Program-made: the position numbers and the translations under genes
Shown: piece by piece, positions 1 to 64,000 of the stretch
Layout of the letters: each line of letters starts with the position of its first letter
Position numbering within the stretch: position 1 is the first letter of the stretch
The notes under the pieces: generated by a model
The model's database searches: none
What the model was told of the DNA's origin: nothing
What the model saw: the letters and a program-made list of their open reading frames with translations, nothing else
Assembly: GCF_003319095.1 (NCBI RefSeq)
Contig: NZ_QOHI01000001.1
Span: 620,001-684,000, forward strand
Direction of reading: 5' to 3'
Source of the DNA: Blastococcus sp. TBT05-19
GTDB lineage: Bacteria; Actinomycetota; Actinomycetes; Mycobacteriales; Geodermatophilaceae
DNA: 64,000 bases

Positions 1-1016
1 ACCTCGCCGCCCGCGGTGCGGTCCTCAAGCGGCTGGACACCCTGGTCGGCGGCCTGCACTTCAGCCAGGCCCAGCTCGACGGGCAGTGGGACCAGACGCG
101 GGAGAACCTCGCGGTCCTGGTCGACGACGTCAACGCGGCGGCGGAGAACATCGCCACGCTGAACGTCGCGATCCGGCGCGCGACGCAGGCGAACCTGCCG
201 AGCAACGACCTGGCCGACCAGCGCGACGTGCTGATCATGAAGCTCGCCGGTCAGGTGGGCGCCACGGTCCGGCCGGGCGAGGACGGCGTCCTGAACGTGG
301 TCGTCGGCGGCCTCGGCCTCGTCACGGGGGGCACGGCGACCAAGCTGCGGCTCGCCGGCACCGATGACCCTGCCACCATCGACCCCAAGGCGGGGACCGG
401 CGATCTGGTCCGCCTGATGGCCGACCCCGGGGACTTCCAGGTGCGCGTCGCCGGGACGGCGGCGGGGCAGCTCAACTCCCTCAACGTGATCGTCCCGACC
501 CACCGCAAGGAGCTCGACGGCATCGCCTCCGACCTGGCGGCGAAGCTGAACGCCGCGCACGCGGACGGTTTCGACCTCGACGGCCTGGCCGGGGCACCCC
601 TGCTCGGCTCGTCGGGCGGTCCGCTGACCGCGTCCTCGCTCACGGTGCTGGTCACCGACCCCCGCGGGGTCGCCGCCTCGTCGCTGGAACTGCCGGCGGG
701 GAACCTCGGCAACGGCAACGCCGACCGCATCGCGCGCATCGGCAGCGAGGTGACGGGCGTCGACGCCCGGTACCGCGGGATGATCGTCGAGCTCGGCGTC
801 CAGTCGGCGGTGTCCCAGCGCAACCTCGACATCCAGAGCAGCATCACCACCACGGTGGACGCCGCACGCGACTCGGTCGCCGGCGTGAACCTCGACGAGG
901 AGCTCACCAACATGCTCTCGTACCAGCACGCCTACTCGGCCGCGGGTCGCATGATCACCGCGATCGACGAGGCGCTCGACGTGCTGATCAACCGCACCGG
1001 CCTGGTCGGGCGCTGA
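1..1016 (+). CDS. flgK: Flagellar hook-associated protein FlgK (3' part)
   Basis: Hook-filament junction protein (HAP1), exported through the flagellar type III apparatus and assembled between hook and filament. The frame is open from base 3, so the N-terminal part lies outside the window; about 337 residues are visible. The visible part includes a helix with NDLADQRDVL, typical of the FlgK inner helical domain, and ends in the family's C-terminal amphipathic helix (SYQHAYSAAGRMITAIDEAL). flgL starts five bases after the stop, so the two are surely co-transcribed. The order flgK-flgL-fliW-csrA is a standard late flagellar operon. Confidence 0.93.
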   Translation, partial: LAARGAVLKRLDTLVGGLHFSQAQLDGQWDQTRENLAVLVDDVNAAAENIATLNVAIRRATQANLPSNDLADQRDVLIMKLAGQVGATVRPGEDGVLNVVVGGLGLVTGGTATKLRLAGTDDPATIDPKAGTGDLVRLMADPGDFQVRVAGTAAGQLNSLNVIVPTHRKELDGIASDLAAKLNAAHADGFDLDGLAGAPLLGSSGGPLTASSLTVLVTDPRGVAASSLELPAGNLGNGNADRIARIGSEVTGVDARYRGMIVELGVQSAVSQRNLDIQSSITTTVDAARDSVAGVNLDEELTNMLSYQHAYSAAGRMITAIDEALDVLINRTGLVGR

Positions 1017-1021
1017 TCTCG

Positions 1022-1921
1022 ATGCGCATCACCCAACGGGCCGTCGCCCTCACCAGCCTGCAGGGCCTCAACCGCAACCTGGACGCCTTCGGCAAGCTGC
1101 AGCAGCAGCTCACCTCCGGTCGGCTGCTCAGCGCGCCGTCGGACTCGCCGACCGGCACCAACCGCGCCATGCAGACGCGTTCGGACCAGGAGGCGACCTC
1201 CCAGTTCGTCCGCAACATCGCCGACGGGAAGAGCTGGCTCGACCAGACCGACGCCACTCTCCAGCAGATGATGGACGTGACGCGGCGGGTCCGGGACCTG
1301 GCGGTGCAGGGCTCCAACACCGGAGCCATGTCCGACACCGCCGGCAAGGCCCTGGCCGCGGAGGTCTCCTCGCTGCGGGAGAGCCTGCTCGGGCTGGCCA
1401 ACACCACCGTGGCCGGACGCCCGCTGTTCGGTGGGATCACTGCGGGGGCGCAGGCCTACCACCCGGACACCGGGGCCTACCTCGGGACCACGGACACGCC
1501 GGTGGCCCGACGGGTGTCGACGACCGAGGAGGTCCGCATCGACATCAGCGGGGTCGAGGCGTTCGGCAGCCAGACCGCGGGTGCGGACCTGTTCGCCATC
1601 GTCGACGACATCGCCACCCACCTGGAGGGTGGTGGTGCCGGCCCCGACGCGCTGGCCGCGGATCTCGCCGCACTCGACGAGCGGATGAGCGCGATGATGT
1701 TCGCCGTCGCGGACGTCGGTGCCCGGTCCGCCCGCATGGAGCGCGAGGGCGACATCGCCCTCGACCAGGGGATCGTGCTCGAGACCCGGCTGGCCGAGGT
1801 CGAGAACATCGACCTGCCGAACACGATCATGCGGCTGCAGATGCAGCAGACGGGCTACGAGGCCGCGCTGGCCGCCACCGCCAAAGCGCTCTCGCCCACG
1901 CTCCTGGACTACCTGCGCTGA
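1022..1921 (+). CDS. flgL: Flagellar hook-associated protein FlgL
   Basis: HAP3, the second junction protein, which caps the junction and receives the first flagellin subunit. At 299 residues it has normal length. It is flagellin-like at both ends: the N-terminus (MRITQRAVALTSLQGLNRNL) and the QQQLTSGRLLSAPSDSPTGT stretch match the conserved D0/D1 helix, and the C-terminus carries ENIDLPNTIMRLQMQQTGYE followed by SPTLLDYLR. The ATG follows the flgK stop by five bases, and its stop shares one base with the fliW ATG (TGATG), so translation is coupled on both sides. Confidence 0.95.
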   Translation: MRITQRAVALTSLQGLNRNLDAFGKLQQQLTSGRLLSAPSDSPTGTNRAMQTRSDQEATSQFVRNIADGKSWLDQTDATLQQMMDVTRRVRDLAVQGSNTGAMSDTAGKALAAEVSSLRESLLGLANTTVAGRPLFGGITAGAQAYHPDTGAYLGTTDTPVARRVSTTEEVRIDISGVEAFGSQTAGADLFAIVDDIATHLEGGGAGPDALAADLAALDERMSAMMFAVADVGARSARMEREGDIALDQGIVLETRLAEVENIDLPNTIMRLQMQQTGYEAALAATAKALSPTLLDYLR

Positions 1922-2361
1922 TGACCACCCGACTCCTCGACCCGGCCCCGGCGCCGGCGACCGCACCGGCTCCGCCCCCGGTCCAGGTGCTGTCGTTCGC
2001 CGAGCCCGTGCCCGGTTTCCCCGCCCACCGGGACTACGTCCTGGTGCCGGCGGACCCGACCGGGCTGCTGTTCTGGCTGCAGTCGGTCGCCCCGGAGGGT
2101 CCGCGCTTCCTCGCCGTCCCGGCGAAGGAGTTCTTCCCCGACTACGCGCCGGTGATCCCGGCGGTGGTCCGGGCGGAACTGGGTCTGGCCGATCCGGCCG
2201 AGGCCCGCACCTTCTGCCTGGTCAGCGTTCCCGACGGGGACGTCTCCGAGGCCACGGCCAACCTCCGCGCGCCCGTCGTCGTCGCCCCCTCGACGCACCG
2301 GGCCCGGCAGGTGGTCCTGACCGATGGATCGCTTCCCCTTCGGCGGCGCCTCCGCCGATAA
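1921..2361 (+). CDS. fliW: Flagellar assembly factor FliW
   Basis: Small cytoplasmic protein that, in Bacillus and other bacteria, binds flagellin and also antagonises CsrA, linking flagellin translation to export. It is 146 residues long. The core motifs are visible: LSFAEPVPGFP at about 24-34, then LLFWLQSVAPEGPRFLAVP and the late strand FCLVSVPDG, followed by NLRAPVVVAP. The first 20 residues are a Pro/Ala-rich extension. It overlaps flgL by one base and is followed about 90 bases later by csrA, its usual partner. No flagellin gene lies in this window. Confidence 0.93.
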   Translation: MTTRLLDPAPAPATAPAPPPVQVLSFAEPVPGFPAHRDYVLVPADPTGLLFWLQSVAPEGPRFLAVPAKEFFPDYAPVIPAVVRAELGLADPAEARTFCLVSVPDGDVSEATANLRAPVVVAPSTHRARQVVLTDGSLPLRRRLRR

Positions 2362-2451
2362 CCTCAGGAGGGCCGCGCAGGGCGCGGCACTCCGGCCCGC
2401 TCCGGCGGGCGCGCCACGGACGGCCACCACAACACCCATGGAGGGGTACAC

Positions 2452-2763
2452 GTGCTCACACTCACCCGCAGCGTCGGCGAGACCATCCGCATCGGTGACG
2501 ACATCGAGGTCCACGTCGTCGAGGTCCGCGGCGGCACCGTGCGTCTGGGCTTCAAGGCCCCGCGCGAGATCGCGATCCACCGCGAGGAGGTCTACAAGCA
2601 GATCGCCGAGGCGAACCTGCTCGCGGCCCAGGTCACCGCCGACACCCTCGGCGCGCTGGCGGCGTTCGCGCCCACGGCTGCCGAGGCGACCGGCGCGGCC
2701 CCTGGCGAGCCGGCGGAGGCCGCCGTCGACACCGCGGGTCGCGCGGCACCCGCCGTGGACTGA
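2452..2763 (+). CDS. csrA: Translational regulator CsrA with C-terminal extension
   Basis: RNA-binding protein that blocks ribosome binding on GGA-containing hairpins; in flagellar operons it represses flagellin translation until FliW sequesters it. Residues 1-60 are the canonical CsrA fold: MLTLTRSVGETIRIGDDIEV, then VRLGFKAPREIAIHREEVY. Start is GTG with GGAGGGG six bases upstream. The family is usually about 60-75 residues; here roughly 40 extra residues rich in Ala, Thr and Pro follow the dimer core. The 91-base spacer from fliW and the strong ribosome site suggest independent translation in the same transcript. Confidence 0.94.
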   Translation: MLTLTRSVGETIRIGDDIEVHVVEVRGGTVRLGFKAPREIAIHREEVYKQIAEANLLAAQVTADTLGALAAFAPTAAEATGAAPGEPAEAAVDTAGRAAPAVD

Positions 2764-2805
2764 CAGAAGTGCACGGCGGCGAGGGGTGGACTCTCGTCAA
2801 GCCGT

Positions 2806-2834
2806 GCCAAGTTGACGGCGCCGGTCGCCGAAGT
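2806..2834 (+). promoter_or_regulatory. Possible flagellar-sigma (FliA-type) promoter before orf168
   Basis: GCCA at 2806-2809, 17 bases, then GCCGAAGT at 2827-2834. It resembles the FliA promoter described for motile actinomycetes such as Actinoplanes (CTCA, 15-17 bases, GCCGAA), although only two of four -35 bases match. A second GCCGAAGC box lies at 2857-2864, again with a poor -35. Both precede the unknown gene at 2965. Position and -10 box are suggestive; this is not proof of use. Confidence 0.35.
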
Positions 2835-2964
2835 GCCTGCGACACGGGCAACTATTGCCGAAGCTTCGGCCTGACAACTGCGTTGGACACAGCGAGTTGT
2901 GTGCCGTGTTCGGACAGCGCATGCGGCAGATTCCTCCCTACGCAAGTGACAGGGGGCGAACAAC

Positions 2965-3471
2965 ATGGCACGCAACGCATTCACTACTCCGATGACCGGT
3001 GACCAGGCCGGTGAGCAGGAGTCCGTGGTGGTCCACGTGCAGCTGCGACCGCGGCGCGGCGCGACCCGCAAGTGCCTCGCGGCGCTCGCGGCTCTGGCTG
3101 CCGAGCACGAGGACGTCGTCGTCACCGTCACCGGCCTGAGCAAGGACGACCGCGTCGCCCGGGTGACCGTCGGCATCGACCTCGGCCCGCGCACCGCCAT
3201 CGCGAAGTTCTCGCCCCAGGCGCAGGCGGCCTACGCCTTCGTCTCGGCCATGTTCACCTCGCTGTACGACCACATGCCGGTCTACACCGCCGAGCCCAGC
3301 GTCGCCGAGCGCGCCGCAGCCACCGCGCTGTTCGACCGCATCGCCGACGGCTCCGCCCGTGTCGACGACCTCGTCGCCGACCTCGGTGACTCCCGGCCCG
3401 CCACCTCGGCGCCCGCGTCGCCGATCCCCACGCCCCGGCTCCCCGGTCCCGGCGAGCGCATCTCGGCCTGA
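2965..3471 (+). CDS. Unknown protein, 168 aa, between csrA and a sigma-like gene
   Basis: I do not recognise this family. Residues about 22-80 alternate strands and helices (VVVHVQLRPRR, a helix, DVVVTVTGL, VARVTVGIDLGPRTAIAKF), suggesting a compact alpha/beta domain. A helical part (PQAQAAYAFVSAMFTSLYDH) and a Pro/Ser-rich tail after about 135 follow. No membrane segment or signal peptide is seen. The ATG has AGGGGG upstream. About 200 bases separate it from csrA, with possible FliA-type -10 boxes there. The sigma-like gene begins 73 bases downstream on the same strand, so the two may form a pair; an anti-sigma or partner role is only a guess. Confidence 0.75.
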   Translation: MARNAFTTPMTGDQAGEQESVVVHVQLRPRRGATRKCLAALAALAAEHEDVVVTVTGLSKDDRVARVTVGIDLGPRTAIAKFSPQAQAAYAFVSAMFTSLYDHMPVYTAEPSVAERAAATALFDRIADGSARVDDLVADLGDSRPATSAPASPIPTPRLPGPGERISA

Positions 3472-3543
3472 CGGCCTCCTCCGCAGTACGGGTCCCCGGC
3501 CCACCGGTGACCCCTTCTTCCCCGTAGTGCCCAGGAGATCCCC

Positions 3544-4638
3544 ATGCCCGACCGCATGTCGAACCCGACGACCGCCGACAACCGCGCCGCCCGCCAGCCC
3601 CTGGTGTTCGGCGGCATCCCCGAGGCCGAGGGCTGGGCGCTGGCGCCCATCACCCCGCGCGACCGGGTGCACTTCCGCGCCGACCAGGAGCTCCCGCTCG
3701 ACGAGTTCCGCAGCGAGCTCCCCGACGGCGTCAGCGTCAGCTACGACCAGGGCGACGGCCTCTACCGGGTCGACGGCGCCTGCGGCACGGCCGCCGTGCT
3801 GGCCGACTGGGTCAAGGCCTGGTGCGCCGGGGCCGGTGTGACCACGATCGGCCTGCGCGCCGAGACCGACGTCCGCCGGCGCGCGCCGCGGGACCTGCCG
3901 CCGGCGTTCCTCGCCGACCTGTGCCGGCACTACGGGCCGGTCAGCCTCAAGCGGCTGCAGCGGAACATGAGCACCATCCGGCTGCACCTGCCCGACCCGG
4001 ACGACCTGGGCCAGCAGGTGTACGAGTGGGTGCTCAAGGCCGTCGCGCAGTACGACGAGACGAAGTCGGTCCCGTTCGGCGCGTTCCTGGCCACCCAGCT
4101 CTCCAAGTGGGTGCACGACCTGGGCCGCAACGCCCACGGCCGCACCGCCGCCGACACCGAGCACAAGCAGCAGAAGGCGATCGCCGCCTTCATGGCCGAG
4201 CACCAGCGCCGGCCGTCGGAGAAGGAGCTGGCCGCGTACATGGGCCAGAGCGTCGCCACCCTGCGCCGCAACTCCCAGACCGTCGCGACCTTGAACGGCC
4301 TGCGCAACCTGCAGTCCCTGGACGGCGCGCCGGACGCGACCGAGATCCTGCTGCCGGACTCCTGCGAGGCGCCCGACGAGATCATGGGAGAGGCCGAGCA
4401 GACCCTGCTGTCGCACGCCCTCACCGCCGCCTGCGCCCCCGACCCGGGTGCGCGGCGCGACCAGCGCGCTGGTCAGCCCAACGTCCTGGGCTGGGCGACC
4501 TGGTACCTGACGACGTGGGGCGGCCAGACCAAGACCCAGCTCTCGGCGGACCTCAACACCTCGGTGCGGAACATGAACGTCTACGCCGACCGGGTGGAGA
4601 AGGCCCTCAAGGACCGCCTCGCCGAACTCGCCGACTGA
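3544..4638 (+). CDS. Divergent sigma-70-like protein, 364 aa
   Basis: Probably a DNA-binding transcription initiation factor of the FliA/WhiG style. Residues 1-115 match nothing I know. About 120-195 looks like sigma region 2: LCRHYGPVSLKRLQR, then DPDDLGQQVYEWVLKAVAQY and FGAFLATQLSKWVHDLGR, the places of DDL-x-Q-x-G-x2-GLL-x-AV and F-x-TYA-x2-RI-x3-I-D-x-LR. About 212-260 resembles region 3 (FMAEHQRRPSEKELAAYMG, then LQSLD). About 325-360 resembles the region 4 helix-turn-helix (TKTQLSADLNTSVRNMNVYA, RVEKALKDRL). AGGAG stands before the ATG. Similarity is by eye and remote; it could be a sigma-derived regulator instead. It is the last gene of the flagellar block. Confidence 0.7.
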   Translation: MPDRMSNPTTADNRAARQPLVFGGIPEAEGWALAPITPRDRVHFRADQELPLDEFRSELPDGVSVSYDQGDGLYRVDGACGTAAVLADWVKAWCAGAGVTTIGLRAETDVRRRAPRDLPPAFLADLCRHYGPVSLKRLQRNMSTIRLHLPDPDDLGQQVYEWVLKAVAQYDETKSVPFGAFLATQLSKWVHDLGRNAHGRTAADTEHKQQKAIAAFMAEHQRRPSEKELAAYMGQSVATLRRNSQTVATLNGLRNLQSLDGAPDATEILLPDSCEAPDEIMGEAEQTLLSHALTAACAPDPGARRDQRAGQPNVLGWATWYLTTWGGQTKTQLSADLNTSVRNMNVYADRVEKALKDRLAELAD

Positions 4639-4645
4639 CCTCCCT

Positions 4646-4669
4646 GGGCCAAAATGGCCATTTTGGCCC
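4646..4669. repeat. 24-nt perfect palindrome, copy 1 (likely bidirectional terminator)
   Basis: Perfect palindrome with half-site GGGCCAAAATGG. It lies eight bases after the sigma-like gene's stop and touches the stop codon of the convergent DUF559-type gene, so it is placed as a terminator for both. A second copy with one mismatch lies at 5588-5611. Confidence 0.75.
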
Positions 4670-5532
4670 TAGGGGGTGCGGGCGAGCTCCGAACGGATCC
4701 GCTGCACCACGCCGGCCACATCCCGCAGATCCGCCGCGCTGAGCCGGATGACGCGCCAGCCGGCGGCGACCAGGCGAGCAATGCGTTCGTCGTCCCGGAC
4801 GATCTGCGTCTCCGCGAAGTGGTAGGCGCCCTCGTACTCGATGGCCAGCCGTGCTCCAGGGAAGGCGAGGTCGACGCGGCCGAGCAGCGCGCCGTCCGCG
4901 AGCACCTCGAACTGCGGGACCGGGGACAAGCCGGCGAGCACGCAAGCGACCCGCACGCGGGACTCCGGTGCCGACTCCGCTCGTGGATCGATCAGCGGGA
5001 CGGCGCGGCGGACCCTGGTGACCCCCCAGCGGCCGAAGCCGGCCTCCGTCAGCCGCCGGAGTGCCCCCAGGTCGAGACTTCCCGCTCGCGCCATCGCATC
5101 GAGCGCAGCCACCGCGGTGCCCACCGGTTCCAGCGCGGCGACGTCCCACGCCGTCCGCAGGGCCGACGTCACAGGGACGCCGTCTCGGTCCTCGACCTCC
5201 GCGGGGCTCAGCGGTGTCCGGTGCACCTTCGTCCCCCGTGGCCCCTTCCACTCCACGTCGGGCGGTCGCAGCACCGTGACCGGGTCGTTGGGTGCGGCGA
5301 AGGCTGCGCCGTGCCATGCGGCTGCCGAGTGACCGCCGATCGCCGTCCCCTCGGGAAGCAGGAGGGCGACCCCACGACACCGCAGCCGGTGGTCGAACGG
5401 CGATCCCGGATCGGCGTAGACGCCTTGGACGACGCGGCGGAACCCGCGTTCCCGCAGCTGCTTGCGCGTGATCACGCCTTCGGAGATGGCGTGGCTACCG
5501 ATGAAGACGCCGGTCAGATCGCGGATGGGCAC
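4669..5532 (-). CDS. DUF559-type protein with N-terminal winged-helix-like region
   Basis: 287-residue protein of a type common in actinomycetes. The N-terminal part (ISEGVITRKQLRERGFRRVV, then GVYADPGSP) resembles AbiEi-like winged-helix regions. The C-terminal 100 residues resemble the Vsr/DUF559 fold of PD-(D/E)XK nucleases: PESRVRVACVLAGL, GRVDLAFPGARLAIEYEGAY (Asp and Glu of the putative site) and RDDERIARLVAAGWRVIRL. Start is taken as GTG. It stands alone between two matching palindromes and is convergent with the sigma-like gene. Whether these proteins cut DNA or act in toxin-antitoxin systems is unknown to me. Confidence 0.8.
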   Translation of the reverse strand: MPIRDLTGVFIGSHAISEGVITRKQLRERGFRRVVQGVYADPGSPFDHRLRCRGVALLLPEGTAIGGHSAAAWHGAAFAAPNDPVTVLRPPDVEWKGPRGTKVHRTPLSPAEVEDRDGVPVTSALRTAWDVAALEPVGTAVAALDAMARAGSLDLGALRRLTEAGFGRWGVTRVRRAVPLIDPRAESAPESRVRVACVLAGLSPVPQFEVLADGALLGRVDLAFPGARLAIEYEGAYHFAETQIVRDDERIARLVAAGWRVIRLSAADLRDVAGVVQRIRSELARTP

Positions 5533-5587
5533 CGGGCGAGGGTGCCTGGCCGCAACGCTCGCGAGTCCCGTTGTCCACAGGACTCAG

Positions 5588-5611
5588 GGGCCCAAATGGC
5601 CATTTTGGCCC
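5588..5611. repeat. 24-nt palindrome, copy 2 (likely terminator)
   Basis: Left half GGGCCCAAATGG, right half CCATTTTGGCCC: the same palindrome as at 4646-4669 with one changed base. It lies three bases after the stop of the beta-propeller gene (minus strand), consistent with a terminator. No U-tract follows. Confidence 0.75.
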
Positions 5612-5614
5612 GGG

Positions 5615-6904
5615 TCAGCGCCAGGTCGTGAGGACGTTCTCGGCGACGACGCCCTCGCGCACGCGCTGCGGGTGGTCGCCCACCGGGATGCGGGCGATCT
5701 CCTGCGCGGAGTCGTAGTCGATGACGACGACCTCGTCCTGCCCGCTCACCGACACCCAGCACTCGGAGCCGTTCACGCCGTTGGTCGACCAGTACGGCTT
5801 GTCGCCGACCTCCACGAGCGAGAACTCCTCGCTCTCCCGGTCGATCACCGCCGCGTAGCCGTCCATGGTCCCGGCGGCGCACAACGTCGTCCCCTCGGGG
5901 TTGATGGCCAGGCCGTGGTGGGCGGAGTCGAGGACGTACTGCTCGCGCTGCTCCGTCGTGCGCTTGGGCAGGTCGACGACGCGGGTGACGGCGCCGACCG
6001 CCGGCTCGCCCTCGTAGGTGACGTCGGGGTCCGGCGCCTGGGTGTCGAACTCGATCCAACCGTGGAAGAACGACACCTGCAGGTAGACGAACCGCTCGTC
6101 CGGGGCGACGGCCATCGGTCGGACCGCGGAGGCCATCCCCGGGTGGCCGGCCTCCTCGAGCTCCTTGCCCATGTCCCACCGCGACTCGATCGTCATGTCG
6201 TCGGTGCGCACGATCTGGAACACCCGCTCGCCCTTGAGTGTGTCGTAGGGCTGGCGCAGCACGGGCCGGTCGGTCGGGGTGTAGACGCGGCCGATGCTGG
6301 CGTGGAACACGCGCTCGCCGTCGGCGGTGTAGTTGTTCTCGTGCGGGGTGTCCCCGCTGGCGAACTCCCCGGTCTTCTCGCCGGTGCGGATGTCCAGCTC
6401 GTGCACCTTGTTCGCGGTGGAGTCGCTGACCAGCAGCCGCTCGCCGTCGGGGGAGACCCCCATGTGGTCGGAGCGGTAGCCCTCCATCGCGAACCGCCAC
6501 CGGATCTGGCCGGTGCGCAGGTCGATGCCGACGACGTCGGCGAAGCTCGGGCGGCTGACCGCGAGCAGGCGGCCGTCGTGGGTGGTGAACATGTCGTCGG
6601 TGTACTGCGCGCGCCCCTCGCCGATCGCGGCCTGGATGGCGAGGTAGAAGACCAGCTTGTCCGGCCGCGCCACGATCTCGGCCATCCGCGCCGCGCGGTC
6701 CGGGATGGTGTCGATGGTCCGGATCGGCTCGTGGGTGCGGGCGTCGACGACCGTCGCCGTCCCGTCCCAGTTGTTGCCCACGAACATGACGTCGCGCAGC
6801 CCGCCGCCGTGCGACGAGCCCGGCGCGGCAGCCGAGGTGCCCCCGGTGACCAGCGCCGCGGTGAGGGCGAGGGCGACGGCGAGCGGAGCGGCGGTTCGGC
6901 GCAC
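5615..6904 (-). CDS. Secreted beta-propeller protein (YncE/YVTN type)
   Basis: 429-residue exported protein. Residues 1-27 form a signal peptide (two Arg, a hydrophobic Ala/Leu/Val stretch, then GGTSAAAPG). The mature part shows repeated blade motifs of YncE-like propellers: VMFVGNNWDGTATVVDARTH, GRLLAVSRPSFADVVGIDL, DGERLLVSDSTANKVHELDI, EGTTLCAAGTMDGYAAVIDR and DEVVVIDYDSAQEIARIPVG. The ligand is unknown. Start is GTG with a perfect GGAGGT five bases upstream. Its stop is followed by the second 24-nt palindrome. It is a monocistronic unit divergent from the gene at 7159. Confidence 0.85.
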   Translation of the reverse strand: MRRTAAPLAVALALTAALVTGGTSAAAPGSSHGGGLRDVMFVGNNWDGTATVVDARTHEPIRTIDTIPDRAARMAEIVARPDKLVFYLAIQAAIGEGRAQYTDDMFTTHDGRLLAVSRPSFADVVGIDLRTGQIRWRFAMEGYRSDHMGVSPDGERLLVSDSTANKVHELDIRTGEKTGEFASGDTPHENNYTADGERVFHASIGRVYTPTDRPVLRQPYDTLKGERVFQIVRTDDMTIESRWDMGKELEEAGHPGMASAVRPMAVAPDERFVYLQVSFFHGWIEFDTQAPDPDVTYEGEPAVGAVTRVVDLPKRTTEQREQYVLDSAHHGLAINPEGTTLCAAGTMDGYAAVIDRESEEFSLVEVGDKPYWSTNGVNGSECWVSVSGQDEVVVIDYDSAQEIARIPVGDHPQRVREGVVAENVLTTWR

Positions 6905-7158
6905 GGAGACCTCCGGGTCGTGGGGGTGTCGTGATGAGAACGCGCCGGTCCGCGGCGGGTTACGCCGACGGTGCGATCGGGGTCACGCCGCGGGGCCGGC
7001 GCGCCCGGCAGGGACCTCGTCCCGGAAAAGGACCGGCGAAGGGGTCCACAGGCGCCTGCGCCTGCCGATATCCACCTCGTGACACCGCGTCCCAGCACTC
7101 GCCACCTCGCCGCAGCGGCGGGGACGGCGACCGGACCGTGGTACCGGAGGGGTGGCCG

Positions 7159-7509
7159 ATGAGCGCGCTCCCCACCGGCGATCCCGGCTCGCAGACGCTG
7201 GTGCCGCACTGGCTCGACGCGGTCGCCCGCCGCGAGCTGGCCGACACGGTGCAGGCCGCCCTGGCCGACCCCGAGGTGCACCCGGTCACCGCGATCCACC
7301 TGCAGGACGTGCTCACCGAGCTGCACGTCGCCGCCGCCCGCGAGGCGGTCTGGCCGACGTCCGCCGCACGGGTGCGGCTCGCGACCGGGTGGGACGACGA
7401 CGTCCTGCCGGTGCGGCTCAGCCCCGTCGAGCTCGCCGGCGTGCTGGAGCTCGACGGGCTCCCCGAGGCGCTGCGCGACGTCCTCCGGTCCCGGGCGGGC
7501 CGCCCGTGA
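7159..7509 (+). CDS. Unknown protein, 116 aa, first gene of a two-gene unit
   Basis: Not recognised. It is a mostly helical, acidic protein (HWLDAVARRELADTVQAALA, HLQDVLTELHVAAAREAVW) ending in SPVELAGVLELDGLPEALRD. No membrane segment is present. The ATG at 7159 is chosen over upstream in-frame codons because GGAGGGGT stands just before it and the upstream frame is low-complexity. Its stop overlaps the next gene's GTG (GTGA), so the two are translationally coupled. A GCCGATAT box at 7064-7071, resembling a flagellar-sigma -10, lies about 90 bases upstream; its -35 is poor. Confidence 0.75.
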   Translation: MSALPTGDPGSQTLVPHWLDAVARRELADTVQAALADPEVHPVTAIHLQDVLTELHVAAAREAVWPTSAARVRLATGWDDDVLPVRLSPVELAGVLELDGLPEALRDVLRSRAGRP

Positions 7510-8270
7510 CGGCATCCAGCATCTTCGGCACCTCGTCGAGCCTCCTGCAGCGCTTCCGGGCCGCCCCGGTCGACGTCCCCGACCTCCTCGACGTGGCGAC
7601 CGAGCTGCTGCCCCGTCTCGCCACTCCCGGACTGCGCCTGACGCTGGTCCGCGGCTCCGGCACCGGCACGGTGCTGCGGGTGGAGGAGGACGAGCGGCGC
7701 GAGCAGATCCCCCTGGTCGAGCTGGCCGACGACATGAGCCGGGCCGGCGTCCCGGGGACGCCCGCCGGGATCGCCGCCGCGCTGCGCACCTACGTGGCCC
7801 GCCGCCCGGTCACCGACGCCGCGGCGGCCCGCACCGGGATCGCCGTCCTCGACTGGGCCGACGGCTCGGAGACGGCGGTCGGCTGGACGGTCGTCGTCGT
7901 GCGCGGTGATCTCGCCCTGCCCTGGGCGCCGTCACCGGCCGCCCGGTCCGTGGAGCTGCACCGCACACGGTCGGCAGCGACCGGCCGCGCCCACGACGTC
8001 GCGCTGGACGTCCGGGTCGAGGGCCCGCTGGCGCTGTGGTCCCACCGGACGGTGCCGGTGCTCGCCACGTCGGCGCTGGTCGCCCCGGAGCTGATGCTGC
8101 ACCGGATCCTCACCGCCGGGCTGTCCGCGGCGGACATGCACGTCGTCGTGACCCCGCACCGGCCGGTCGTCTGCGCGGCGCCGGGAGTGGCGCGGCGCCT
8201 CGCCGGCCAGACCAGCGAGGCCAGCGTGACCTTGCCGTGGCGGCACGTCGTCGACCTGCCCTGGCTGTAG
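7506..8270 (+). CDS. Unknown protein, 254 aa, second gene of a two-gene unit
   Basis: Not recognised. It starts with GTG inside the stop of the preceding gene. The sequence has alternating strand-like segments (LRLTLVRGSGTGTVLRVEED, TAVGWTVVVVRGDLALPW, HDVALDVRVEGPLALW, MHVVVTPHRPVVCAAPGVAR) and no signal peptide or membrane helix, so it is probably a cytoplasmic beta-rich protein. It ends three bases before the convergent peptidoglycan hydrolase gene. The tight coupling with the 116-residue protein suggests that they work together, perhaps as a complex. Confidence 0.75.
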   Translation: MTASSIFGTSSSLLQRFRAAPVDVPDLLDVATELLPRLATPGLRLTLVRGSGTGTVLRVEEDERREQIPLVELADDMSRAGVPGTPAGIAAALRTYVARRPVTDAAAARTGIAVLDWADGSETAVGWTVVVVRGDLALPWAPSPAARSVELHRTRSAATGRAHDVALDVRVEGPLALWSHRTVPVLATSALVAPELMLHRILTAGLSAADMHVVVTPHRPVVCAAPGVARRLAGQTSEASVTLPWRHVVDLPWL

Positions 8271-8273
8271 GCC

Positions 8274-10364
8274 TCAGCTGATCCGGCCGTACTCCCAGTG
8301 CCAGGGCTCGGGCTTCTCGCCGCCCGGGCGCGCCCAGTCCGGCTGCACGAACCCGAACCGCGCCGCGTGGGCCGTCATCCAGCTCCACTGGGGGGTCCCG
8401 GCCACGTTGATGCCGTCGCACAGGTCGACCGCCAGCGCCCACCCGTGGTTGGACGTGCCGGGGACCGCGGCCAGCGTCGGCTTGCGGTAGTACGCCCCGA
8501 CCTGCGCGCCGAAGGACCGGTAGGAGTCGGTGATGCACATCGGCGTGCCGAACTCCGCCGTGTAGGCCTCGGCCAGCCGGCCGTAGGAGGCCGCGGCGTC
8601 GCAGCGCAGCGCGTGCCCGTCGACGCCGAGCCGGCACAGCGCCTCGACCGGGATCCGGCCGTTGGACCAGCCACCCCAGGCGGGGCTCACCGGACCCGCG
8701 ACCGGCAGCGGTGCGCCGCAGTCACCGGTGCGGTCGGCGAGGACCGGCAGCGGCGCGTTCGGCTGCGCGGGGGCGGGCGCGGTCACCCGGACCGCCGACG
8801 CGCCGGGTTCCAGCGTCCGCACGCCGACCTGGTAGGTCGCGGCCGAGGCCCCGACGACGTCGCCGTCGCCCAGGTACATGCCGACGTCCGTGCCGCCGGG
8901 GGAGAAGACCAGGTCACCGACCTGCAGGTCGCGGACGGGGACGGCGGAACCGCCGGCCCACTGGTCCTGCGGGCTGCGCCCCAGCGCGTAGCCGCCCATC
9001 AGCCAGGAGGCGGCCGTGAAGCCACCGCAGTCGTAGGTCTCCGGACCGGTGCTGCCGGGCACGAAGGGCTTGCCGAGCTGGGAGAGGGCATTGCTGACGG
9101 CGGCCACGGTCTCGGCGGGCAGCACGGTCACCGGCTGGTTGCCGATGACCGCCCACGCCACGCCCGGCACCGGCCGGCCGTCGGCGTCGAGCGCGGGGGA
9201 GAAGCCGGTCGGGAGCGCCGCCGGGTCGGTGAGGGACGCCGCGGGCGGGGGCGCGATGCCGGCCGTGGCCAGCCGGGTCAGGTAGTCCTGCCAGCGGCGC
9301 ATCACGGCGTCGTTGCGCGCCTGCTGCGGGCCGGCGACCGGGATGGAGCCGATGCCGGCGAGCACGCCGGACACCTCGGGCGGGAGGTCGTCGACCTCGG
9401 ACCGCACGGTGACCAGCACCTCGGCCGCCCGCTCCTCGGCCAGGGCCAGGTCGGCACGGGCGGCGTCGACCCGGGCGCCGGCGGCGACCAGGTCGGCGGC
9501 CGCGCGCTCGGCGCGGACGACGGCGGTCTCGATGCCCGAGCCGATCCGGTCGGCCACGGCCTGCTGCCGGAGGACGGTCGGGGCGGCGTCGGCGTCGCGC
9601 ACGTCCAGCGAGAAGACGGGCAGCCGGTCGGCCGGGCCCGAGCGGTACAGGACGGCCGCACCGCTGCCGACGGCCGACCGCTGCTCGTCGACCCGTTCCC
9701 GGGCCGCCTGCTCGGCGGTCTCCGCCTGCTGGAGCCGAGCCCGCCGCTGGTCGGCGGTCTGCTCCAGACGACGGTAGAGGTCGGCCTGCTCCAGCAGCGA
9801 GCTGCGGGCGGTGAGGGCCAGGGTGACGGTGTCGTCGCTCCCGGCGGGCAGGTCGGAGACCGGGAGGCCGAGGGCCAGGACGGCGGGGAGCAGCAGGGCG
9901 CTGGTGGCGACGACGCCGATCCGGGTGGACCAGCGCGAGCCGGTGCGCTCCGCGGGCGGTGCCGTGCGCTTCGTCCGGCCGCGCGCCGGGGCCCGGCGCG
10001 CGGGAGCCGGTCGACGGCCGGTGCCGCGGCCGCCGGTCGGCCGGCTCCCGGAGCGGCGGGCGGCGACGGCGGCGCGGGCCGCGGCGAGCTGCTCGGGCGT
10101 CACACCGGCACGGAGAGCCGCGGCCTGGCCGCGGGCCAGGGTCTCGCGGCGGGTGTGCGCATCCCGCGCTGCCAGCGCATCGCGCAGAGCGGCGGCCTCC
10201 GCCGGGGTCAGGGGCGGTCGGGCGTCGCGGCGAGGGGCGCCGGCAGCGCGGGTGCGGGTCTGGGAGGGGGTGCGGGCCGGAGTGGTGCGGGCGGTGGTGC
10301 GGCTCCGGGCCGGAGGGGCCGTACGGGGGGTGGATGCGCGCGCGGGCGTACGCGGAGCAGGCAC
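8274..10364 (-). CDS. Two-domain peptidoglycan hydrolase: degenerate NlpC/P60 plus VanY carboxypeptidase
   Basis: 696 residues. Residues 1-145 are a low-complexity Ala/Arg/Pro/Thr region, about 148-167 a membrane segment, about 185-330 coiled coil. At about 447 is the NlpC/P60 nucleophile region TYDCGGFT. The partner motif, normally HVGIYLG-like, reads TDVGMYLG at about 490, so the catalytic His is Asp. The C-terminal domain is an M15B D-Ala-D-Ala carboxypeptidase with SNHGWALAVD at about 640 and PWHWEYG at the end, the zinc ligands intact. It would act outside the membrane on wall stem peptides. GTG start with GGGAG upstream. A possible flagellar-sigma promoter lies at 10433-10459. Confidence 0.85.
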   Translation of the reverse strand: MPAPRTPARASTPRTAPPARSRTTARTTPARTPSQTRTRAAGAPRRDARPPLTPAEAAALRDALAARDAHTRRETLARGQAAALRAGVTPEQLAAARAAVAARRSGSRPTGGRGTGRRPAPARRAPARGRTKRTAPPAERTGSRWSTRIGVVATSALLLPAVLALGLPVSDLPAGSDDTVTLALTARSSLLEQADLYRRLEQTADQRRARLQQAETAEQAARERVDEQRSAVGSGAAVLYRSGPADRLPVFSLDVRDADAAPTVLRQQAVADRIGSGIETAVVRAERAAADLVAAGARVDAARADLALAEERAAEVLVTVRSEVDDLPPEVSGVLAGIGSIPVAGPQQARNDAVMRRWQDYLTRLATAGIAPPPAASLTDPAALPTGFSPALDADGRPVPGVAWAVIGNQPVTVLPAETVAAVSNALSQLGKPFVPGSTGPETYDCGGFTAASWLMGGYALGRSPQDQWAGGSAVPVRDLQVGDLVFSPGGTDVGMYLGDGDVVGASAATYQVGVRTLEPGASAVRVTAPAPAQPNAPLPVLADRTGDCGAPLPVAGPVSPAWGGWSNGRIPVEALCRLGVDGHALRCDAAASYGRLAEAYTAEFGTPMCITDSYRSFGAQVGAYYRKPTLAAVPGTSNHGWALAVDLCDGINVAGTPQWSWMTAHAARFGFVQPDWARPGGEKPEPWHWEYGRIS

Positions 10365-10432
10365 TGCGGCGTCTCCCGGGCGTCGTCGGAGGGGCGGATG
10401 GGGCTCCTGGGGTCAGGAGCTCCCGCACATCC

Positions 10433-10459
10433 ATCGACACGCCGGGCGAGGTGCTTGAA
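10433..10459 (-). promoter_or_regulatory. Possible flagellar-sigma promoter before the hydrolase gene
   Basis: Read on the minus strand: TTCA (10459-10456), 17 bases, GTCGAT (10438-10433). Three of four -35 bases and four of six -10 bases match the actinomycete FliA pattern CTCA-N15-17-GCCGAA. It lies about 70 bases upstream of the start codon. This is weak evidence. Confidence 0.25.
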
Positions 10460-10540
10460 GAACCGGCCGGAGAGGGGGTCACCCGATCGGGGGAGGGTGA
10501 TCTCCGGGGGAGGCCGGGCAGGGGCGCCGGGACGACCGGC

Positions 10541-10732
10541 TCAGGGCGCCCACCAGGCGCCGTGCCGGTGCACCAGGGGGACCCGGAGCTCCCCGCCGTC
10601 CTCCGTGGCGATCACGAGCTCCAGCGTGGTGATGCGGACCGGAGGCCCGTCGTCCTCGGGTTCGAGCAGCCGGCCGGTGGCCAGGGGCATGGGCGGCAGG
10701 ACGAGGAAGTCCTCGTCGGCGAGCTCGGCCAT
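10541..10732 (-). CDS. Small unknown protein, 63 aa
   Basis: Small acidic protein (MAELADEDFLVLPPMPLATG ... ELVIATEDGGELRVPLVHRH) with a likely beta-rich fold. The ATG at 10732 is preferred because GAGAGGA sits seven bases upstream; the longer in-frame version adds only an Arg-rich stretch. It lies between the citrate synthase terminator and the hydrolase gene. No known family. Confidence 0.6.
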   Translation of the reverse strand: MAELADEDFLVLPPMPLATGRLLEPEDDGPPVRITTLELVIATEDGGELRVPLVHRHGAWWAP

Positions 10733-10788
10733 GCGCGGTCCTCTCGAGTGCGGGCGGCGCATCCACCGTAGGGACACCCTGCGGGAAC

Positions 10789-10829
10789 GCAACGGGCCGG
10801 GTGACCCCGAGGGTCACCCGGCCCGTTGC
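10789..10829 (-). terminator. Terminator of gltA
   Basis: Perfect 19-bp stem (arms 10789-10807 and 10811-10829) with a 3-base loop, beginning 13 bases after the gltA stop. No U-tract follows, as is common in high-GC actinomycetes. Confidence 0.85.
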
Positions 10830-10842
10830 GCGGGTCGGGAGG

Positions 10843-12132
<1,290 letters not shown>

Positions 12133-12140
12133 CACGACGA

Positions 12141-12146
12141 ACGCTA
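12141..12146 (-). promoter_or_regulatory. -10 box of leaderless gltA promoter
   Basis: TAGCGT on the minus strand, eight bases before the ATG at 12132, with no Shine-Dalgarno sequence. Spacing matches several other starts in this window. Confidence 0.6.
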
Positions 12147-12195
12147 GCGCCTCGTCCGGCGGTTCGCGGCGCGAACGCGCGCCGCGTCCCCGCGT

Positions 12196-12231
12196 CGGCG
12201 CCGGGGGGCAGGACGGGGCTCCCCGGCGCCG
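12196..12231 (-). terminator. Terminator of the glycan operon
   Basis: Eleven-bp perfect stem (12196-12206 with 12221-12231) and a 14-base loop, five bases after the stop of the large glycosyltransferase gene. Confidence 0.65.
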
Positions 12232-12235
12232 GTTG

Positions 12236-15200
12236 CTACACCGGACGGGCGAACACGTTCACCTGGCCGGCGTAGCCGGCGGGCAGCGGGAAGGGCAGGA
12301 CCTCGCCGTCGCTCTCGGCGAGCGCGGTGAACTCGAAGTCCCCGGCCTTGCTGAGCAGGGCGATCGAGTCCTCCTGCGTCCAGCCGTGGTCGGCGGCGGC
12401 CACGGGGGTGTACTCGTACACGACCGTCGGCCGGGTCGCGGCGATGAACTCCAGGGCGCCGCGCAGCACGCTCAGCTCGTGCCCCTCGACGTCGATCTTC
12501 ACCAGCGAGACGCCGTCCAGCTCGCCGTCCCCGTGCAGGGTGTCCAGCCGCAGGGCGGGCACGGTGACCTCCTCCCACTCGTTCAGCAGGCCGAAGGCGT
12601 GGCGCCGGGCCGACGCGATGGCGCTGTTCCCCGGGGTCGCGTTGAAGACGAGGCTCCCGTCGGCGTCGCTCACCGCGGCGTTGTAGAGGGTCACGTTGCC
12701 GGCATCGTTGAGGGCGATGGTCGAGGCGGCCAGCCGCACCGTGTCCGGTGACGGTTCGAAGGCGACGACGCGCCCGGTCGGCCCGACGTGCGCGGCCAGG
12801 CTGGCCGCGACGACGCCGATGTTCGTGCCCACGTCCACGACGTTGCCCGGTCGCCGCGACAGCTCCTCCTCCAGCGCGGCGATGAGGACCCCGTTGCACT
12901 CCGGATCGACCGCGTGGAGGGCGGAGGGCCAGTCCCGGGCGTCCCCCATGTACCGGACGCCGTTGGCGAGCGCGCCGGTGAAGTACGGGCGGTCGGGCGG
13001 GATGGTGGCCCGGCGGCGGTCGAAGTCGCCGATGAACGTGCTGTCCACCCGGGACAGCAGGCCCGTCCGGCGCCCGGACCGCTGGAAGTCGGCCTCCGTG
13101 AGCGCGGCCCACATCTCGCTGAAGTCCCCGGTCCGCTGCTGCACGTCGGCGAGGATCTCGCGGCACTCGGGGAGCTCGAGCCGGTCGGGCCCGGCTCCGC
13201 CGCGGTCGACGTCGTCCCCGCCCGGGTCGATCGACCAGATGGCCAGTGCCCGCCCGTCGGGCCAGGTGCCGCCGCGGGGGACCACCGCCAGCCACGGTCC
13301 GGGGAAGAGCATCGACGGCTCGTCGGTGGGCACGAGCTCCAGGTCGATGTCGGGACCCTGCGCCAGCGCTTCCTCCAGCAGGGGCACCGCCTGCTCGAGC
13401 CGGTCGGCGGGGACGGCGACGACGGCGCGCTCGGCCACCTCCTGGGCGAGCACGTCCCGGAAGGCCTGCACCGTGGCGCCGATCTCGGCGGCGTCGATCG
13501 CCGGCGCCGCCAGCGCCACCGGGTAGGAACGGGTCCACACGTCGAGCTCCTGGGCGAGCCGCTCCCGGACGACGGCGCTGCGTGCCCGCTCGACCAGCCC
13601 CTCCGACCGCGTCGCCGGCGTGGGCCGGGTCAGCTCGACCAGCGCTGCCGTCGACAGCAGGGCCGCCTCCAGCGCTGCGCCGTAGTCCGGTGTGGAGGCC
13701 AGCTCCACGACCCGGGCGGCGGCCAGGAACAGGGCTCGGGCGTGCGCCCGCCGCTCCTGGTGCTCACCGGCCAGGAAGCCGTTGCGAGCGCCCCAGTCGA
13801 CCAGCCTCGACCAGTCCCGCTCCGCCCGGCCGATGTACCGCGGGTTGACCGAGTTCTGGCCGCCGTGGCTCCGGAACCGGCTCAGCGTCCGGGGGGTGTA
13901 GTAGGCCGGGCCCCGGGCGAGCAGGAACAGCCAGAGCTGGACGTCGTTGAGGACGTCGACGGTGCGGTCGTCGACCATCCAGAGGTCGGCGGGGGAGACG
14001 TCGTCGCGGCGGAACAGCACCGTGGTGGGCTCGCCGATCACGTTGGTGCAGTTGACCAGCACCACGTCACCCAGCTCCCGGCCGCCGATCAGGCCCGGCT
14101 TGTCGCGCAGCTTGGGGTACTCGTGGCCGGGGACCGGCTTCCCGTCCTCGTTGACCAGCACCCGGTGCGAGAAGGCCATCGACGCCTCGGGGTGCCGCTG
14201 CATGCCGCGCACCAGCTCGCGCACGCAGTCGGTGCCGAGCACGTCGTCGTGCATGAGGTACTTGACGTACTCGCCGCGGGCCTCGGCCAGCAGCCGGCGG
14301 GGGTTCTCCAGCCCGCCGACGTTGCGGTCGAACCGGATGACCCGGACGCGGTCGTCGGCCGCCGCTGCCGCGGCCAGGATCTCGGGCGTGCGGTCGGTGG
14401 ATCCGTCGTCACCGACGATCACCTCGATGTTGCGGTGGCTCTGCCCGAGCGCGGACTGCAGGGCCGCCTTGAGGAACCGCTCGCCGTTGTAGGCCGGGAC
14501 CAGGATGCTGACGAGCGGATCGCCCGGGGGTGTCGCCTGCCGGGCGCGGGCGTCGGCCAGGGCCGCCTCGAGCACGCGTCGGCGGCTCGAGAGCTGGGCG
14601 TCCACGCCGTAGGTGCGCCGGGTCGTCCGCAGACCGGCCTGTGCCACGCGGCGCACGCCGTCGGGCTCGGCCACCATGGCGAGGATCCGCGCGACGACGT
14701 CGTCGGCGTCCGCGCGCGGCATGAGGATGTCGGTGCCGTCGGTGTAGAGACGGTTCTGGCCGAGCGGGTCGGTCGCGACCATCGCGACCCCGCTCAGCGA
14801 CGCCTCGACGCAGGCCCCGGTGGGGAACCCGTCGAAGGCTCCGGGCGTGATCCGTCCCGCTGCCACCGGCGAGACGATGACGTCCATGCCCAGGTAGAAC
14901 TCGTGCAGCTCGGGGGTGCTGAGCACCCCGGAGAAGCTCAGGTCCAGCTCCGCGTGCTCCGGGCCGACGTCGGCCGGACCGAAGCCGCCGACGACGTGGC
15001 CGCGGACCGGCAGGCCGGCGTCGGCGAGCGAGCGCAGGGACTCGAGGAAGACGGGCCACCCCTTGTCCGAGCCGTCGGGGGTGTACCGCGCCGCCACGAA
15101 GCAGACGTCGAGGAACTCCTTGCCGCTGCCGAAGTAGTCCGTGCGCAGCCCGGCGCCGGGGGCCAGGCAGCTGCGGCCGACGGGTCCTCCGATCACCTCG

Positions 15201-16408
15201 GTGACCGGCACCGACCCGCCGCCGACCTCCCTCACGAGGGCGGTGACCACCGGCTGGGTGGTGATCACGTGCCGGAGCAGGGGCGAGGCGAGGACCCGCC
15301 GCAGCTTCCGCTCCGACACCGGGTCGCCGAGGTAGAGGCCGCCCCCGGGGTACAGCTGCAGCACGAACGGGAGCGCGTGGCGCTCGAGGTCGGCGAGGAA
15401 CATCGCGGCGTTGTTGAGGAACATGATCGACGCGCAGTCGAACTCCGCCAGCCGCCGGGCGTCGTACCGGGAGATCTGCCGCTGCGTCCCCGGGTAGAGG
15501 GCCGCGTGCTCGGCGGCGACGGGTGCGAACGGCTCGACGGTCGTCAGCACCTCCGCGACCACCCCGTGGCGCAGCAGCCAGTCGAACTCGGCGATCCGGA
15601 ACCCCGTGCCCTTGGCCGGGAAGTAGTCGTCCAGGACGACCATCCCGCCGCGCCGCGGTGCGCCGGTACCCGCGGCCGGGTCCGACGGCTGCGGGAGACC
15701 CGGCGCGACGGGCTCCGGCAGGAGCGTGTGCGGGTCGTGGGGCGACGCGCCGGAGCCGGGACGGTCGCCGCCGGGGCGGGCCGCGTGGCGGGTCATCTCC
15801 TCCGTCAGCACGCCGACCGAGCCGTACCGGGCCATCGCGAGGTCGACCAGCCGCTCGTGGTCCGGGCTCTCGAAGATCCCCGGATCGAGCCGTTCGAGCA
15901 GCTCGGCCCGGTACACGGCGCAGCTCGGCGTCGGGAACCCGACGACGTCGCTCACCTCGACGTGGGACTCAGCGCCCGGTGCGTCGATCGCGGGAAGGGT
16001 CTCCGCCGAGCCCGTCGCGTCGTCGACGACCGACGTGCGGGTGGCGGCCATCGACAGGTGCGGGTGCTCGTCGAGGAGCTCCACCTGCCGCCGGAGCTTG
16101 TCGGCGGCGGTCCACTCGTCCCGGGCGTCGAGGACGGCGACGTACCGGCCGGAGCACGCGACGACGCCGCGGTGGAACTCCTGCGCCGCGGGTCGCGATC
16201 CGCCGGTCACGACGCGGGCCGCGACCTGCGTGCGCTCCGACCACGCGGTGACGAGCTGCCGCACCCGCTCGCCCGAGGCGTCGTCGGCGACGACGACCAC
16301 CTCCAGGGCCTCGACGAGGTCCTGGCGCTCGATCGACGCGAGCGCGCGCTCGACGAGGTCCTCGCCGTCGCGGGTCGTCAGGAGCACGCTCAGTCGGGGA
16401 GCTGTCAT
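12236..16408 (-). CDS. Four-module glycosyltransferase / FkbM methyltransferase, 1390 aa
   Basis: One long frame with four recognisable parts. Residues 1-230: GT2-like (LSVLLTTRDGEDLVERALAS). About 256-620: GT4/GT1-like, starting GGMVVLDDYFPAKGTGFRIA, with SLSGVAMVATDPLGQNRLY in the donor lobe. About 630-870: a second GT2 with LVSILVPAYNGERF, VGDDGSTDRTPEIL and metal-site-like LMHDDVLG. About 1186-1370: FkbM-type SAM methyltransferase (VVDVGTNIGVVAASLA, VVAFEPSPDTV, VKIDVEGHELSVLRGA). Probably builds and caps a surface or flagellar glycan. The start at 16408 follows GAAAGG; upstream in-frame residues overlap the acyltransferase stop region and look non-coding. Last gene of the operon with 16440 and 17090. 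Confidence 0.85.
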   Translation of the reverse strand: MTAPRLSVLLTTRDGEDLVERALASIERQDLVEALEVVVVADDASGERVRQLVTAWSERTQVAARVVTGGSRPAAQEFHRGVVACSGRYVAVLDARDEWTAADKLRRQVELLDEHPHLSMAATRTSVVDDATGSAETLPAIDAPGAESHVEVSDVVGFPTPSCAVYRAELLERLDPGIFESPDHERLVDLAMARYGSVGVLTEEMTRHAARPGGDRPGSGASPHDPHTLLPEPVAPGLPQPSDPAAGTGAPRRGGMVVLDDYFPAKGTGFRIAEFDWLLRHGVVAEVLTTVEPFAPVAAEHAALYPGTQRQISRYDARRLAEFDCASIMFLNNAAMFLADLERHALPFVLQLYPGGGLYLGDPVSERKLRRVLASPLLRHVITTQPVVTALVREVGGGSVPVTEVIGGPVGRSCLAPGAGLRTDYFGSGKEFLDVCFVAARYTPDGSDKGWPVFLESLRSLADAGLPVRGHVVGGFGPADVGPEHAELDLSFSGVLSTPELHEFYLGMDVIVSPVAAGRITPGAFDGFPTGACVEASLSGVAMVATDPLGQNRLYTDGTDILMPRADADDVVARILAMVAEPDGVRRVAQAGLRTTRRTYGVDAQLSSRRRVLEAALADARARQATPPGDPLVSILVPAYNGERFLKAALQSALGQSHRNIEVIVGDDGSTDRTPEILAAAAAADDRVRVIRFDRNVGGLENPRRLLAEARGEYVKYLMHDDVLGTDCVRELVRGMQRHPEASMAFSHRVLVNEDGKPVPGHEYPKLRDKPGLIGGRELGDVVLVNCTNVIGEPTTVLFRRDDVSPADLWMVDDRTVDVLNDVQLWLFLLARGPAYYTPRTLSRFRSHGGQNSVNPRYIGRAERDWSRLVDWGARNGFLAGEHQERRAHARALFLAAARVVELASTPDYGAALEAALLSTAALVELTRPTPATRSEGLVERARSAVVRERLAQELDVWTRSYPVALAAPAIDAAEIGATVQAFRDVLAQEVAERAVVAVPADRLEQAVPLLEEALAQGPDIDLELVPTDEPSMLFPGPWLAVVPRGGTWPDGRALAIWSIDPGGDDVDRGGAGPDRLELPECREILADVQQRTGDFSEMWAALTEADFQRSGRRTGLLSRVDSTFIGDFDRRRATIPPDRPYFTGALANGVRYMGDARDWPSALHAVDPECNGVLIAALEEELSRRPGNVVDVGTNIGVVAASLAAHVGPTGRVVAFEPSPDTVRLAASTIALNDAGNVTLYNAAVSDADGSLVFNATPGNSAIASARRHAFGLLNEWEEVTVPALRLDTLHGDGELDGVSLVKIDVEGHELSVLRGALEFIAATRPTVVYEYTPVAAADHGWTQEDSIALLSKAGDFEFTALAESDGEVLPFPLPAGYAGQVNVFARPV

Positions 16409-16439
16409 GGGATCGCCTTTCGGGAAGTGCTGCGAGAAG

Positions 16440-17093
16440 TCAGGGTCGGACCAGCGGCCGGGCCGGCACCCCGACCGCGACGACGTCGGCGGGCAGGTCG
16501 CGGACGACGGCGGCACCGGCGCCGACCGTGGTGCGGGCGCCGATGCGCCTGCCCTCGATGACCGTCGCCCCGGTGCCCATGGTGACCTCGTCCTCGAGCA
16601 CGGCGTTGCCCGAGACGGAGACGTTGGGGTTGGCCGTCACGTAGTCGCCGAGCACGGCGTCGTGGCCGACGGTGACCCCGAGGTTGAGGTGCACGTGGCG
16701 GCCCAGGCGCACGTTCGTCGTGACGACCGCGGACGCGCACACGATCGACCCGGGGCCGAGGACCACGCGGTGCCGGCCGAGCACGGCGCTCGGGTGGACG
16801 AGGGGGATCGCCTCGCGCCCCAGTTCCGTGGCCCAGCCGTCGATGCGCCGGCGGGCCGCGCCGTTGCCGATGGCGATCACGTACCGGACGTCGGCCGGCA
16901 TGTCCGCCAGGCCGGCGACCGGGCCGAGGAAGGGGACGCCGCGGTCCTCGACCAGCTCGACGTCGGCACGGCCGTCGGCCAGGAAGCCGACGCACTCCAG
17001 CCGCGGCGCGGTGTCGTTGATCGCCTCGATCACGTCGTGCACCTCGCGCCCGAAGCCGCCCGCGCCGATGACGACCAGCGGGGTGGCGGTCAC
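16440..17093 (-). CDS. NeuD/PglD-like sugar O/N-acyltransferase
   Basis: 217-residue left-handed beta-helix acyltransferase that would transfer acetyl from acetyl-CoA to an amino sugar nucleotide. The N-terminal nucleotide-sugar-binding part starts VVIGAGGFGREVHDVIEAIN. The C-terminal hexapeptide repeats include VHLNLGVTVGHDAVLGDYV, with the His that acts as base in PglD, and GTGATVIEGRRIGARTTVGA. The GTG start overlaps the stop of the PLP aminotransferase by four bases (GTGA), the classic pairing of aminotransferase then acetyltransferase in bacillosamine-type pathways. The exact sugar cannot be read from sequence. Confidence 0.9.
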   Translation of the reverse strand: MTATPLVVIGAGGFGREVHDVIEAINDTAPRLECVGFLADGRADVELVEDRGVPFLGPVAGLADMPADVRYVIAIGNGAARRRIDGWATELGREAIPLVHPSAVLGRHRVVLGPGSIVCASAVVTTNVRLGRHVHLNLGVTVGHDAVLGDYVTANPNVSVSGNAVLEDEVTMGTGATVIEGRRIGARTTVGAGAAVVRDLPADVVAVGVPARPLVRP

Positions 17094-18364
17094 GGCACCG
17101 CGGGCAACTGTGCGGCGGTGGGGGCGAGGACGAGGCCGTCGGCCGTCCTGCGCCGTGGATGGGGGACCAGCTCGGGGGCCCGCGACACCGGCGCGGTCGT
17201 GGCTCGGTGCGGCGCGCGCCGTGGCGTCGTCGCGACGGCGCGGACGACCAGGTCCCGGATCCGCTGGAGCGAGTCCGCGCTGATGTCGTTGGCCATCGGC
17301 AGGCCGACGATCCGCCGCGACAGCGACTCCGTGACGCGCAGGTCGAACGCGCGTCGGGCGGAGGAGAGCGCCGGCAGCTGGTGCATCGGCGGGTCGAAGT
17401 ACACGCGGACCTCGATGCGGGCGTCGTGGGCCTTCCGCAGCAGGAGGTCGCGCGCGGCGGCGCTCGGCAGCGCCACGGGGACGAACTGGAACGTCGAGCC
17501 GGCGGAGCCGGCCTGGAACGACACGCCGGCGGACTCCAGCTCGTCGCGGAGCCAGCCGGCCGCCGCGCGGCGGTGGGCCAGCGCGTCGTCGAAACGGTCC
17601 AGCACGGCGAGGCCCACGGCGGCGGTCAGCTCGGGCATCTTCGCGTTGATGCCCAGCGGCCCGGTGACCGAGCGGGTGTGGTCGAAGCCGAAGTTGATCA
17701 GCTCGGCGAGCGAGGCGAGGACCGTGGCCGAGCGGGACGTGACCAGCCCGCCCTCCCCGATGGCGAAGGGCTTGGTCGCGTGGAAGCTGAACACCTCGGC
17801 GTCGCCCTGGTCGCCGAGCTCGCGGCCGTCCTCGTCCACGGCGCCGAACCCCGCTGCGGAGTCGACCACGAGGGGAACCCCGAGGTCCCGGGCCAGGGCC
17901 GCGATCGAGTCCCGGCGCGCGCGGCTGGGGGCGGTGCCGAAGGTGGAGCAGTGCAGCACCCCGGCCAGTTCGTCGCGCAGGTCCCAGAGCTGGGCGAGCG
18001 AGGCCTCCGAGGGCTGCCAGTCGTGCGGGTCCACGTCGATGAACACCGGCTGGAAGCCGGCCCAGGCCACGGCGTTGACGCTCGCGACGAAGGTGAACGA
18101 GGGAACGGCGACCAGTCGCCGCTCGCCCCGGGGGACGCCGAGGCAGGCGCGCAGCGCCACCATCAGCCCGGAGGTCGCGTTGTTCACCGCCACACCGGGG
18201 TGCTCGAGCCCCAGCCGGTCGGCGCAGGCGCGCTCCAGCCGGGTCACGCACGGGCCGCCGTTGGAGAACCAGCGCAGCCGCTCGGCCTCGGCGAAGAAGG
18301 GCTCGACCTCGCGCAGGCTCGGCAGCGACGGCGCCTGGAAGCGGATCAGCTCGCGTGCGACCAC
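17090..18364 (-). CDS. DegT/DnrJ/EryC1 PLP-dependent sugar aminotransferase
   Basis: 424 residues; places an amino group on a keto-sugar nucleotide. Family motifs: GVAVNNATSGLMVALRA near the PLP phosphate site, VAVPSFTFVASVNAV, PLVVDSAAGFGA and the Schiff-base Lys in FSFHATKPFAIGEGGL. The last 45 residues are a basic Pro/Ala-rich tail. Start GTG at 18364 is chosen because GAGAGGAG precedes it by eight bases. It is the first gene of the glycan operon and overlaps the acyltransferase by four bases. A 22-nt perfect palindrome lies at 18386-18407, just upstream. Confidence 0.92.
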   Translation of the reverse strand: MVARELIRFQAPSLPSLREVEPFFAEAERLRWFSNGGPCVTRLERACADRLGLEHPGVAVNNATSGLMVALRACLGVPRGERRLVAVPSFTFVASVNAVAWAGFQPVFIDVDPHDWQPSEASLAQLWDLRDELAGVLHCSTFGTAPSRARRDSIAALARDLGVPLVVDSAAGFGAVDEDGRELGDQGDAEVFSFHATKPFAIGEGGLVTSRSATVLASLAELINFGFDHTRSVTGPLGINAKMPELTAAVGLAVLDRFDDALAHRRAAAGWLRDELESAGVSFQAGSAGSTFQFVPVALPSAAARDLLLRKAHDARIEVRVYFDPPMHQLPALSSARRAFDLRVTESLSRRIVGLPMANDISADSLQRIRDLVVRAVATTPRRAPHRATTAPVSRAPELVPHPRRRTADGLVLAPTAAQLPAVP

Positions 18365-18385
18365 CGGGTGCGCTCCTCTCGGGAC

Positions 18386-18407
18386 GGTGTCCGCCCGGGC
18401 GGACACC
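18386..18407. promoter_or_regulatory. 22-nt perfect palindrome upstream of the glycan operon
   Basis: Half-site GGTGTCCGCCC, perfectly repeated in inverse with no spacer. It ends 22 bases before the aminotransferase GTG. Placement suits an operator or a 5'-leader hairpin; no specific regulator can be named. Confidence 0.45.
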
Positions 18408-18630
18408 TGTGGCGTCCCGCTGGGGTCCCGACACCGTTCCCGGCCGGGGTGCCGGGGGCGCGCACCGACCGCACGGGACGGCCGGGGGAGGAGAGGAGCC
18501 TTCCGGCCCGACTCCGGACGGAGGAATGGTCACCCGCCCGCCGAGGGCCGCGTCCCGCGACTCGCCGGGGCCCGGAGGAGGCCCAGGCTCCTGGGAACCA
18601 GTGCTCCCACCTGGCCCCAGACGTCCCAGC
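18408..18630. other. Intergenic spacer, nothing recognised
   Basis: Together with the palindrome and the fumC terminator this makes a gene-free stretch of about 307 bases between the glycan operon and fumC. It must hold the operon promoter (minus strand), but I see no convincing -10/-35 pair. It is GC-rich, with several GGCC/GGGAGG runs and no credible small gene. Confidence 0.5.
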
Positions 18631-18662
18631 CGTCCCGGCCCGTGGTCACACCGGCCGGGACG
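18631..18662 (-). terminator. Terminator of fumC
   Basis: Ten-bp perfect stem (CGTCCCGGCC with GGCCGGGACG) and a 12-base loop, nine bases after the fumC stop. Confidence 0.65.
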
Positions 18663-18671
18663 ACGAGGGGG

Positions 18672-20066
<1,395 letters not shown>

Positions 20067-20232
20067 GGTGCGCTCCCGGTGGTGTGGATGGTGACAGTGC
20101 TCCGCACGGGACCCTAGACACCCGTGGGGACGGGGGCCGTTCCGCCCCGGTCGCGCCCCGCCGATCAGGGCGTCGAGCGGCGTTCGGCCGACGAGTCGGT
20201 GCCCGCACGGGCACGAGCCCCGAGGAGGGCAC

Positions 20233-20925
20233 ATGTCCCAGCCGCCGCAGTCCCCGGACCAGGACCCCGCACCCGAGGCCCCGACGGCGCCGGAGGGCCG
20301 GACGTCGCCGGGCTGGCCCGCGCCCGGTGCCTCCTGGCCCGCTCCGTCCGACTGGACCGTGACCACGCCGGCGAGCCACCCCGAGTGGACCGCCGCGCCG
20401 CAGTGGCAGCAGCCCGCCCCGGCCGTCGCGCCGCCGCCGGCCGCCGCCCCCTCGCCGCACGGACGCCGGGCGCTGGCCGGCGCCGCGCTGGCCGGCCTCG
20501 CCGCCGGCGCCGTCGGTGCCACCTTCCTGGTGACCGCGGTCTTCGCCGGCACCGCCGAGGACATCGGCCGCGGCATGGCGCAGGAGTTCGGCCCGGCCAT
20601 CTCCGAGGGCGTCCGCGACGGCATGGTCGAGGCCGCCGAGGAGGAGATGTCGCTCTACGAGGACGAGTTCATGTCGGAGGACTACGGCTGGTACGCCGGC
20701 GGACCCGGCGGGGACGTCGAGCAGTTCCCGCCCGTGGAGCCCGAGGACCTCGGCCCGGACGAGGTGCTCGACGAGTACGCCCAGAGCTGCTTCGCCGGCG
20801 AGTACCAGGCCTGCGACGACCTGCTGTACGAGTCACCGCCGCTGTCGGCCTACGAGGAGTACGCCAGCACCTGCGGCGGCCGGGTCAAGGAGTACGCGGT
20901 CCCCGCCTGCACCGAGCTGGAGTGA
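20233..20925 (+). CDS. Single-pass membrane protein with Pro-rich N-terminus, 230 aa
   Basis: Function unknown. Residues 1-75 are a Pro/Ala/Trp-rich cytoplasmic region, about 79-104 a membrane helix ([20 protein letters not shown]), then an acidic extracytoplasmic part. The last 50 residues contain four Cys ([15 protein letters not shown] ... STCGGRV ... VPACTELE), a domain I have seen at the end of many actinobacterial membrane proteins, likely disulfide-bonded. GAGGAGGG stands before the ATG. It is divergent from fumC. Confidence 0.8.
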
Positions 20926-20971
20926 CCGTTCCCGGGGCGCCGGCGCACCCCACGCCGGCGCCCGGGATCGG

Positions 20972-20977
20972 TAGCGT
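20972..20977 (+). promoter_or_regulatory. -10 box of leaderless DUF1707 gene
   Basis: TAGCGT, seven bases before the GTG at 20985. Same hexamer and spacing as before gltA and sdhC. Confidence 0.55.
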
Positions 20978-20984
20978 CCGGAGC

Positions 20985-21626
20985 GTGACCGACGACGCCG
21001 CCGTCCCCGCCGTCCCGTCCGTCCGCGCCTCCGACGCCGATCGGGACGCCCTGGTGGCCCGGCTGCAGACGGCGGTCGGCGAGGGGCGCCTGGACCTCGA
21101 CGAGTTCGCCGAGCGCGCCGAGGCCGCCTACGCCGCGGTCACCCTCGCCGAGCTGGACGTGCTCGTCGCCGACCTGCCGGCCGACCGCGCGATCGGCGCG
21201 GCCACGACCGGCGAGATCGTCGGCCGGCGGGCGCCGCAGGAGGTCACCACCGTCTTCGGCGACGTGCTGCTGTCCGCCGGGCAGGGCCTGCCCCGCCGGG
21301 CGAGCACCGTGTTCGGCGACGTCCGGATCGACCTGCGCGGGCTGCGCACCAGCGACGACCGGATCGACCTGCACCTGGGCACGATCTTCGGGGACGTCGA
21401 CGTGGTCGTGCCCGAGGGCGTCGACGCCGAGCTGCTCGGCCGCACGGTCTTCGGTGACCGGAAGGTCGAGCTGGCACCCGTGCCCCGGCTGGCCGGCACG
21501 CCGCTGGTCGTCGTCCACGCCCGCACGGTGTTCGGCGACCTGCGGCTGCGCAGCCTCGCGCCGGGGGTGTCGGCGAGCCGCTGGCGCGCGCTGATGGACC
21601 GGCTCACGGCCCGCCAGCTGCCCTGA
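20985..21626 (+). CDS. DUF1707 / LiaF-like C-terminal domain protein
   Basis: 213-residue cytoplasmic protein. Residues about 14-62 are a DUF1707 domain (VRASDADRDALVARLQTAVG, GRLDLDEFAERAEAAYAA, LDVLVADLP), which in actinomycetes often heads membrane-stress-related proteins. The rest is beta-helical with a repeated FGD motif (TTVFGDVLLS, STVFGDVRID, GTIFGDVDVV, RTVFGDRKVE, RTVFGDLRLR), like the C-terminal part of LiaF. No membrane helix is seen. The GTG start is supported by the leaderless -10 at 20972. Confidence 0.85.
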   Translation: MTDDAAVPAVPSVRASDADRDALVARLQTAVGEGRLDLDEFAERAEAAYAAVTLAELDVLVADLPADRAIGAATTGEIVGRRAPQEVTTVFGDVLLSAGQGLPRRASTVFGDVRIDLRGLRTSDDRIDLHLGTIFGDVDVVVPEGVDAELLGRTVFGDRKVELAPVPRLAGTPLVVVHARTVFGDLRLRSLAPGVSASRWRALMDRLTARQLP

Positions 21627-21642
21627 GCCCGAGCGCCGGGCG

Positions 21643-21669
21643 GGCGCCGCGGCGCGGAGCCGCGGCGCC
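21643..21669. terminator. Terminator between the DUF1707 gene and glpX
   Basis: Eleven-bp perfect stem (GGCGCCGCGGC with GCCGCGGCGCC), 5-base loop, between two convergent stops at 21626 and 21676. It can serve both. Confidence 0.7.
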
Positions 21670-21675
21670 GGCCGG

Positions 21676-22725
21676 TCAGTGGTCGAACGGCACGGCCGAG
21701 AAGGCGCGCAGCTTCTCCAGCGAGTGCAGGCTGTCGATCGACCGGATGGTGCCCGACCGCGAGCGCATGACCAGCGACTGCGTCGTGCAGCCGCCGGCGC
21801 TGTAGCGGACCCCGCGCAGCAGCTCGCCGTCGGTGATGCCGGTGGCCACGAAGAACACGTCGCCGCGGACCAGGTCGTCGATGTGCAGCACCCGGTCGAG
21901 GTCGTGGCCGGCGTCGATCGCCTTCTGCCGCTCCTCGTCGTCCTTCGGCCAGAGCTTGCCCTGGAGCGCACCGCCCATGCACTTGAGCGCGCAGGCGGCG
22001 ATGATGCCCTCCGGGGTGCCGCCGATGCCGAGCAGCAGGTCGACGCCGGTGCCCTCCCGGGCGGCCGCGATGGCACCGGCGACGTCGCCGTCGGTGATGA
22101 ACTTGATGCGGGCGCCGGCCTCCCGGACCTCCTGCACGAGCTGCTCGTGGCGGGGGCGGTCGAGGATGCAGACCGTGACGTCGCCGACCGAGCCCTTCTT
22201 GGCCTTGGCGATCCGCTTGATGTTCTCGGCGACCGGGGCGGTGATGTCCACGACGTCCGCGGCGGCCGGGCCGGTTGCCAGCTTCTCCATGTAGAAGACC
22301 GCCGACGGGTCGTACATGGCGCCCCGCTCGGCCACGGCCATGACCGCGATGGCGTTCGGCATGCCCTTGGCCATCAGCGTGGTGCCGTCGATCGGGTCGA
22401 CCGCGACGTCGCAGTCGATGCCGTGGCCGTCACCGACCTGCTCGCCGTTGTAGAGCATGGGCGCCTCGTCCTTCTCGCCCTCCCCGATGACGACGACGCC
22501 GTTCATGCGCACCGTGCCGATGAGCGCGCGCATCGCGTCCACGGCCGCGCCGTCGCCACCGTTCTTGTCGCCCCGGCCCACCCAGCGGCCGGCCGCCATG
22601 GCTGCGGCCTCGGTGACCCGCACCAGCTCCAGGGCCAGGTTGCGGTCGGGGGCGGGGCGGTCGGCGCTGAAGCTGCCACCGGCGGTCGTCGTGGGGAGGG
22701 GGCCTTCGGGGACGGGCAGCGACAC
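21676..22725 (-). CDS. glpX: Class II fructose-1,6-bisphosphatase GlpX
   Basis: Hydrolyses fructose-1,6-bisphosphate to fructose-6-phosphate in gluconeogenesis; usual sole FBPase of actinomycetes. 349 residues. The metal site is visible: [15 protein letters not shown] and [20 protein letters not shown], with [18 protein letters not shown] near the substrate phosphate. GTG start at 22725 with a perfect AGGAGGT five bases upstream. Divergent from the DUF4245 gene, as in M. tuberculosis (Rv1099c/Rv1100). Confidence 0.96.
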
Positions 22726-22836
22726 GGGACCTCCTGTAGGAGGACCCCGTCCCGGCGAACCCTCGCGAACTCGGGGGCGGGCCAGGACGGGGCCAGGGGC
22801 GGCAGAGCGCACGAGCGTTGCTGCGATCCTAGGGGC

Positions 22837-23466
22837 ATGACCGGAATCGGCCCGACGAGCCAGCGTCCCCAGGGTCCCGACGGTGCGGACGGCGGAGAGC
22901 TGCCCCCGCCGCCGTCGTCCCCGGCGGAGCGGGCCAACCGGTTGAGTGCCGCGAACATGCTGCGCTCGCTGCTGCCGCTGGTGGTGATCTGCCTGCTGAT
23001 CGTCGGGTGGGCGGCGTTCCGGCAGAACGACGTCGACCCGGTGCGGGAGGTCGACCCGACCAGCACGATCCAGCTGGCCGACGCCCGTGCCGGGTACGAG
23101 CTCCTGGTGCCGACCGGGCTGCCCGAGGAGTACCGGCCGACCAGCGCCCGGACCGACGCGGGGAACGTGTCCGAGGGCGACCCGGTGACCCTGGAGATCG
23201 GGTACGTGACGCCGGACGGGGCCTTCGCCGGTTTCGTGATCAGCGACGCCGCGCGGGCCGCGCCCGTCGACGAGGTGCTGGACGGGGCCACCGAGGACGG
23301 CAGCGTCGACATCGGCGGCGCCCCGTGGACCCGGTCGACGACCGAGCGCGGCGAGACCGCGCTGTCCCGCACGGACGGCGACGTCACTGTCGTGGTCAGC
23401 GGATCGGCCGCCGACGACGAGCTGCGCGAGGTCGCCGCAGCGGTCGCGCCCTACACCGCCGCTTGA
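22837..23466 (+). CDS. DUF4245 membrane-anchored protein
   Basis: 209 residues: a cytoplasmic Pro-rich head, one membrane helix at about 43-62 ([20 protein letters not shown]), then an extracytoplasmic domain with [19 protein letters not shown] and [20 protein letters not shown]. These fit DUF4245, a family found beside glpX in many actinomycetes. Function unknown. No Shine-Dalgarno sequence precedes the ATG, so it may be leaderless. It ends just before a two-stem repeat. Confidence 0.88.
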
Positions 23467-23483
23467 CTACTCGGGCTCAGGAA

Positions 23484-23539
23484 GGACCCTCCTGCCCCCC
23501 GCCGCTCGCAGGCTCGCGACGGGCCCCTGCAGGAGGGCC
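23484..23539. repeat. Two-stem dispersed repeat, copy 1
   Basis: Outer stem GGACCCTCCTGC (23484-23495) pairs with GCAGGAGGGCC (23529-23539) with one bulged A. An inner stem-loop is built from CCCGCCGCTCGC and CTCGCGACGGG. The same architecture and much of the sequence recur at 54041-54096. It lies between convergent stops (DUF4245 gene and xseB), so it probably also terminates transcription. Confidence 0.7.
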
Positions 23540-23543
23540 GAGG

Positions 23544-23762
23544 TCATCGGTCCGACGGGCTCTCCTCCGGGGCGGCGGCGGCCAGCCGCTCGCGGGCGCG
23601 GTCCAGCCAGTGCTGGCACAGCTTCGCCAGCTCCTCGCCCCGCTCCCACAGGCCGAGCGACTCCTCCAGCGTGAGGCCCCCGGCCTCCAGCCGGCGGACG
23701 ACGTCGGCGAGCTCCTCCCGCGCCTGCTCGTAGGTGGTCGTCGGCTCGTCGGTGCTGCTCAT
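23544..23762 (-). CDS. xseB: Exodeoxyribonuclease VII small subunit
   Basis: 72-residue helical hairpin subunit that binds XseA to form the single-strand-specific exonuclease VII. Family features: [40 protein letters not shown]. The ATG overlaps the xseA stop by four bases (ATGA). Order xseA-xseB is standard. Confidence 0.95.
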
Positions 23763-25003
23763 GCGGTGTCCTCCTGGTCGGTGGTGGGGTCGCCGGCCCG
23801 GTCGACCCGGACGGGGAGCCGGCCCCCGGCGACGCGGACCCGCAGCGGCTCGTCGTCGCCCACCTCCGCGGGATCGCGGACCAGCGAGCCGTCGGTCCGC
23901 TGCACGACGGCGTAGCCGCGCTCCAGCGTCGCGGCGGGGGAGAGGGCGGCCACGCGGGCGCGGGCGTGCTCGAGGTCGCGCTCGGCGGACTCGAGCCGGT
24001 GGGTGAGCGTCCGCAGCGCGCGGGTGCGCAGACCGTGGACGTCGTCCTCGCGGCCGTGCAGCAACCGGTCGGGCGCCGCCAGCGAGGGCCGGCTGCGCAC
24101 CGACTCCAGCCAGCGCTCCTGCTGCTCCAGCCGGGTGGTGACCAGGTGCCGGGCGCGGGCGCGCAGCCCGTCGACCAGCCGCCGCTGCTCGCCGATCTCC
24201 GGCACGATCCGGTGCGCGGCGTCGGTGGGGGTGGCCGCCCGGACGTCGGCGACGTGGTCGACCAGCGTGGTGTCGGTCTCGTGCCCGACCGCGGTGACCA
24301 CCGGGGTGCGGCAGGCCGCGATGGCGCGCACCAGGCCCTCGTCGGAGAAGGGCAGCAGGTCCTCGACCGAGCCACCGCCACGGGCGATGACGATGACCTC
24401 GACGTCGGGGTCGGTGTCCAGGCGGCGGAGGCCCTCCATGACGTTGGCCGCGGCGTTGGGGCCCTGGACCACGCAGTGGTGGGTCGCGAACCGGACGGCG
24501 GGCCAGCGGCGGCGGGCCGTGACCAGCACGTCCCGCTCGGCGGCGCTGTCCCGTCCGGTGATCAGCCCGACGACGCCGGGCGCGAAGGGCAGCGGGCGCT
24601 TGCGGGAGGCGTCGAACAGCCCCTCCGCGGTGAGGAGCCGGCGGATCCGCTCGATGCGGGCCAACAGCTCGCCGAGACCGACGGCGCGGATCTCGGTCGC
24701 GCGCAGGGAGAACGAGCCGCGGGCGACGTAGTAGTCGGGGCGGGCCCGGACGACGACGCGGGCGCCCTCGGTGAGCTCCAGCCCCGGGCGCTCGGCGACG
24801 TCGCGGTGGCAGGTGACCGGCACGGAGAGGTCGGCCGCCGGGTCGCGCAGGGTGAGGAAGACGGTGGCCGCGCCGCTGCGGCGGGACAGCTGGGCCACCT
24901 GCCCCTCGACCCAGACCTCACCCAGCCGGCCGATCCAGTCGGCCACCTTGCGGGCCACGGTCCGCACCGGCCACGGCGACTCGGGGGACGACGGAGCTGT
25001 CAC
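23759..25003 (-). CDS. xseA: Exodeoxyribonuclease VII large subunit
   Basis: Catalytic subunit of exonuclease VII, 414 residues. N-terminal OB fold ([27 protein letters not shown]), then the catalytic domain with [53 protein letters not shown] and TPTDAAH. A coiled-coil segment follows, and the C-terminal strand [20 protein letters not shown] docks XseB. GTG start with no clear ribosome site; a CACGCT -10-like box six bases upstream suggests a leaderless transcript. Coupled to xseB. Confidence 0.96.
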
Positions 25004-25054
25004 TCCGGAAGCGTGTCAGACAGCGCCGTCGTCCCCCCGGGACGGGGTCCGTCC

Positions 25055-26113
25055 TCAGAGGCCGCGCGGGGCGAGCGGGCTGCTCTCGACGGCCTGCTCC
25101 TCGAGCTTCTCCAGCCGGTTGCGCAGCATCCGCAGGTACGGCTCGCGGGCCCGGTTCGCCTCCTCGTAGGCGAGGAGATCGGCCACCGTGGTGAGGGCGT
25201 AGCCGCGCAGGCGGCCCCGCAGCTGGGCGATGGAGAAGTCGTCGTACCCGTCGATCGGCGCGGTGGCCGGTGCCTGGGTGGTCCCGCTGCCCTGCGCGTC
25301 GTCGGTGGCCTCGGCGACCGGGCTGCCGCTCTCGTCCACGGCGACCGCGGCGTCGGTGGCCGCGACGGTCTCGTCGGTGCCCGCCTCGTCCTGCGGCGCC
25401 TCGACGGCGGCGACGCCCTCGTCGGTGACGGTGGCCTCGACGGTGTCCACGTCGCCCTCGGGCGTGAGCACGTCCACGGTGGTGGCGACGTCGGGGGTCT
25501 CGACCTCGGCCGGCGCGCTCGCGTCGGTGGTGGTGTCGGACTCCAGCAGGGCCTGCTCGAGGGCGTCGGCGTCCTCGGTGACCGGTGCGTCCTCGCCGCC
25601 CGCGGCGAGCGGGTCGGTGTCGGCGACCTCGGGGACCGCCTCGTCGATGGCCAGCTCGTCGAGCACCTCCTCGGTGCTCGGGGCCTCCTCGGTGACCTCG
25701 ATGGCGCGCTCCGCCGTCGCCACGCCCTCGGCGGAGTCGACGACCGCGTCGTCGACGGCCACGCCGGCGTCGTCGGCGTCGGCCAGGACCGGCTCGACGG
25801 CGTCGTCGGTCACCCGGTCGAAGGCGGAGTCCCGGAAGCCGTTGGACGGCTGGGTGGGGGTGACCGGCGCGAGGTCCTCGTCGAAGGTGGCCAGGCCGGG
25901 CTCGTCCGCGCCCCGCAGGCCGGTGAGCAGCTCGTCACCGCGGGCGATCAGGCCGGCATAGGTCTGCTGCACCTTCATGGCGTGCTGCATGGCCACGCCG
26001 ATCACGCGCACGGGCAGCCCCGGCAGCGTCTCGGGCAGCTTGCGCGCCTCGTCGAGCACGGTGGCCGCCAGACCAGCGGCGGCGCGGACAACCTCGGGGA
26101 TCTCTCGGGACAT
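25055..26113 (-). CDS. Lipid-droplet-associated-type protein with acidic low-complexity middle, 352 aa
   Basis: By position (between xseA and ispH) and by its N-terminus ([20 protein letters not shown], then helical text up to [13 protein letters not shown]) this is the counterpart of Rv1109c, a family annotated as lipid-droplet-associated in rhodococci. Residues about 70-285 are a very acidic Asp/Glu/Ala/Thr/Val stretch of low complexity, probably disordered. The C-terminal 65 residues regain order: [20 protein letters not shown], then [20 protein letters not shown], like SAP-type or helical-hairpin ends. A CACGCT box seven bases before the ATG suggests a leaderless start. Confidence 0.8.
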
Positions 26114-26245
26114 GCAGCACAGCGTGCCCCAGAAGTCCGCGAGCGACACACCGACCAGCAGCGATACCCCGGGTCGGACGACGTCCTGAGCGTGCGGCGT
26201 GGCCCGTACCACTCCACGACGGGCGGTTTCCGGACCTGGCCGCCT

Positions 26246-26251
26246 TACCAT
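26246..26251 (+). promoter_or_regulatory. -10 box of leaderless ispH promoter
   Basis: TACCAT, six bases before the ATG at 26258, no ribosome site. Confidence 0.6.
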
Positions 26252-26257
26252 GGGGTC

Positions 26258-27229
26258 ATGGCTGAACAGCGCGGACGCGTCCTGCTGGCCGATCCCCGGG
26301 GCTACTGCGCCGGCGTGGACCGGGCGGTGGTGGCGGTGGAGCGTGCCCTGGAGATCCACGGCGCCCCCGTCTACGTCCGCAAGCAGATCGTCCACAACAA
26401 GCACGTCGTCGCCACCCTGGAGCGGCGGGGCGCGATCTTCGTGGACGAGACCGACGAGGTGCCCGAGGGCTCGGTCGTCGTGTTCAGCGCGCACGGGGTC
26501 TCCCCGGCGGTGCACGAGCAGGCCGCGGCCCGTCAGCTGCGCACCATCGACGCGACCTGCCCCCTGGTCACCAAGGTGCACCAGGAGGCCAAGCGGTTCG
26601 CCCGCGACGACTACGACATCCTGCTGATCGGCCACCGCGGTCACGAGGAGGTCGAGGGCACCTTCGGCGAGGCGCCGGAGCACATGCAGCTGGTCGACGG
26701 CCCCGAGGACGTCGCCAACGTGCAGGTGCGCGACCCCGACAAGGTGGTCTGGCTGTCCCAGACGACGCTGTCGGTCGACGAGACGCTGGCGACGGTGGAC
26801 CAGCTGAAGAACCGGTTCCCCGGTCTGCAATCACCGCCCAGCGACGACATCTGCTACGCCACCCAGAACCGCCAGCTGGCCGTGAAGCAGATGGCCGCCG
26901 AGTGCGACCTGGTGCTGGTGGTGGGCTCGACCAACTCGTCGAACTCGGTGCGGCTGGTCGAGGTCGCGCTCGAGGCCGGCGCCCGGGCGTCCTACCTGGT
27001 CGACTACGCGGCGGAGATCGACGAGGCCTGGCTCGAGGGCGTCTCCACGGTCGGCGTCACCAGCGGCGCCTCGGTGCCGGAGATCCTCGTCAGCGAGGTG
27101 CTCGACTGGCTGGCCGAGCGCGGCTACCCCGACGTCGGCACCGTGAAGGCCGCCGAGGAGCGCCTGGTCTTCGCCCTGCCGCACGAGCTGCGCCGGGCCG
27201 AGAAGGCGAAGCAGGCCAGCACCGACTGA
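26258..27229 (+). CDS. ispH: 4-hydroxy-3-methylbut-2-enyl diphosphate reductase
   Basis: Last enzyme of the MEP isoprenoid pathway, a [4Fe-4S] enzyme that makes IPP and DMAPP from HMBPP. 323 residues. The three cluster cysteines lie in [22 protein letters not shown] and [11 protein letters not shown]. Also seen: VHNKHVV and SAHGVSP (substrate His), [11 protein letters not shown] and [13 protein letters not shown]. The leaderless -10 fixes the ATG at 26258. Divergent from the lipid-droplet-type gene, as Rv1109c/Rv1110 are; followed by a strong hairpin. Confidence 0.97.
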
Positions 27230-27249
27230 CCCCGCGCCCCAGAACGACA

Positions 27250-27285
27250 GAAGCCCCGGTCCGCGAGCTCGCGGACCGGCGCTTC
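27250..27285. terminator. Bidirectional terminator after ispH
   Basis: A 36-base inverted repeat with a single mismatch (arms 27250-27267 and 27268-27285) between the convergent stops of ispH (27229) and the DUF6542 gene (27300). Confidence 0.8.
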
Positions 27286-27299
27286 GTCGTCGGGGGAGG

Positions 27300-27956
27300 T
27301 CAGCGGCGGCTGACCAGCCGGAACAGGGCCAGCAGGAGGGCGACGCCGGTGGCGGCGGCCATCGTCGGGAAGCCGCGCACCAGGAGCGTGGCCAGCGTGG
27401 CGGCGTTCAGAGTGGCCGACGGCGCGAGGGCGGCGTTGACGACGGCGACGAGCACGAAGACCAGGGGCGGCGCGACGACGACCGTGAGCAGGTCGCGACG
27501 GCGGACCAGCAGCGCGGCCATCGAGGTGCTGGCGGCCAGGGCGACCAGCGTGATGAGGCCGAGGCCGGTGCCGACGAAGGAGTCGATGCCGCACCCGGCG
27601 AGGGTCAGCAGGAAGATGCCGACGACGGCGAGGACGCCGCGCAGCCTGCTCTCCCGGCCTGCGGGGGCCGCGGTGCGGGGACGGGCGCCGGGGCGCTCGG
27701 CCACCCGCTCGCTCGCACGCGGGCGGTCGTCGTTCCGGCGCGGCGGGGGAGCGGACTCGAAGCGGTCGTGGGCGTACTCGCGCTCGGCGGCCCGGAGGCG
27801 GTCGCCGGAGCGCCCAGGCACCGGGGCGCTCGGGCGGGAGGGGCGCGACGGGCGACCGGATCGCTCGGCGCCGGCAGCGGGGCGGGGGGCGCGCGCCGGG
27901 TACGGCCGGTCCGGCCGTGCACCGCTCTGCCATGCGCCTGCAGTGCTGGTGGCCAA
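27300..27956 (-). CDS. DUF6542 membrane protein
   Basis: 218 residues. The first 105 are a Pro/Arg/Ala-rich cytoplasmic tail; the rest forms about four membrane helices (LAVVGIFLLTLAGCGIDSF, GLITLVALAASTSMAALLV, LTVVVAPPLVFVLVAVV, GVALLLALFRLV). This fits the family next to ispH in actinomycetes (Rv1111c position). The TTG start at 27956 is chosen because GGAGGT lies five bases upstream; longer in-frame codons give unlikely sequence. Function unknown. Confidence 0.8.
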   Translation of the reverse strand: MATSTAGAWQSGARPDRPYPARAPRPAAGAERSGRPSRPSRPSAPVPGRSGDRLRAAEREYAHDRFESAPPPRRNDDRPRASERVAERPGARPRTAAPAGRESRLRGVLAVVGIFLLTLAGCGIDSFVGTGLGLITLVALAASTSMAALLVRRRDLLTVVVAPPLVFVLVAVVNAALAPSATLNAATLATLLVRGFPTMAAATGVALLLALFRLVSRR

Positions 27957-28152
27957 GGCGCACCTCCGTCCCGTCCGATGACCGACCCGACTGGTCGACC
28001 GTCGGAGCAACGGTAACGACAGAAGTCGCCAGTCCGCCGGAGGACGGCACCGCGTCGCCCGCAACCCGTGGTGTCGGAGCAACGCAGGGGGATGGCTGTG
28101 GCACGCGGTGCGAACGAGTTGCCAGCACCCGCGGCCGGCGGGCCCGGGCCCG

Positions 28153-29259
28153 TCAGCCAGATGTGCCGTCGCGCTCCCGTCCGGCGGCGTCGAACGGCGT
28201 CACCGCGCCGTACGTCCCGGGGCTGCCGGGGGCCTCCGCGGGCCGCAGCGTGCGCACCGTCGCCTCGATCTCCTGCGGCTCCGGGACCGGGGCCTCGGCC
28301 ACGCCGAGGTCGTCGAACCTGCGGGCGGCGGTCAGCACCGAGCGCTCGTAGGAGCCGACGGTCTCGTTGTAGCGGGTGAGCGTGGTCGACAGCGCCGAGC
28401 CCAGGCGGGTGAGGTGCCCGGACAGCGTGCTCAGCCGGGCGTGCAGCTTGCGGCCCACCTCCAGCACCTGGTCGGCGTCGCGGGCCAGGCGCTCCTGCCG
28501 CCAGGAGTAGGCGACGGTGCGCAGCAGGGCGAGCAGGGTGCTCGGGGTCGCGAGCACCACGTCGCGGGCGAAGCCGTACTCGAGCAGCCCCGGCTCGGCC
28601 TCGAGCGCGGTGGTGAGGAAGCCGTCGGAGGGCACGAAGAGGACGGTGAACGGCGCCGCCGGGCGGAAGGCCGTCGGGTAGCGGCGGGCGGACAGCTGGT
28701 CGACGTGGGTGCGCAGCTGGCGGGCGTGCATCGCGATCCGCTGGGCCCGGACGTCGCGGTCGTCGGCCTGCACCGCCTCGATGTAGCCGGTGAACGGGAC
28801 CTTGGCGTCGACCACCACCTGGCGGCCGTCGGCGAGGGTGACCACGAGGTCGGGGCGGACGCCGGCGCCCTCGTCGTTGGTGCCCGACGGCTGCTCCACG
28901 AAGTCGCAGTGCTCCAGCAGGCCGGCGACCTCGACCACGCGGCGCAGCTGCACCTCGCCCCAGCGCCCGCGCACGTGCGGCGTGCGCAGCGCGGTGACCA
29001 GCGCCGCGGTCTCGTTCTTGAGCTGCGCCGACGTGGAGCCCACCGTGCCCATCTGCTCCCGGAGCTCGCCGTGGGCGGTGGCGCGGGCGCGCTCCATCCC
29101 GGCGAGCAGCCGGTGCAGGTGGTCGAGGGACTCGTGCACCGGCTCCAGCCCGTCGTCGGCGGGGCGGCGGCGGCCGAGCAGCGCGACCACGCCGAGGGTG
29201 ACGGCGGTGGCCAGCAGCGCACCGAGGAGGAGCCCGAGGAGCAGGGAAGCGGCGTCCAT
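28153..29259 (-). CDS. rmuC: DNA recombination protein RmuC
   Basis: 368 residues, inner-membrane-anchored by residues 5-28 (LLLGLLLGALLATAVTLGVV), with a predicted nuclease-fold core that limits recombination of inverted repeats in E. coli. Family motifs: PHVRGRWGEVQLRRVVEVAG, GVRPDLVVTLADGRQVVVDA, KVPFTGYIEA and FVPSDGFLTTALEAEPGLLE. ATG at 29259. It lies between DUF6542 and the ogt/ada-alkA unit, all on the minus strand; the spacer downstream (27957-28152) shows nothing clear. Confidence 0.94.
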   Translation of the reverse strand: MDAASLLLGLLLGALLATAVTLGVVALLGRRRPADDGLEPVHESLDHLHRLLAGMERARATAHGELREQMGTVGSTSAQLKNETAALVTALRTPHVRGRWGEVQLRRVVEVAGLLEHCDFVEQPSGTNDEGAGVRPDLVVTLADGRQVVVDAKVPFTGYIEAVQADDRDVRAQRIAMHARQLRTHVDQLSARRYPTAFRPAAPFTVLFVPSDGFLTTALEAEPGLLEYGFARDVVLATPSTLLALLRTVAYSWRQERLARDADQVLEVGRKLHARLSTLSGHLTRLGSALSTTLTRYNETVGSYERSVLTAARRFDDLGVAEAPVPEPQEIEATVRTLRPAEAPGSPGTYGAVTPFDAAGRERDGTSG

Positions 29260-29300
29260 GCCCCGGAGGGTGCCGGAGGGGTCGGACAGTTCCGGGGACC

Positions 29301-29843
29301 TCAGGCGGTGTGGGCGGCCTCGTGGTCCAGCAGCCACCGCTTGACCGGGGTGCCCCAGCGGAAGCCGCCGAGGCCGCCGTCGGAGCCGAGCACCCGGTGG
29401 CAGGGGACGAACAGGGCGGCGGCGTTGCGGGCGCAGGCGTTGGCCGCGGCCCGCACCGCGGAGGGGCGACCGCACCGGGCGGCGAAGGCGGCGTAGGTGT
29501 CGGGGGTACCGGCCGGGACGCGGCGCAGGATCTGCCAGGCCTCCTCGAGGAACGGTCCGGAGCGCTGGGCCACGGGCACGTCGTCGATCGCCGCGACGTC
29601 GCCGTCGACGAACGCCTGGACGGCTCCCAGTACGGGGAGGTGCGGGTCCTCGTCGGCGCCGCTGGGCCGCAGGGTGCGGTGGATGACCGGCCAGAGGTCG
29701 CCGAGCTCCGCCGTCCAGCCGCTGGCGAGCACGACGTCGCGACCGTCGTCGTCGGAGCCGACCACGACGGTGAACGGGCCGGGGGGTGTCGGGACGGTGG
29801 CGTAGCGGACGCGTGCGGCGCTGGGGTCCAGCAGATCGGTCAT
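29301..29843 (-). CDS. ogt: Methylated-DNA--protein-cysteine methyltransferase
   Basis: Suicide repair enzyme that takes the alkyl group from O6-alkylguanine onto its own Cys. 180 residues; acceptor Cys in ALFVPCHRVLGSDGGLGGFR, with the preceding helix-turn-helix RPSAVRAAANACARN. The N-terminal half is the usual degenerate domain. Its ATG shares one base with the stop of the Ada-AlkA gene (TGATG), so both are translated from one message, an adaptive-response unit. Confidence 0.95.
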   Translation of the reverse strand: MTDLLDPSAARVRYATVPTPPGPFTVVVGSDDDGRDVVLASGWTAELGDLWPVIHRTLRPSGADEDPHLPVLGAVQAFVDGDVAAIDDVPVAQRSGPFLEEAWQILRRVPAGTPDTYAAFAARCGRPSAVRAAANACARNAAALFVPCHRVLGSDGGLGGFRWGTPVKRWLLDHEAAHTA

Positions 29844-31339
29844 CAGGCGCTCCGGGTCAGGTCGGGTGCACGGGTGAAGAGGGCCGGGACGGCGAGCGCC
29901 CACAGGTGGAGGACGGCGTAGGAGCTCCACGGCCGCCAGCGCGCGGCGGCGTCGGCGTCGCTGCTGCCCAGGGCGGCGAGCGACTTCCGCAGCGCCAGGT
30001 CGCCGGGCAGCCAGACGTCGGGGTCGGCGAGACCGCGCAGCCCCACGAGGGCCGCCGTCCACGGGCCGATGCCGGGGACGGCGAGCAGCGCGCGCTCCGC
30101 CTCGTCCCGCTCGGCACCCGGGCCCAGCGCGACCGTTCCGTCGGCGAGGGCGCCGGCGAGCGCGTGCACCGTCCGGCGGCGGGCGCCGGTGAGGCCCACG
30201 GCGGTCAGGTCGGCGTCGACCAGCGCGCCCGGCCGGGGGAAGGCGTGCGTCAGGGTGCCCACCGGCTCGGGCAGGGGCGTGCCGGCCGCCGTCACCAGCC
30301 GGGCGGTCAGCGTGCGCGCCCCGGCGACCGACACCTGCTGCCCGAGGACGGCGCGGACGGCGAGCTCGTCGGCGTCGGGGGAGGCCGGCACCCGGCGTCC
30401 GGGAGCGGCGGTCACCACCGGGGCGAGCGCCGGGTCGGCGCGGAGGACGTCGTCGACGGCGACGGGGTCGGCATCCAGGTCCAGCATCCGGCGGCAGCGG
30501 GTGACCGCCGCACCGAGGTCGCGGAGCTCGGTGAGCCGGAGGCGGGCGATGACCGCGGACGAGCCGTCCGGCGCGGGGGAGAGCCGGACGACAGCGGGTC
30601 CGTGCGGCAGGTCGAGGACGCGGGAGAACGTCGTCCCGTCCCACTCCTCGAGGCCGGGCACGGCGTGCGCCCCGAGGAAGAGGAGCACCTCGTCGCCGGC
30701 GTACGGGGGCCGGGCGGCCAGGCGCAGGGTCAGCCAGCCCGGGGTGCTCTCCCCGGTGCCCCGGCGGGTGCGGCGCAGCTCGGTGGGGGTGCTCGCGAAG
30801 ACCTCGCGGACGGTGTCGTTGAACTGCCGGATGCTGGCGAACCCGGTCGCGAAGGCGACGTCGGCCATCGGCAGGTCGGTGGTCTCGATCAGGATCCGGG
30901 CGGTCTGCGCGCGCTGGGCCCGGGCGAGGGCCAGCGGGCCCACGCCCAGCTCACCGACGACCAGCCGGTGCAGCTGGCGCTCCGAGTACCCGAGGCGGGC
31001 GGCCAGACCGGGGACTCCGGAGCGCTCCACCTCGCCGTCGGCGATGAGCCGCATGGCGCGGGCGACGACGTCGGCCCGCACGTCCCACTCCGGCGAGCCG
31101 GGTGCGGCGTCCGGCCGGCAGCGGCGGCAGGCGCGGAACCCGGCGCCCTGGGCGGCGGCCGCGGTGGAGAAGAAGTCGACGTTGCGGGCCAGCGGGGTGC
31201 GCGCCGGGCAGGACGGCCGGCAGTAGATGCCGGTGGTGCGGACGGCGGTCACGAACCAGCCGTCGAACCGCGCGTCCCGGCCGGCGACGGCGCGGTAGCA
31301 GCGCTCGTGGTCCAGGGACTCGGTCACGACGCCGAGCAT
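29843..31339 (-). CDS. alkA: Ada-type regulator fused to AlkA DNA-3-methyladenine glycosylase
   Basis: 498 residues joining three parts known together in actinomycetes. About 10-80: Ada zinc domain with four Cys (GIYCRPSCPARTP and FRACRRCRPD), whose first Cys accepts methyl phosphotriester groups. About 85-190: AraC-type helix-turn-helix (LAARLGYSERQLHRL, VAFATGFASIRQFND). About 200-495: AlkA glycosylase with helix-hairpin-helix and catalytic Asp region LLAVPGIGPWTAALVGLRGL. Senses methylation damage, induces repair and excises alkylated bases. Likely autoregulated, with ogt downstream. Start ATG at 31339; a GTG at 31327 is possible. Confidence 0.95.
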   Translation of the reverse strand: MLGVVTESLDHERCYRAVAGRDARFDGWFVTAVRTTGIYCRPSCPARTPLARNVDFFSTAAAAQGAGFRACRRCRPDAAPGSPEWDVRADVVARAMRLIADGEVERSGVPGLAARLGYSERQLHRLVVGELGVGPLALARAQRAQTARILIETTDLPMADVAFATGFASIRQFNDTVREVFASTPTELRRTRRGTGESTPGWLTLRLAARPPYAGDEVLLFLGAHAVPGLEEWDGTTFSRVLDLPHGPAVVRLSPAPDGSSAVIARLRLTELRDLGAAVTRCRRMLDLDADPVAVDDVLRADPALAPVVTAAPGRRVPASPDADELAVRAVLGQQVSVAGARTLTARLVTAAGTPLPEPVGTLTHAFPRPGALVDADLTAVGLTGARRRTVHALAGALADGTVALGPGAERDEAERALLAVPGIGPWTAALVGLRGLADPDVWLPGDLALRKSLAALGSSDADAAARWRPWSSYAVLHLWALAVPALFTRAPDLTRSA

Positions 31340-31390
31340 GCCAGCCCCGGACGACGTCCTCTGGCGGTTTTCGGACGCCGCCGTGACGGC

Positions 31391-33754
31391 TCAGCGAGCG
31401 GAGGACACCGACAGCGGGGGCTCGCCCAGCGGCGTCCCCCCGTGCACGACGCTGCCGTTTTCGCCCTGGTAGGTCAGCCAGGTCTGCGCCGCCTGGAAGC
31501 CCTTGCCCGGGTCGGCGTAGTCGCAGACGCCCGTGGGGAAGGCCCCCTTCAGGGCCGCCTGCTGGTCGGCGGTGAAGACCTCGGCGAACGGCTTGCCCGC
31601 GTACACGAACTCCTCGATCGGCATCAGCGCGCAGTCCAGACGGTCGTCGGTGAACCCGACGCTCGCCGGGCCGACCCCGTTGACGGGCGCCTGGTCCCCG
31701 CCGCCGGCCTCGATGCGGGGCGAGGAGAAGATCGTCGGGTCGACGGTGGCGTCGCACAGGGTCAGCGGCGCGTCGATCCCGTCCGCCGCCACGCAGCGCT
31801 CCTGGACCCCGGCCGTGGTGCGGGCTGCGATGACCTTGTCGGCGAGGGAGACCTGGCGGTGGTCGGCCTCGACCGCGGCGAGCCACTCGTCCATCGCGCG
31901 GATCGAGTCGTCGACGAAGCTGACGTCGCCCAGCAGCGGGGTCTGGCCCTCCCAGAACACCTGGTTGTCCGCCGTGCCGTGCTCGCGGATCAGCCGCTCC
32001 CGCATGGAGTGCTTGCGGTAGACGTCGTGGAAGGCGCCCGGCTCGGGTCCGCCCAGGTCGATGATGGCCACCTGGTCGAGGTGCGCGCCGGTGTTGACCG
32101 CGCCGCTGCGGTAGGCGCGCTCGTTGGCGACCGGGTCCGACGGCGTCCGCTCCGCCGTGCGGTTGAAGTCGAGGTCGTAGCCGCCCACGTTGACGTTCAG
32201 CGCGACGAACTGCTCCGGCGTCAGCGGCGGGCGGGTCGGGTCCGCTCCGGCCGGGTCCAGGAACGAGCGCAGACCCGACAACCCGTACTGGATCCCGACA
32301 CCGCTGATCGGCCGGCGGGCGAAGCCCTGCTCGTCGACGCCGAACACGTTGCGCATGTAGTCCTGCAGCGTGCAGCGGACGCCGTCGGGGTTGGTGTTCT
32401 CGTCGTAGACGTCCTCCGGTGCGACGCCGGGGCACTCCCGGCTCGGGTCGCCGCTGTTGGGGATCGCCTCGGTGAAGGTGATCTGGTTCGCCGGGTTCGC
32501 GTGGCCGAAGATGCTCGGCCACTGCGCGGGGGTGATCCCGTGCTCCGCGGCGGTGGCGGGGTCCTCGAGGTAGTCGCGCAGCAGCACGTAGTCGACGTAC
32601 TGCTGGGCGCTGCTCCACCCGTCGGTGAAGCTGCACTGCGGGGTGATGCCCTGGTAGACGCCGGGGTAGGCGTTGGCGACCTGCTGCTGCACGAGCGAGC
32701 CGCCCGAGCACCCGCTGCCGATCGTGAAGCGGAGCGGGCCGAAGCGCTCGACCACCATCTCCTTGGTCATCAGGAGCGACTCGGCCTGGGTGACGAGGTT
32801 GCAGTTGTGCCCGGCGTTGTCCAGCGCGTGCGACGCGACGGCGAACCCCTGCGACAGCGCGTCCTCGAAGAGGACGTCGGGCGCGCTGCCCGACTCGTAG
32901 CCGGTGTCGCAGCTCTGGCCGTGCGTGAGCACGAGCTTGTTCGCGAAGCCGGGGTTGGCGGCGGCCGGGTCAGGGGCTCCACCCTGCGCCGGGTCCCACA
33001 GCGCGGCGATCTTGTACTGGTCCCGCAGGCTGTAGCCGGTCTCCTCGCGGACGATGAAGGGCACGGTCTCGCCCTCGTCGGTGGTCGTGGTGGCGACGTC
33101 GGCGGGCGGGTTCGCCGGGTCGTAGGGCTGCAGACCCGAGGGGACGGCGCCGTTGAACAGCTGGATGCTCACGCCACCCTGGGTCGGGTCCGTGGACTTG
33201 TAGAAGTAGGCGACCGTCGGCGGCTGGCCGCAGTCCGGCTCCGCGGAGCCGTTGGTGCACGTCCACGGCTGGATCTGCGGCCCGGAGAACACCGGCCCGC
33301 TCTGCGGCGCGTTCGTCACGACCAGCTGGGCGCTCAGGTGCTTCGGTGCACGGGCCGTGATGGTGCTCTCGCCCAGCGGCAGGTCCGTGACCAGCCCGCG
33401 CAGGCCCGGGCCGCCCGGGCGGAAGGCCTTCGAGACGTCCCGGTCGCCGGCGGTCACCTTCACCTTGCGGGGGTCGGTACCGGCCGGCAGCGCGATCTCG
33501 ACGAAGGTCTCGCCCCCGCTGACCAGGTCGGCGCGCGACGACAGCGTGCGGACCTGGATCGGCTCCCCGTTGTCCATCGGGTCGAACGACGAGTAGGCGG
33601 GCACCGCGAGCGGGCCGGCGGGCGCGGACGACCCGGTCGGGCCGGTGGCCTGCGCGGGTGCGGTCAGAGCACCGGCGGCCACGAGCAGTGGGACGGAGAG
33701 GAGCAGCGCCAGACGCCGGTGGTCGGAGGCGGGCTGAGCGGCGGTGCGTCGCAT
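31391..33754 (-). CDS. Large secreted DUF6351 protein, hydrolase-like
   Basis: 787 residues with a signal peptide (about 1-37: basic start, LALLLSVPLLVAAGALTAP, AQATG). The first part of the mature protein is beta-rich; then an alpha/beta-hydrolase-like core appears, with FANKLVLTHGQSCDTGYESG and a nucleophile-elbow-like FTIGSGCSGGSLVQQQVANA. Later His-containing segments may complete a triad. It contains about ten Cys, fitting disulfides outside the cell. Best described as DUF6351; the substrate is unknown and esterase or polymer-degrading activity is a guess. AGGAGA precedes the ATG. Monocistronic. Confidence 0.82.
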   Translation of the reverse strand: MRRTAAQPASDHRRLALLLSVPLLVAAGALTAPAQATGPTGSSAPAGPLAVPAYSSFDPMDNGEPIQVRTLSSRADLVSGGETFVEIALPAGTDPRKVKVTAGDRDVSKAFRPGGPGLRGLVTDLPLGESTITARAPKHLSAQLVVTNAPQSGPVFSGPQIQPWTCTNGSAEPDCGQPPTVAYFYKSTDPTQGGVSIQLFNGAVPSGLQPYDPANPPADVATTTTDEGETVPFIVREETGYSLRDQYKIAALWDPAQGGAPDPAAANPGFANKLVLTHGQSCDTGYESGSAPDVLFEDALSQGFAVASHALDNAGHNCNLVTQAESLLMTKEMVVERFGPLRFTIGSGCSGGSLVQQQVANAYPGVYQGITPQCSFTDGWSSAQQYVDYVLLRDYLEDPATAAEHGITPAQWPSIFGHANPANQITFTEAIPNSGDPSRECPGVAPEDVYDENTNPDGVRCTLQDYMRNVFGVDEQGFARRPISGVGIQYGLSGLRSFLDPAGADPTRPPLTPEQFVALNVNVGGYDLDFNRTAERTPSDPVANERAYRSGAVNTGAHLDQVAIIDLGGPEPGAFHDVYRKHSMRERLIREHGTADNQVFWEGQTPLLGDVSFVDDSIRAMDEWLAAVEADHRQVSLADKVIAARTTAGVQERCVAADGIDAPLTLCDATVDPTIFSSPRIEAGGGDQAPVNGVGPASVGFTDDRLDCALMPIEEFVYAGKPFAEVFTADQQAALKGAFPTGVCDYADPGKGFQAAQTWLTYQGENGSVVHGGTPLGEPPLSVSSAR

Positions 33755-33949
33755 CGGTCATCTCCTGCGTCGGGGGCTCTGGGCCGTACAACGACGAGCT
33801 GTGCCGCAGGTCACGCCACGTTCCAGGCGGGTGTGCAACGGCGACGTCGAGCCTGCGCCGCTGCAGCCGGTGGGTGTCAACACCCGGCAGACGGTTGTGG
33901 ACAGGGCGCTGACCTGGGGATTCGTGCTGCGGATGCCAGTTCGATCCGC

Positions 33950-33955
33950 TAATAT
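33950..33955 (+). promoter_or_regulatory. -10 box of leaderless HNH gene
   Basis: TAATAT, six bases before the ATG at 33962; closest to consensus of the -10 boxes here. No clear -35. Confidence 0.6.
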
Positions 33956-33961
33956 TCGTAC

Positions 33962-35206
33962 ATGCGTTCGACTGGTTCAGCGGCTCTGGAGGCGGCTCTC
34001 GACGAGTTGTCGTCCGAGCGGCTGGACGGCATGTTCGGCCCGCAGCTGCTCGAACGGCTCGGCGACCTTCTGACGGCGCAGAACCGGCTGGCCGCCGAGG
34101 TGGCGCGCATGGTGCGGCAGTGCGAGCTGGCCGGAGCCGCGGAGGTCGACGGCAAGGCGTCGATGCCCGCCTGGCTGCGCGGGCACCGTCGGATGTCGCA
34201 GGCGGCGGCCTCGGCCGTGGTGCGGAACGGGCGAGCGCTGGAGCAGATGCCTGCACTCGCCGCGGCGTTCGCGTCCGGTGCGGTGTCTGCTGAAGCGGTC
34301 GGCGTGATCGCGCCGGTGGCGGCGCCGCAGAACGTGGCTGCCGCCGAGGCCTCGGGTGTGGACCTGGCCCAGATCGACGAGCTGCTCACCGAGGTCGCCG
34401 CCGGGGCCTTCCACGCCGACCTGCGCAAGGCGGTCGCGCACTACCTGGAGCGCCTCGACCCCGACGGTGAGGAGCCCGACCCCACCGAGCAGCGTTCCTT
34501 CACCCTGGTCAAGCATGCCGACGGCTCGGTCAGCGGCCGCTTCGAGCTCGACGCCGTCGGCGGCGAGAAGGCACAAGCCGCGATCGAGTCGATCGTGCAG
34601 GCCGACCGCCCCGCCGGTGACACCCGCACGAGAGCCCAGCAGCAGGGCGACGCCTTCGTGCAGCTGTGCGACAACCAGCTCGCCGCCGGTGGTCTCCCGA
34701 CCCTGCGCACCGTCAAGCCGCACGTCGTGGTGACCATCCCCCTCGAGGACCTGGTCGGCTCCGACACCGGCCTCGCCACGGCCGACCTCGGCTTCGGAGC
34801 CACCATCTCCGCCGCCCGCGCCCGCTGGCTGGCCTGCGACGGCAACGTCACCCGCATCGTCATCGGCCCCGAAGGCCAGCCGCTGGACCTCGGACGCACC
34901 CACCGCGTCGTCCCGCACCCGCTGCGCCGCGTGATCGAGCACCGCGACCGGCACTGCGTCTTCGCCGGCTGCGACGCACCGACCCACTGGTGCGACGTCC
35001 ACCACCTCATCCATTGGGCCCACGGCGGAGAGACCGAACCCGGCAACCTCGCACTGCTTTGCGAGCGCCACCACACCAAGGTCCACCACGGCTTCCGGAT
35101 CGAACGACAACCCGACGGCCGATGGCGCACCTACCGGCCCGACGACACCGAGATCCTGGTCCTTCCCCGCATCGCGACCGAGCCGGCCAGCACCCGGGCG
35201 GGGTGA
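33962..35206 (+). CDS. DUF222 / HNH endonuclease domain protein (13E12 family)
   Basis: 414 residues. The N-terminal 300 are the helical DUF222 region (LTAQNRLAAEVARMVRQCEL, WLRGHRRMSQAAASAVVRN). The C-terminus is an HNH nuclease fold: HCVFAGCDAPTHWCDVHHLI, WAHGGETEPGNLALLCERHH, with Cys pairs for a structural zinc. These proteins occur in many copies in actinobacterial genomes; their role is unresolved. The gene is intact, with a leaderless-type TAATAT box. No repeat or target-site feature marks it as recently mobile. Confidence 0.9.
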   Translation: MRSTGSAALEAALDELSSERLDGMFGPQLLERLGDLLTAQNRLAAEVARMVRQCELAGAAEVDGKASMPAWLRGHRRMSQAAASAVVRNGRALEQMPALAAAFASGAVSAEAVGVIAPVAAPQNVAAAEASGVDLAQIDELLTEVAAGAFHADLRKAVAHYLERLDPDGEEPDPTEQRSFTLVKHADGSVSGRFELDAVGGEKAQAAIESIVQADRPAGDTRTRAQQQGDAFVQLCDNQLAAGGLPTLRTVKPHVVVTIPLEDLVGSDTGLATADLGFGATISAARARWLACDGNVTRIVIGPEGQPLDLGRTHRVVPHPLRRVIEHRDRHCVFAGCDAPTHWCDVHHLIHWAHGGETEPGNLALLCERHHTKVHHGFRIERQPDGRWRTYRPDDTEILVLPRIATEPASTRAG

Positions 35207-35247
35207 CCCCGTCAGGTCGCACGGCGGGGCGGGTGAGTTCCGGCCCG

Positions 35248-35253
35248 TACTCT
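35248..35253 (+). promoter_or_regulatory. -10 box of leaderless ychF promoter
   Basis: TACTCT, eight bases before the GTG at 35262; no ribosome site. Confidence 0.55.
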
Positions 35254-35261
35254 GAACTCCC

Positions 35262-36335
35262 GTGAGCCTCACCATCGGGATCGTCGGCCTGCCCAATGTC
35301 GGCAAGTCGACGCTGTTCAACGCCCTGACCAAGAACGACGTCCTCGCGGCGAACTACCCGTTCGCGACGATCGAGCCGAACGTCGGTGTGGTGGGCGTGC
35401 CCGACCCGCGGCTGGCCACGCTCGCCGAGCTCTTCGGCAGCCAGAAGATCATCCCGGCGACCGTGTCGTTCGTGGACATCGCCGGCATCGTTCGCGGCGC
35501 CAGCGAGGGCCAGGGCCTGGGCAACAAGTTCCTGGCCAACATCCGCGAGAGCGACGCCATCTGCCAGGTGATCCGGGCGTTCACCGACCCCGATGTCGTG
35601 CACGTCGACGGCAAGGTGAGCCCGGCCGACGACATCGAGACGATCAACACCGAGCTCCTCCTGGCCGACCTCCAGACCCTGGAGAAGGCGATCCCGCGGC
35701 TGGAGAAGGAGATGCGCAAGGACAAGGAGCGCGCCGAGCTGCACAAGGCCGCCGTCGAGGCGCAGACGATCCTGAACGAGGGCAAGACCCTGTTCGCCGC
35801 CGGCATCGACCCCGCGCCGCTGCGCGAGCTCGGGCTGATGACGACCAAGCCGTTCCTCTACGTCTTCAACGTCGACGCCGACGAGCTGGCCAACACCGAG
35901 GCGCTCGACGAGCTGCGCGCGCTCGTCGCCCCGGCCGAGGCCATCTTCCTGGACGCGCAGACCGAGTCCGAGCTCATCGAGCTGCCCGCCGACGAGGCCG
36001 CCGAGCTCCTCGAGTCGATCGGGCAGAGCGAGCCGGGCCTGGACCAGCTGGCGTCCGTCGGCTTCCGCACCCTGGGTCTGCAGACCTACCTGACCGCCGG
36101 GCCCAAGGAGGCCCGCGCCTGGACCATCCCGGTCGGCGCGACCGCTCCCCAGGCGGCCGGTGTCATCCACACCGACTTCCAGCGCGGCTTCATCAAGGCC
36201 GAGATCGTGAGCTTCGACCAGCTGGTCGAGGCCGGCTCCATGACCGAGGCCAAGTCCAAGGGCTGGGTGCGCATGGAGGGCAAGGAGTACGTCATGGCCG
36301 ACGGCGACGTCGTGGAGTTCCGCTTCAACGTCTAG
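35262..36335 (+). CDS. ychF: Redox-regulated ATPase YchF
   Basis: Universally conserved P-loop protein of the Obg family that prefers ATP and binds ribosomes; linked to oxidative-stress control. 357 residues. Motifs: GIVGLPNVGKSTLFNALTKN (G1), FVDIAGIVRGASEGQGLGNK (G3), and NVDADELA in place of the NKxD guanine motif, as in the family. The C-terminal TGS domain includes GPKEARAWTIPVGATAPQAA and DGDVVEFRFNV. GTG start backed by a leaderless -10. Corresponds to Rv1112 and closes the block shared with mycobacteria. Confidence 0.97.
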   Translation: MSLTIGIVGLPNVGKSTLFNALTKNDVLAANYPFATIEPNVGVVGVPDPRLATLAELFGSQKIIPATVSFVDIAGIVRGASEGQGLGNKFLANIRESDAICQVIRAFTDPDVVHVDGKVSPADDIETINTELLLADLQTLEKAIPRLEKEMRKDKERAELHKAAVEAQTILNEGKTLFAAGIDPAPLRELGLMTTKPFLYVFNVDADELANTEALDELRALVAPAEAIFLDAQTESELIELPADEAAELLESIGQSEPGLDQLASVGFRTLGLQTYLTAGPKEARAWTIPVGATAPQAAGVIHTDFQRGFIKAEIVSFDQLVEAGSMTEAKSKGWVRMEGKEYVMADGDVVEFRFNV

Positions 36336-36351
36336 GGCGGCTGCCTTTTGT

Positions 36352-36380
36352 CTGGCGGATGGCCCTTTAGGCCCCGCCAG
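36352..36380 (+). terminator. Terminator of ychF
   Basis: Hairpin with arms CTGGCGG/GGCC and GGCC/CGCCAG and a 5-base loop, 16 bases after the ychF stop. It overlaps the stop codon of the convergent unknown gene. Confidence 0.6.
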
Positions 36381-37104
36381 GGGGGAGCATTTGGACGATC
36401 TGCCCCCAAGATTCGATGGCCTCGGCGATCACCGGGCTTGACGTGAACGTGATCCATACGGCGCCGCCAACCGCAGCCACACGTTTCCACGCTTCCGTCT
36501 TCTTGGCGGGCTCAGGCGCGAAGACAATTGTGATGCGCAGCCTGTCCAGTGCTGCTTTGACAGCGTCCGGACCGCCCATCTGGAAGCTCGCCAGAGCGTT
36601 GGCGATTCGATGCAGGTGGTCTACCACCTCCCGTTTCAACTCTGTCGGCAACTCCGTGTCCTCGGAGATGTCGCGAATAAGGCCTCGAACATCGTCATGG
36701 AGCGAGATGATTGTGGCCTCGGCTGGTACAGGCCCTTCGCTCGCCGCGATTGACAGGAAGCCTGATATGGCGGCGAGGGTGCTCAGGACCCGCCTGTCTG
36801 GCAAGTAGTTGGAAGCGGCCATAGACCTGAAGTCGTTGCGCGGAAAGATCACCGCGCTGACCCAGTCGCCGGCAAGTTCGTAAAAGAGACTGAGCTGGTC
36901 AGAGTCGCCCACGCGGATCAGTGACTGTTCGATCTCGGGCACGAGTCCAGCAACCCTGCTGACACCAATCAGCGTTTGTTCGGCGTCATGCGTCTTGAGC
37001 GTCTGCTGCCATGTCTCGAGGATGTTCTTGTTCGCCGAGGCTTCCGTCATAAACGCCGTCAAGACGGTATGCAGCCGTCCGGCTGGGTTGTCCAGCTTGG
37101 CCAC
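36367..37104 (-). CDS. Unknown protein, 245 aa, atypically low GC
   Basis: Not recognised. It is mostly helical and soluble, with segments such as LHTVLTAFMTEASANKNIL, PEIEQSLIRVGDSDQLSLFY and ELKREVVDHLHRIANALASF, then a possible membrane segment near the C-terminus (VAAVGGAVWITFTSSPVIAE). By counting several sequence lines I estimate about 58-62% GC, against over 70% in its neighbours, and codons such as AAT, TTT and TTG are more frequent. GTG at 37104 is chosen for GGGAG six bases upstream; GTG at 37119 is possible. It sits alone between ychF and an oxidoreductase and looks acquired. A phage-defence role is possible but unsupported. Confidence 0.72.
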   Translation of the reverse strand: MAKLDNPAGRLHTVLTAFMTEASANKNILETWQQTLKTHDAEQTLIGVSRVAGLVPEIEQSLIRVGDSDQLSLFYELAGDWVSAVIFPRNDFRSMAASNYLPDRRVLSTLAAISGFLSIAASEGPVPAEATIISLHDDVRGLIRDISEDTELPTELKREVVDHLHRIANALASFQMGGPDAVKAALDRLRITIVFAPEPAKKTEAWKRVAAVGGAVWITFTSSPVIAEAIESWGQIVQMLPPGGA

Positions 37105-37298
37105 GCAGGGCTCCCTCACCTCGCCGCTGGTTTCGCAGCGGATGCCTTCGTCGGCTTTACCCTAGCCGTCTGTAACGGTCAGTTTCGGAGGCTCAGGCGG
37201 CGCGTTCGGCCGCCGCGACCAGACCAACGTCCGCAGGCCCGCCGCCAGAGGGCCACCGCCTGAGGTCTGGCGTCGACTGCTCGACCAGCTGAGCTCCC

Positions 37299-38489
37299 TC
37301 ACACCTTTCCGCGGAGGATGCGGCGCCAGTAGACCTGCGGCAGGCCGTGGCGGTCGAACAGCCACTGCCAGCGCCGGGCCTTGAACGGGTCGATCAGCGG
37401 CACCGACGGGCTCGGCCGGCCCTCGCGGTCCACCTCGTTGAGCATCAGCTTCCGGCGGGTCACGGTGATCGGCATGACCGTGTAGCCGTCGTACCGCGTC
37501 AGCCGCTTCCCCTTCCGCACGGCCGCCAGGTTCTTCGCCAGCACGTCCACCTGCTTCCGCAGCGCGCCTCCTGACGGACGGGTGGCGAGGTCGGCGGCGT
37601 CACCGATCGCCCAGATCGACCCGTGCCGCCGCGACCGCAGCGTCTCCGGGTCGACGTCGACCAAGCCGGGAGCGGGGTCGGCTGCGAGGCCGGCGTCGGC
37701 GATCCACCGCGGTGCCCGGTAGTGGGGGACGGCGTGCGCGAAAGCGACGTCCTCCAGCACCCGGGTGCCTGCCGGCGTGCGGACGTGGAGCGCGTGGACG
37801 TCCCAGTCGACGTGCTCGATGCGGGCCTCGCGGAGCACCCGCACCCCGTAGCGGGTGAAGGTCTGCTCCAGGTGCTCGTCCGCCTCCGGCAGCCTCGTCG
37901 CGGTCGCCTCGGGGAGCACGAGCACCACATCGAGGTCGGCCAGCACCCCGGCCCGCCGCCAGGAGTCGCAGGCCATGAGCAGCGGCTTGAGCGCCGTCGG
38001 TGCGCACGAGGCCGGCTCCGGCGGCACGGTGAACACCACGGTGCCGCTGCGCAGGGCCGACAGCCGCGGCCAGACCTGCGGCGTGCTGCCGGGGACGTAG
38101 GTGGACGCCGCCCAGCCGTCGGCGTACGCCTGCTGCAACCCCGGGGTCGCCTCCCAGTCCTCCACCAGCCCGGGGCACAGGACGAGCGTCGAGGCGTGCA
38201 GCGTGCGGCCGCCCCGGGTGCGCACGGTCATCGCCGCCGGGTCGACGGCCACGACGGCGTCGCGGATCCACCGGCAGCCGTCCGGGACGACGTCGGCCAT
38301 CGGCCGCTCCAGCTCCGACATCGAGGCCTCCCCGGCGCCGACGTAGTTCAGCAGCGGCTTGTACCGGTGCACCGGCTGCGGAGCGACGAGGGTGACCTCG
38401 TCGAACCCGTCGCGGAGCAGTCGCGCCGCCAGGGAGATGCCGGCGTTCCCGCCACCGACGACCAGGACCTCGGAACGCTCGACAGCCAC
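37299..38489 (-). CDS. FAD/NAD(P)-binding oxidoreductase, sulfide:quinone reductase-like
   Basis: 396 residues. N-terminal FAD-binding Rossmann motif VLVVGGGNAGISLAARLL; then HRYKPLLNYVGAGEAS, VVAVDPAAMTV, STLVLCPGLVEDWEATPG and the second FAD motif GSIWAIGDAADLATRPSGGA. The pattern is that of SQR/NDH-2-like flavoproteins. The conserved redox Cys of true SQR cannot be confirmed by eye (candidates at LVLCPG and PASCAP). GTG start at 38489. It could oxidise sulfide or act as a type II NADH dehydrogenase relative. Confidence 0.85.
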   Translation of the reverse strand: MAVERSEVLVVGGGNAGISLAARLLRDGFDEVTLVAPQPVHRYKPLLNYVGAGEASMSELERPMADVVPDGCRWIRDAVVAVDPAAMTVRTRGGRTLHASTLVLCPGLVEDWEATPGLQQAYADGWAASTYVPGSTPQVWPRLSALRSGTVVFTVPPEPASCAPTALKPLLMACDSWRRAGVLADLDVVLVLPEATATRLPEADEHLEQTFTRYGVRVLREARIEHVDWDVHALHVRTPAGTRVLEDVAFAHAVPHYRAPRWIADAGLAADPAPGLVDVDPETLRSRRHGSIWAIGDAADLATRPSGGALRKQVDVLAKNLAAVRKGKRLTRYDGYTVMPITVTRRKLMLNEVDREGRPSPSVPLIDPFKARRWQWLFDRHGLPQVYWRRILRGKV

Positions 38490-38545
38490 GGTGCGGAGCC
38501 TGCCCAGTTCACCCGGCTCCCACACGGCGGTCGTCCGGCGGGCAG

Positions 38546-38782
38546 TTAGCCGGCGAGGCGGGCGCACTCGGCGCAGTGCGGGCCGCCGCCGGACGCCGGC
38601 CAGTCCGCCGCCGCACGAGCGACGACGAGCGCACCGCACACCGATGCCTCGAGCCCGTCGACCACGGGCTGGGCGACCGCGTGCGCGACGTCCCCGGCGC
38701 GCCCGATGGCGTGGCCCTGCGCTCGGAGGTCGCGGCCGGTGCTCCCGGCGCCGGAACCGCTCACGAAGAGGCTTCCCGTCAT
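38546..38782 (-). CDS. Small unknown protein with C-terminal CxxC, 78 aa
   Basis: MTGSLFVSGSGAGSTGRDLR, then VAQPVVDGLEASVCGALVVA and GGPHCAECARLAG. Three cysteines, two in CAEC, suggest a small metal-binding or redox protein. Ribosome site is weak and the overall call is only moderately sure. It lies between an oxidoreductase and the hairpin that ends the next gene. Confidence 0.5.
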   Translation of the reverse strand: MTGSLFVSGSGAGSTGRDLRAQGHAIGRAGDVAHAVAQPVVDGLEASVCGALVVARAAADWPASGGGPHCAECARLAG

Positions 38783-38797
38783 GACGTCAGGGTGGGG

Positions 38798-38841
38798 GCA
38801 CCAGGTGTCCGGGGGGTGACGCCGTCCCGAACACCTGGTGC
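38798..38841 (-). terminator. Terminator of the RibD-like gene
   Basis: Eleven-bp perfect arms GCACCAGGTGT and ACACCTGGTGC with a short inner CGGG/CCCG stem, nine bases after the stop at 38851. Confidence 0.65.
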
Positions 38842-38850
38842 GTCCTTCTC

Positions 38851-39390
38851 TCAGCCCTCGCGGACGGGCCGGTAGACCAGGTGCAGGACGCCGGTCGGCA
38901 GCGCCTCCGATGACACCAGGTCCAGCGGCGTCCGGCCCAGCTCGTCGGTCCACCGGCGCTCGCCGGAGACCACGATCGGGTCGACGAGCAGCACGAGCTC
39001 GTCCAGCAGCCCGGCCTCGAGCAGGGCGCGCACGGTGCTCAGGCTGCCGGACATGCCGATCCAGCCGTCGGTGCTGTCCTTGAGCGCACGGACGTCGTCG
39101 AGGCTGCTCAGGACCGAGGTGTTCTCCCAGTCCGACTTCTCCAGCGTGGTGGAGAGGACGTACTTGCGGATCGGGTTGATGAAGTCGCCGAACTCGTCGG
39201 TGGTGTTGCCCGGCCAGTACTGCGACCACATGTCGTGCAGCACCCTGCCCATGAGGTAGGCCTCGCAGCGGTCGTTGTGCTGGTCGACCGCCTTGCCCAT
39301 GGCGTCGTCGAAGTACGGGAAGTGCCAGTTCTGCGGATTCTCGGCCGAGCCGTCGACGGTGGTGAACAGGGCGGCGGCGATCTTTCCCAC
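38851..39390 (-). CDS. Dihydrofolate reductase-fold (RibD C-terminal-like) protein
   Basis: 179 residues of the RibD_C/DHFR-like superfamily, NADPH-binding reductases of which many members have unknown substrates. Visible: [20 protein letters not shown] (in place of the S-x-DG start), [60 protein letters not shown] and [20 protein letters not shown] start with AAGGAG eight bases upstream. Likely not involved in folate metabolism itself. It is divergent from the DUF1348 gene. Confidence 0.88.
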
Positions 39391-39508
39391 GGGCGTTCTC
39401 CTTGCGGTGTACGGGTGTCGAGAAGGTAGACGGAGGGCCGGCGCGGAAATCATCGGGCAGGGTGGTGCCGGGTGGCCGAAGGGCGGTCGCCGCGTCCGAG
39501 GAGGTCCC

Positions 39509-39961
39509 GTGTCCCGTCCGCCGTTCCCGCCGTTCACCCTGGAGACCGCCCGGCAGAAGGTCCGGGCGGCCGAGGACGCGTGGAACACCTGCGACCCGCA
39601 CAGGGTGGCGCAGGCCTACACCGAGGACACCGTCTGGCGGAACCGCAGCGAGTTCCTGACCGGCCGCGACGAGGTCCGTGCGTTCCTGGCGCGGAAGTGG
39701 GACCGGGAGCGCGACTACGCGCTGCGCAAGGAGCTGTGGGCGTTCACCGACGACCGGATCGCGGTCCGCTTCCAGTACGAGTGGCAGGACGCCGACGGGC
39801 GGACCTGGCGCTCGTACGGCAACGAGAACTGGGAGTTCGCGTCCGACGGGCTCATGCGCCGGCGCGAGGCGAGCATCAACGACGTTCCCATCGCCCCGGA
39901 GGAGCGCTGGATCCTCGGCCCCCGGGACGACGACGACGCGACGCCGCTCCCGCTGCGCTGA
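39509..39961 (+). CDS. DUF1348 (NTF2/SnoaL-like) protein
   Basis: 150 residues. Typical family text: [100 protein letters not shown]. These are small cone-shaped alpha+beta proteins with a ligand pocket; the function of DUF1348 is unknown. GTG start with GAGGAGGT four bases upstream. Confidence 0.92.
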
Positions 39962-40044
39962 GGGTCGCAACCAGGGGAAGACCAGGGTCGGATCCGGGCG
40001 TTCCCCGATTCCCGGCGCGGCTGCCGGCGGCCAGGCTCGGGGAC

Positions 40045-40344
40045 ATGACCACAGCAGAGACCCCCACCCAGCAGCAGCCCCCCGTCCGGCCCTTCCTGCG
40101 CAGCGGCACCGACCGGATGGCCGGCGGCGTGTGCGGAGGGATGGCCGAGTACACCGGCATCGACGCGACGCTCTGGCGGATCGCCGCCGTCCTGTTCACG
40201 CTGACCGGCGGCGCCGGCGTCCTCGTGTACCTGCTCCTCTGGGTCGCCGTGCCCTCGGCGCCGCTCCCGGAGGGCACCCGCCCCAGCCTGCTGGAGGAGT
40301 GGGCCCGGCGACTGCGCGCCGCCGTGGTCGACCGCCGGCGGTGA
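40045..40344 (+). CDS. PspC-domain membrane protein
   Basis: 99 residues. PspC core: FLRSGTDRMAGGVCGGMAEY, TGIDATLWRIAAVLFTLTGG and the membrane helix VLVYLLLWVAVPS. PspC proteins act in phage-shock type membrane stress responses; short single-domain forms like this one are common in actinomycetes, with no fixed role. No other psp gene is nearby. Confidence 0.9.
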   Translation: MTTAETPTQQQPPVRPFLRSGTDRMAGGVCGGMAEYTGIDATLWRIAAVLFTLTGGAGVLVYLLLWVAVPSAPLPEGTRPSLLEEWARRLRAAVVDRRR

Positions 40345-40404
40345 ACCCGCAGGCCGACACGGCGCCGCGCTGCTGCGGGACGGCCCGCAGCCGGGTCGGT
40401 GCGG

Positions 40405-40410
40405 CAGGAT
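40405..40410 (+). promoter_or_regulatory. Possible -10 of leaderless LURP-one gene
   Basis: CAGGAT, six bases before the ATG at 40417. First base off consensus; the spacing agrees with other leaderless starts here. Confidence 0.4.
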
Positions 40411-40416
40411 GACCGC

Positions 40417-41037
40417 ATGACCAGCCCCGCCGGACACCAGCAGCCGGCTCCCATGGTGGTGCCGCGGTTCTTCGTCAAGCAGCGGATCACGGTGATGGTG
40501 AACCGCTACGAGATCCGCACGGCGAACCTCGACGGAGAGCCAGGGCAGCTGATCGCCTTCGCCGAGCAGAAGCGGATGAAGCTCAGGGAGGAGGTCGTCT
40601 TCTTCTCCGACGAGTCGAAGAGCCGGCGGGTGTTCTCCTTCAAGGCCCGTCAGCGGCTCGACGTCAGCGCCGAGCACGACGTCTACGACGAGTACGGCAC
40701 GGTCATCGGCTACTTCAGCAAGCAGTTCGGCGCGAGCCTGCTGCGCTCCACCTGGAACCTGTCGGCCCCCGGTGTCGACGCCGTCGGGCAGGAGCGCAAC
40801 GTGGCCATCGCGATCCTGCGGCGCGTCTGGGGCTTCATCCCGTACCTCGGCAACGTCTGGGTGCCGTTCCTCTTCCACTTCGACTTCACGCGGCCGAGCA
40901 CCGGCGAGATCGTGATGTCCAGCCACAAGAAGATCGGCTTCCGGGACGCCTACGACGTGACCGTGCCGGATCCGCGGCTGGACTTCCGGGTGGCGGCGTC
41001 GATGGCCGTCGCGCTGGACGCGCTGCAGAGCCGCTGA
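40417..41037 (+). CDS. LURP-one-related / phospholipid-scramblase-like protein
   Basis: 206 residues of the Tubby-like LURP-one fold. Visible: [60 protein letters not shown] and [20 protein letters not shown]. Members may bind lipids; the bacterial role is unknown. Hydrophobic segments are short, so it is probably cytoplasmic or peripheral. ATG at 40417 is preferred over an earlier codon because of the -10-like box. Confidence 0.85.
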
Positions 41038-41101
41038 CGGCGGGAAGCCTCCCGGGGTCGCGTCGGTTGTCCCTGGCAACCGACGCGAAAGGCCCCCGCA
41101 C

Positions 41102-42079
41102 ATGAGCATCACGCTGTCCGTCCTCGACCTCGCCCCGATCCCGCGGGGGGAGACCGCGAGCAGCGCCATCGCGGCCAGCGTGGCCCTGGCCCGGCGCGCG
41201 GAGGAGCACGGGTTCGCGCGGGTCTGGTACGCCGAGCACCACAACATGCCCTCGATCGCCTCGTCGGCCACCAGCGTGCTGATCTCCCACGTCGGCGCGC
41301 ACACCGAGCGCATCCGGCTCGGGGCCGGCGGCGTGATGCTGCCCAACCACTCGCCGCTGACCATCGCCGAGCAGTTCGGCACCCTCGAGGCGATGTACCC
41401 GGGCCGCATCGACCTGGGTCTGGGGCGCGCGCCCGGCAGCGACCAGAACACGATGTACGCGCTGCGCCGCGACCCGCACTCGGCCGACACCTTCCCGCAG
41501 GACGTCGTCGAGCTGCAGGGCTACCTGACCGGTGAGACGCGGGTGCGCGGCGTCGACGCCATCCCGGGCAAGGGCTCGAACGTGCCTCTCTACGTGCTCG
41601 GCTCGTCGATGTTCGGCGCGCAGCTCGCCGCGGCCCTCGGCCTGCCCTACGCCTTCGCCTCGCACTTCGCGCCGGCCATGCTCGAGCCCGCCGTCGCCGC
41701 CTACCGCGACCAGTTCACGCCGTCGGCGCAGCTCGACCGGCCGCACGTGATCGCCGGGCTCAACGTCGTGGCCGCCGACACCGAGGACGACGCGCGGCAG
41801 CAGTTCGCGGCGGTCAAGCGGAACCTCGCGATCGGGCTCTTCGGCCGCGGCCAGGCGCTCACCGACGAGCAGGCCGACCAGCTGCTCGCCCAGGGCGCCG
41901 GGCACCACGTGGACACCATGCTGACCCACACCGCGCTGGGCACCCCCGGCCAGGTGGGCGACTTCCTCGAGGGCTTCGCCAAGACCGCCGACGCCGACGA
42001 GCTGATCGTCGCCTTCCAGTCACCCTCGCTCGAGGGCCGGCTGCGCGCGGTCGAGCTCACCGCCTCGGCGCTGCGCTGA
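41102..42079 (+). CDS. LLM-class flavin-dependent oxidoreductase
   Basis: 325-residue TIM-barrel flavoprotein related to bacterial luciferase. Visible: [80 protein letters not shown] and [20 protein letters not shown]. This matches the MsnO8/YhbW-type subgroup that uses FMNH2 or F420; the cofactor cannot be told by eye. ATG at 41102. Convergent with the lipoprotein gene; no terminator seen in the two-base gap. Confidence 0.93.
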
Positions 42080-42080
42080 T

Positions 42081-42533
42081 TCAGTCGTCGTCGTCGCAGA
42101 TCTGGATCTCCAGCCGCCCGTCGTCCCGCAGGTCGGCCTCGACGTCGACGTCCTCGTCCCCTCGCCGGAACTCGACGTCGACCTCGTCGTCGTCGCTGCT
42201 CGAGTTGATGCTCCACCCGTCGTCCGACCGCGCCTCGATCGAGAGTCCGCCGCCCTCGGCGTCCAGCCTGAGCGTCCCGATGCCGGGGAGGGAGTAGCGG
42301 CCGTCGGGTGACTCCGGCACCGCCGCGCAGGTCCCCGGAGCCGGGCGCTCGACCTGCCCGGGAGCGGACGCCGACGGCCCGGGAGAGGGCTCGTCGGACG
42401 GCTCGGGCGAGGGCTCCGCGGACGAGGAGCCCGTCGACCGGCTCGCCTCCGCCGGTGCGGGCGGGTCGTCGGTGCACCCTGCCAGGAGCGGCACGGCGAG
42501 CAGAACCAGGACGACGGCGGGCGAGCGACGCAT
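42081..42533 (-). CDS. Acidic lipoprotein of unknown function
   Basis: 150 residues. Lipoprotein signal: MRRSPAVVLVLLAVPLLAGC with the lipobox Cys at 20. A Ser/Pro/Glu linker (about 25-65) precedes a small beta-rich domain (YSLPGIGTLRLDAEGGGLSI, DDEVDVEFRRGDEDVDVEA) that ends in a run of Asp. Expected on the outer face of the membrane. AAGGAG about 12 bases before the ATG. No family known to me. Confidence 0.82.
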   Translation of the reverse strand: MRRSPAVVLVLLAVPLLAGCTDDPPAPAEASRSTGSSSAEPSPEPSDEPSPGPSASAPGQVERPAPGTCAAVPESPDGRYSLPGIGTLRLDAEGGGLSIEARSDDGWSINSSSDDDEVDVEFRRGDEDVDVEADLRDDGRLEIQICDDDD

Positions 42534-42629
42534 GACCGCTGTCCTACTCCTTTCCGCTCCTCCGTGGGGGTGACGACGTGACCGACGACCGGGTTTGCCG
42601 CCCCGGGGAGGTGCGGGTACGCCCGCGAG

Positions 42630-43535
42630 GTGACCTACTCGATCGTGGCCCGTGATCCCGAGACGGGGGAGATGGGCGTCGCCACCCAGTCCCAGGCGTT
42701 CGCCGTCGGCAACAGCGTCCCGTTCGCCCTCCCCGGGCACGGGGTGATCGCGACCCAGTCGATGGCCGAGCCGATGTACGGCTCGGTCGGCCTGGACCTG
42801 CTGCAGGGCGGCTTCACCGCCCAGGAGGTGCTGACGGCGCTGAGCAGCGTCGACCCCCAGCCGGAGCGGCGGCAGCTGGCCATCCTCGGCGTGAACGGCG
42901 ACCTGGCCGCCTACACCGGTGCCAGCTGCGTCGACGACGCCGGGCACCTGATGGGCGAGAACTGCGTGGCGTTGGCGAACATGGCCAGCTCACCGGCGGT
43001 GTGGGAGGCCATGGTCGAGCGGTTCGAGGGGTCCTCCGGGCCGCTCGCCCAGCGCCTGCTCTCCTCGCTGGTGGCGGGGGAGGAGGCGGGTGGCGACTTC
43101 CGGGGCCGGCGCTCGGCGGCCATCATGGTCATCCGCTCCACCACGACCGGTCGCCCGTGGCACGACATGGTCGTCGACCTCCGCGTGGACGACTCGGCCG
43201 ATCCGCTCGGCGTGCTGGCCGACCTCACCGTCACCCGGGCGCGCTACCAGGACGTCGTCCGCGCGTTCCAGCAGGCCATCGACGGCGACCCGGTCACCGC
43301 CGACCGCGAGCTGGAGCTGCTGCGCCCGATGGACCCGGTCACCGAGCCCGACCAGCTCATGTGGCGCGCGGTGATCGCCGCCCTGGCCGGCCGCGAGGAC
43401 GCGGCCCGCGAGATGCTCCAGGAGCTGGCCGCCCTCGCGCCGCAGTTCCTCGAGGCGGCCAGCCGCTTCGGCAAGGCCGGGCTCATGCCGGCCGACGTGG
43501 TCGAGCGGATCATCCCGCCGGTGCCGGCGACCTGA
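42630..43535 (+). CDS. DUF1028 family protein (Ntn-hydrolase-like)
   Basis: 301 residues. The N-terminus TYSIVARDPETGEMGVATQS and GHGVIATQSMAEPMYGSVGL are diagnostic of DUF1028, as are QLAILGVNGDLAAYTGASCV and GENCVALANMASSPAVWEAM. The fold resembles Ntn hydrolases; activity unproven. The C-terminal 80 residues (about 220-300) are helical and may be a peptidoglycan-binding or TPR-like addition found in some members. GTG start at 42630. Confidence 0.92.
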   Translation: MTYSIVARDPETGEMGVATQSQAFAVGNSVPFALPGHGVIATQSMAEPMYGSVGLDLLQGGFTAQEVLTALSSVDPQPERRQLAILGVNGDLAAYTGASCVDDAGHLMGENCVALANMASSPAVWEAMVERFEGSSGPLAQRLLSSLVAGEEAGGDFRGRRSAAIMVIRSTTTGRPWHDMVVDLRVDDSADPLGVLADLTVTRARYQDVVRAFQQAIDGDPVTADRELELLRPMDPVTEPDQLMWRAVIAALAGREDAAREMLQELAALAPQFLEAASRFGKAGLMPADVVERIIPPVPAT

Positions 43536-43694
43536 GCCGCCGGCTCAGCCCGGGTGCCGGCGCGCTCGCGGGCGCAGGGGCCGCTCACGCAGGAGGGTGC
43601 GGTCGCGCACGCGCCACTGGCGGTCCGCGCCGGTGAGCATCCCGGTGCGGCTGCGGTGCTCACCCGCACGAGGGGCCCACCGGGTGACGCACGT

Positions 43695-43720
43695 TTCAGT
43701 TCCGCCTGATTTCGGCCGAT
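43695..43720 (+). promoter_or_regulatory. Putative flagellar-sigma promoter of the GGDEF-EAL gene
   Basis: TTCA (43695-43698), 16 bases, GCCGAT (43715-43720), nine bases before the ATG. Three of four -35 and five of six -10 bases match the actinomycete FliA pattern CTCA-N15-17-GCCGAA. The best such match I found in the window. Confidence 0.45.
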
Positions 43721-43729
43721 CGGGTTCTC

Positions 43730-46015
43730 ATGAGGTTCCGACGTCGCGACACGACCGGCGAGGCCCGCCGGGGTGCCGATCCGTCGATGCGTGCCGTCCG
43801 CGTGCTCGGCGCCGTCTTCGGTGGCGGCTGGGTCGTGGCCTCGATCGCCAGCGCCGCGGGTGTCGGCACGGCCGCCTCGTTCCTGGCCGAGAAGGGCAAG
43901 CTGCTCTTCCTCGCCTCGCTCGTCGTCATGTTCGTGGTGCGCGGGCTGGCCGGCCCGGGCCGGGCCGCCTGGTGGTGCTTCGCCGGCGCCATGGCCTCCT
44001 ACCTGGCCGGCGCCACCGCGTACGAGTTCCACGACCGGTACCTCCCCGACGCCGCGGCCCTGGCGTGGTCCGACGTCGCGTTCTTCGGCTTCTACCCCCT
44101 GGCCTTCGCCGGCCTCTGCCTGCTGATCCGGGTGCGGACGCGGACGATCACGCTCAGCACCTGGCTCGACTGCGCCGTCACCGGCCTGACCGCGGCCGCG
44201 GTGGCCGCTGCCCTGGCACTGGGCGCCCTGATGCGGCAGACCGACGGGGACCTGGCCCTCATCGCCAGCGTCGGCTACCCGGTCGCAGACCTCTTCCTCT
44301 TCGGCCTGATCGCCGGCGGGCTCGTGGTCACCGGCCGCGACGCCGGAGCCGGCTGGTGGTGGCTGATCGGCGGTTTCGCGGTCTTCCTGGTCGCCGACAC
44401 CCTCTACGCCTTCCAGGTCGTGCACGGCACCTACGTCGCCGGCGGCCCGCTCGACACCCTTTGGGGCCTGGCCTTCATCGCGTTCGGCCTGGCCGCCTGC
44501 GTGGCGCCGCGCCCGGTGCGGCTGGACGGCGCCGGGGTGCCGCAGCGCCCGCTGGTCGTGCCGGCGGTCTGCGCGCTCATCGCCCTGGGCATCCTCTTCC
44601 GCGGGTACCTGGCCGGTGGCGACCCGGTCGCCGGCTGCCTCGCGCTCGGCGCGGTGCTGGCCGCGCTCGCCCGCACCGGTCTCACCTTCCGCGACGTGCG
44701 GGCGCTCGGCGTCAGCCTCCGGCAGGCCCGCACCGACGAGCTGACCGGCCTGCCCAACCGGCGCTCGGTCTTCGAGTCCCTCGACGCGGCCGACGAGCGG
44801 CTGGCCGACGGGGCCACGATCGCCGTGCTGGTCCTCGACCTGGACCGGTTCAAGGAGATCAACGACTCGCTCGGCCACTCCGTCGGGGACGCGCTCCTCC
44901 GCGAGGTCGGCGGCCGGCTGCGCGGCGAGCTGCGCGAGGCGGACATCCTGGCGCGGCTGGGCGGCGACGAGTTCGTGGTCCTCGCCGAGGACCTGGACCC
45001 CGGCTCCGCCCTCCTGCTGGCCCAGCGGCTGCGCGCGCAGTTCCAGCGCCCGTTCCTGCTCGCCGGTCTCGAGCTGACCGTCGACGCCAGCATCGGCGTC
45101 GCCGTGGGACCGGACCACTCGGCGAACTCCGCCGAGCTGCTGCAGCTGGCCGACCTGGCCATGTACTCCACCAAGGCCGGCCGCCTCGGCACCGGCCTCT
45201 ACGACGAGGCCCGCGACGGTCACGGCCGGCACCGGCTCGAGGACGTCTCCCAGCTGCGGCACGCGCTCGACCGCGGCGAGCTGGTCCTGCACTACCAGCC
45301 GAAGCTGGCGCTGAGCACCGGTGTGATCGACGGCGTCGAGGCGCTGGTGCGCTGGCAGCACCCCACCCGCGGCCTGCTGTACCCCGACGCCTTCATCGAC
45401 CTCGCCGAGTCCGCCGGCCTGATGAGCCGGCTGACCACCCAGGTCATCGACATGGCGCTGGCGCAGTGCCACGTGTGGGCCGGGCAGGGCCGGGCGCTCA
45501 CGATGGCGGTCAACGTCAGCCCGTCGAACCTGGTCGACGAGCAGTTCCCCGACGTCGTCGCCGAGCTGCTCGCCGCGCACGAGCTGCCCGCCGGGTCCCT
45601 CGTGCTCGAGGTGACCGAGAGCCTGCTCATGGAGGACCGCGAGCGCGCCGTGCGCGTGCTCGGCCGGCTCCGCGACGACGGCGTCGGCGTGGCCATCGAC
45701 GACTACGGCACCGGGCACTCCAGCCTCGCCTACCTGGCCGCGCTGCCGGTGACCGAGCTGAAGCTGGACCGCACGTTCGTCTCCGCCATGACGGGCAGCG
45801 CCCGCGCGGAGTCCATCGTCACCTCGACGCTCCAGCTGGCCCACGCCCTGGGCCTGGTGCTGGTCGCCGAGGGGGCGGAGGACCAGGCCACCGTCGACGC
45901 GCTCACCAACCTGGGCTGCGACGTCGTCCAGGGCTACCACCTCAGCCGCCCGCTGCCGCCGGACCAGCTCTGGACCTGGCTGCAGGACCGCTCGCCGGTC
46001 GCCGTCGCCCGCTGA
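43730..46015 (+). CDS. Membrane GGDEF-EAL c-di-GMP enzyme, 761 aa
   Basis: Residues about 20-320 hold eight to ten membrane helices with no domain name I can assign. About 335-500: GGDEF domain with RTDELTGLPNRRSVFE, VLDLDRFKEINDSLGHSVGD and an intact LGGDEF. About 515-755: EAL domain with GVEALVRWQHPTRGL, AVNVSPSNL, LEVTESLLMED, IDDYGTGHSSLAYL, LKLDRTFV and AEGAEDQ. Both sites look complete, so it could make and break c-di-GMP at the membrane. A FliA-type promoter candidate lies just upstream, giving an almost leaderless transcript. Confidence 0.94.
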   Translation: MRFRRRDTTGEARRGADPSMRAVRVLGAVFGGGWVVASIASAAGVGTAASFLAEKGKLLFLASLVVMFVVRGLAGPGRAAWWCFAGAMASYLAGATAYEFHDRYLPDAAALAWSDVAFFGFYPLAFAGLCLLIRVRTRTITLSTWLDCAVTGLTAAAVAAALALGALMRQTDGDLALIASVGYPVADLFLFGLIAGGLVVTGRDAGAGWWWLIGGFAVFLVADTLYAFQVVHGTYVAGGPLDTLWGLAFIAFGLAACVAPRPVRLDGAGVPQRPLVVPAVCALIALGILFRGYLAGGDPVAGCLALGAVLAALARTGLTFRDVRALGVSLRQARTDELTGLPNRRSVFESLDAADERLADGATIAVLVLDLDRFKEINDSLGHSVGDALLREVGGRLRGELREADILARLGGDEFVVLAEDLDPGSALLLAQRLRAQFQRPFLLAGLELTVDASIGVAVGPDHSANSAELLQLADLAMYSTKAGRLGTGLYDEARDGHGRHRLEDVSQLRHALDRGELVLHYQPKLALSTGVIDGVEALVRWQHPTRGLLYPDAFIDLAESAGLMSRLTTQVIDMALAQCHVWAGQGRALTMAVNVSPSNLVDEQFPDVVAELLAAHELPAGSLVLEVTESLLMEDRERAVRVLGRLRDDGVGVAIDDYGTGHSSLAYLAALPVTELKLDRTFVSAMTGSARAESIVTSTLQLAHALGLVLVAEGAEDQATVDALTNLGCDVVQGYHLSRPLPPDQLWTWLQDRSPVAVAR

Positions 46016-46025
46016 CCGCTCCGCG

Positions 46026-46334
46026 TCACCAGCCCGGCGTGGGCCCCTCGTCCAACCAGGTCGCGTACTCGTCGTCGGTCATCGGCCGGGCCGCGGCCAG
46101 CGCCTCCTCGAGGACGGTCAGCGGGACGCCGGGCGGGCCCATGACCCCGACCCGGACGTCGGCGTCGGAGCGGGCGAGCTCCTGCCAGCCCTCCGTCCTG
46201 CGCAGGTAGCGGTCGTCGCGCACGAGGGTGCACGAGAGGACCGGCTGGTCACCTCCGGGCGTCCAGGCGGAGGACGGCGCGCACGGGTCGGCCACGGCGG
46301 GATCCACCGCCTGGTCGCGGAACGGCCACAGCAC
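46026..46334 (-). CDS. Unknown protein, start uncertain
   Basis: The frame ends at 46026, ten bases from the convergent GGDEF-EAL gene. The first usual start codon gives 102 residues (VLWPFRDQAVDPAVADPCAP ... TDDEYATWLDEGPTPGW). Coding-like sequence continues upstream in the same frame to about 46480 (LTERITTAGGTPEHPWVTEL, then QLTGSPLVWTALEADSGRPE) without any ATG, GTG or TTG. An AGGAGG with an ATG directly after it stands at about 46480 in another frame, so a small indel may hide the true start. Function unknown. Confidence 0.5.
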   Translation of the reverse strand: MLWPFRDQAVDPAVADPCAPSSAWTPGGDQPVLSCTLVRDDRYLRRTEGWQELARSDADVRVGVMGPPGVPLTVLEEALAAARPMTDDEYATWLDEGPTPGW

Positions 46335-46482
46335 GTCCTCCGGGCGGCCCGAGTCCGCCTCGAGCGCCGTCCAGACGAGCGGGCTGCCCGTGAGCTGCGG
46401 CAGCGATGCCCGGTAGCCGTCGAGCTCGGTGACCCACGGGTGCTCGGGGGTGCCGCCCGCGGTGGTGATCCGCTCGGTGAGG

Positions 46483-47073
46483 TCATCCTCCTGCGCCCGC
46501 TGCCCCGCGTGGGCTCAGGCGACCGGGACCGGGAAGACCAGCAGCGAGCTCGACGCCGTCGCCACCGTCTTCCCCGAGGCGTTCCAGGACCTCGCCCTCG
46601 GCGAAGGCCACCCGGCTGCCGGGCTTGACGACGCGGCCGATCGCGATGAGCGGCCCGCTGGTCGCGTGCACCGCCCGGAGGTAGCTCACCTTGAGCTCGA
46701 TCGAGGTGTAGGCGACCCCGGCCGGGAGGGTGGTGTGGACGGCGCACCCGGCGACGGTGTCCAGCAGCGTGCAGACCAGACCGCCGTGGACGACGCCGAT
46801 CGGGTTGTAGACCGACTCGTCCAGCTCGCAGGTGAACTCCACCCGGCCCTGCTCGAGCGCGGTGATGCCCATCTGCACCAGCCGGGCGATCGGGGGAGGG
46901 GGCAGCACGCCGTCGCGGATCGCCTGCATCGTCTCCAGCCCCGAGCGCTCGAGCGCACCGGCAGCGGTGATCATCGGGTCGTGCCACTCGACGGTGCGGG
47001 AGCGGGGGGCGCCCCAGGAGGCAGGAGCGGACGAGGACGTCGGTTCGGCGGTCACGACCTCAGGTTCACACAT
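46483..47073 (-). CDS. PaaI-type hotdog thioesterase, frameshifted near the 3' end
   Basis: Hotdog-fold acyl-CoA thioesterase. Core motifs intact: VQMGITALEQGRVEFTCELD, NPIGVVHGGLVCTLLDTVAG, AYTSIELKVSYLRAV, GRVVKPGSRVAFAEGEV. After EGEV the frame runs into LERLGEDGGDG and a Pro/Gly tail. In the neighbouring frame the DNA reads WNASGKTVATASSSLLVFPV and stops at 46515, the normal family ending. A one-base change at about 46582-46590 therefore shifts the frame and replaces the last strand. Start ATG at 47073; GTG at 47055 is possible. It may be a real mutation or a sequencing error. Confidence 0.8.
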   Translation of the reverse strand: MCEPEVVTAEPTSSSAPASWGAPRSRTVEWHDPMITAAGALERSGLETMQAIRDGVLPPPPIARLVQMGITALEQGRVEFTCELDESVYNPIGVVHGGLVCTLLDTVAGCAVHTTLPAGVAYTSIELKVSYLRAVHATSGPLIAIGRVVKPGSRVAFAEGEVLERLGEDGGDGVELAAGLPGPGRLSPRGAAGAGG

Positions 47074-47124
47074 CGAACCCAGGTGTGACCAGGGGTGCCC
47101 GGAGAAGGTGCTCCCCGACCCGGG

Positions 47125-49659
47125 TCAGACCACCCGCAGGGAGCCGTGCCGACGGAGCCCGGCCAGCCAGGGCAGCAGGTCGTCGGTGGGCATCGCCCGG
47201 GCGAGGTGCCAGCCCTGCACCAGGTCGCAGCCCATCGCGGTGAGCACGTCGGCCGTTCCCTGGTCCTCGACGCCCTCGGCGACCACCTCGAGGCCCAGGT
47301 GCCGGCCGAGGTCGACGATCGCCCGCACGATGGCGGCGTTCTCGCCCTCCGTGCCCAGCCCCGTGACGAAGCTCCGGTCGATCTTCACCTCCTGCACGGG
47401 CAGGCGCTGGAGGTAGGACAGCGAGGAGTACCCGGTCCCGAAGTCGTCGAGGGACAACCGGACGCCCAGAGCCCGGACCTGGTGGAGGAGGGCCACCGCT
47501 CGTGCCGGATCGGCCATGACCGAGCTCTCGGTCACCTCCAGGGTCAGCCGGTCGGCCGGGACCCCGTGCCGGCGCAGCAGCCGCTCGACGTCGTCGAGCA
47601 GGTCGCTGTCCTGCAGGCTGCGGGTGGAGAGGTTCACCGCGACGCCGATGTCCTGCCCGGCCGCCCGCCAACGGGCGCAGGCGGCCAGCGACGCGTCGAG
47701 CACCCGGGTCGTGAGCGGGCGGATCAGGCCGCTGCGCTCGGCGACGGGCACGAACTCGTCCGGGGAGACCCAGCCCAGCTCGGGGTGCTCCCAGCGCACC
47801 AGCGCCTCCACCCGGACGACGTCCCCGGTCGCCAGCACCGCCTGCGGCTGCACGTGGACGACGACGTCGCCGTTGGCGAGCGCCGCGCGCAGCTCCGAGA
47901 CCAGCGTCAGCCGGCGGGGGCTGTCGGCGTCCAGCTCCGGCTCGTACACCCGCAGCCCCCGAGTCGAGGTCTTGGCGTCGTACATCGCGAGATCGGCCTG
48001 CTTGAGCAGGACGGCGGGGTCGCAGGACTGCGGACCGGCGAGCGCGATCCCGATCGAGCCGCCCACCTCCACCTCGTGCCCCTCGAGGGCGATCGGCTCC
48101 TCGAGCGCGTGCAGCGCGCGCCGGGCCAGGCGCAGCGCGCGGCCCTCGTCCGACGAGCCGGGGACCAGGATCGCGAACTCGTCGCCCCCCAGCCGCGCGA
48201 CGGTGCCGGCGTTCCCCACGGCAGTCGTGAGGCGGGCGGCCACCTCGACCAGCAGCCGGTCGCCCTCGTGGTGGCCGAGCGTGTCGTTGACCGCCTTGAA
48301 CTCGTCCAGGTCCAGGATCATGACGGCCGCACCGGCCGCGCGGCCGGCCGTGATCTCCGCCAGCGCCTCGGTGAGCCGGCGCTGCAGGTCGGCCCGGTTG
48401 GGCAGGCCGGTCAGCGAGTCGTGCAGCGCATCGTGCCGCAGGCGGCCGATCAGCTCGCCGTTGCTCAGCGCGACGCTGCAGTGGTTGGCCATGGTCTCCA
48501 GCAGCAGGACGTCGTCCTGCGTGAAGGTCCGCAGCGCCCCCAGCCGGTTCCCGACGCTGAGGCTCCCCGCGATTCCGGTACCCCTGCTCAACGGCACGAC
48601 GACGGCGTCCAGCAGGCCTCGGGAGGCCAGCCACTCGCGGGCATCCGCATCGCTGGAGTTGTACGGCAGCAGGACCGCCCGGCGCTGGTCGTAGACCTGC
48701 GTGGCGAGCCACCCGTCGGCGGGGTCGAACGGGTCGACCGACGTCGTCATCCGGCCGTCGGCGTCGATGCGGAAGCGCGTGACCGTGGAACCGTCCGGCG
48801 TCCGGAAGGCGGCGACCGCCCGTTCCGCGTGCAGGATGTCCCTCGCCTGGGCGAGGACCGTGTGCAGGACGTCGTGGGTCTCGGGCTCGCTCCCCACCGC
48901 CTGGCTGAAGCGGTAGAGCCGTTCGAGGTGGAGATGCCGCTCCGAGAGGGTGGCGTAGGCGCGGAAGCCGAGCAGCAGCATGGCCGCGAACACCACGAGC
49001 AGCGGTGCGCTGGCGGCGGACGCCGACAGGCAGGTCACCGTGATGAGGGCGGTGGTCGTCGCCAGCGCCGGCATGGGGTTCAGCACGGCCTCGCGGAGGG
49101 TCGCGGCCAGGTCGACGCGCCCTTCGTGGATGCCGATCGCGGTGCACACCGCGAGGGCGCCCAGCCAGTCGGCGGCGAGCGCGCCGGCGTAGGCGGCGAC
49201 CCAGCTCACCGGGCCGACCTCGGAGCCGGAGGCGATGAGGTGGAAGAGGGCGAGGGAGACCCCGACCTCCATCGCCCCGAGGCAGAGGTTGAACGCGGCC
49301 TTGAGCGGCCGGGACCGCCGGGTCAGCGCCGACGAGACGATCGAGGAGACCAGTCGCGCCGCGAGGAGGGCCGCGGGTGCGGCGAAGAACAGCCCGAGGA
49401 CAAGGGGCAGCTCCGACAGGGTGAGCGTGTGGGTCTCCCGGCGGACCCGGATGTTCAGGACGAACGCATCGGTCACCGCGAAGCCGAGGGCGAGCAGCCA
49501 CCACGGCAGCGAGACGGTGGTGAGCAGGGGGGAGTCGCCGAGGACGGGCAGCCCGGTCGCGCCGGCGATCCCCACGACGACGACGAGCAGTGCCAGGATC
49601 CGGAGCGTCTGCGCATCCGGTCGACGCCATCCGGTCGGCCGGCGGACGGCGAGGGTCAT
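47125..49659 (-). CDS. Membrane GAF-GGDEF-EAL c-di-GMP enzyme, 844 aa
   Basis: Residues about 15-250: some eight membrane helices. About 265-410: GAF-like sensor (LYRFSQAVGSEPETHDVLHT, VVVPLSRGTGIAGSLSVGNR, LLLETMANHCSVAL). About 420-580: GGDEF with HDSLTGLPNRADLQRRL, LDLDEFKAVNDTLGHHEGD and intact LGGDEF. About 600-840: EAL with RVEALVRWEHPELGW, AVNLSTRSLQD, LEVTESSVM, LDDFGTGYSSLSYL, VKIDRSFV and AEGVEDQ. Both active sites look complete. ATG at 49659 with GAGG seven bases upstream. Domain order matches the 43730 gene apart from the GAF part. Confidence 0.93.
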   Translation of the reverse strand: MTLAVRRPTGWRRPDAQTLRILALLVVVVGIAGATGLPVLGDSPLLTTVSLPWWLLALGFAVTDAFVLNIRVRRETHTLTLSELPLVLGLFFAAPAALLAARLVSSIVSSALTRRSRPLKAAFNLCLGAMEVGVSLALFHLIASGSEVGPVSWVAAYAGALAADWLGALAVCTAIGIHEGRVDLAATLREAVLNPMPALATTTALITVTCLSASAASAPLLVVFAAMLLLGFRAYATLSERHLHLERLYRFSQAVGSEPETHDVLHTVLAQARDILHAERAVAAFRTPDGSTVTRFRIDADGRMTTSVDPFDPADGWLATQVYDQRRAVLLPYNSSDADAREWLASRGLLDAVVVPLSRGTGIAGSLSVGNRLGALRTFTQDDVLLLETMANHCSVALSNGELIGRLRHDALHDSLTGLPNRADLQRRLTEALAEITAGRAAGAAVMILDLDEFKAVNDTLGHHEGDRLLVEVAARLTTAVGNAGTVARLGGDEFAILVPGSSDEGRALRLARRALHALEEPIALEGHEVEVGGSIGIALAGPQSCDPAVLLKQADLAMYDAKTSTRGLRVYEPELDADSPRRLTLVSELRAALANGDVVVHVQPQAVLATGDVVRVEALVRWEHPELGWVSPDEFVPVAERSGLIRPLTTRVLDASLAACARWRAAGQDIGVAVNLSTRSLQDSDLLDDVERLLRRHGVPADRLTLEVTESSVMADPARAVALLHQVRALGVRLSLDDFGTGYSSLSYLQRLPVQEVKIDRSFVTGLGTEGENAAIVRAIVDLGRHLGLEVVAEGVEDQGTADVLTAMGCDLVQGWHLARAMPTDDLLPWLAGLRRHGSLRVV

Positions 49660-49749
49660 CCGAGACCTCGTGACATGTCCTGCACGTCGGCAGGTCGGCG
49701 GTCCGGCTGTAACCGGTCTCCCTCTCCCAGGTGACATCCCCCCGGACGA

Positions 49750-49790
49750 CGACGGCCCCGCCCCCGTGTCGGATGGGGGCGGGGCCGTCG
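49750..49790 (-). terminator. Terminator of the sdh operon
   Basis: Sixteen-bp stem (arms about 49750-49765 and 49775-49790) with a 9-base loop, ten bases after the sdhB stop. Confidence 0.8.
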
Positions 49791-49800
49791 GCGGACGCGG

Positions 49801-50606
49801 TCAGCTCTTGGGGCGCGCTCCGGCCCGGAGCGCACCGAGCAGGTCGTGGTTCAGCCGGGAGATGGTCTCCATCGAGATGCCCTTGGGGCAGGCGGCCGAG
49901 CACTCACCGATGTTCGTGCAGCCACCGAAGCCCTCGCGGTCCTGCTGCGCGACCATGTTGACCACGCGGTCGTCCCGCTCCGGCTGCCCCTGGGGGAGCA
50001 GGCCGAGGTGGGTGACCTTGGCGGCGGTGAACAGCATCGACGAGGCGTTCGGGCAGGCCGCCACGCAGGCGCCGCAGCCGATGCAGGTGGCGGCGTCGAA
50101 CGCGGCGTCCGAGTCGGCCTTGGGCACCGGCGTCGCGTGCGCCTCGGGAGCCGTGCCGGTGGGCACCGAGATGTAGCCGCCGGCCTGGATGATCCGGTCG
50201 AACGCCCGCCGGTCGACGGCGAGGTCCTTGATCACCGGGAACGCGGTGGCGCGCCACGGCTCGATGTCGATCGAGTCGCCGTCCTTGAACGAGCGCATGT
50301 GCAGCTGGCAGGTGGTGGTCTGCTGCGGACCGTGCGCCTGCCCGTTGATCATCAGACCGCACATGCCGCAGATGCCCTCGCGGCAGTCGTGGTCGAAGGC
50401 GACCGGGTCGTCGCCCTGCATGATCAGCTGCTCGTTGAGCACGTCGAGCATCTCGAGGAAGGACATGTCGGGGGAGATGTCGGTGACCTTGTAGGTCACC
50501 ATCTTGCCCTTGACCGACGGGTCCTTCTGGCGCCAGATGCGCAGGGTCAGGTTCATCCCGCGCTTCTCGGCCGCCGGGTTGCCGACGCTCGACTGCATGC
50601 TGGCTG

Positions 50607-50610
<4 letters not shown>
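49801..50610 (-). CDS. sdhB: Succinate dehydrogenase iron-sulfur subunit
   Basis: Carries electrons from SdhA flavin to the membrane quinone through [2Fe-2S], [4Fe-4S] and [3Fe-4S] centres. 269 residues. Ligands: [11 protein letters not shown] ... TTCQLH for the first cluster, [15 protein letters not shown] and [15 protein letters not shown] for the others. GTG start at 50610 overlaps the sdhA stop by four bases (GTGA); an ATG at 50598 is the alternative. Gene order sdhC-sdhA-sdhB and a single cytochrome subunit fit the menaquinone-type enzyme of actinomycetes. Confidence 0.97.
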
Positions 50611-52553
<1,943 letters not shown>

Positions 52554-52568
52554 CGCGGGTGGAGCTCC

Positions 52569-53267
52569 TTAGTCGACGAGCCCGAAGAGGACGCTGAAGG
52601 GCACGATGAGGAAGCCGGCGGTCAGGACCACCGAGAAGACGAGCGCGAAGGCGTTGACCGTCCGCTCCCGCCGCCGGTTGCTCTGGCCCAGGGTCTGCGT
52701 GGCGCTCCAGATGCCGTGGCGGAGGTGCATGCCGAGCAGGAGGAGGGAGATCACGTAGAAGGCGGTGATGAAGGGGTTCGAGAAGCTCGCGACCAGGCGG
52801 TCGTAGGGCGAGCTGTCGCCGTCGGGGTTCACCGTGCCGGTCGTCAGGTCGAGGATGTGGTAGACGATGAAGAGCAGCACGATCACGCCGCCCCAGCGCA
52901 TCGTCCGGGAGGCGTAGCTCTGGGCCACCGCCTTCTTCGTCACGTACCCCTGCGGCCGGGCCCGCTTCGCCTGGCGCCACAGCGAGACCGCGGCCCAGAA
53001 GTGGGCGACCACGGCGACGATCAGCGCGATGCGGATGATCGTCAGGGCGGTCTGCGGGGGCAGCGCGGGCGCACCGATGGTGCGGATCCACTCCGAGTAG
53101 CTGTTGAACGACTCCCGGCCGGTGAAGACCTTCAGGTTCCCGACCATGTGCGCGATCAGGTACAGCACCATCACGATGCCGCTGACGGCCATGACGGCCT
53201 TCTTCACGACCGAATTGGTCTTCGCGACCTTCGGCGTCCTACGACCAGCGTGCGTCACCGTCACCAC
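52569..53267 (-). CDS. sdhC: Succinate dehydrogenase cytochrome b subunit
   Basis: Membrane anchor that binds haem and menaquinone. 232 residues with five membrane helices (VVKKAVMAVSGIVMVLYLIA, TIIRIALIVAVVAHFWAAVS, GGVIVLLFIVYHILDLTTG, FITAFYVISLLLLGMHLRHG, ALVFSVVLTAGFLIVPFSVL). Several His on these helices (HMVGN, HFWAA, YHILD, MHLRHG) are candidate haem ligands, as in the single-subunit dihaem type. A TAGCGT -10 eight bases upstream makes GTG 53267 the likely leaderless start. First gene of sdhCAB. Confidence 0.94.
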   Translation of the reverse strand: MVTVTHAGRRTPKVAKTNSVVKKAVMAVSGIVMVLYLIAHMVGNLKVFTGRESFNSYSEWIRTIGAPALPPQTALTIIRIALIVAVVAHFWAAVSLWRQAKRARPQGYVTKKAVAQSYASRTMRWGGVIVLLFIVYHILDLTTGTVNPDGDSSPYDRLVASFSNPFITAFYVISLLLLGMHLRHGIWSATQTLGQSNRRRERTVNAFALVFSVVLTAGFLIVPFSVLFGLVD

Positions 53268-53275
53268 AAGTCCCC

Positions 53276-53281
53276 ACGCTA
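53276..53281 (-). promoter_or_regulatory. -10 box of leaderless sdhC promoter
   Basis: TAGCGT on the minus strand, eight bases before the GTG at 53267. Drives sdhCAB. Confidence 0.6.
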
Positions 53282-53434
53282 GGACTACACGGGGCTTGCC
53301 ACCAACCAAACACGGGGTGACACACCTCTCGTAAGGGTGCCCTCACCGCAGGTCAGGGCCGTCTCCCGGCATCCGTGCAGGTGGCGATGACGGTCACGAT
53401 TGGGCCACGGGCGCGCGTGGGGGAGGATCGCGCC

Positions 53435-54040
<606 letters not shown>

Positions 54041-54096
54041 GGACCTCGCTGCCTCCCACGACTCGCAAGCTCGCCGTGGGGCCCTGCACCGAGGCC
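54041..54096. repeat. Two-stem dispersed repeat, copy 2
   Basis: Starts right after the molybdopterin gene's stop. Outer stem GGACCTCGCTGC pairs with GCACCGAGGCC (one bulge, one mismatch); the inner stem CCCACG/CGTGGG has the loop core CTCGCAAGCTCG. Same architecture as 23484-23539, where the loop core is CTCGCAGGCTCG. Here it lies between two codirectional genes. Confidence 0.7.
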
Positions 54097-54103
54097 GGAC
54101 GGT

Positions 54104-54811
54104 GTGGTGACGGCCGCGAACCGTGGATGGCGCACCGCGACCGTCTCCGGCGTGCGCCGGCCGATCGCGCGCGCGGTCCAGCTGCGGCTCGACGTGCACG
54201 ACCGCGTCGACCACCTCCCCGGCCAGCACTACGTCGTCCGGCTGACCGCGCCCGACGGGTACACCGCCCAGCGGTCGTACTCGGTCGCCTCGGCTCCCGG
54301 CGACCCGCTGGTGGAGCTGTTCGTCGAGCGGCTCGACGACGGCGAGGTCTCCACCCACCTGGCCGACGTCGTCGAGCGCGGTGACGAGCTGGAGGTGCGC
54401 GGGCCGATCGGTGGCTGGTTCGTGTGGGACCAGGTCTCGCCGGCGCTGCTGGTGGCCGGTGGGTCGGGGGTCGTCCCGTTCGTGTCCATGCTGCGCACCG
54501 CGCGGGCGCTGGGCCGCACCGACCTGCTGCGGATCGCCGTCTCGGCACGCACCAGGGAGGAGCTTCCCTACGCCGACGAGCTGGAGGAGGCCGGGGCGCT
54601 GGTCGTCCTGACCCGGGAGGCGAACGGCATCCGCCCGGCCGGGCGGCTCACCGCCGCGGACCTGGTGCCGCTGTGGGAACCGGGGCAGACCGCGTACGTG
54701 TGCGGGTCGAGCGGCTTCGCCGAGGCGGCCGGCCAGTTCCTCGTCGAGCTCGGGGTCGACCCCGCCGCCATCCGGGTGGAGCGCTTCGGTCCCAGCGGCG
54801 GACCCGCCTGA
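54104..54811 (+). CDS. Ferredoxin/flavodoxin reductase-like FAD-NAD(P)H oxidoreductase
   Basis: 235 residues of the FNR superfamily without an iron-sulfur domain. FAD site: QRSYSVASAP with GGEVSTHL-like DDGEVSTHLADVVERGDELE; NAD(P) site: ALLVAGGSGVVPFVSMLRTA and TAYVCGSSGFAEAAGQFLVE, ending RVERFGPSG. Most likely passes electrons from NAD(P)H to the molybdopterin enzyme encoded just upstream, a pairing seen in actinomycetes. Start GTG at 54104 (a second GTG follows at 54107); no clear ribosome site. Confidence 0.92.
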   Translation: MVTAANRGWRTATVSGVRRPIARAVQLRLDVHDRVDHLPGQHYVVRLTAPDGYTAQRSYSVASAPGDPLVELFVERLDDGEVSTHLADVVERGDELEVRGPIGGWFVWDQVSPALLVAGGSGVVPFVSMLRTARALGRTDLLRIAVSARTREELPYADELEEAGALVVLTREANGIRPAGRLTAADLVPLWEPGQTAYVCGSSGFAEAAGQFLVELGVDPAAIRVERFGPSGGPA

Positions 54812-54830
54812 CCTGCGGCAAGGTGTCGTC

Positions 54831-56405
54831 ATGACGACGACGACCGCACCGCATCCGTCCCCGGCGCTGGACCCGGCGCTGGTGTCCCGCCTGGCAGCCC
54901 TCGTCACCGCCGCCCCCGACCGGCCCCGGCAGGCGTCGCACGCGCCGTTCACCGGCGACGTGATCGGCGAGGTGCCCACCTGCACCGCCGAGGACGTGCG
55001 GGAGGCGCAGCGCCGGGCGCGCGCCGCCCAGGTGGAGTGGGCGCGCCGCCCCATCGCCGAGCGCTGCGCGGTGATGCTCCGGTACCACGACCTGGTCCTG
55101 GAGCGGCAGGAGCAGATCCTCGACGTCGCCCAGGCCGAGACCGGCAAGGCGCGGGTGAGCGCCTTCGAGGAGCTCGCCGACGTCGCCATGACCGCGCGGT
55201 ACTACGCGAACACCGCGGCGAAGCACCTGCGGCCCACCCGCCGCCAGGGCGCGCTGCCGCTGCTCACGAAGACCACCGAGCACCACCACCCCAAGGGCCT
55301 GATCGGCGTCATCAGCCCGTGGAACTACCCGCTCACCCTGGCCGTCTCCGACGCGATCCCGGCGCTGCTGGCCGGCAACGGCGTGGTGCTCAAGCCCGAC
55401 GCGCAGACGCCGTTCACCGCGCTGATCGCCGTCGAGCTGCTCTACGAGGCCGGCCTGCCGCGCGACCTGCTCCAGGTGGTCACCGGCGCCGGCCGGGTGC
55501 TGGGGACGCCGCTGATCGAGGGCGTCGAGTACCTGATGTTCACCGGCTCCACCGCCACCGGGCGCACCGTGGCCGAGCAGTGCGCCCGCCGGCTGATCGG
55601 CTTCTCCGCCGAGCTGGGCGGCAAGAACCCGATGGTCGTGCTGGCCGACGCCGACCTGGAGAAGACGGTCGAGGGCGCGGTGCGGGCCTGCTTCTCGAAC
55701 TCCGGCCAGCTGTGCATCTCGGTGGAGCGCATGTACGTGGAGGACGCGGTCTACGACCGGTTCGTGCCGGCGTTCGTCGAGCGCGTGCAGCGGATGCGGC
55801 TGGCCGCCGGGCTCACCTGGGAGGCCGAGATGGGGTCGCTGGTGAGCCAGGACCAGCTCGACGTCGTCTCCCGGCACGTGGACGACGCCGTCGCCAAGGG
55901 GGCCCGCGTGCTCGCCGGCGGCAGGGCGCGGCCGGACCTCGGCCCGCTGTTCTACGAGCCGACCGTGCTCGAGGGCGTCACCGACGGCATGGAGCTGGCC
56001 CGCGACGAGACCTTCGGGCCGGTCGTGGCGATCAGCCGGGTGCGCGACGCCGAGGAGGCGGTCGAGCGGGCCAACGACACCGAGTACGGCCTGAACGCCA
56101 GCATCTGGACGACGCCGGCCCGCGGTGCCGAGCTCGCCACCCGCATCCGGTCGGGCACGGTGAACGTGAACGAGGCCTACGCCGCGGCCTGGGCGTCGCA
56201 CGACGCGCCCATGGGCGGGATGAAGGACTCCGGCGTGGGCCGCCGGCACGGGGCCGAGGGGATCCTCAAGTACACCGAGTCGCAGACGGTCGCGGTGCAG
56301 CGCGGGCTGCCGGTCGGACCGCTGCCGGGCCTCCCGCTCGACCGCTACGCGAAGGTGATGACCGCCGGGCTCAAGGCGCTCAGGCGCGCCCCGTTCCTCC
56401 GCTGA
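54831..56405 (+). CDS. Aldehyde dehydrogenase, succinate-semialdehyde type
   Basis: 524-residue NAD(P)-dependent aldehyde dehydrogenase closest in style to GabD2 of mycobacteria. Motifs: VISPWNYPLTLAVSDAIPAL, MFTGSTATGRTVAEQCARRL, catalytic Glu in AELGGKNPMVV, catalytic Cys in SNSGQLCISVERMY, DETFGPVVAISRV and MGGMKDSGVGRRHG. The C-terminal 40 residues exceed the usual family end. Succinic semialdehyde is the best guess; other aldehydes are possible. ATG 19 bases after the reductase stop, so possibly the same operon. Followed by a strong terminator. Confidence 0.92.
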   Translation: MTTTTAPHPSPALDPALVSRLAALVTAAPDRPRQASHAPFTGDVIGEVPTCTAEDVREAQRRARAAQVEWARRPIAERCAVMLRYHDLVLERQEQILDVAQAETGKARVSAFEELADVAMTARYYANTAAKHLRPTRRQGALPLLTKTTEHHHPKGLIGVISPWNYPLTLAVSDAIPALLAGNGVVLKPDAQTPFTALIAVELLYEAGLPRDLLQVVTGAGRVLGTPLIEGVEYLMFTGSTATGRTVAEQCARRLIGFSAELGGKNPMVVLADADLEKTVEGAVRACFSNSGQLCISVERMYVEDAVYDRFVPAFVERVQRMRLAAGLTWEAEMGSLVSQDQLDVVSRHVDDAVAKGARVLAGGRARPDLGPLFYEPTVLEGVTDGMELARDETFGPVVAISRVRDAEEAVERANDTEYGLNASIWTTPARGAELATRIRSGTVNVNEAYAAAWASHDAPMGGMKDSGVGRRHGAEGILKYTESQTVAVQRGLPVGPLPGLPLDRYAKVMTAGLKALRRAPFLR

Positions 56406-56411
56406 GACGCA

Positions 56412-56452
56412 CGAGAGCGCCGGTCCCGCACGCGGCGGGACCGGCGCTCTCG
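56412..56452. terminator. Bidirectional terminator between the aldehyde dehydrogenase gene and katE
   Basis: Eighteen-bp perfect stem (56412-56429 with 56435-56452) and a 5-base loop, between convergent stops at 56405 and 56464. Confidence 0.9.
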
Positions 56453-56463
56453 CGCGTGGTGGA

Positions 56464-58587
56464 TCAGGCGGTGACGGTCGGCGGCACCATCGACGAGCGC
56501 ACCAGCGGGGTGCGGTCCCAGGCCCGGTGCATGCCCAGGGCGGCGACCGTCTCGGCGGCCATCGCGGCGTTCGCCTTCTTGCCGGTGATCACGCCCGGGG
56601 CCTTTGGGTCGATGCCGGCCGCGCGCAGCACCTCGACGCCGTCGCCCCACGCCCCGATGCCCTTCAGGTGCCGGAACGCCTCCTGCAGCATCACCAGGGC
56701 GCGGAAGTCGCCGTCCTTGGGGGCGCCGTCGGCCACGACGATCGCGTCGAACTCGATCGACCGGCCGGTGGCGAAGGTCCGCTCGACGATCTCCACGTCC
56801 TTGCCGCTCACCAGCTGCCCGCCGTGCGGCGCGATGACCTTCACCTGCGCCCCCTCCGCCTCCAGCGCGGCGCGCAGCTTCGCGATGCCCTTGAGGTCGG
56901 CCTTCGGGCCGGCGACGACGCCGACGATCCGGCCGTCGATCGGGAACGGGGTGGGCAGGACCTGGCGCAGGGCGGGGGACTCCCGCCGCACCTTCTCCGC
57001 CTTGATCTTCTTCGGCACGGGCAGGCCGAGCCCGGCGGCCACCTGGGCGCACAGCTTCGCGTCGATGCGGGCCAGGACCGTGAGCGCCCGCTCCTTGATC
57101 GACTGCTCGAAGCACTTGCCGAGCTCGAAGGTGTAGGCGTCGATCACGTGCTGCTGCTCGATGGCGGTCAGGCTCTTGTAGAACAGCGCCGGCTGCGAGA
57201 AGTGGTCGTCGAAGGACGCCGGCGCGCTCCGCCCGACCGTGCCGCTGACCGGGCGCGGAACGTGCACGTAGCCGCCCTCGGACCAGTCGGCCGGGAACGG
57301 GCTGCCGCCGTCGACGGAGTTGGGCGTGTACGGCGCCTGCCCCTGGTGGACGGCGTGCTGGTGGAACCCGTCGCGGGTGTTGTCGTTCACCGGGGCGTGC
57401 GGGCGGTTGATCGGGATCTGGGTGAAGTTCGGCCCGCCGAGCCGGCTGAGCTGGGTGTCCAGGTAGGAGAAGTTGCGCCCCTGCAGCAGCGGGTCGTTGG
57501 TGACCTCGATGCCCGGCACCAGGTGGCCGGTGTGGAAGGCCACCTGCTCGGTCTCGGCGAAGAAGTTCGTCGGGTTGGCGTTCAGCACCAGCTTCCCGAT
57601 GGGCTGCACCGGGGCGAGCTCCTCCGGCACGATCTTCGTCGGGTCGAGCAGGTCGATGCCCTCGAAGGTCTCCTCGGGGGTGTCGGGGAAGACCTGCACG
57701 CCCAGCTCCCACTCGGGGAAGGCGCCGGCCTCGATGGACTCGTACAGGTCGCGGCGGTGGAAGTCGGGGTCGACGCCGCCGGCGATCTGCGCCTCCTCCC
57801 AGGTGAGGGAGTGCACGCCGAGTTTCGGCTTCCAGTGGAACTTCACCAGCACGGTCTCGCGGTCGGCGTTCACCAGCCGGAAGGTGTGGACGCCGAAGCC
57901 CTCCATCGTCCGGTAGCTGCGCGGGATGCCCCGGTCGCTCATGTTCCAGAGCGTGTGGTGGGTGGCTTCGGTGTGCAGCGTGACGAAGTCCCAGAAGGTG
58001 TCGTGCGCCGACTGCGCCTGGGGGATCTCGTGGTCGGGGTGCGGCTTGGCCGCGTGCACGATGTCGGGGAACTTGATCGCGTCCTGGATGAAGAAGACCG
58101 GCATGTTGTTGCCGACCAGGTCCCAGGTGCCTTCCTTCGTGTAGAACTTCGTCGCGAACCCGCGGGTGTCGCGCACCGTGTCGGCCGAGCCGCGCGACCC
58201 CAGGACGGTCGAGAACCGGACGAAGACCGGCGTCTCCAGCCCCTTCTCGGCCAGGACGGCGGCCCGGGTCACCTTCGAGGCCGTGCCGTATGCGGTGAAG
58301 ACGCCGTGGGCGCCGGCGCCGCGGGCGTGCACCACGCGCTCCGGGATGCGCTCGTGGTCGAAGTGCATGATCTTCTCGCGCAGGTGGAAGTCCTCCAGGA
58401 GGACCGGGCCGCGCGGGCCCGCCTTCAGCGAGTGGTCGGTGTCGGCGATGCGGACGCCGTTCGGGGTGGTCAGCGTGTCGCCGGCCTGCGCCCGTGGGTC
58501 GCGGCCGTCCTTCGGTCCTTCGTAGCCCACACCGGTCGGGCTCACGGTGCGGGGCGCGGACGTGTTCGGCTTGCGCGTGGGGGGCAC
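56464..58587 (-). CDS. katE: Large-subunit catalase (HPII type)
   Basis: Dismutates hydrogen peroxide; haem catalase of the large-subunit clade, 707 residues. Catalytic His in IPERVVHARGAGAHGVF, Asn in WDLVGNNMPVFFIQDAIKFP, haem-ligand Tyr in NFSYLDTQLSRLGGPNFTQI. The C-terminal 150 residues are the flavodoxin/DJ-1-like domain (VGVVAGPKADLKGIAKLRAA, DAIVVADGAP) that marks HPII-type enzymes. GTG start with GAGGAG five bases upstream. An imperfect palindrome at 58638-58658 may be an operator. Confidence 0.96.
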   Translation of the reverse strand: MPPTRKPNTSAPRTVSPTGVGYEGPKDGRDPRAQAGDTLTTPNGVRIADTDHSLKAGPRGPVLLEDFHLREKIMHFDHERIPERVVHARGAGAHGVFTAYGTASKVTRAAVLAEKGLETPVFVRFSTVLGSRGSADTVRDTRGFATKFYTKEGTWDLVGNNMPVFFIQDAIKFPDIVHAAKPHPDHEIPQAQSAHDTFWDFVTLHTEATHHTLWNMSDRGIPRSYRTMEGFGVHTFRLVNADRETVLVKFHWKPKLGVHSLTWEEAQIAGGVDPDFHRRDLYESIEAGAFPEWELGVQVFPDTPEETFEGIDLLDPTKIVPEELAPVQPIGKLVLNANPTNFFAETEQVAFHTGHLVPGIEVTNDPLLQGRNFSYLDTQLSRLGGPNFTQIPINRPHAPVNDNTRDGFHQHAVHQGQAPYTPNSVDGGSPFPADWSEGGYVHVPRPVSGTVGRSAPASFDDHFSQPALFYKSLTAIEQQHVIDAYTFELGKCFEQSIKERALTVLARIDAKLCAQVAAGLGLPVPKKIKAEKVRRESPALRQVLPTPFPIDGRIVGVVAGPKADLKGIAKLRAALEAEGAQVKVIAPHGGQLVSGKDVEIVERTFATGRSIEFDAIVVADGAPKDGDFRALVMLQEAFRHLKGIGAWGDGVEVLRAAGIDPKAPGVITGKKANAAMAAETVAALGMHRAWDRTPLVRSSMVPPTVTA

Positions 58588-58637
58588 GGGTCTCCTCGGG
58601 GGGATTCGACTGCTGCGATCCCCGGCGCGCTACCCGA

Positions 58638-58658
58638 CCGGTTGCGTCGTGCAAACGG
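58638..58658. promoter_or_regulatory. Imperfect palindrome upstream of katE
   Basis: CCGGTTGC, 5 bases, GCAAACGG: seven of eight pairs match. It lies about 50 bases before the katE GTG, where a regulator could bind. No regulator is encoded nearby. Confidence 0.35.
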
Positions 58659-58681
58659 TCGCTTCCACGCAGCGGAACGCC

Positions 58682-59212
58682 TCAGGCGAACGCCCGGCGG
58701 GCCTCGGCGAGGACGGCCGGGCTGAGCACCGGCGCCCAGTCCTCGGTGAGCTGCCGGAAGTACGGGCCGTGCTGGCCCAGGAAGCCCGGGGCGTGCTCGG
58801 CGACGTCGATCTCGTTCACCAGGCTGAGGTCGGCGAACGCGCGGAGCCGGTCGCCGTCGAGGTCCTCGACGGCGCCGGTGTGCCGGTCGTGCACCCGGCG
58901 GGCGGTCGCCAGCTCCGCCCAGGTGGCGCCGCGATCGCACGCGCCGTACCGGTGCACCAGCTCCTCGGCGTCCGGGCCCACGATCCCGGCCAGCAGGGGC
59001 CGCTCGTCGTCGGCCAGGAGGCGGACGTCGAAGCCCTGCGTGCCGTAGACCGCGTGCGCCCGGCCGGCCAGCTGCACGTGCAGAGGGAGCCCCAGGCCGG
59101 CGAGCCGCTGCTGCACCCGCTCCAGGTGGCCGCCCAGGGTGCCGCCCGGGTGCTCGATGCCGTCGGCGCCGCGCTCGCGGAGCAGGGCCGCGAGCCGCTC
59201 GGTCGTCTCCAC
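58682..59212 (-). CDS. DUF6817 protein
   Basis: 176 residues. Visible: HPGGTLGGHLERVQQRLAGL, LHVQLAGRAHAVYGTQGFDV, LIVGPDAEELVHRYGACDR-like stretch (IVGPDAEELVHRYGACDR) and DLSLVNEIDVAEHAP. The His/Asp pattern recalls the metal-binding DUF6817 family, related to HD-type phosphohydrolases; activity unknown. GTG at 59212 is supported by TAGGGT seven bases upstream. Divergent from the FocA-type gene with facing leaderless promoters. Confidence 0.82.
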   Translation of the reverse strand: METTERLAALLRERGADGIEHPGGTLGGHLERVQQRLAGLGLPLHVQLAGRAHAVYGTQGFDVRLLADDERPLLAGIVGPDAEELVHRYGACDRGATWAELATARRVHDRHTGAVEDLDGDRLRAFADLSLVNEIDVAEHAPGFLGQHGPYFRQLTEDWAPVLSPAVLAEARRAFA

Positions 59213-59219
59213 GGCGGGG

Positions 59220-59225
59220 ACCCTA
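59220..59225 (-). promoter_or_regulatory. -10 box of leaderless DUF6817 gene
   Basis: TAGGGT on the minus strand, seven bases before the GTG at 59212. Confidence 0.5.
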
Positions 59226-59252
59226 CTGCGGTGTGCCCGCCCCGGTCGGGGG

Positions 59253-59258
59253 TAGGTC
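59253..59258 (+). promoter_or_regulatory. -10 box of leaderless formate/nitrite-type transporter gene
   Basis: TAGGTC, seven bases before the GTG at 59266. Confidence 0.5.
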
Positions 59259-59265
59259 GGCACCC

Positions 59266-60081
59266 GTGGCCGAGGCGCGCGAGGAGCTGGGCAGCACGGA
59301 CGCCCCGGAAGAGGACGAGCTGGTGCAGGCCTTCGACCGCATCGTCGGGCAGGGGGCGCAGCGGCTGCACCGCACCTGGCGCGAGGTGCTGACCACCGGC
59401 CTGGCCGGCGGTCTCGAGGTCGGGGTGGGGGTCGCGGCGCTGTTCGCCGTCTACGCCGAGACCGGGAGCCACCTGCTCGCGGGGCTGGCGTTCAGCATCG
59501 GCTTCATCGCCCTGCTGCTGGCGCGCAGCGAGCTGTTCACCGAGGGCTTCCTCGTGCCGGTGACGGCGGTCGTCGCCGGGCGGGCGGGCGTCGGGCAGCT
59601 GGCCAAGCTCTGGTCCGGGACGCTGGTGGCCAACCTGGTGGGCGGCTGGCTGGTCATGTGGGTGGTCGTGCACGCGCTGCCGGAGCTGGCGGCCACGGCC
59701 GTCGAGCAGGCGACCACCTTCGTCGACGCGCCGCTGGACCTGCGGGCGGTGTGCCTGTCCCTGCTCGCCGGCAGCGCGATCACGCTCATGACCCGGATGC
59801 AGCAGGGCGCGGAGAGCGAGGGCGGGAAGATCGTCGCCGCCGTCGCCGGGGCGTTCGTGCTGGCCGGGCTCGTGCTGTTCCACTCGGTCCTCGACTCGCT
59901 GATCATCTTCGCCGGCATCCACGCGGGCGGCCCGTTCGGCTACGGCGACTGGCTCGCCTGGTTCTGGTACGCCGCGTTGCTCAACATGGCCGGCGGGCTG
60001 CTGGTCGTCACGGCACTGCGGCTGGTGCGCAGCAAGGACCTCGTCGAGCGGGAGCGGGAGGCCGTCGCCGACGGCCGGTAG
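59266..60081 (+). CDS. Formate/nitrite transporter (FNT) family protein
   Basis: 271 residues, six membrane helices: VLTTGLAGGLEVGVGVAALF, LAGLAFSIGFIALLLARSEL, LWSGTLVANLVGGWLVMWVV, CLSLLAGSAITLMTRMQQGA, FVLAGLVLFHSVLDSLIIFA, FWYAALLNMAGGLLVVTALR. Key FNT features are visible: FTEGFLVPV after helix 2 and the pore His in LFHSVLDS. It would carry formate, nitrite or a similar small anion with protons; this subfamily (often annotated YfdC-like) has no proven substrate. GTG start from the leaderless -10. Confidence 0.9.
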   Translation: MAEAREELGSTDAPEEDELVQAFDRIVGQGAQRLHRTWREVLTTGLAGGLEVGVGVAALFAVYAETGSHLLAGLAFSIGFIALLLARSELFTEGFLVPVTAVVAGRAGVGQLAKLWSGTLVANLVGGWLVMWVVVHALPELAATAVEQATTFVDAPLDLRAVCLSLLAGSAITLMTRMQQGAESEGGKIVAAVAGAFVLAGLVLFHSVLDSLIIFAGIHAGGPFGYGDWLAWFWYAALLNMAGGLLVVTALRLVRSKDLVEREREAVADGR

Positions 60082-60117
60082 GCGCGCGCCTCCGGTGCCC
60101 GCAGGTCCGGGTTCGCC

Positions 60118-61032
60118 ATGCTGGCGCCCGTGATCGAGCTGCGCGGGCTGACGAAGCGGTACCGGTCCCGCACCGCCGTCGACGCGCTCACCGTCACCGT
60201 CGAGCCGGGCCGGGTCACCGGCTTCCTGGGACCCAACGGCTCGGGCAAGACGACGACGATGCGCTGCGTCCTCGGCCTCACCCGCCCGACCGAGGGGACG
60301 GCGACGGTGCTCGGCCGGCCCTACCGCGAGCTGCCCCGGCCGATGCGCTCCGTCGGCGCGCTGATCGACCCCCGGGCCCGGCACCCCGGCCGCACGGCGT
60401 ACGCGCACCTGCTCGCGCTGGCGCAGAGCAACGCGCTGCCGCGTTCCCGGGTCGACGAGGTCATCGAGCTGGTGGGCCTGGACGCCGTCGCGCACGACCG
60501 GGTGCGCGGCTTCTCCCTCGGTATGGGCCAGCGGCTCGGCATCGCCGGGGCCCTGCTCGGCGATCCCGACGTGCTGCTGCTCGACGAGCCGGTCAACGGG
60601 CTGGACCCCGAGGGCATCCGGTGGGTGCGCGAGCTGCTGCGGGCGCTGGCCGACGAGGGCCGCACGGTGCTGGTGTCCAGCCACCTGATGAGCGAGATGG
60701 AGGACACCGCCGACCACCTGGTCGTCCTCGGTTGCGGCCGGCTGCTCGCCGACGTGCCGATGGCCGACCTCCTGGGCGCGCACTCGGCGGTCCGGGTGCG
60801 CAGCCCGCAGGCTCCCGTGCTCGCCTCGGCGCTGCAGCGCGCGGGCGGGCGCGTGGAGCTCGAGATCGACGGCGCGCTGCGGGTCGAGGGCCTGGACTGC
60901 GACCAGGTGGGCGACGTCGCCTTCCTGGCCGGCGTGCGCGTGCACGAGCTGGGCCGGGTCACCGCGTCGCTGGAGGCCGCCTACCTGGAGCTGACCGGCG
61001 ACGACGTCGAGTACCGGGCGGCCCCGCTGTGA
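60118..61032 (+). CDS. ABC transporter ATP-binding protein
   Basis: 304 residues. Walker A GPNGSGKTT, Q-loop region, signature FSLGMGQRLGIAGALLG, Walker B DVLLLDEPVNGLDPEG, switch His in VLVSSHLMSEMED. Built like the DrrA/BcrA-type exporters with a C-terminal extension of about 90 residues. It pairs with the permease whose GTG overlaps its stop (GTGA). Substrate unknown; drug, lipid or bacteriocin export is usual for this group. Start ATG at 60118 (GTG at 60130 possible). Confidence 0.95.
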   Translation: MLAPVIELRGLTKRYRSRTAVDALTVTVEPGRVTGFLGPNGSGKTTTMRCVLGLTRPTEGTATVLGRPYRELPRPMRSVGALIDPRARHPGRTAYAHLLALAQSNALPRSRVDEVIELVGLDAVAHDRVRGFSLGMGQRLGIAGALLGDPDVLLLDEPVNGLDPEGIRWVRELLRALADEGRTVLVSSHLMSEMEDTADHLVVLGCGRLLADVPMADLLGAHSAVRVRSPQAPVLASALQRAGGRVELEIDGALRVEGLDCDQVGDVAFLAGVRVHELGRVTASLEAAYLELTGDDVEYRAAPL

Positions 61033-61778
61033 GCCGCCGGGCGCCGTTCTCCGCCGTCGTGGCGAGCGAGTGGACCAAGCTGCGGTCGGTGCGGTCCACC
61101 TGGTGGTGCACCGCCCTCTACCTGGCCGTCGTCGGGACCGGGGGCTGGTTCGGGGCCGCGATCACCCAGTCCGCGCCGCGGGCCGACATCGCGGTCAGCT
61201 CGGCGCTCACCGGCTTCGGGTTCGGTCAGGTGCTCGTGGTGGTGCTGGGCGTCCTCGCCGTCACCGCCGAGTTCCGCACGGGCATGGTGCTGGCCTCGCT
61301 CACCGCGGTGCCGGGTCGGGGGCGGCTGCTGCTGGCGAAGACCGTCGTCGTCGCCACGTGGACCGTGGTGCTCACCGCCGTCCTCGCCGTCTTCTGCTGG
61401 TTCGCCGCCTCCCGGCTCACCGCGGTGGAGGGCGGCGTGCCCCTGACCGACCCGGGCGTGCTCCGCCAGCTCGGGCTGCAGGTGGCGGCGGCGACGCTGA
61501 CCGCGGTGCTGGCGGTCGGGCTGGGTGCGCTGCTGCGCTCCTCGGCCGGGGCACTGGGCACCGCGCTCGGCGCCGTGCTCGTGCTGCCACCGGTGCTGGC
61601 CATCGTGGGCTCGGAGCTGAGCGTGCGGATCGCCCGCGCCCTGCCCGTGTTCCGGGTGGGCGACGAGGCGTTCTTCTCGGTGCAGACCTCGTGGCAGTCC
61701 GGGCTGGTCGTGCTCGGCGGCTGGGCGGCGGTCGCCTGGGTGCTCGGGGCCGTGCTGCTGTCGCGCCGCGACGTCTAG
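61029..61778 (+). CDS. ABC-2-type permease
   Basis: 249 residues, six membrane helices; starts VVASEWTKLRSVRSTWWCTA, the common beginning of actinobacterial ABC-2 permeases, with TAEFRTGMVLASLTAVPGRG in the first cytoplasmic loop. Forms the membrane part of the exporter with the ATPase upstream (4-base overlap). Its stop codon lies in a CTAG that also contains the stop of the convergent DUF1990 gene. Confidence 0.93.
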   Translation: MSRRAPFSAVVASEWTKLRSVRSTWWCTALYLAVVGTGGWFGAAITQSAPRADIAVSSALTGFGFGQVLVVVLGVLAVTAEFRTGMVLASLTAVPGRGRLLLAKTVVVATWTVVLTAVLAVFCWFAASRLTAVEGGVPLTDPGVLRQLGLQVAAATLTAVLAVGLGALLRSSAGALGTALGAVLVLPPVLAIVGSELSVRIARALPVFRVGDEAFFSVQTSWQSGLVVLGGWAAVAWVLGAVLLSRRDV

Positions 61779-62320
61779 CCCGCGGTCGCCCGCTGGATCG
61801 CCGACACGTACCGGGCGGTCGACGCCCGCTGCAGCAGCAGGCTGGCGGGCCCGGCGAGCCGGGCGGCGGGGGAGGCCAGCCGGAAGAAGACCCGGATCCG
61901 GTAGACGACGTCGCCGTCCTCGGTGAGCCGCACGGTGAACCGCTCCTCGCCGCTCTCCGGGTGACCGGGCAGCGTCCCGTAGGAGAAGCCCCGCACGTCG
62001 CCCTCGGTGCTGGCCCAGACCACCCGGCACGGGATGTCGTAGCCGAACCGGGGGAGTCCCGCGGTGAGCACGACGACGGTGCCCGGGGTGCTCGCCGGTC
62101 CGGTCGCCCGGACGCGCAGCCCCACCCCGCGCTGCGCACGCCAGCCGAAGACCGCGGCAGCGGCCCGCTCGAGGGCAGCCGGACCGGAGCCGACGACGGC
62201 GGAGTGCTCGGCCAGGTGGTAGCCGGGCGGGAGCAGGTCCTCGCCGGTGCCGCCGACCTCGGGGTAGGTGAACGGGGCGTCGGCGAGCGCGGCGGGGTCC
62301 AGGGCGCGGAGGAGTCCCAT
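61775..62320 (-). CDS. DUF1990 family protein
   Basis: 181 residues. Family text: FTYPEVGGTGEDLLPPGYHL, FGWRAQRGVGLRVRATGPAS, CRVVWASTEGDVRGFSYGTL, GHPESGEERFTVRLTEDGDV. Distantly START-like; function unknown. The ATG follows the stop of the glutathione-transferase-like gene with no gap (TAGATG), so the two are translationally coupled. Confidence 0.92.
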   Translation of the reverse strand: MGLLRALDPAALADAPFTYPEVGGTGEDLLPPGYHLAEHSAVVGSGPAALERAAAAVFGWRAQRGVGLRVRATGPASTPGTVVVLTAGLPRFGYDIPCRVVWASTEGDVRGFSYGTLPGHPESGEERFTVRLTEDGDVVYRIRVFFRLASPAARLAGPASLLLQRASTARYVSAIQRATAG

Positions 62321-63334
62321 CTACAGCTGCTGCGCGATGACCTCGTCCGCCGGCGCCGGGCCCGGGGGAGTGCCGTCGCCGAACGGGCGCCCGCCGAGGG
62401 CCTCGCGGCCGTGCGGGGTCGTCAGCCCGGACAGGTCGGGGCCGGACGGCACGATCTGGGTCGGGTTGATGTTGGCGTGCACCTCGTAGTAGTGCCGCTT
62501 GATGTGGTCGAGGTCCACGGTGTCGCCGAAGCCCGGCGTCTGGAACAGGTCGCGCAGGTAGGCCCACACCACCGGCATCTCGGTGATCTTGTTCCGGTTG
62601 CACTTGAAGTGGCCGTGGTAGACGGCGTCGAACCGGATCAGCGTGGTGAACAGCCGGATGTCGGCCTCCGTGATCGTGTCGCCGACCACGAACCGCTGGC
62701 CGGCCAGCCGCTCCTCCAGCCAGTCCAGGCAGGCGAACACGCGGGCGTAGGCGTCCTCGTACGCCTCCTGGGTCGTGGCGAACCCGGCCTCGTAGACGGC
62801 GGCGTTGAGATCGGCGTAGACCCGCGCGTTCACCTCGTCGATCTCGCCGCGCAGCGCCTCGGGGTAGAGGTCGGGCGCGCCCTCGCGGGCGAAGGCCCGC
62901 CACTCGGTCGCGAGGTCCAAGGTCACCTGGAAGACGTCGTTGGTGACGACGGCGCCGCTCGGCACGTCGACGATCGCCGGCACGCTGATCCCGCCGTCGT
63001 AGGTGGGGTCGGCCTTGTGGTACGCGTCGGCCAGGAACGCGATGCCCAGGACCGGGTCGACGTCGCCGGGGTCGAGCGTGAACCGCCAGCTGCGGTCGTC
63101 CTGGATCGGATCGGCGACCGCCACGCTGATGACGTCCTCCAGGCCCATCAGCCGGCGGGTGACCAGCGTGCGGCTGGCCCACGGGCAGGCGCGGCTCACG
63201 ACGATCCGGTAGCGACCGGGCTCGGCCGGCCGGCCGTCGCGGCCGTCGGCGGTGATCCGCTCGGTGAAGTGGAAGGGCTGCCGCTCGTAGCGGCCGTCGT
63301 CGGTCGTCGGAGGTGCACTGTTCGCCACGCTCAC
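62321..63334 (-). CDS. Glutathionyl/mycothiol-hydroquinone reductase-like GST (ECM4/YqjG family)
   Basis: 337 residues. Thioredoxin-fold active site RACPWASRTLVTRRLMGLED with the redox Cys, then SVPAIVDVPSGAVVTNDVFQ and the helical domain DTITEADIRLFTTLIRFDAV, FKCNRNKITEMPVVWAYLRD. In proteobacteria this family reduces glutathionyl-hydroquinones; actinomycetes use mycothiol instead, so the thiol partner here is inferred. GTG start at 63334 (GTG at 63328 also possible). First gene of a unit with DUF1990. Confidence 0.93.
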   Translation of the reverse strand: MSVANSAPPTTDDGRYERQPFHFTERITADGRDGRPAEPGRYRIVVSRACPWASRTLVTRRLMGLEDVISVAVADPIQDDRSWRFTLDPGDVDPVLGIAFLADAYHKADPTYDGGISVPAIVDVPSGAVVTNDVFQVTLDLATEWRAFAREGAPDLYPEALRGEIDEVNARVYADLNAAVYEAGFATTQEAYEDAYARVFACLDWLEERLAGQRFVVGDTITEADIRLFTTLIRFDAVYHGHFKCNRNKITEMPVVWAYLRDLFQTPGFGDTVDLDHIKRHYYEVHANINPTQIVPSGPDLSGLTTPHGREALGGRPFGDGTPPGPAPADEVIAQQL

Positions 63335-63379
63335 AGTCTCCCCTCGCGGAGCCCGGACCGCCTGCTCGTCCGCCGGCCG

Positions 63380-64000
63380 TCAGCTCGTGCGCGAGACGGC
63401 CGGCCGCTCCCGGAGGGCCGCGACGCAGGGGGCGACGTCCTCGAACGGCTGCGGACGGGCCAGCCAGTAACCCTGCGCGTCGTCGCAGCCGAGACGACCC
63501 AGCTCGTCCCACGCCGCACGGGTCTCGACCCCCTCGGCGACGACGCGGAGCCCGAGGCCGTGGGCCAGGTCGATCGTGCTGCGCACGATCGTCCGGTCGC
63601 TGGCGTCCAGCTCCATCGTCTGCACGAACGACCGGTCGATCTTCAGCGTGCTGACGGGCAGCCGCGTGAGGTACGCCAGCGAGGCGTGGCCGGTGCCGTA
63701 GTCGTCGACCGACAGGGCGATGCCGGCGTCGCGCAGCCGGTGCAGCACCTCCAGGGCCCGGCCCGGGTCACGCATGGCGGCGCTCTCGGTGATCTCGAGC
63801 TCCAGGCAGGAGGCCGGGAGGTCCAGGTAGTGCAGCAGGGCGGCGATCCGGTCGGCGAGGCCGGCGTCGAACAGGCCGCGGACGGAGAGGTTGACCGCGA
63901 CGGTCAGGTCCAGCCCCTCGTCCCGCCACCGGCGGCAGGCCGCGAGCGCCTGCCCGAGGACCGCGTCGGTGAGCGCACCGATCAGCCCGGTCTGCTCGGC
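63380..64000 (-). CDS. EAL-domain protein (3' part)
   Basis: The frame enters from beyond base 64000 and ends at 63380, giving about 206 residues. EAL phosphodiesterase text: AVNLSVRGLFDAGLADRIAA, LELEITESAAMRDPGRALEV, VDDYGTGHASLAYLTRLPVS, LKIDRSFVQTM, VVAEGVETRAAWDELGRLGC, DDAQGYWLARPQP. The EAL motif itself and any GGDEF or sensor part lie outside. Third c-di-GMP-related gene of the window. Confidence 0.92.
   Translation of the reverse strand, partial: AEQTGLIGALTDAVLGQALAACRRWRDEGLDLTVAVNLSVRGLFDAGLADRIAALLHYLDLPASCLELEITESAAMRDPGRALEVLHRLRDAGIALSVDDYGTGHASLAYLTRLPVSTLKIDRSFVQTMELDASDRTIVRSTIDLAHGLGLRVVAEGVETRAAWDELGRLGCDDAQGYWLARPQPFEDVAPCVAALRERPAVSRTS

Follow-up and report, generated by a model that had tools for sequence, protein, structure and literature searches.

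A sigma-derived protein and its conserved small partner beside flagellar and type IV pilus genes suggest an undescribed regulator of surface filaments in actinobacteria

Introduction

Behind csrA in a flagellar gene cluster of Blastococcus sp. TBT05-19 (Geodermatophilaceae) lie a gene for a small protein, orf168, and a gene for a 364-residue protein that resembles sigma-70 factors. Is the larger protein a flagellar sigma factor, a regulator derived from one or an unrelated protein, and does the small protein work with it? The window examined here is a stretch of 64,000 nucleotides (positions 620,001 to 684,000 of contig NZ_QOHI01000001.1), and positions below count from its first letter unless contig coordinates are given.

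In other actinobacteria, flagella and type IV pili are driven by FliA/WhiG-type sigma factors; according to the passages of PMC8325347 used here, Rubrobacter uses a WhiG-type sigma for its type IV pili and Actinoplanes uses one for pili as well as flagella, and WhiG with RsiG is used for sporulation in Streptomyces. For Geodermatophilaceae, the same passages record RsiG in 16 of 16 species; the known WhiG–RsiG switch and the pair described here therefore coexist in the family. Judged on titles and abstracts, and among the matches listed, the open-access literature does not describe the pair, and the portion of a Modestobacter genome report considered here (PMC8602919) names csrA and fliA with no mention of it.

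Gene Organization and Conservation in Geodermatophilaceae

The cluster runs on the plus strand in the order flgK, flgL, fliW, csrA, orf168 and the 364-residue gene. Pfam matches identify flgK (3..1016, cut by the window edge, with a frame that stays open across it), flgL (1022..1921, which also matches the flagellin N profile), fliW (1921..2361) and csrA (2452..2763). The putative partner gene orf168 (2965..3471, 168 residues), taken from the list of open reading frames and followed by profile searches, is separated by 72 bases from the gene of the sigma-like protein (3544..4638, 364 residues), which is delimited by its open reading frame, a family alignment and profiles. An initial annotation of this DNA had taken both frames as genuine genes placed directly behind csrA, and comparison with 42 relatives (loci L031–L072) bears this out and takes the pairing far beyond chance: orf168 and csrA lie upstream of the 364-residue gene in 41 of them, and in the sole miss (L059) the contig begins 74 bp ahead of that gene.

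Identity of the 364-residue protein to the window copy ranges from 75.7 to 95.1% across the 42 loci, with a median of 90.8%. The corresponding medians, all computed from best BLAST segments in 37 to 42 loci per gene, are 94.0% for CsrA, 70.6% for orf168, 66.9% for FliW, 63.2% for FlgL and 59.8% for FlgK (39 loci). The sigma-like protein is thus among the slowest-evolving proteins of the cluster.

A genome-wide search found one copy of the protein in the window's genome (3.92 Mb). Among 112 Geodermatophilaceae genomes, 102 encode it at E 1e-20 or better, and 37 of 39 named records encoding a close relative are from Blastococcus or Geodermatophilus. Flagellin_N, a profile that also matches FlgL, has matches in 100 of the same 112 genomes. 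The two agree in 108 genomes (99 with both, nine with neither), and the four discordant ones comprise three drafts of 72–84% completeness that have the sigma-like protein and no flagellin (G411, G425 and G432) and one assembly of 610 contigs with flagellin and no sigma-like protein (G420). The 364-residue protein tracks flagella in Geodermatophilaceae, in keeping with the flagellar link that the initial annotation read from its position.

The next long open reading frame on the right that we took as a gene (4669–5532, minus strand) is convergent to the 364-residue gene and encodes a 287-residue protein, presumably of the AbiEi/DUF559 kind by its look. Matches to it at E 1e-5 were found in 10 of the 42 loci of relatives, in one orientation or the other and in some at low identity. 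A perfect inverted repeat, GGGCCAAAATGG CCATTTTGGCCC, spans 4646–4669 between the two genes and is possibly a two-way terminator.

Sigma-Derived and N-Terminal Parts of the Protein

Within the 364-residue protein, profiles point to a region 2-like part (residues 115–206; 3886..4161, plus strand) and a part like regions 3 and 3.2 (residues 207–285; 4162..4398, plus strand), with borders that we set, and alignment to distant homologues that match region 4 assigns a region 4-like part with a putative helix-turn-helix (residues 286–364; 4399..4635, plus strand). All matches to regions 2, 3 and 4 are weak and lie under the gathering scores. As a single sequence, the window protein matches Pfam Sigma70_r2 at E 0.05 and Sigma70_r3 at E 0.058 and nothing in the PDB, and it is not among the 17 Sigma70_r2 matches that its own genome yields at E 0.01. 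Across the 19 aligned members, region 2 is matched in 17 and region 3 in all, with best E values of 0.0029 and 0.0022, respectively. For region 4, Pfam gives nothing in the window protein and one match among the 19 members (E 0.18); in distant homologues, which are 23–27% identical, Sigma70_r4_2 is matched in all three tested (E 0.0017–0.0058), region 3 in two and region 2 in none. Regions 2, 3 and 4 in order, as read from the single sequence at the outset, are thereby recovered through weak profile matches when the Geodermatophilaceae proteins (regions 2 and 3) and the homologues of another family, f49 (region 4), are taken together.

The best-matching family is that of the FliA/WhiG sigmas, with which the protein would share regions 2, 3 and 4 in order and a link to flagella or type IV pili. 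The NCBIfam FliA_WhiG model (TIGR02479) matches all 19 members of alignment A1 and 9 of 11 in the wider set A6; on the window protein it covers residues 146–251 at E 1.1e-6, and the best member reaches 2.1e-8. The window protein scores 28.6 bits and so does not reach the curated cut-off of 189.6, and the genome's own FliA, when cut at a later start, also falls under it (153.1 bits). Searched against the PDB, the family profile has its best match in 6pfj, labelled RNA polymerase sigma factor (E 0.0052), which we take to be Streptomyces WhiG. The profile–profile comparison suggested in the initial annotation agrees: hhalign places the sigma part against a FliA/WhiG set with a probability of 97.4 over 138 columns, and of 98.5 over 222 collinear columns after the distant homologues were added, for sets picked after the matches were known and with E-values that have no background database. 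On these profile grounds, residues 115–364 are sigma-70-derived.

Unlike the FliA and WhiG proteins, the new protein lies far under the family cut-off, forms a separate long branch, has an extra N-terminal domain and has a constant partner in orf168, and it coexists with both FliA and a WhiG-type sigma. In a tree of sigma domains, it and the f49 homologues stand apart from FliA, WhiG and those of the genome's other sigmas that were used; the new proteins sit on long branches of their own, which join at a weak support of 80/70 and which the program flags as unsure, and a specific origin in FliA or WhiG is therefore not established. Conservation within the protein is strongest in region 2.2–2.4, where 32 of 56 positions are invariant among 14 sequences; this conservation in Geodermatophilaceae fits retained contacts with core polymerase or DNA. 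By eye, the residues of FliA that we assume to matter for promoter recognition are not recognizably kept in the 364-residue protein, and the DLxQ-type region 2.2 seen in the window protein is missing from the f49 members.

The N-terminal 115 residues had been called unrelated, a description that no longer holds. A whole-protein search matched residues 27–109 and 39–108 in two genomes of other families, in both cases at the C terminus of a protein in which ABC transporter ATPase motifs can be recognized by eye. A profile built from 14 sequences of the N-terminal domain and run over 394 genomes of the class matches 57 of them at E 0.01, the own genome included; the 14 loci inspected are six full sigma-like homologues and eight ABC ATPase tails, with E values down to 8.1e-8 per genome. 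hhalign aligns the domain with 19 ABC ATPase tails, which had been chosen because they matched it, at a probability of 98.4 over 67 columns and 37% identity. Pfam DrrA1-3_C (PF13732), searched at E up to 10 with a program whose filters drop many weak matches, is not listed for the 19 whole members or for nine fragments. By profile likeness, residues 38–112 (3655..3879, plus strand) are related to the C-terminal domain of DrrA-type ABC ATPases, from which the new protein differs in having no ATPase domain and no PF13732 match and in being fused to a sigma-like protein. If this reading is right, it is to our knowledge the first ABC-ATPase accessory domain on a sigma protein. A motif seemingly common to the N-termini of FliA (PLKF.G) and of the new protein (PLVFGG) was set aside: in relatives, the conserved FliA frame seems, by eye, to start further down.

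Occurrence Beside Type IV Pilus Genes

A second genomic setting came from G425, a 74%-complete draft of another Geodermatophilaceae genus, in which a sigma-like protein 58% identical to the window copy is encoded (locus L126) beside pilin-type genes (N_methyl) and a divergent WhiG-type sigma. An orf168 homologue lies directly upstream (52% identical, profile E 1e-36). PilT was found in this genome and flagellin was not, the latter being weak evidence because of the incompleteness of the draft.

The full pair is also present in six genomes of f49, a different family of the same class (G681, G667, G588, G597, G605 and G495). Their sigma-like homologues contain both domains, N-terminal and sigma (E 7e-15 to 2e-23), and in all six the gene immediately upstream encodes an orf168 homologue (E 1.5e-8 to 6e-14), so that the partner gene first noted in the window recurs in the relatives' loci, in L126 and in f49. 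The N-domain matches in f49 come from eight genomes, six with the pair and two (G579 and G643) with the ABC ATPase tail only. A pilin gene lies directly upstream of the pair in five of the six loci, and in the sixth the contig ends there. Pfam names a PilB-type ATPase, a PilC-type protein, a pilin and a prepilin peptidase around the pair in L165; in the other f49 loci the pilus genes were recognized by likeness. The two genes are 1–6 bases apart in f49, or overlap by 4 bases (L166), with starts that we chose, an arrangement that fits translational coupling. After the sigma-like gene, L165 (7515–8231) and L167 (9699–10418) encode a protein of about 238 residues, and the one copy tested has no Pfam match.

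Linkage of the pair to type IV pili is not universal. Only 2 of 108 Geodermatophilaceae gave a PilT match, and in one of these, a flagellate genome with a type IV pilus cluster (L225; G080:C10:411000-430900), the pair is absent from the 20 kb around pilT.

In a sample of the order, 76 of 397 genomes match, 75 of them inside the window's family; the remaining match (G351) is a FliA-type sigma beside flagellin. In a sample of the phylum, profile A3 matches 3 and profile A6 matches 32 of 396 genomes, the own genome included in both, in searches that scored 4–5 candidates per genome and may have missed some. The phylum matches outside the own genome span the sigma part only, and the two loci inspected (L162 and L163) look like ordinary FliA/WhiG-type sigmas. 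An origin in a phage or plasmid was also considered and rejected: the protein has no match in plasmids or phages at E 1e-3, and a PHROGs search gave only weak unknowns.

The Partner Gene and its Upstream Region

The conserved core of orf168 covers approximately residues 22–112. A family search with 20 members gave nothing near the cut-off in Pfam (best E 0.058), and orf168 has no match in the PDB. FlgM is not listed for the 20 members at E up to 10, and the RsiG motif E(X)3S(X)2R(X)3Q(X)3D is present in none of 71 homologues (48 distinct) and in none of a further 11; if orf168 is an anti-sigma factor, it is thus of another type. The RsiG–(c-di-GMP)–WhiG switch, as outlined in the passages of PMC8325347 used here, is alike in joining a sigma of the flagellar clade to a small protein partner; it differs in that the orf168 homologues have no RsiG motif and the sigma-like protein has an extra domain. 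Kinship of orf168 with the N-terminal domain, the ABC domain or FliA was rejected at hhalign probabilities of 0.1–0.3.

The gap between csrA and orf168 contains strongly conserved blocks in an alignment of 24 sequences. Block A (2840..2863, plus strand) reads CGACAC.GGCAAC...TGCCGAA in most sequences and ends in a FliA-like −10 box with no CTCAAG −35 element, and block B (2886..2905, plus strand) shares GACAC.G...TGCC with it. The same alignment shows a conserved orf168 leader with a purine-rich ribosome-binding site (2944..2956, plus strand). Blocks A and B could be the promoter or operator of the pair, block A being the candidate promoter, and regulation through them would perhaps be autoregulatory. 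Within the 103 kb around the cluster, the tight forms of A and B occur once each, both ahead of orf168, and a looser form joining the two is present seven times; no regulon was found through the blocks in this stretch.

Proposed Role and Alternative Explanations

The homology of the protein, the co-inheritance of the pair and its linkage to two kinds of filament cluster are established, and they suggest an undescribed regulator of surface filaments. The reading that we prefer, at a probability of about 0.5, is that the 364-residue protein is an appendage-linked, sigma-derived transcription regulator that has orf168 as its partner and acts as an extra sigma beside FliA and WhiG. The protein would bind promoter DNA, probably together with RNA polymerase through the core enzyme, and its targets may be a few genes of the adjoining filament, flagellar in Geodermatophilaceae and of the type IV pilus in f49. 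orf168 may contact the protein and hold or tune it as an anti-sigma factor or sensor; the likely site of this contact, or of ligand binding, would be the N-terminal domain, and blocks A and B may serve autoregulation. The WhiG-type sigmas of Rubrobacter and Actinoplanes lend support by analogy. Counting against this reading are the scores far under cut-off, the promoter-recognition residues of FliA that are not recognizably kept, the diverged region 2.2 in f49, the separate long tree branches, the presence of FliA and a WhiG-type sigma, the lack of a regulon in the stretch searched, the discordant genomes, the G080 pilT region that does not have the pair and the two f49 genomes with an ABC ATPase tail only. 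More tentatively, the pair might be a self-contained actinobacterial module, composed of a sigma factor fused to a domain shared with ABC ATPases and a dedicated small partner. Such a module would control surface filaments as a third appendage sigma next to FliA and WhiG, and evolution would have shifted it between flagella and type IV pili.

If the preferred reading is right, flagellate Geodermatophilaceae have a third motility-tied sigma-derived protein beside FliA and WhiG, and one actinobacterial regulatory unit serves two unrelated filament machines. The ABC-ATPase domain on a sigma protein would be a testable handle on sigma control. The finding would also extend the theme, drawn from the part of PMC8325347 used here, of WhiG-type sigmas re-used between sporulation, pili and flagella.

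The most serious alternative, which we rate as rather unlikely, is that the protein is a sigma-derived DNA-binding regulator that is no longer a sigma factor and acts as an activator, repressor or decoy on DNA or on FliA. The diverged region 2.2 of the f49 members, the scores far under sigma cut-offs, the long tree branch and the fact that FliA is already there all fit such a role; the order of regions 2, 3 and 4, still kept across the set, and the strong conservation of region 2.2–2.4 in Geodermatophilaceae, with the retained core or DNA contacts that it would fit, speak against it.

The pair might also belong to the FliW–CsrA post-transcriptional switch of flagellin and act on CsrA, FliW or their RNA targets, as its position immediately after csrA in 41 of 42 loci could suggest. 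Profiles of csrA and fliW, however, found nothing in the stretches searched of seven pilus loci (L126 and the six of f49; best E 0.42), and the flagellar controls L075 and L125 were positive for both (E 4e-23 and 1e-22 for csrA; E 2e-29 and 2e-34 for fliW). The lineages therefore have the pair and a filament cluster in common and do not share csrA: the unit is the pair, and csrA is not part of it. The orf168 leader, moreover, has no RNA fold beyond that of shuffled sequences (z 0.22). We accordingly regard membership in the switch as improbable; of its proximity to FliW–CsrA, stressed in the initial annotation, the adjacency in Geodermatophilaceae stands, and the switch is a neighbor of the pair and not a defining part.

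A helical protein that is not sigma-related and resembles sigma regions by chance would account for the weak single-sequence matches (Pfam E 0.05 and no PDB match), yet FliA_WhiG is reproducible in 19 of 19 members and regions 3 and 4 are matched again in homologues 23–27% identical, which makes coincidence very improbable.

Canonical Sigma Factors and the Flagellin Region

A FliA-type sigma, which matches NCBIfam FliA_WhiG at E 9.3e-45, is encoded on the minus strand at G000:C7:617893-619020, outside the window and 981 bp to the left of its first position. Its gene lies between the flagellin side and flgN/flgK, and the flagellin gene was identified by profile; the other genes left of the window are presumably fliD-like, glycosyltransferase-like and flgN-like, as named from the look of their sequences. 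Elsewhere the genome has a WhiG-type sigma of 266 residues (L091), named by eye from its likeness. The search for a canonical fliA or whiG, advised in the initial annotation, thus yielded both types, and the 364-residue protein does not fill the place of an otherwise missing flagellar sigma; what stands of that interpretation is the sigma-derived C-terminal two thirds, the conserved partner gene and the link to flagella.

Upstream of fliC, CTCAAG is present in 19 of 20 genomes (GTCAAG in the other), followed exactly 15 bases later by GCCG in 19 of 20 (TCCG in the other), and a promoter-like site of this CTCAAG-N15-GCCG type also lies ahead of fliA. Despite the flagellar linkage and the FliA/WhiG-like profile matches, it is hardly credible that the 364-residue protein is the canonical but divergent flagellar sigma of the lineage, given the FliA beside flagellin, these sites ahead of fliC and fliA, and the retention of the protein in one flagellin-less draft beside pilin genes.

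Two minor observations concern the same region. The glycosyltransferase-like gene (G000:C7:616808-617881) sits between flagellin and fliA and is perhaps for flagellin glycosylation. The 5′ leader of flagellin (L205–L224; own copy at G000:C7 ~616700) contains, by eye, a conserved element CCCGC-AGCACGGATGCA-GCGGG with GGA in its loop, whose stem letters are altered on both sides in L219 and L223, and a second GGA in the ribosome-binding site AAGGAGGA; measured against the CsrA motif as we assume it to be, the leader looks like a two-site CsrA target.
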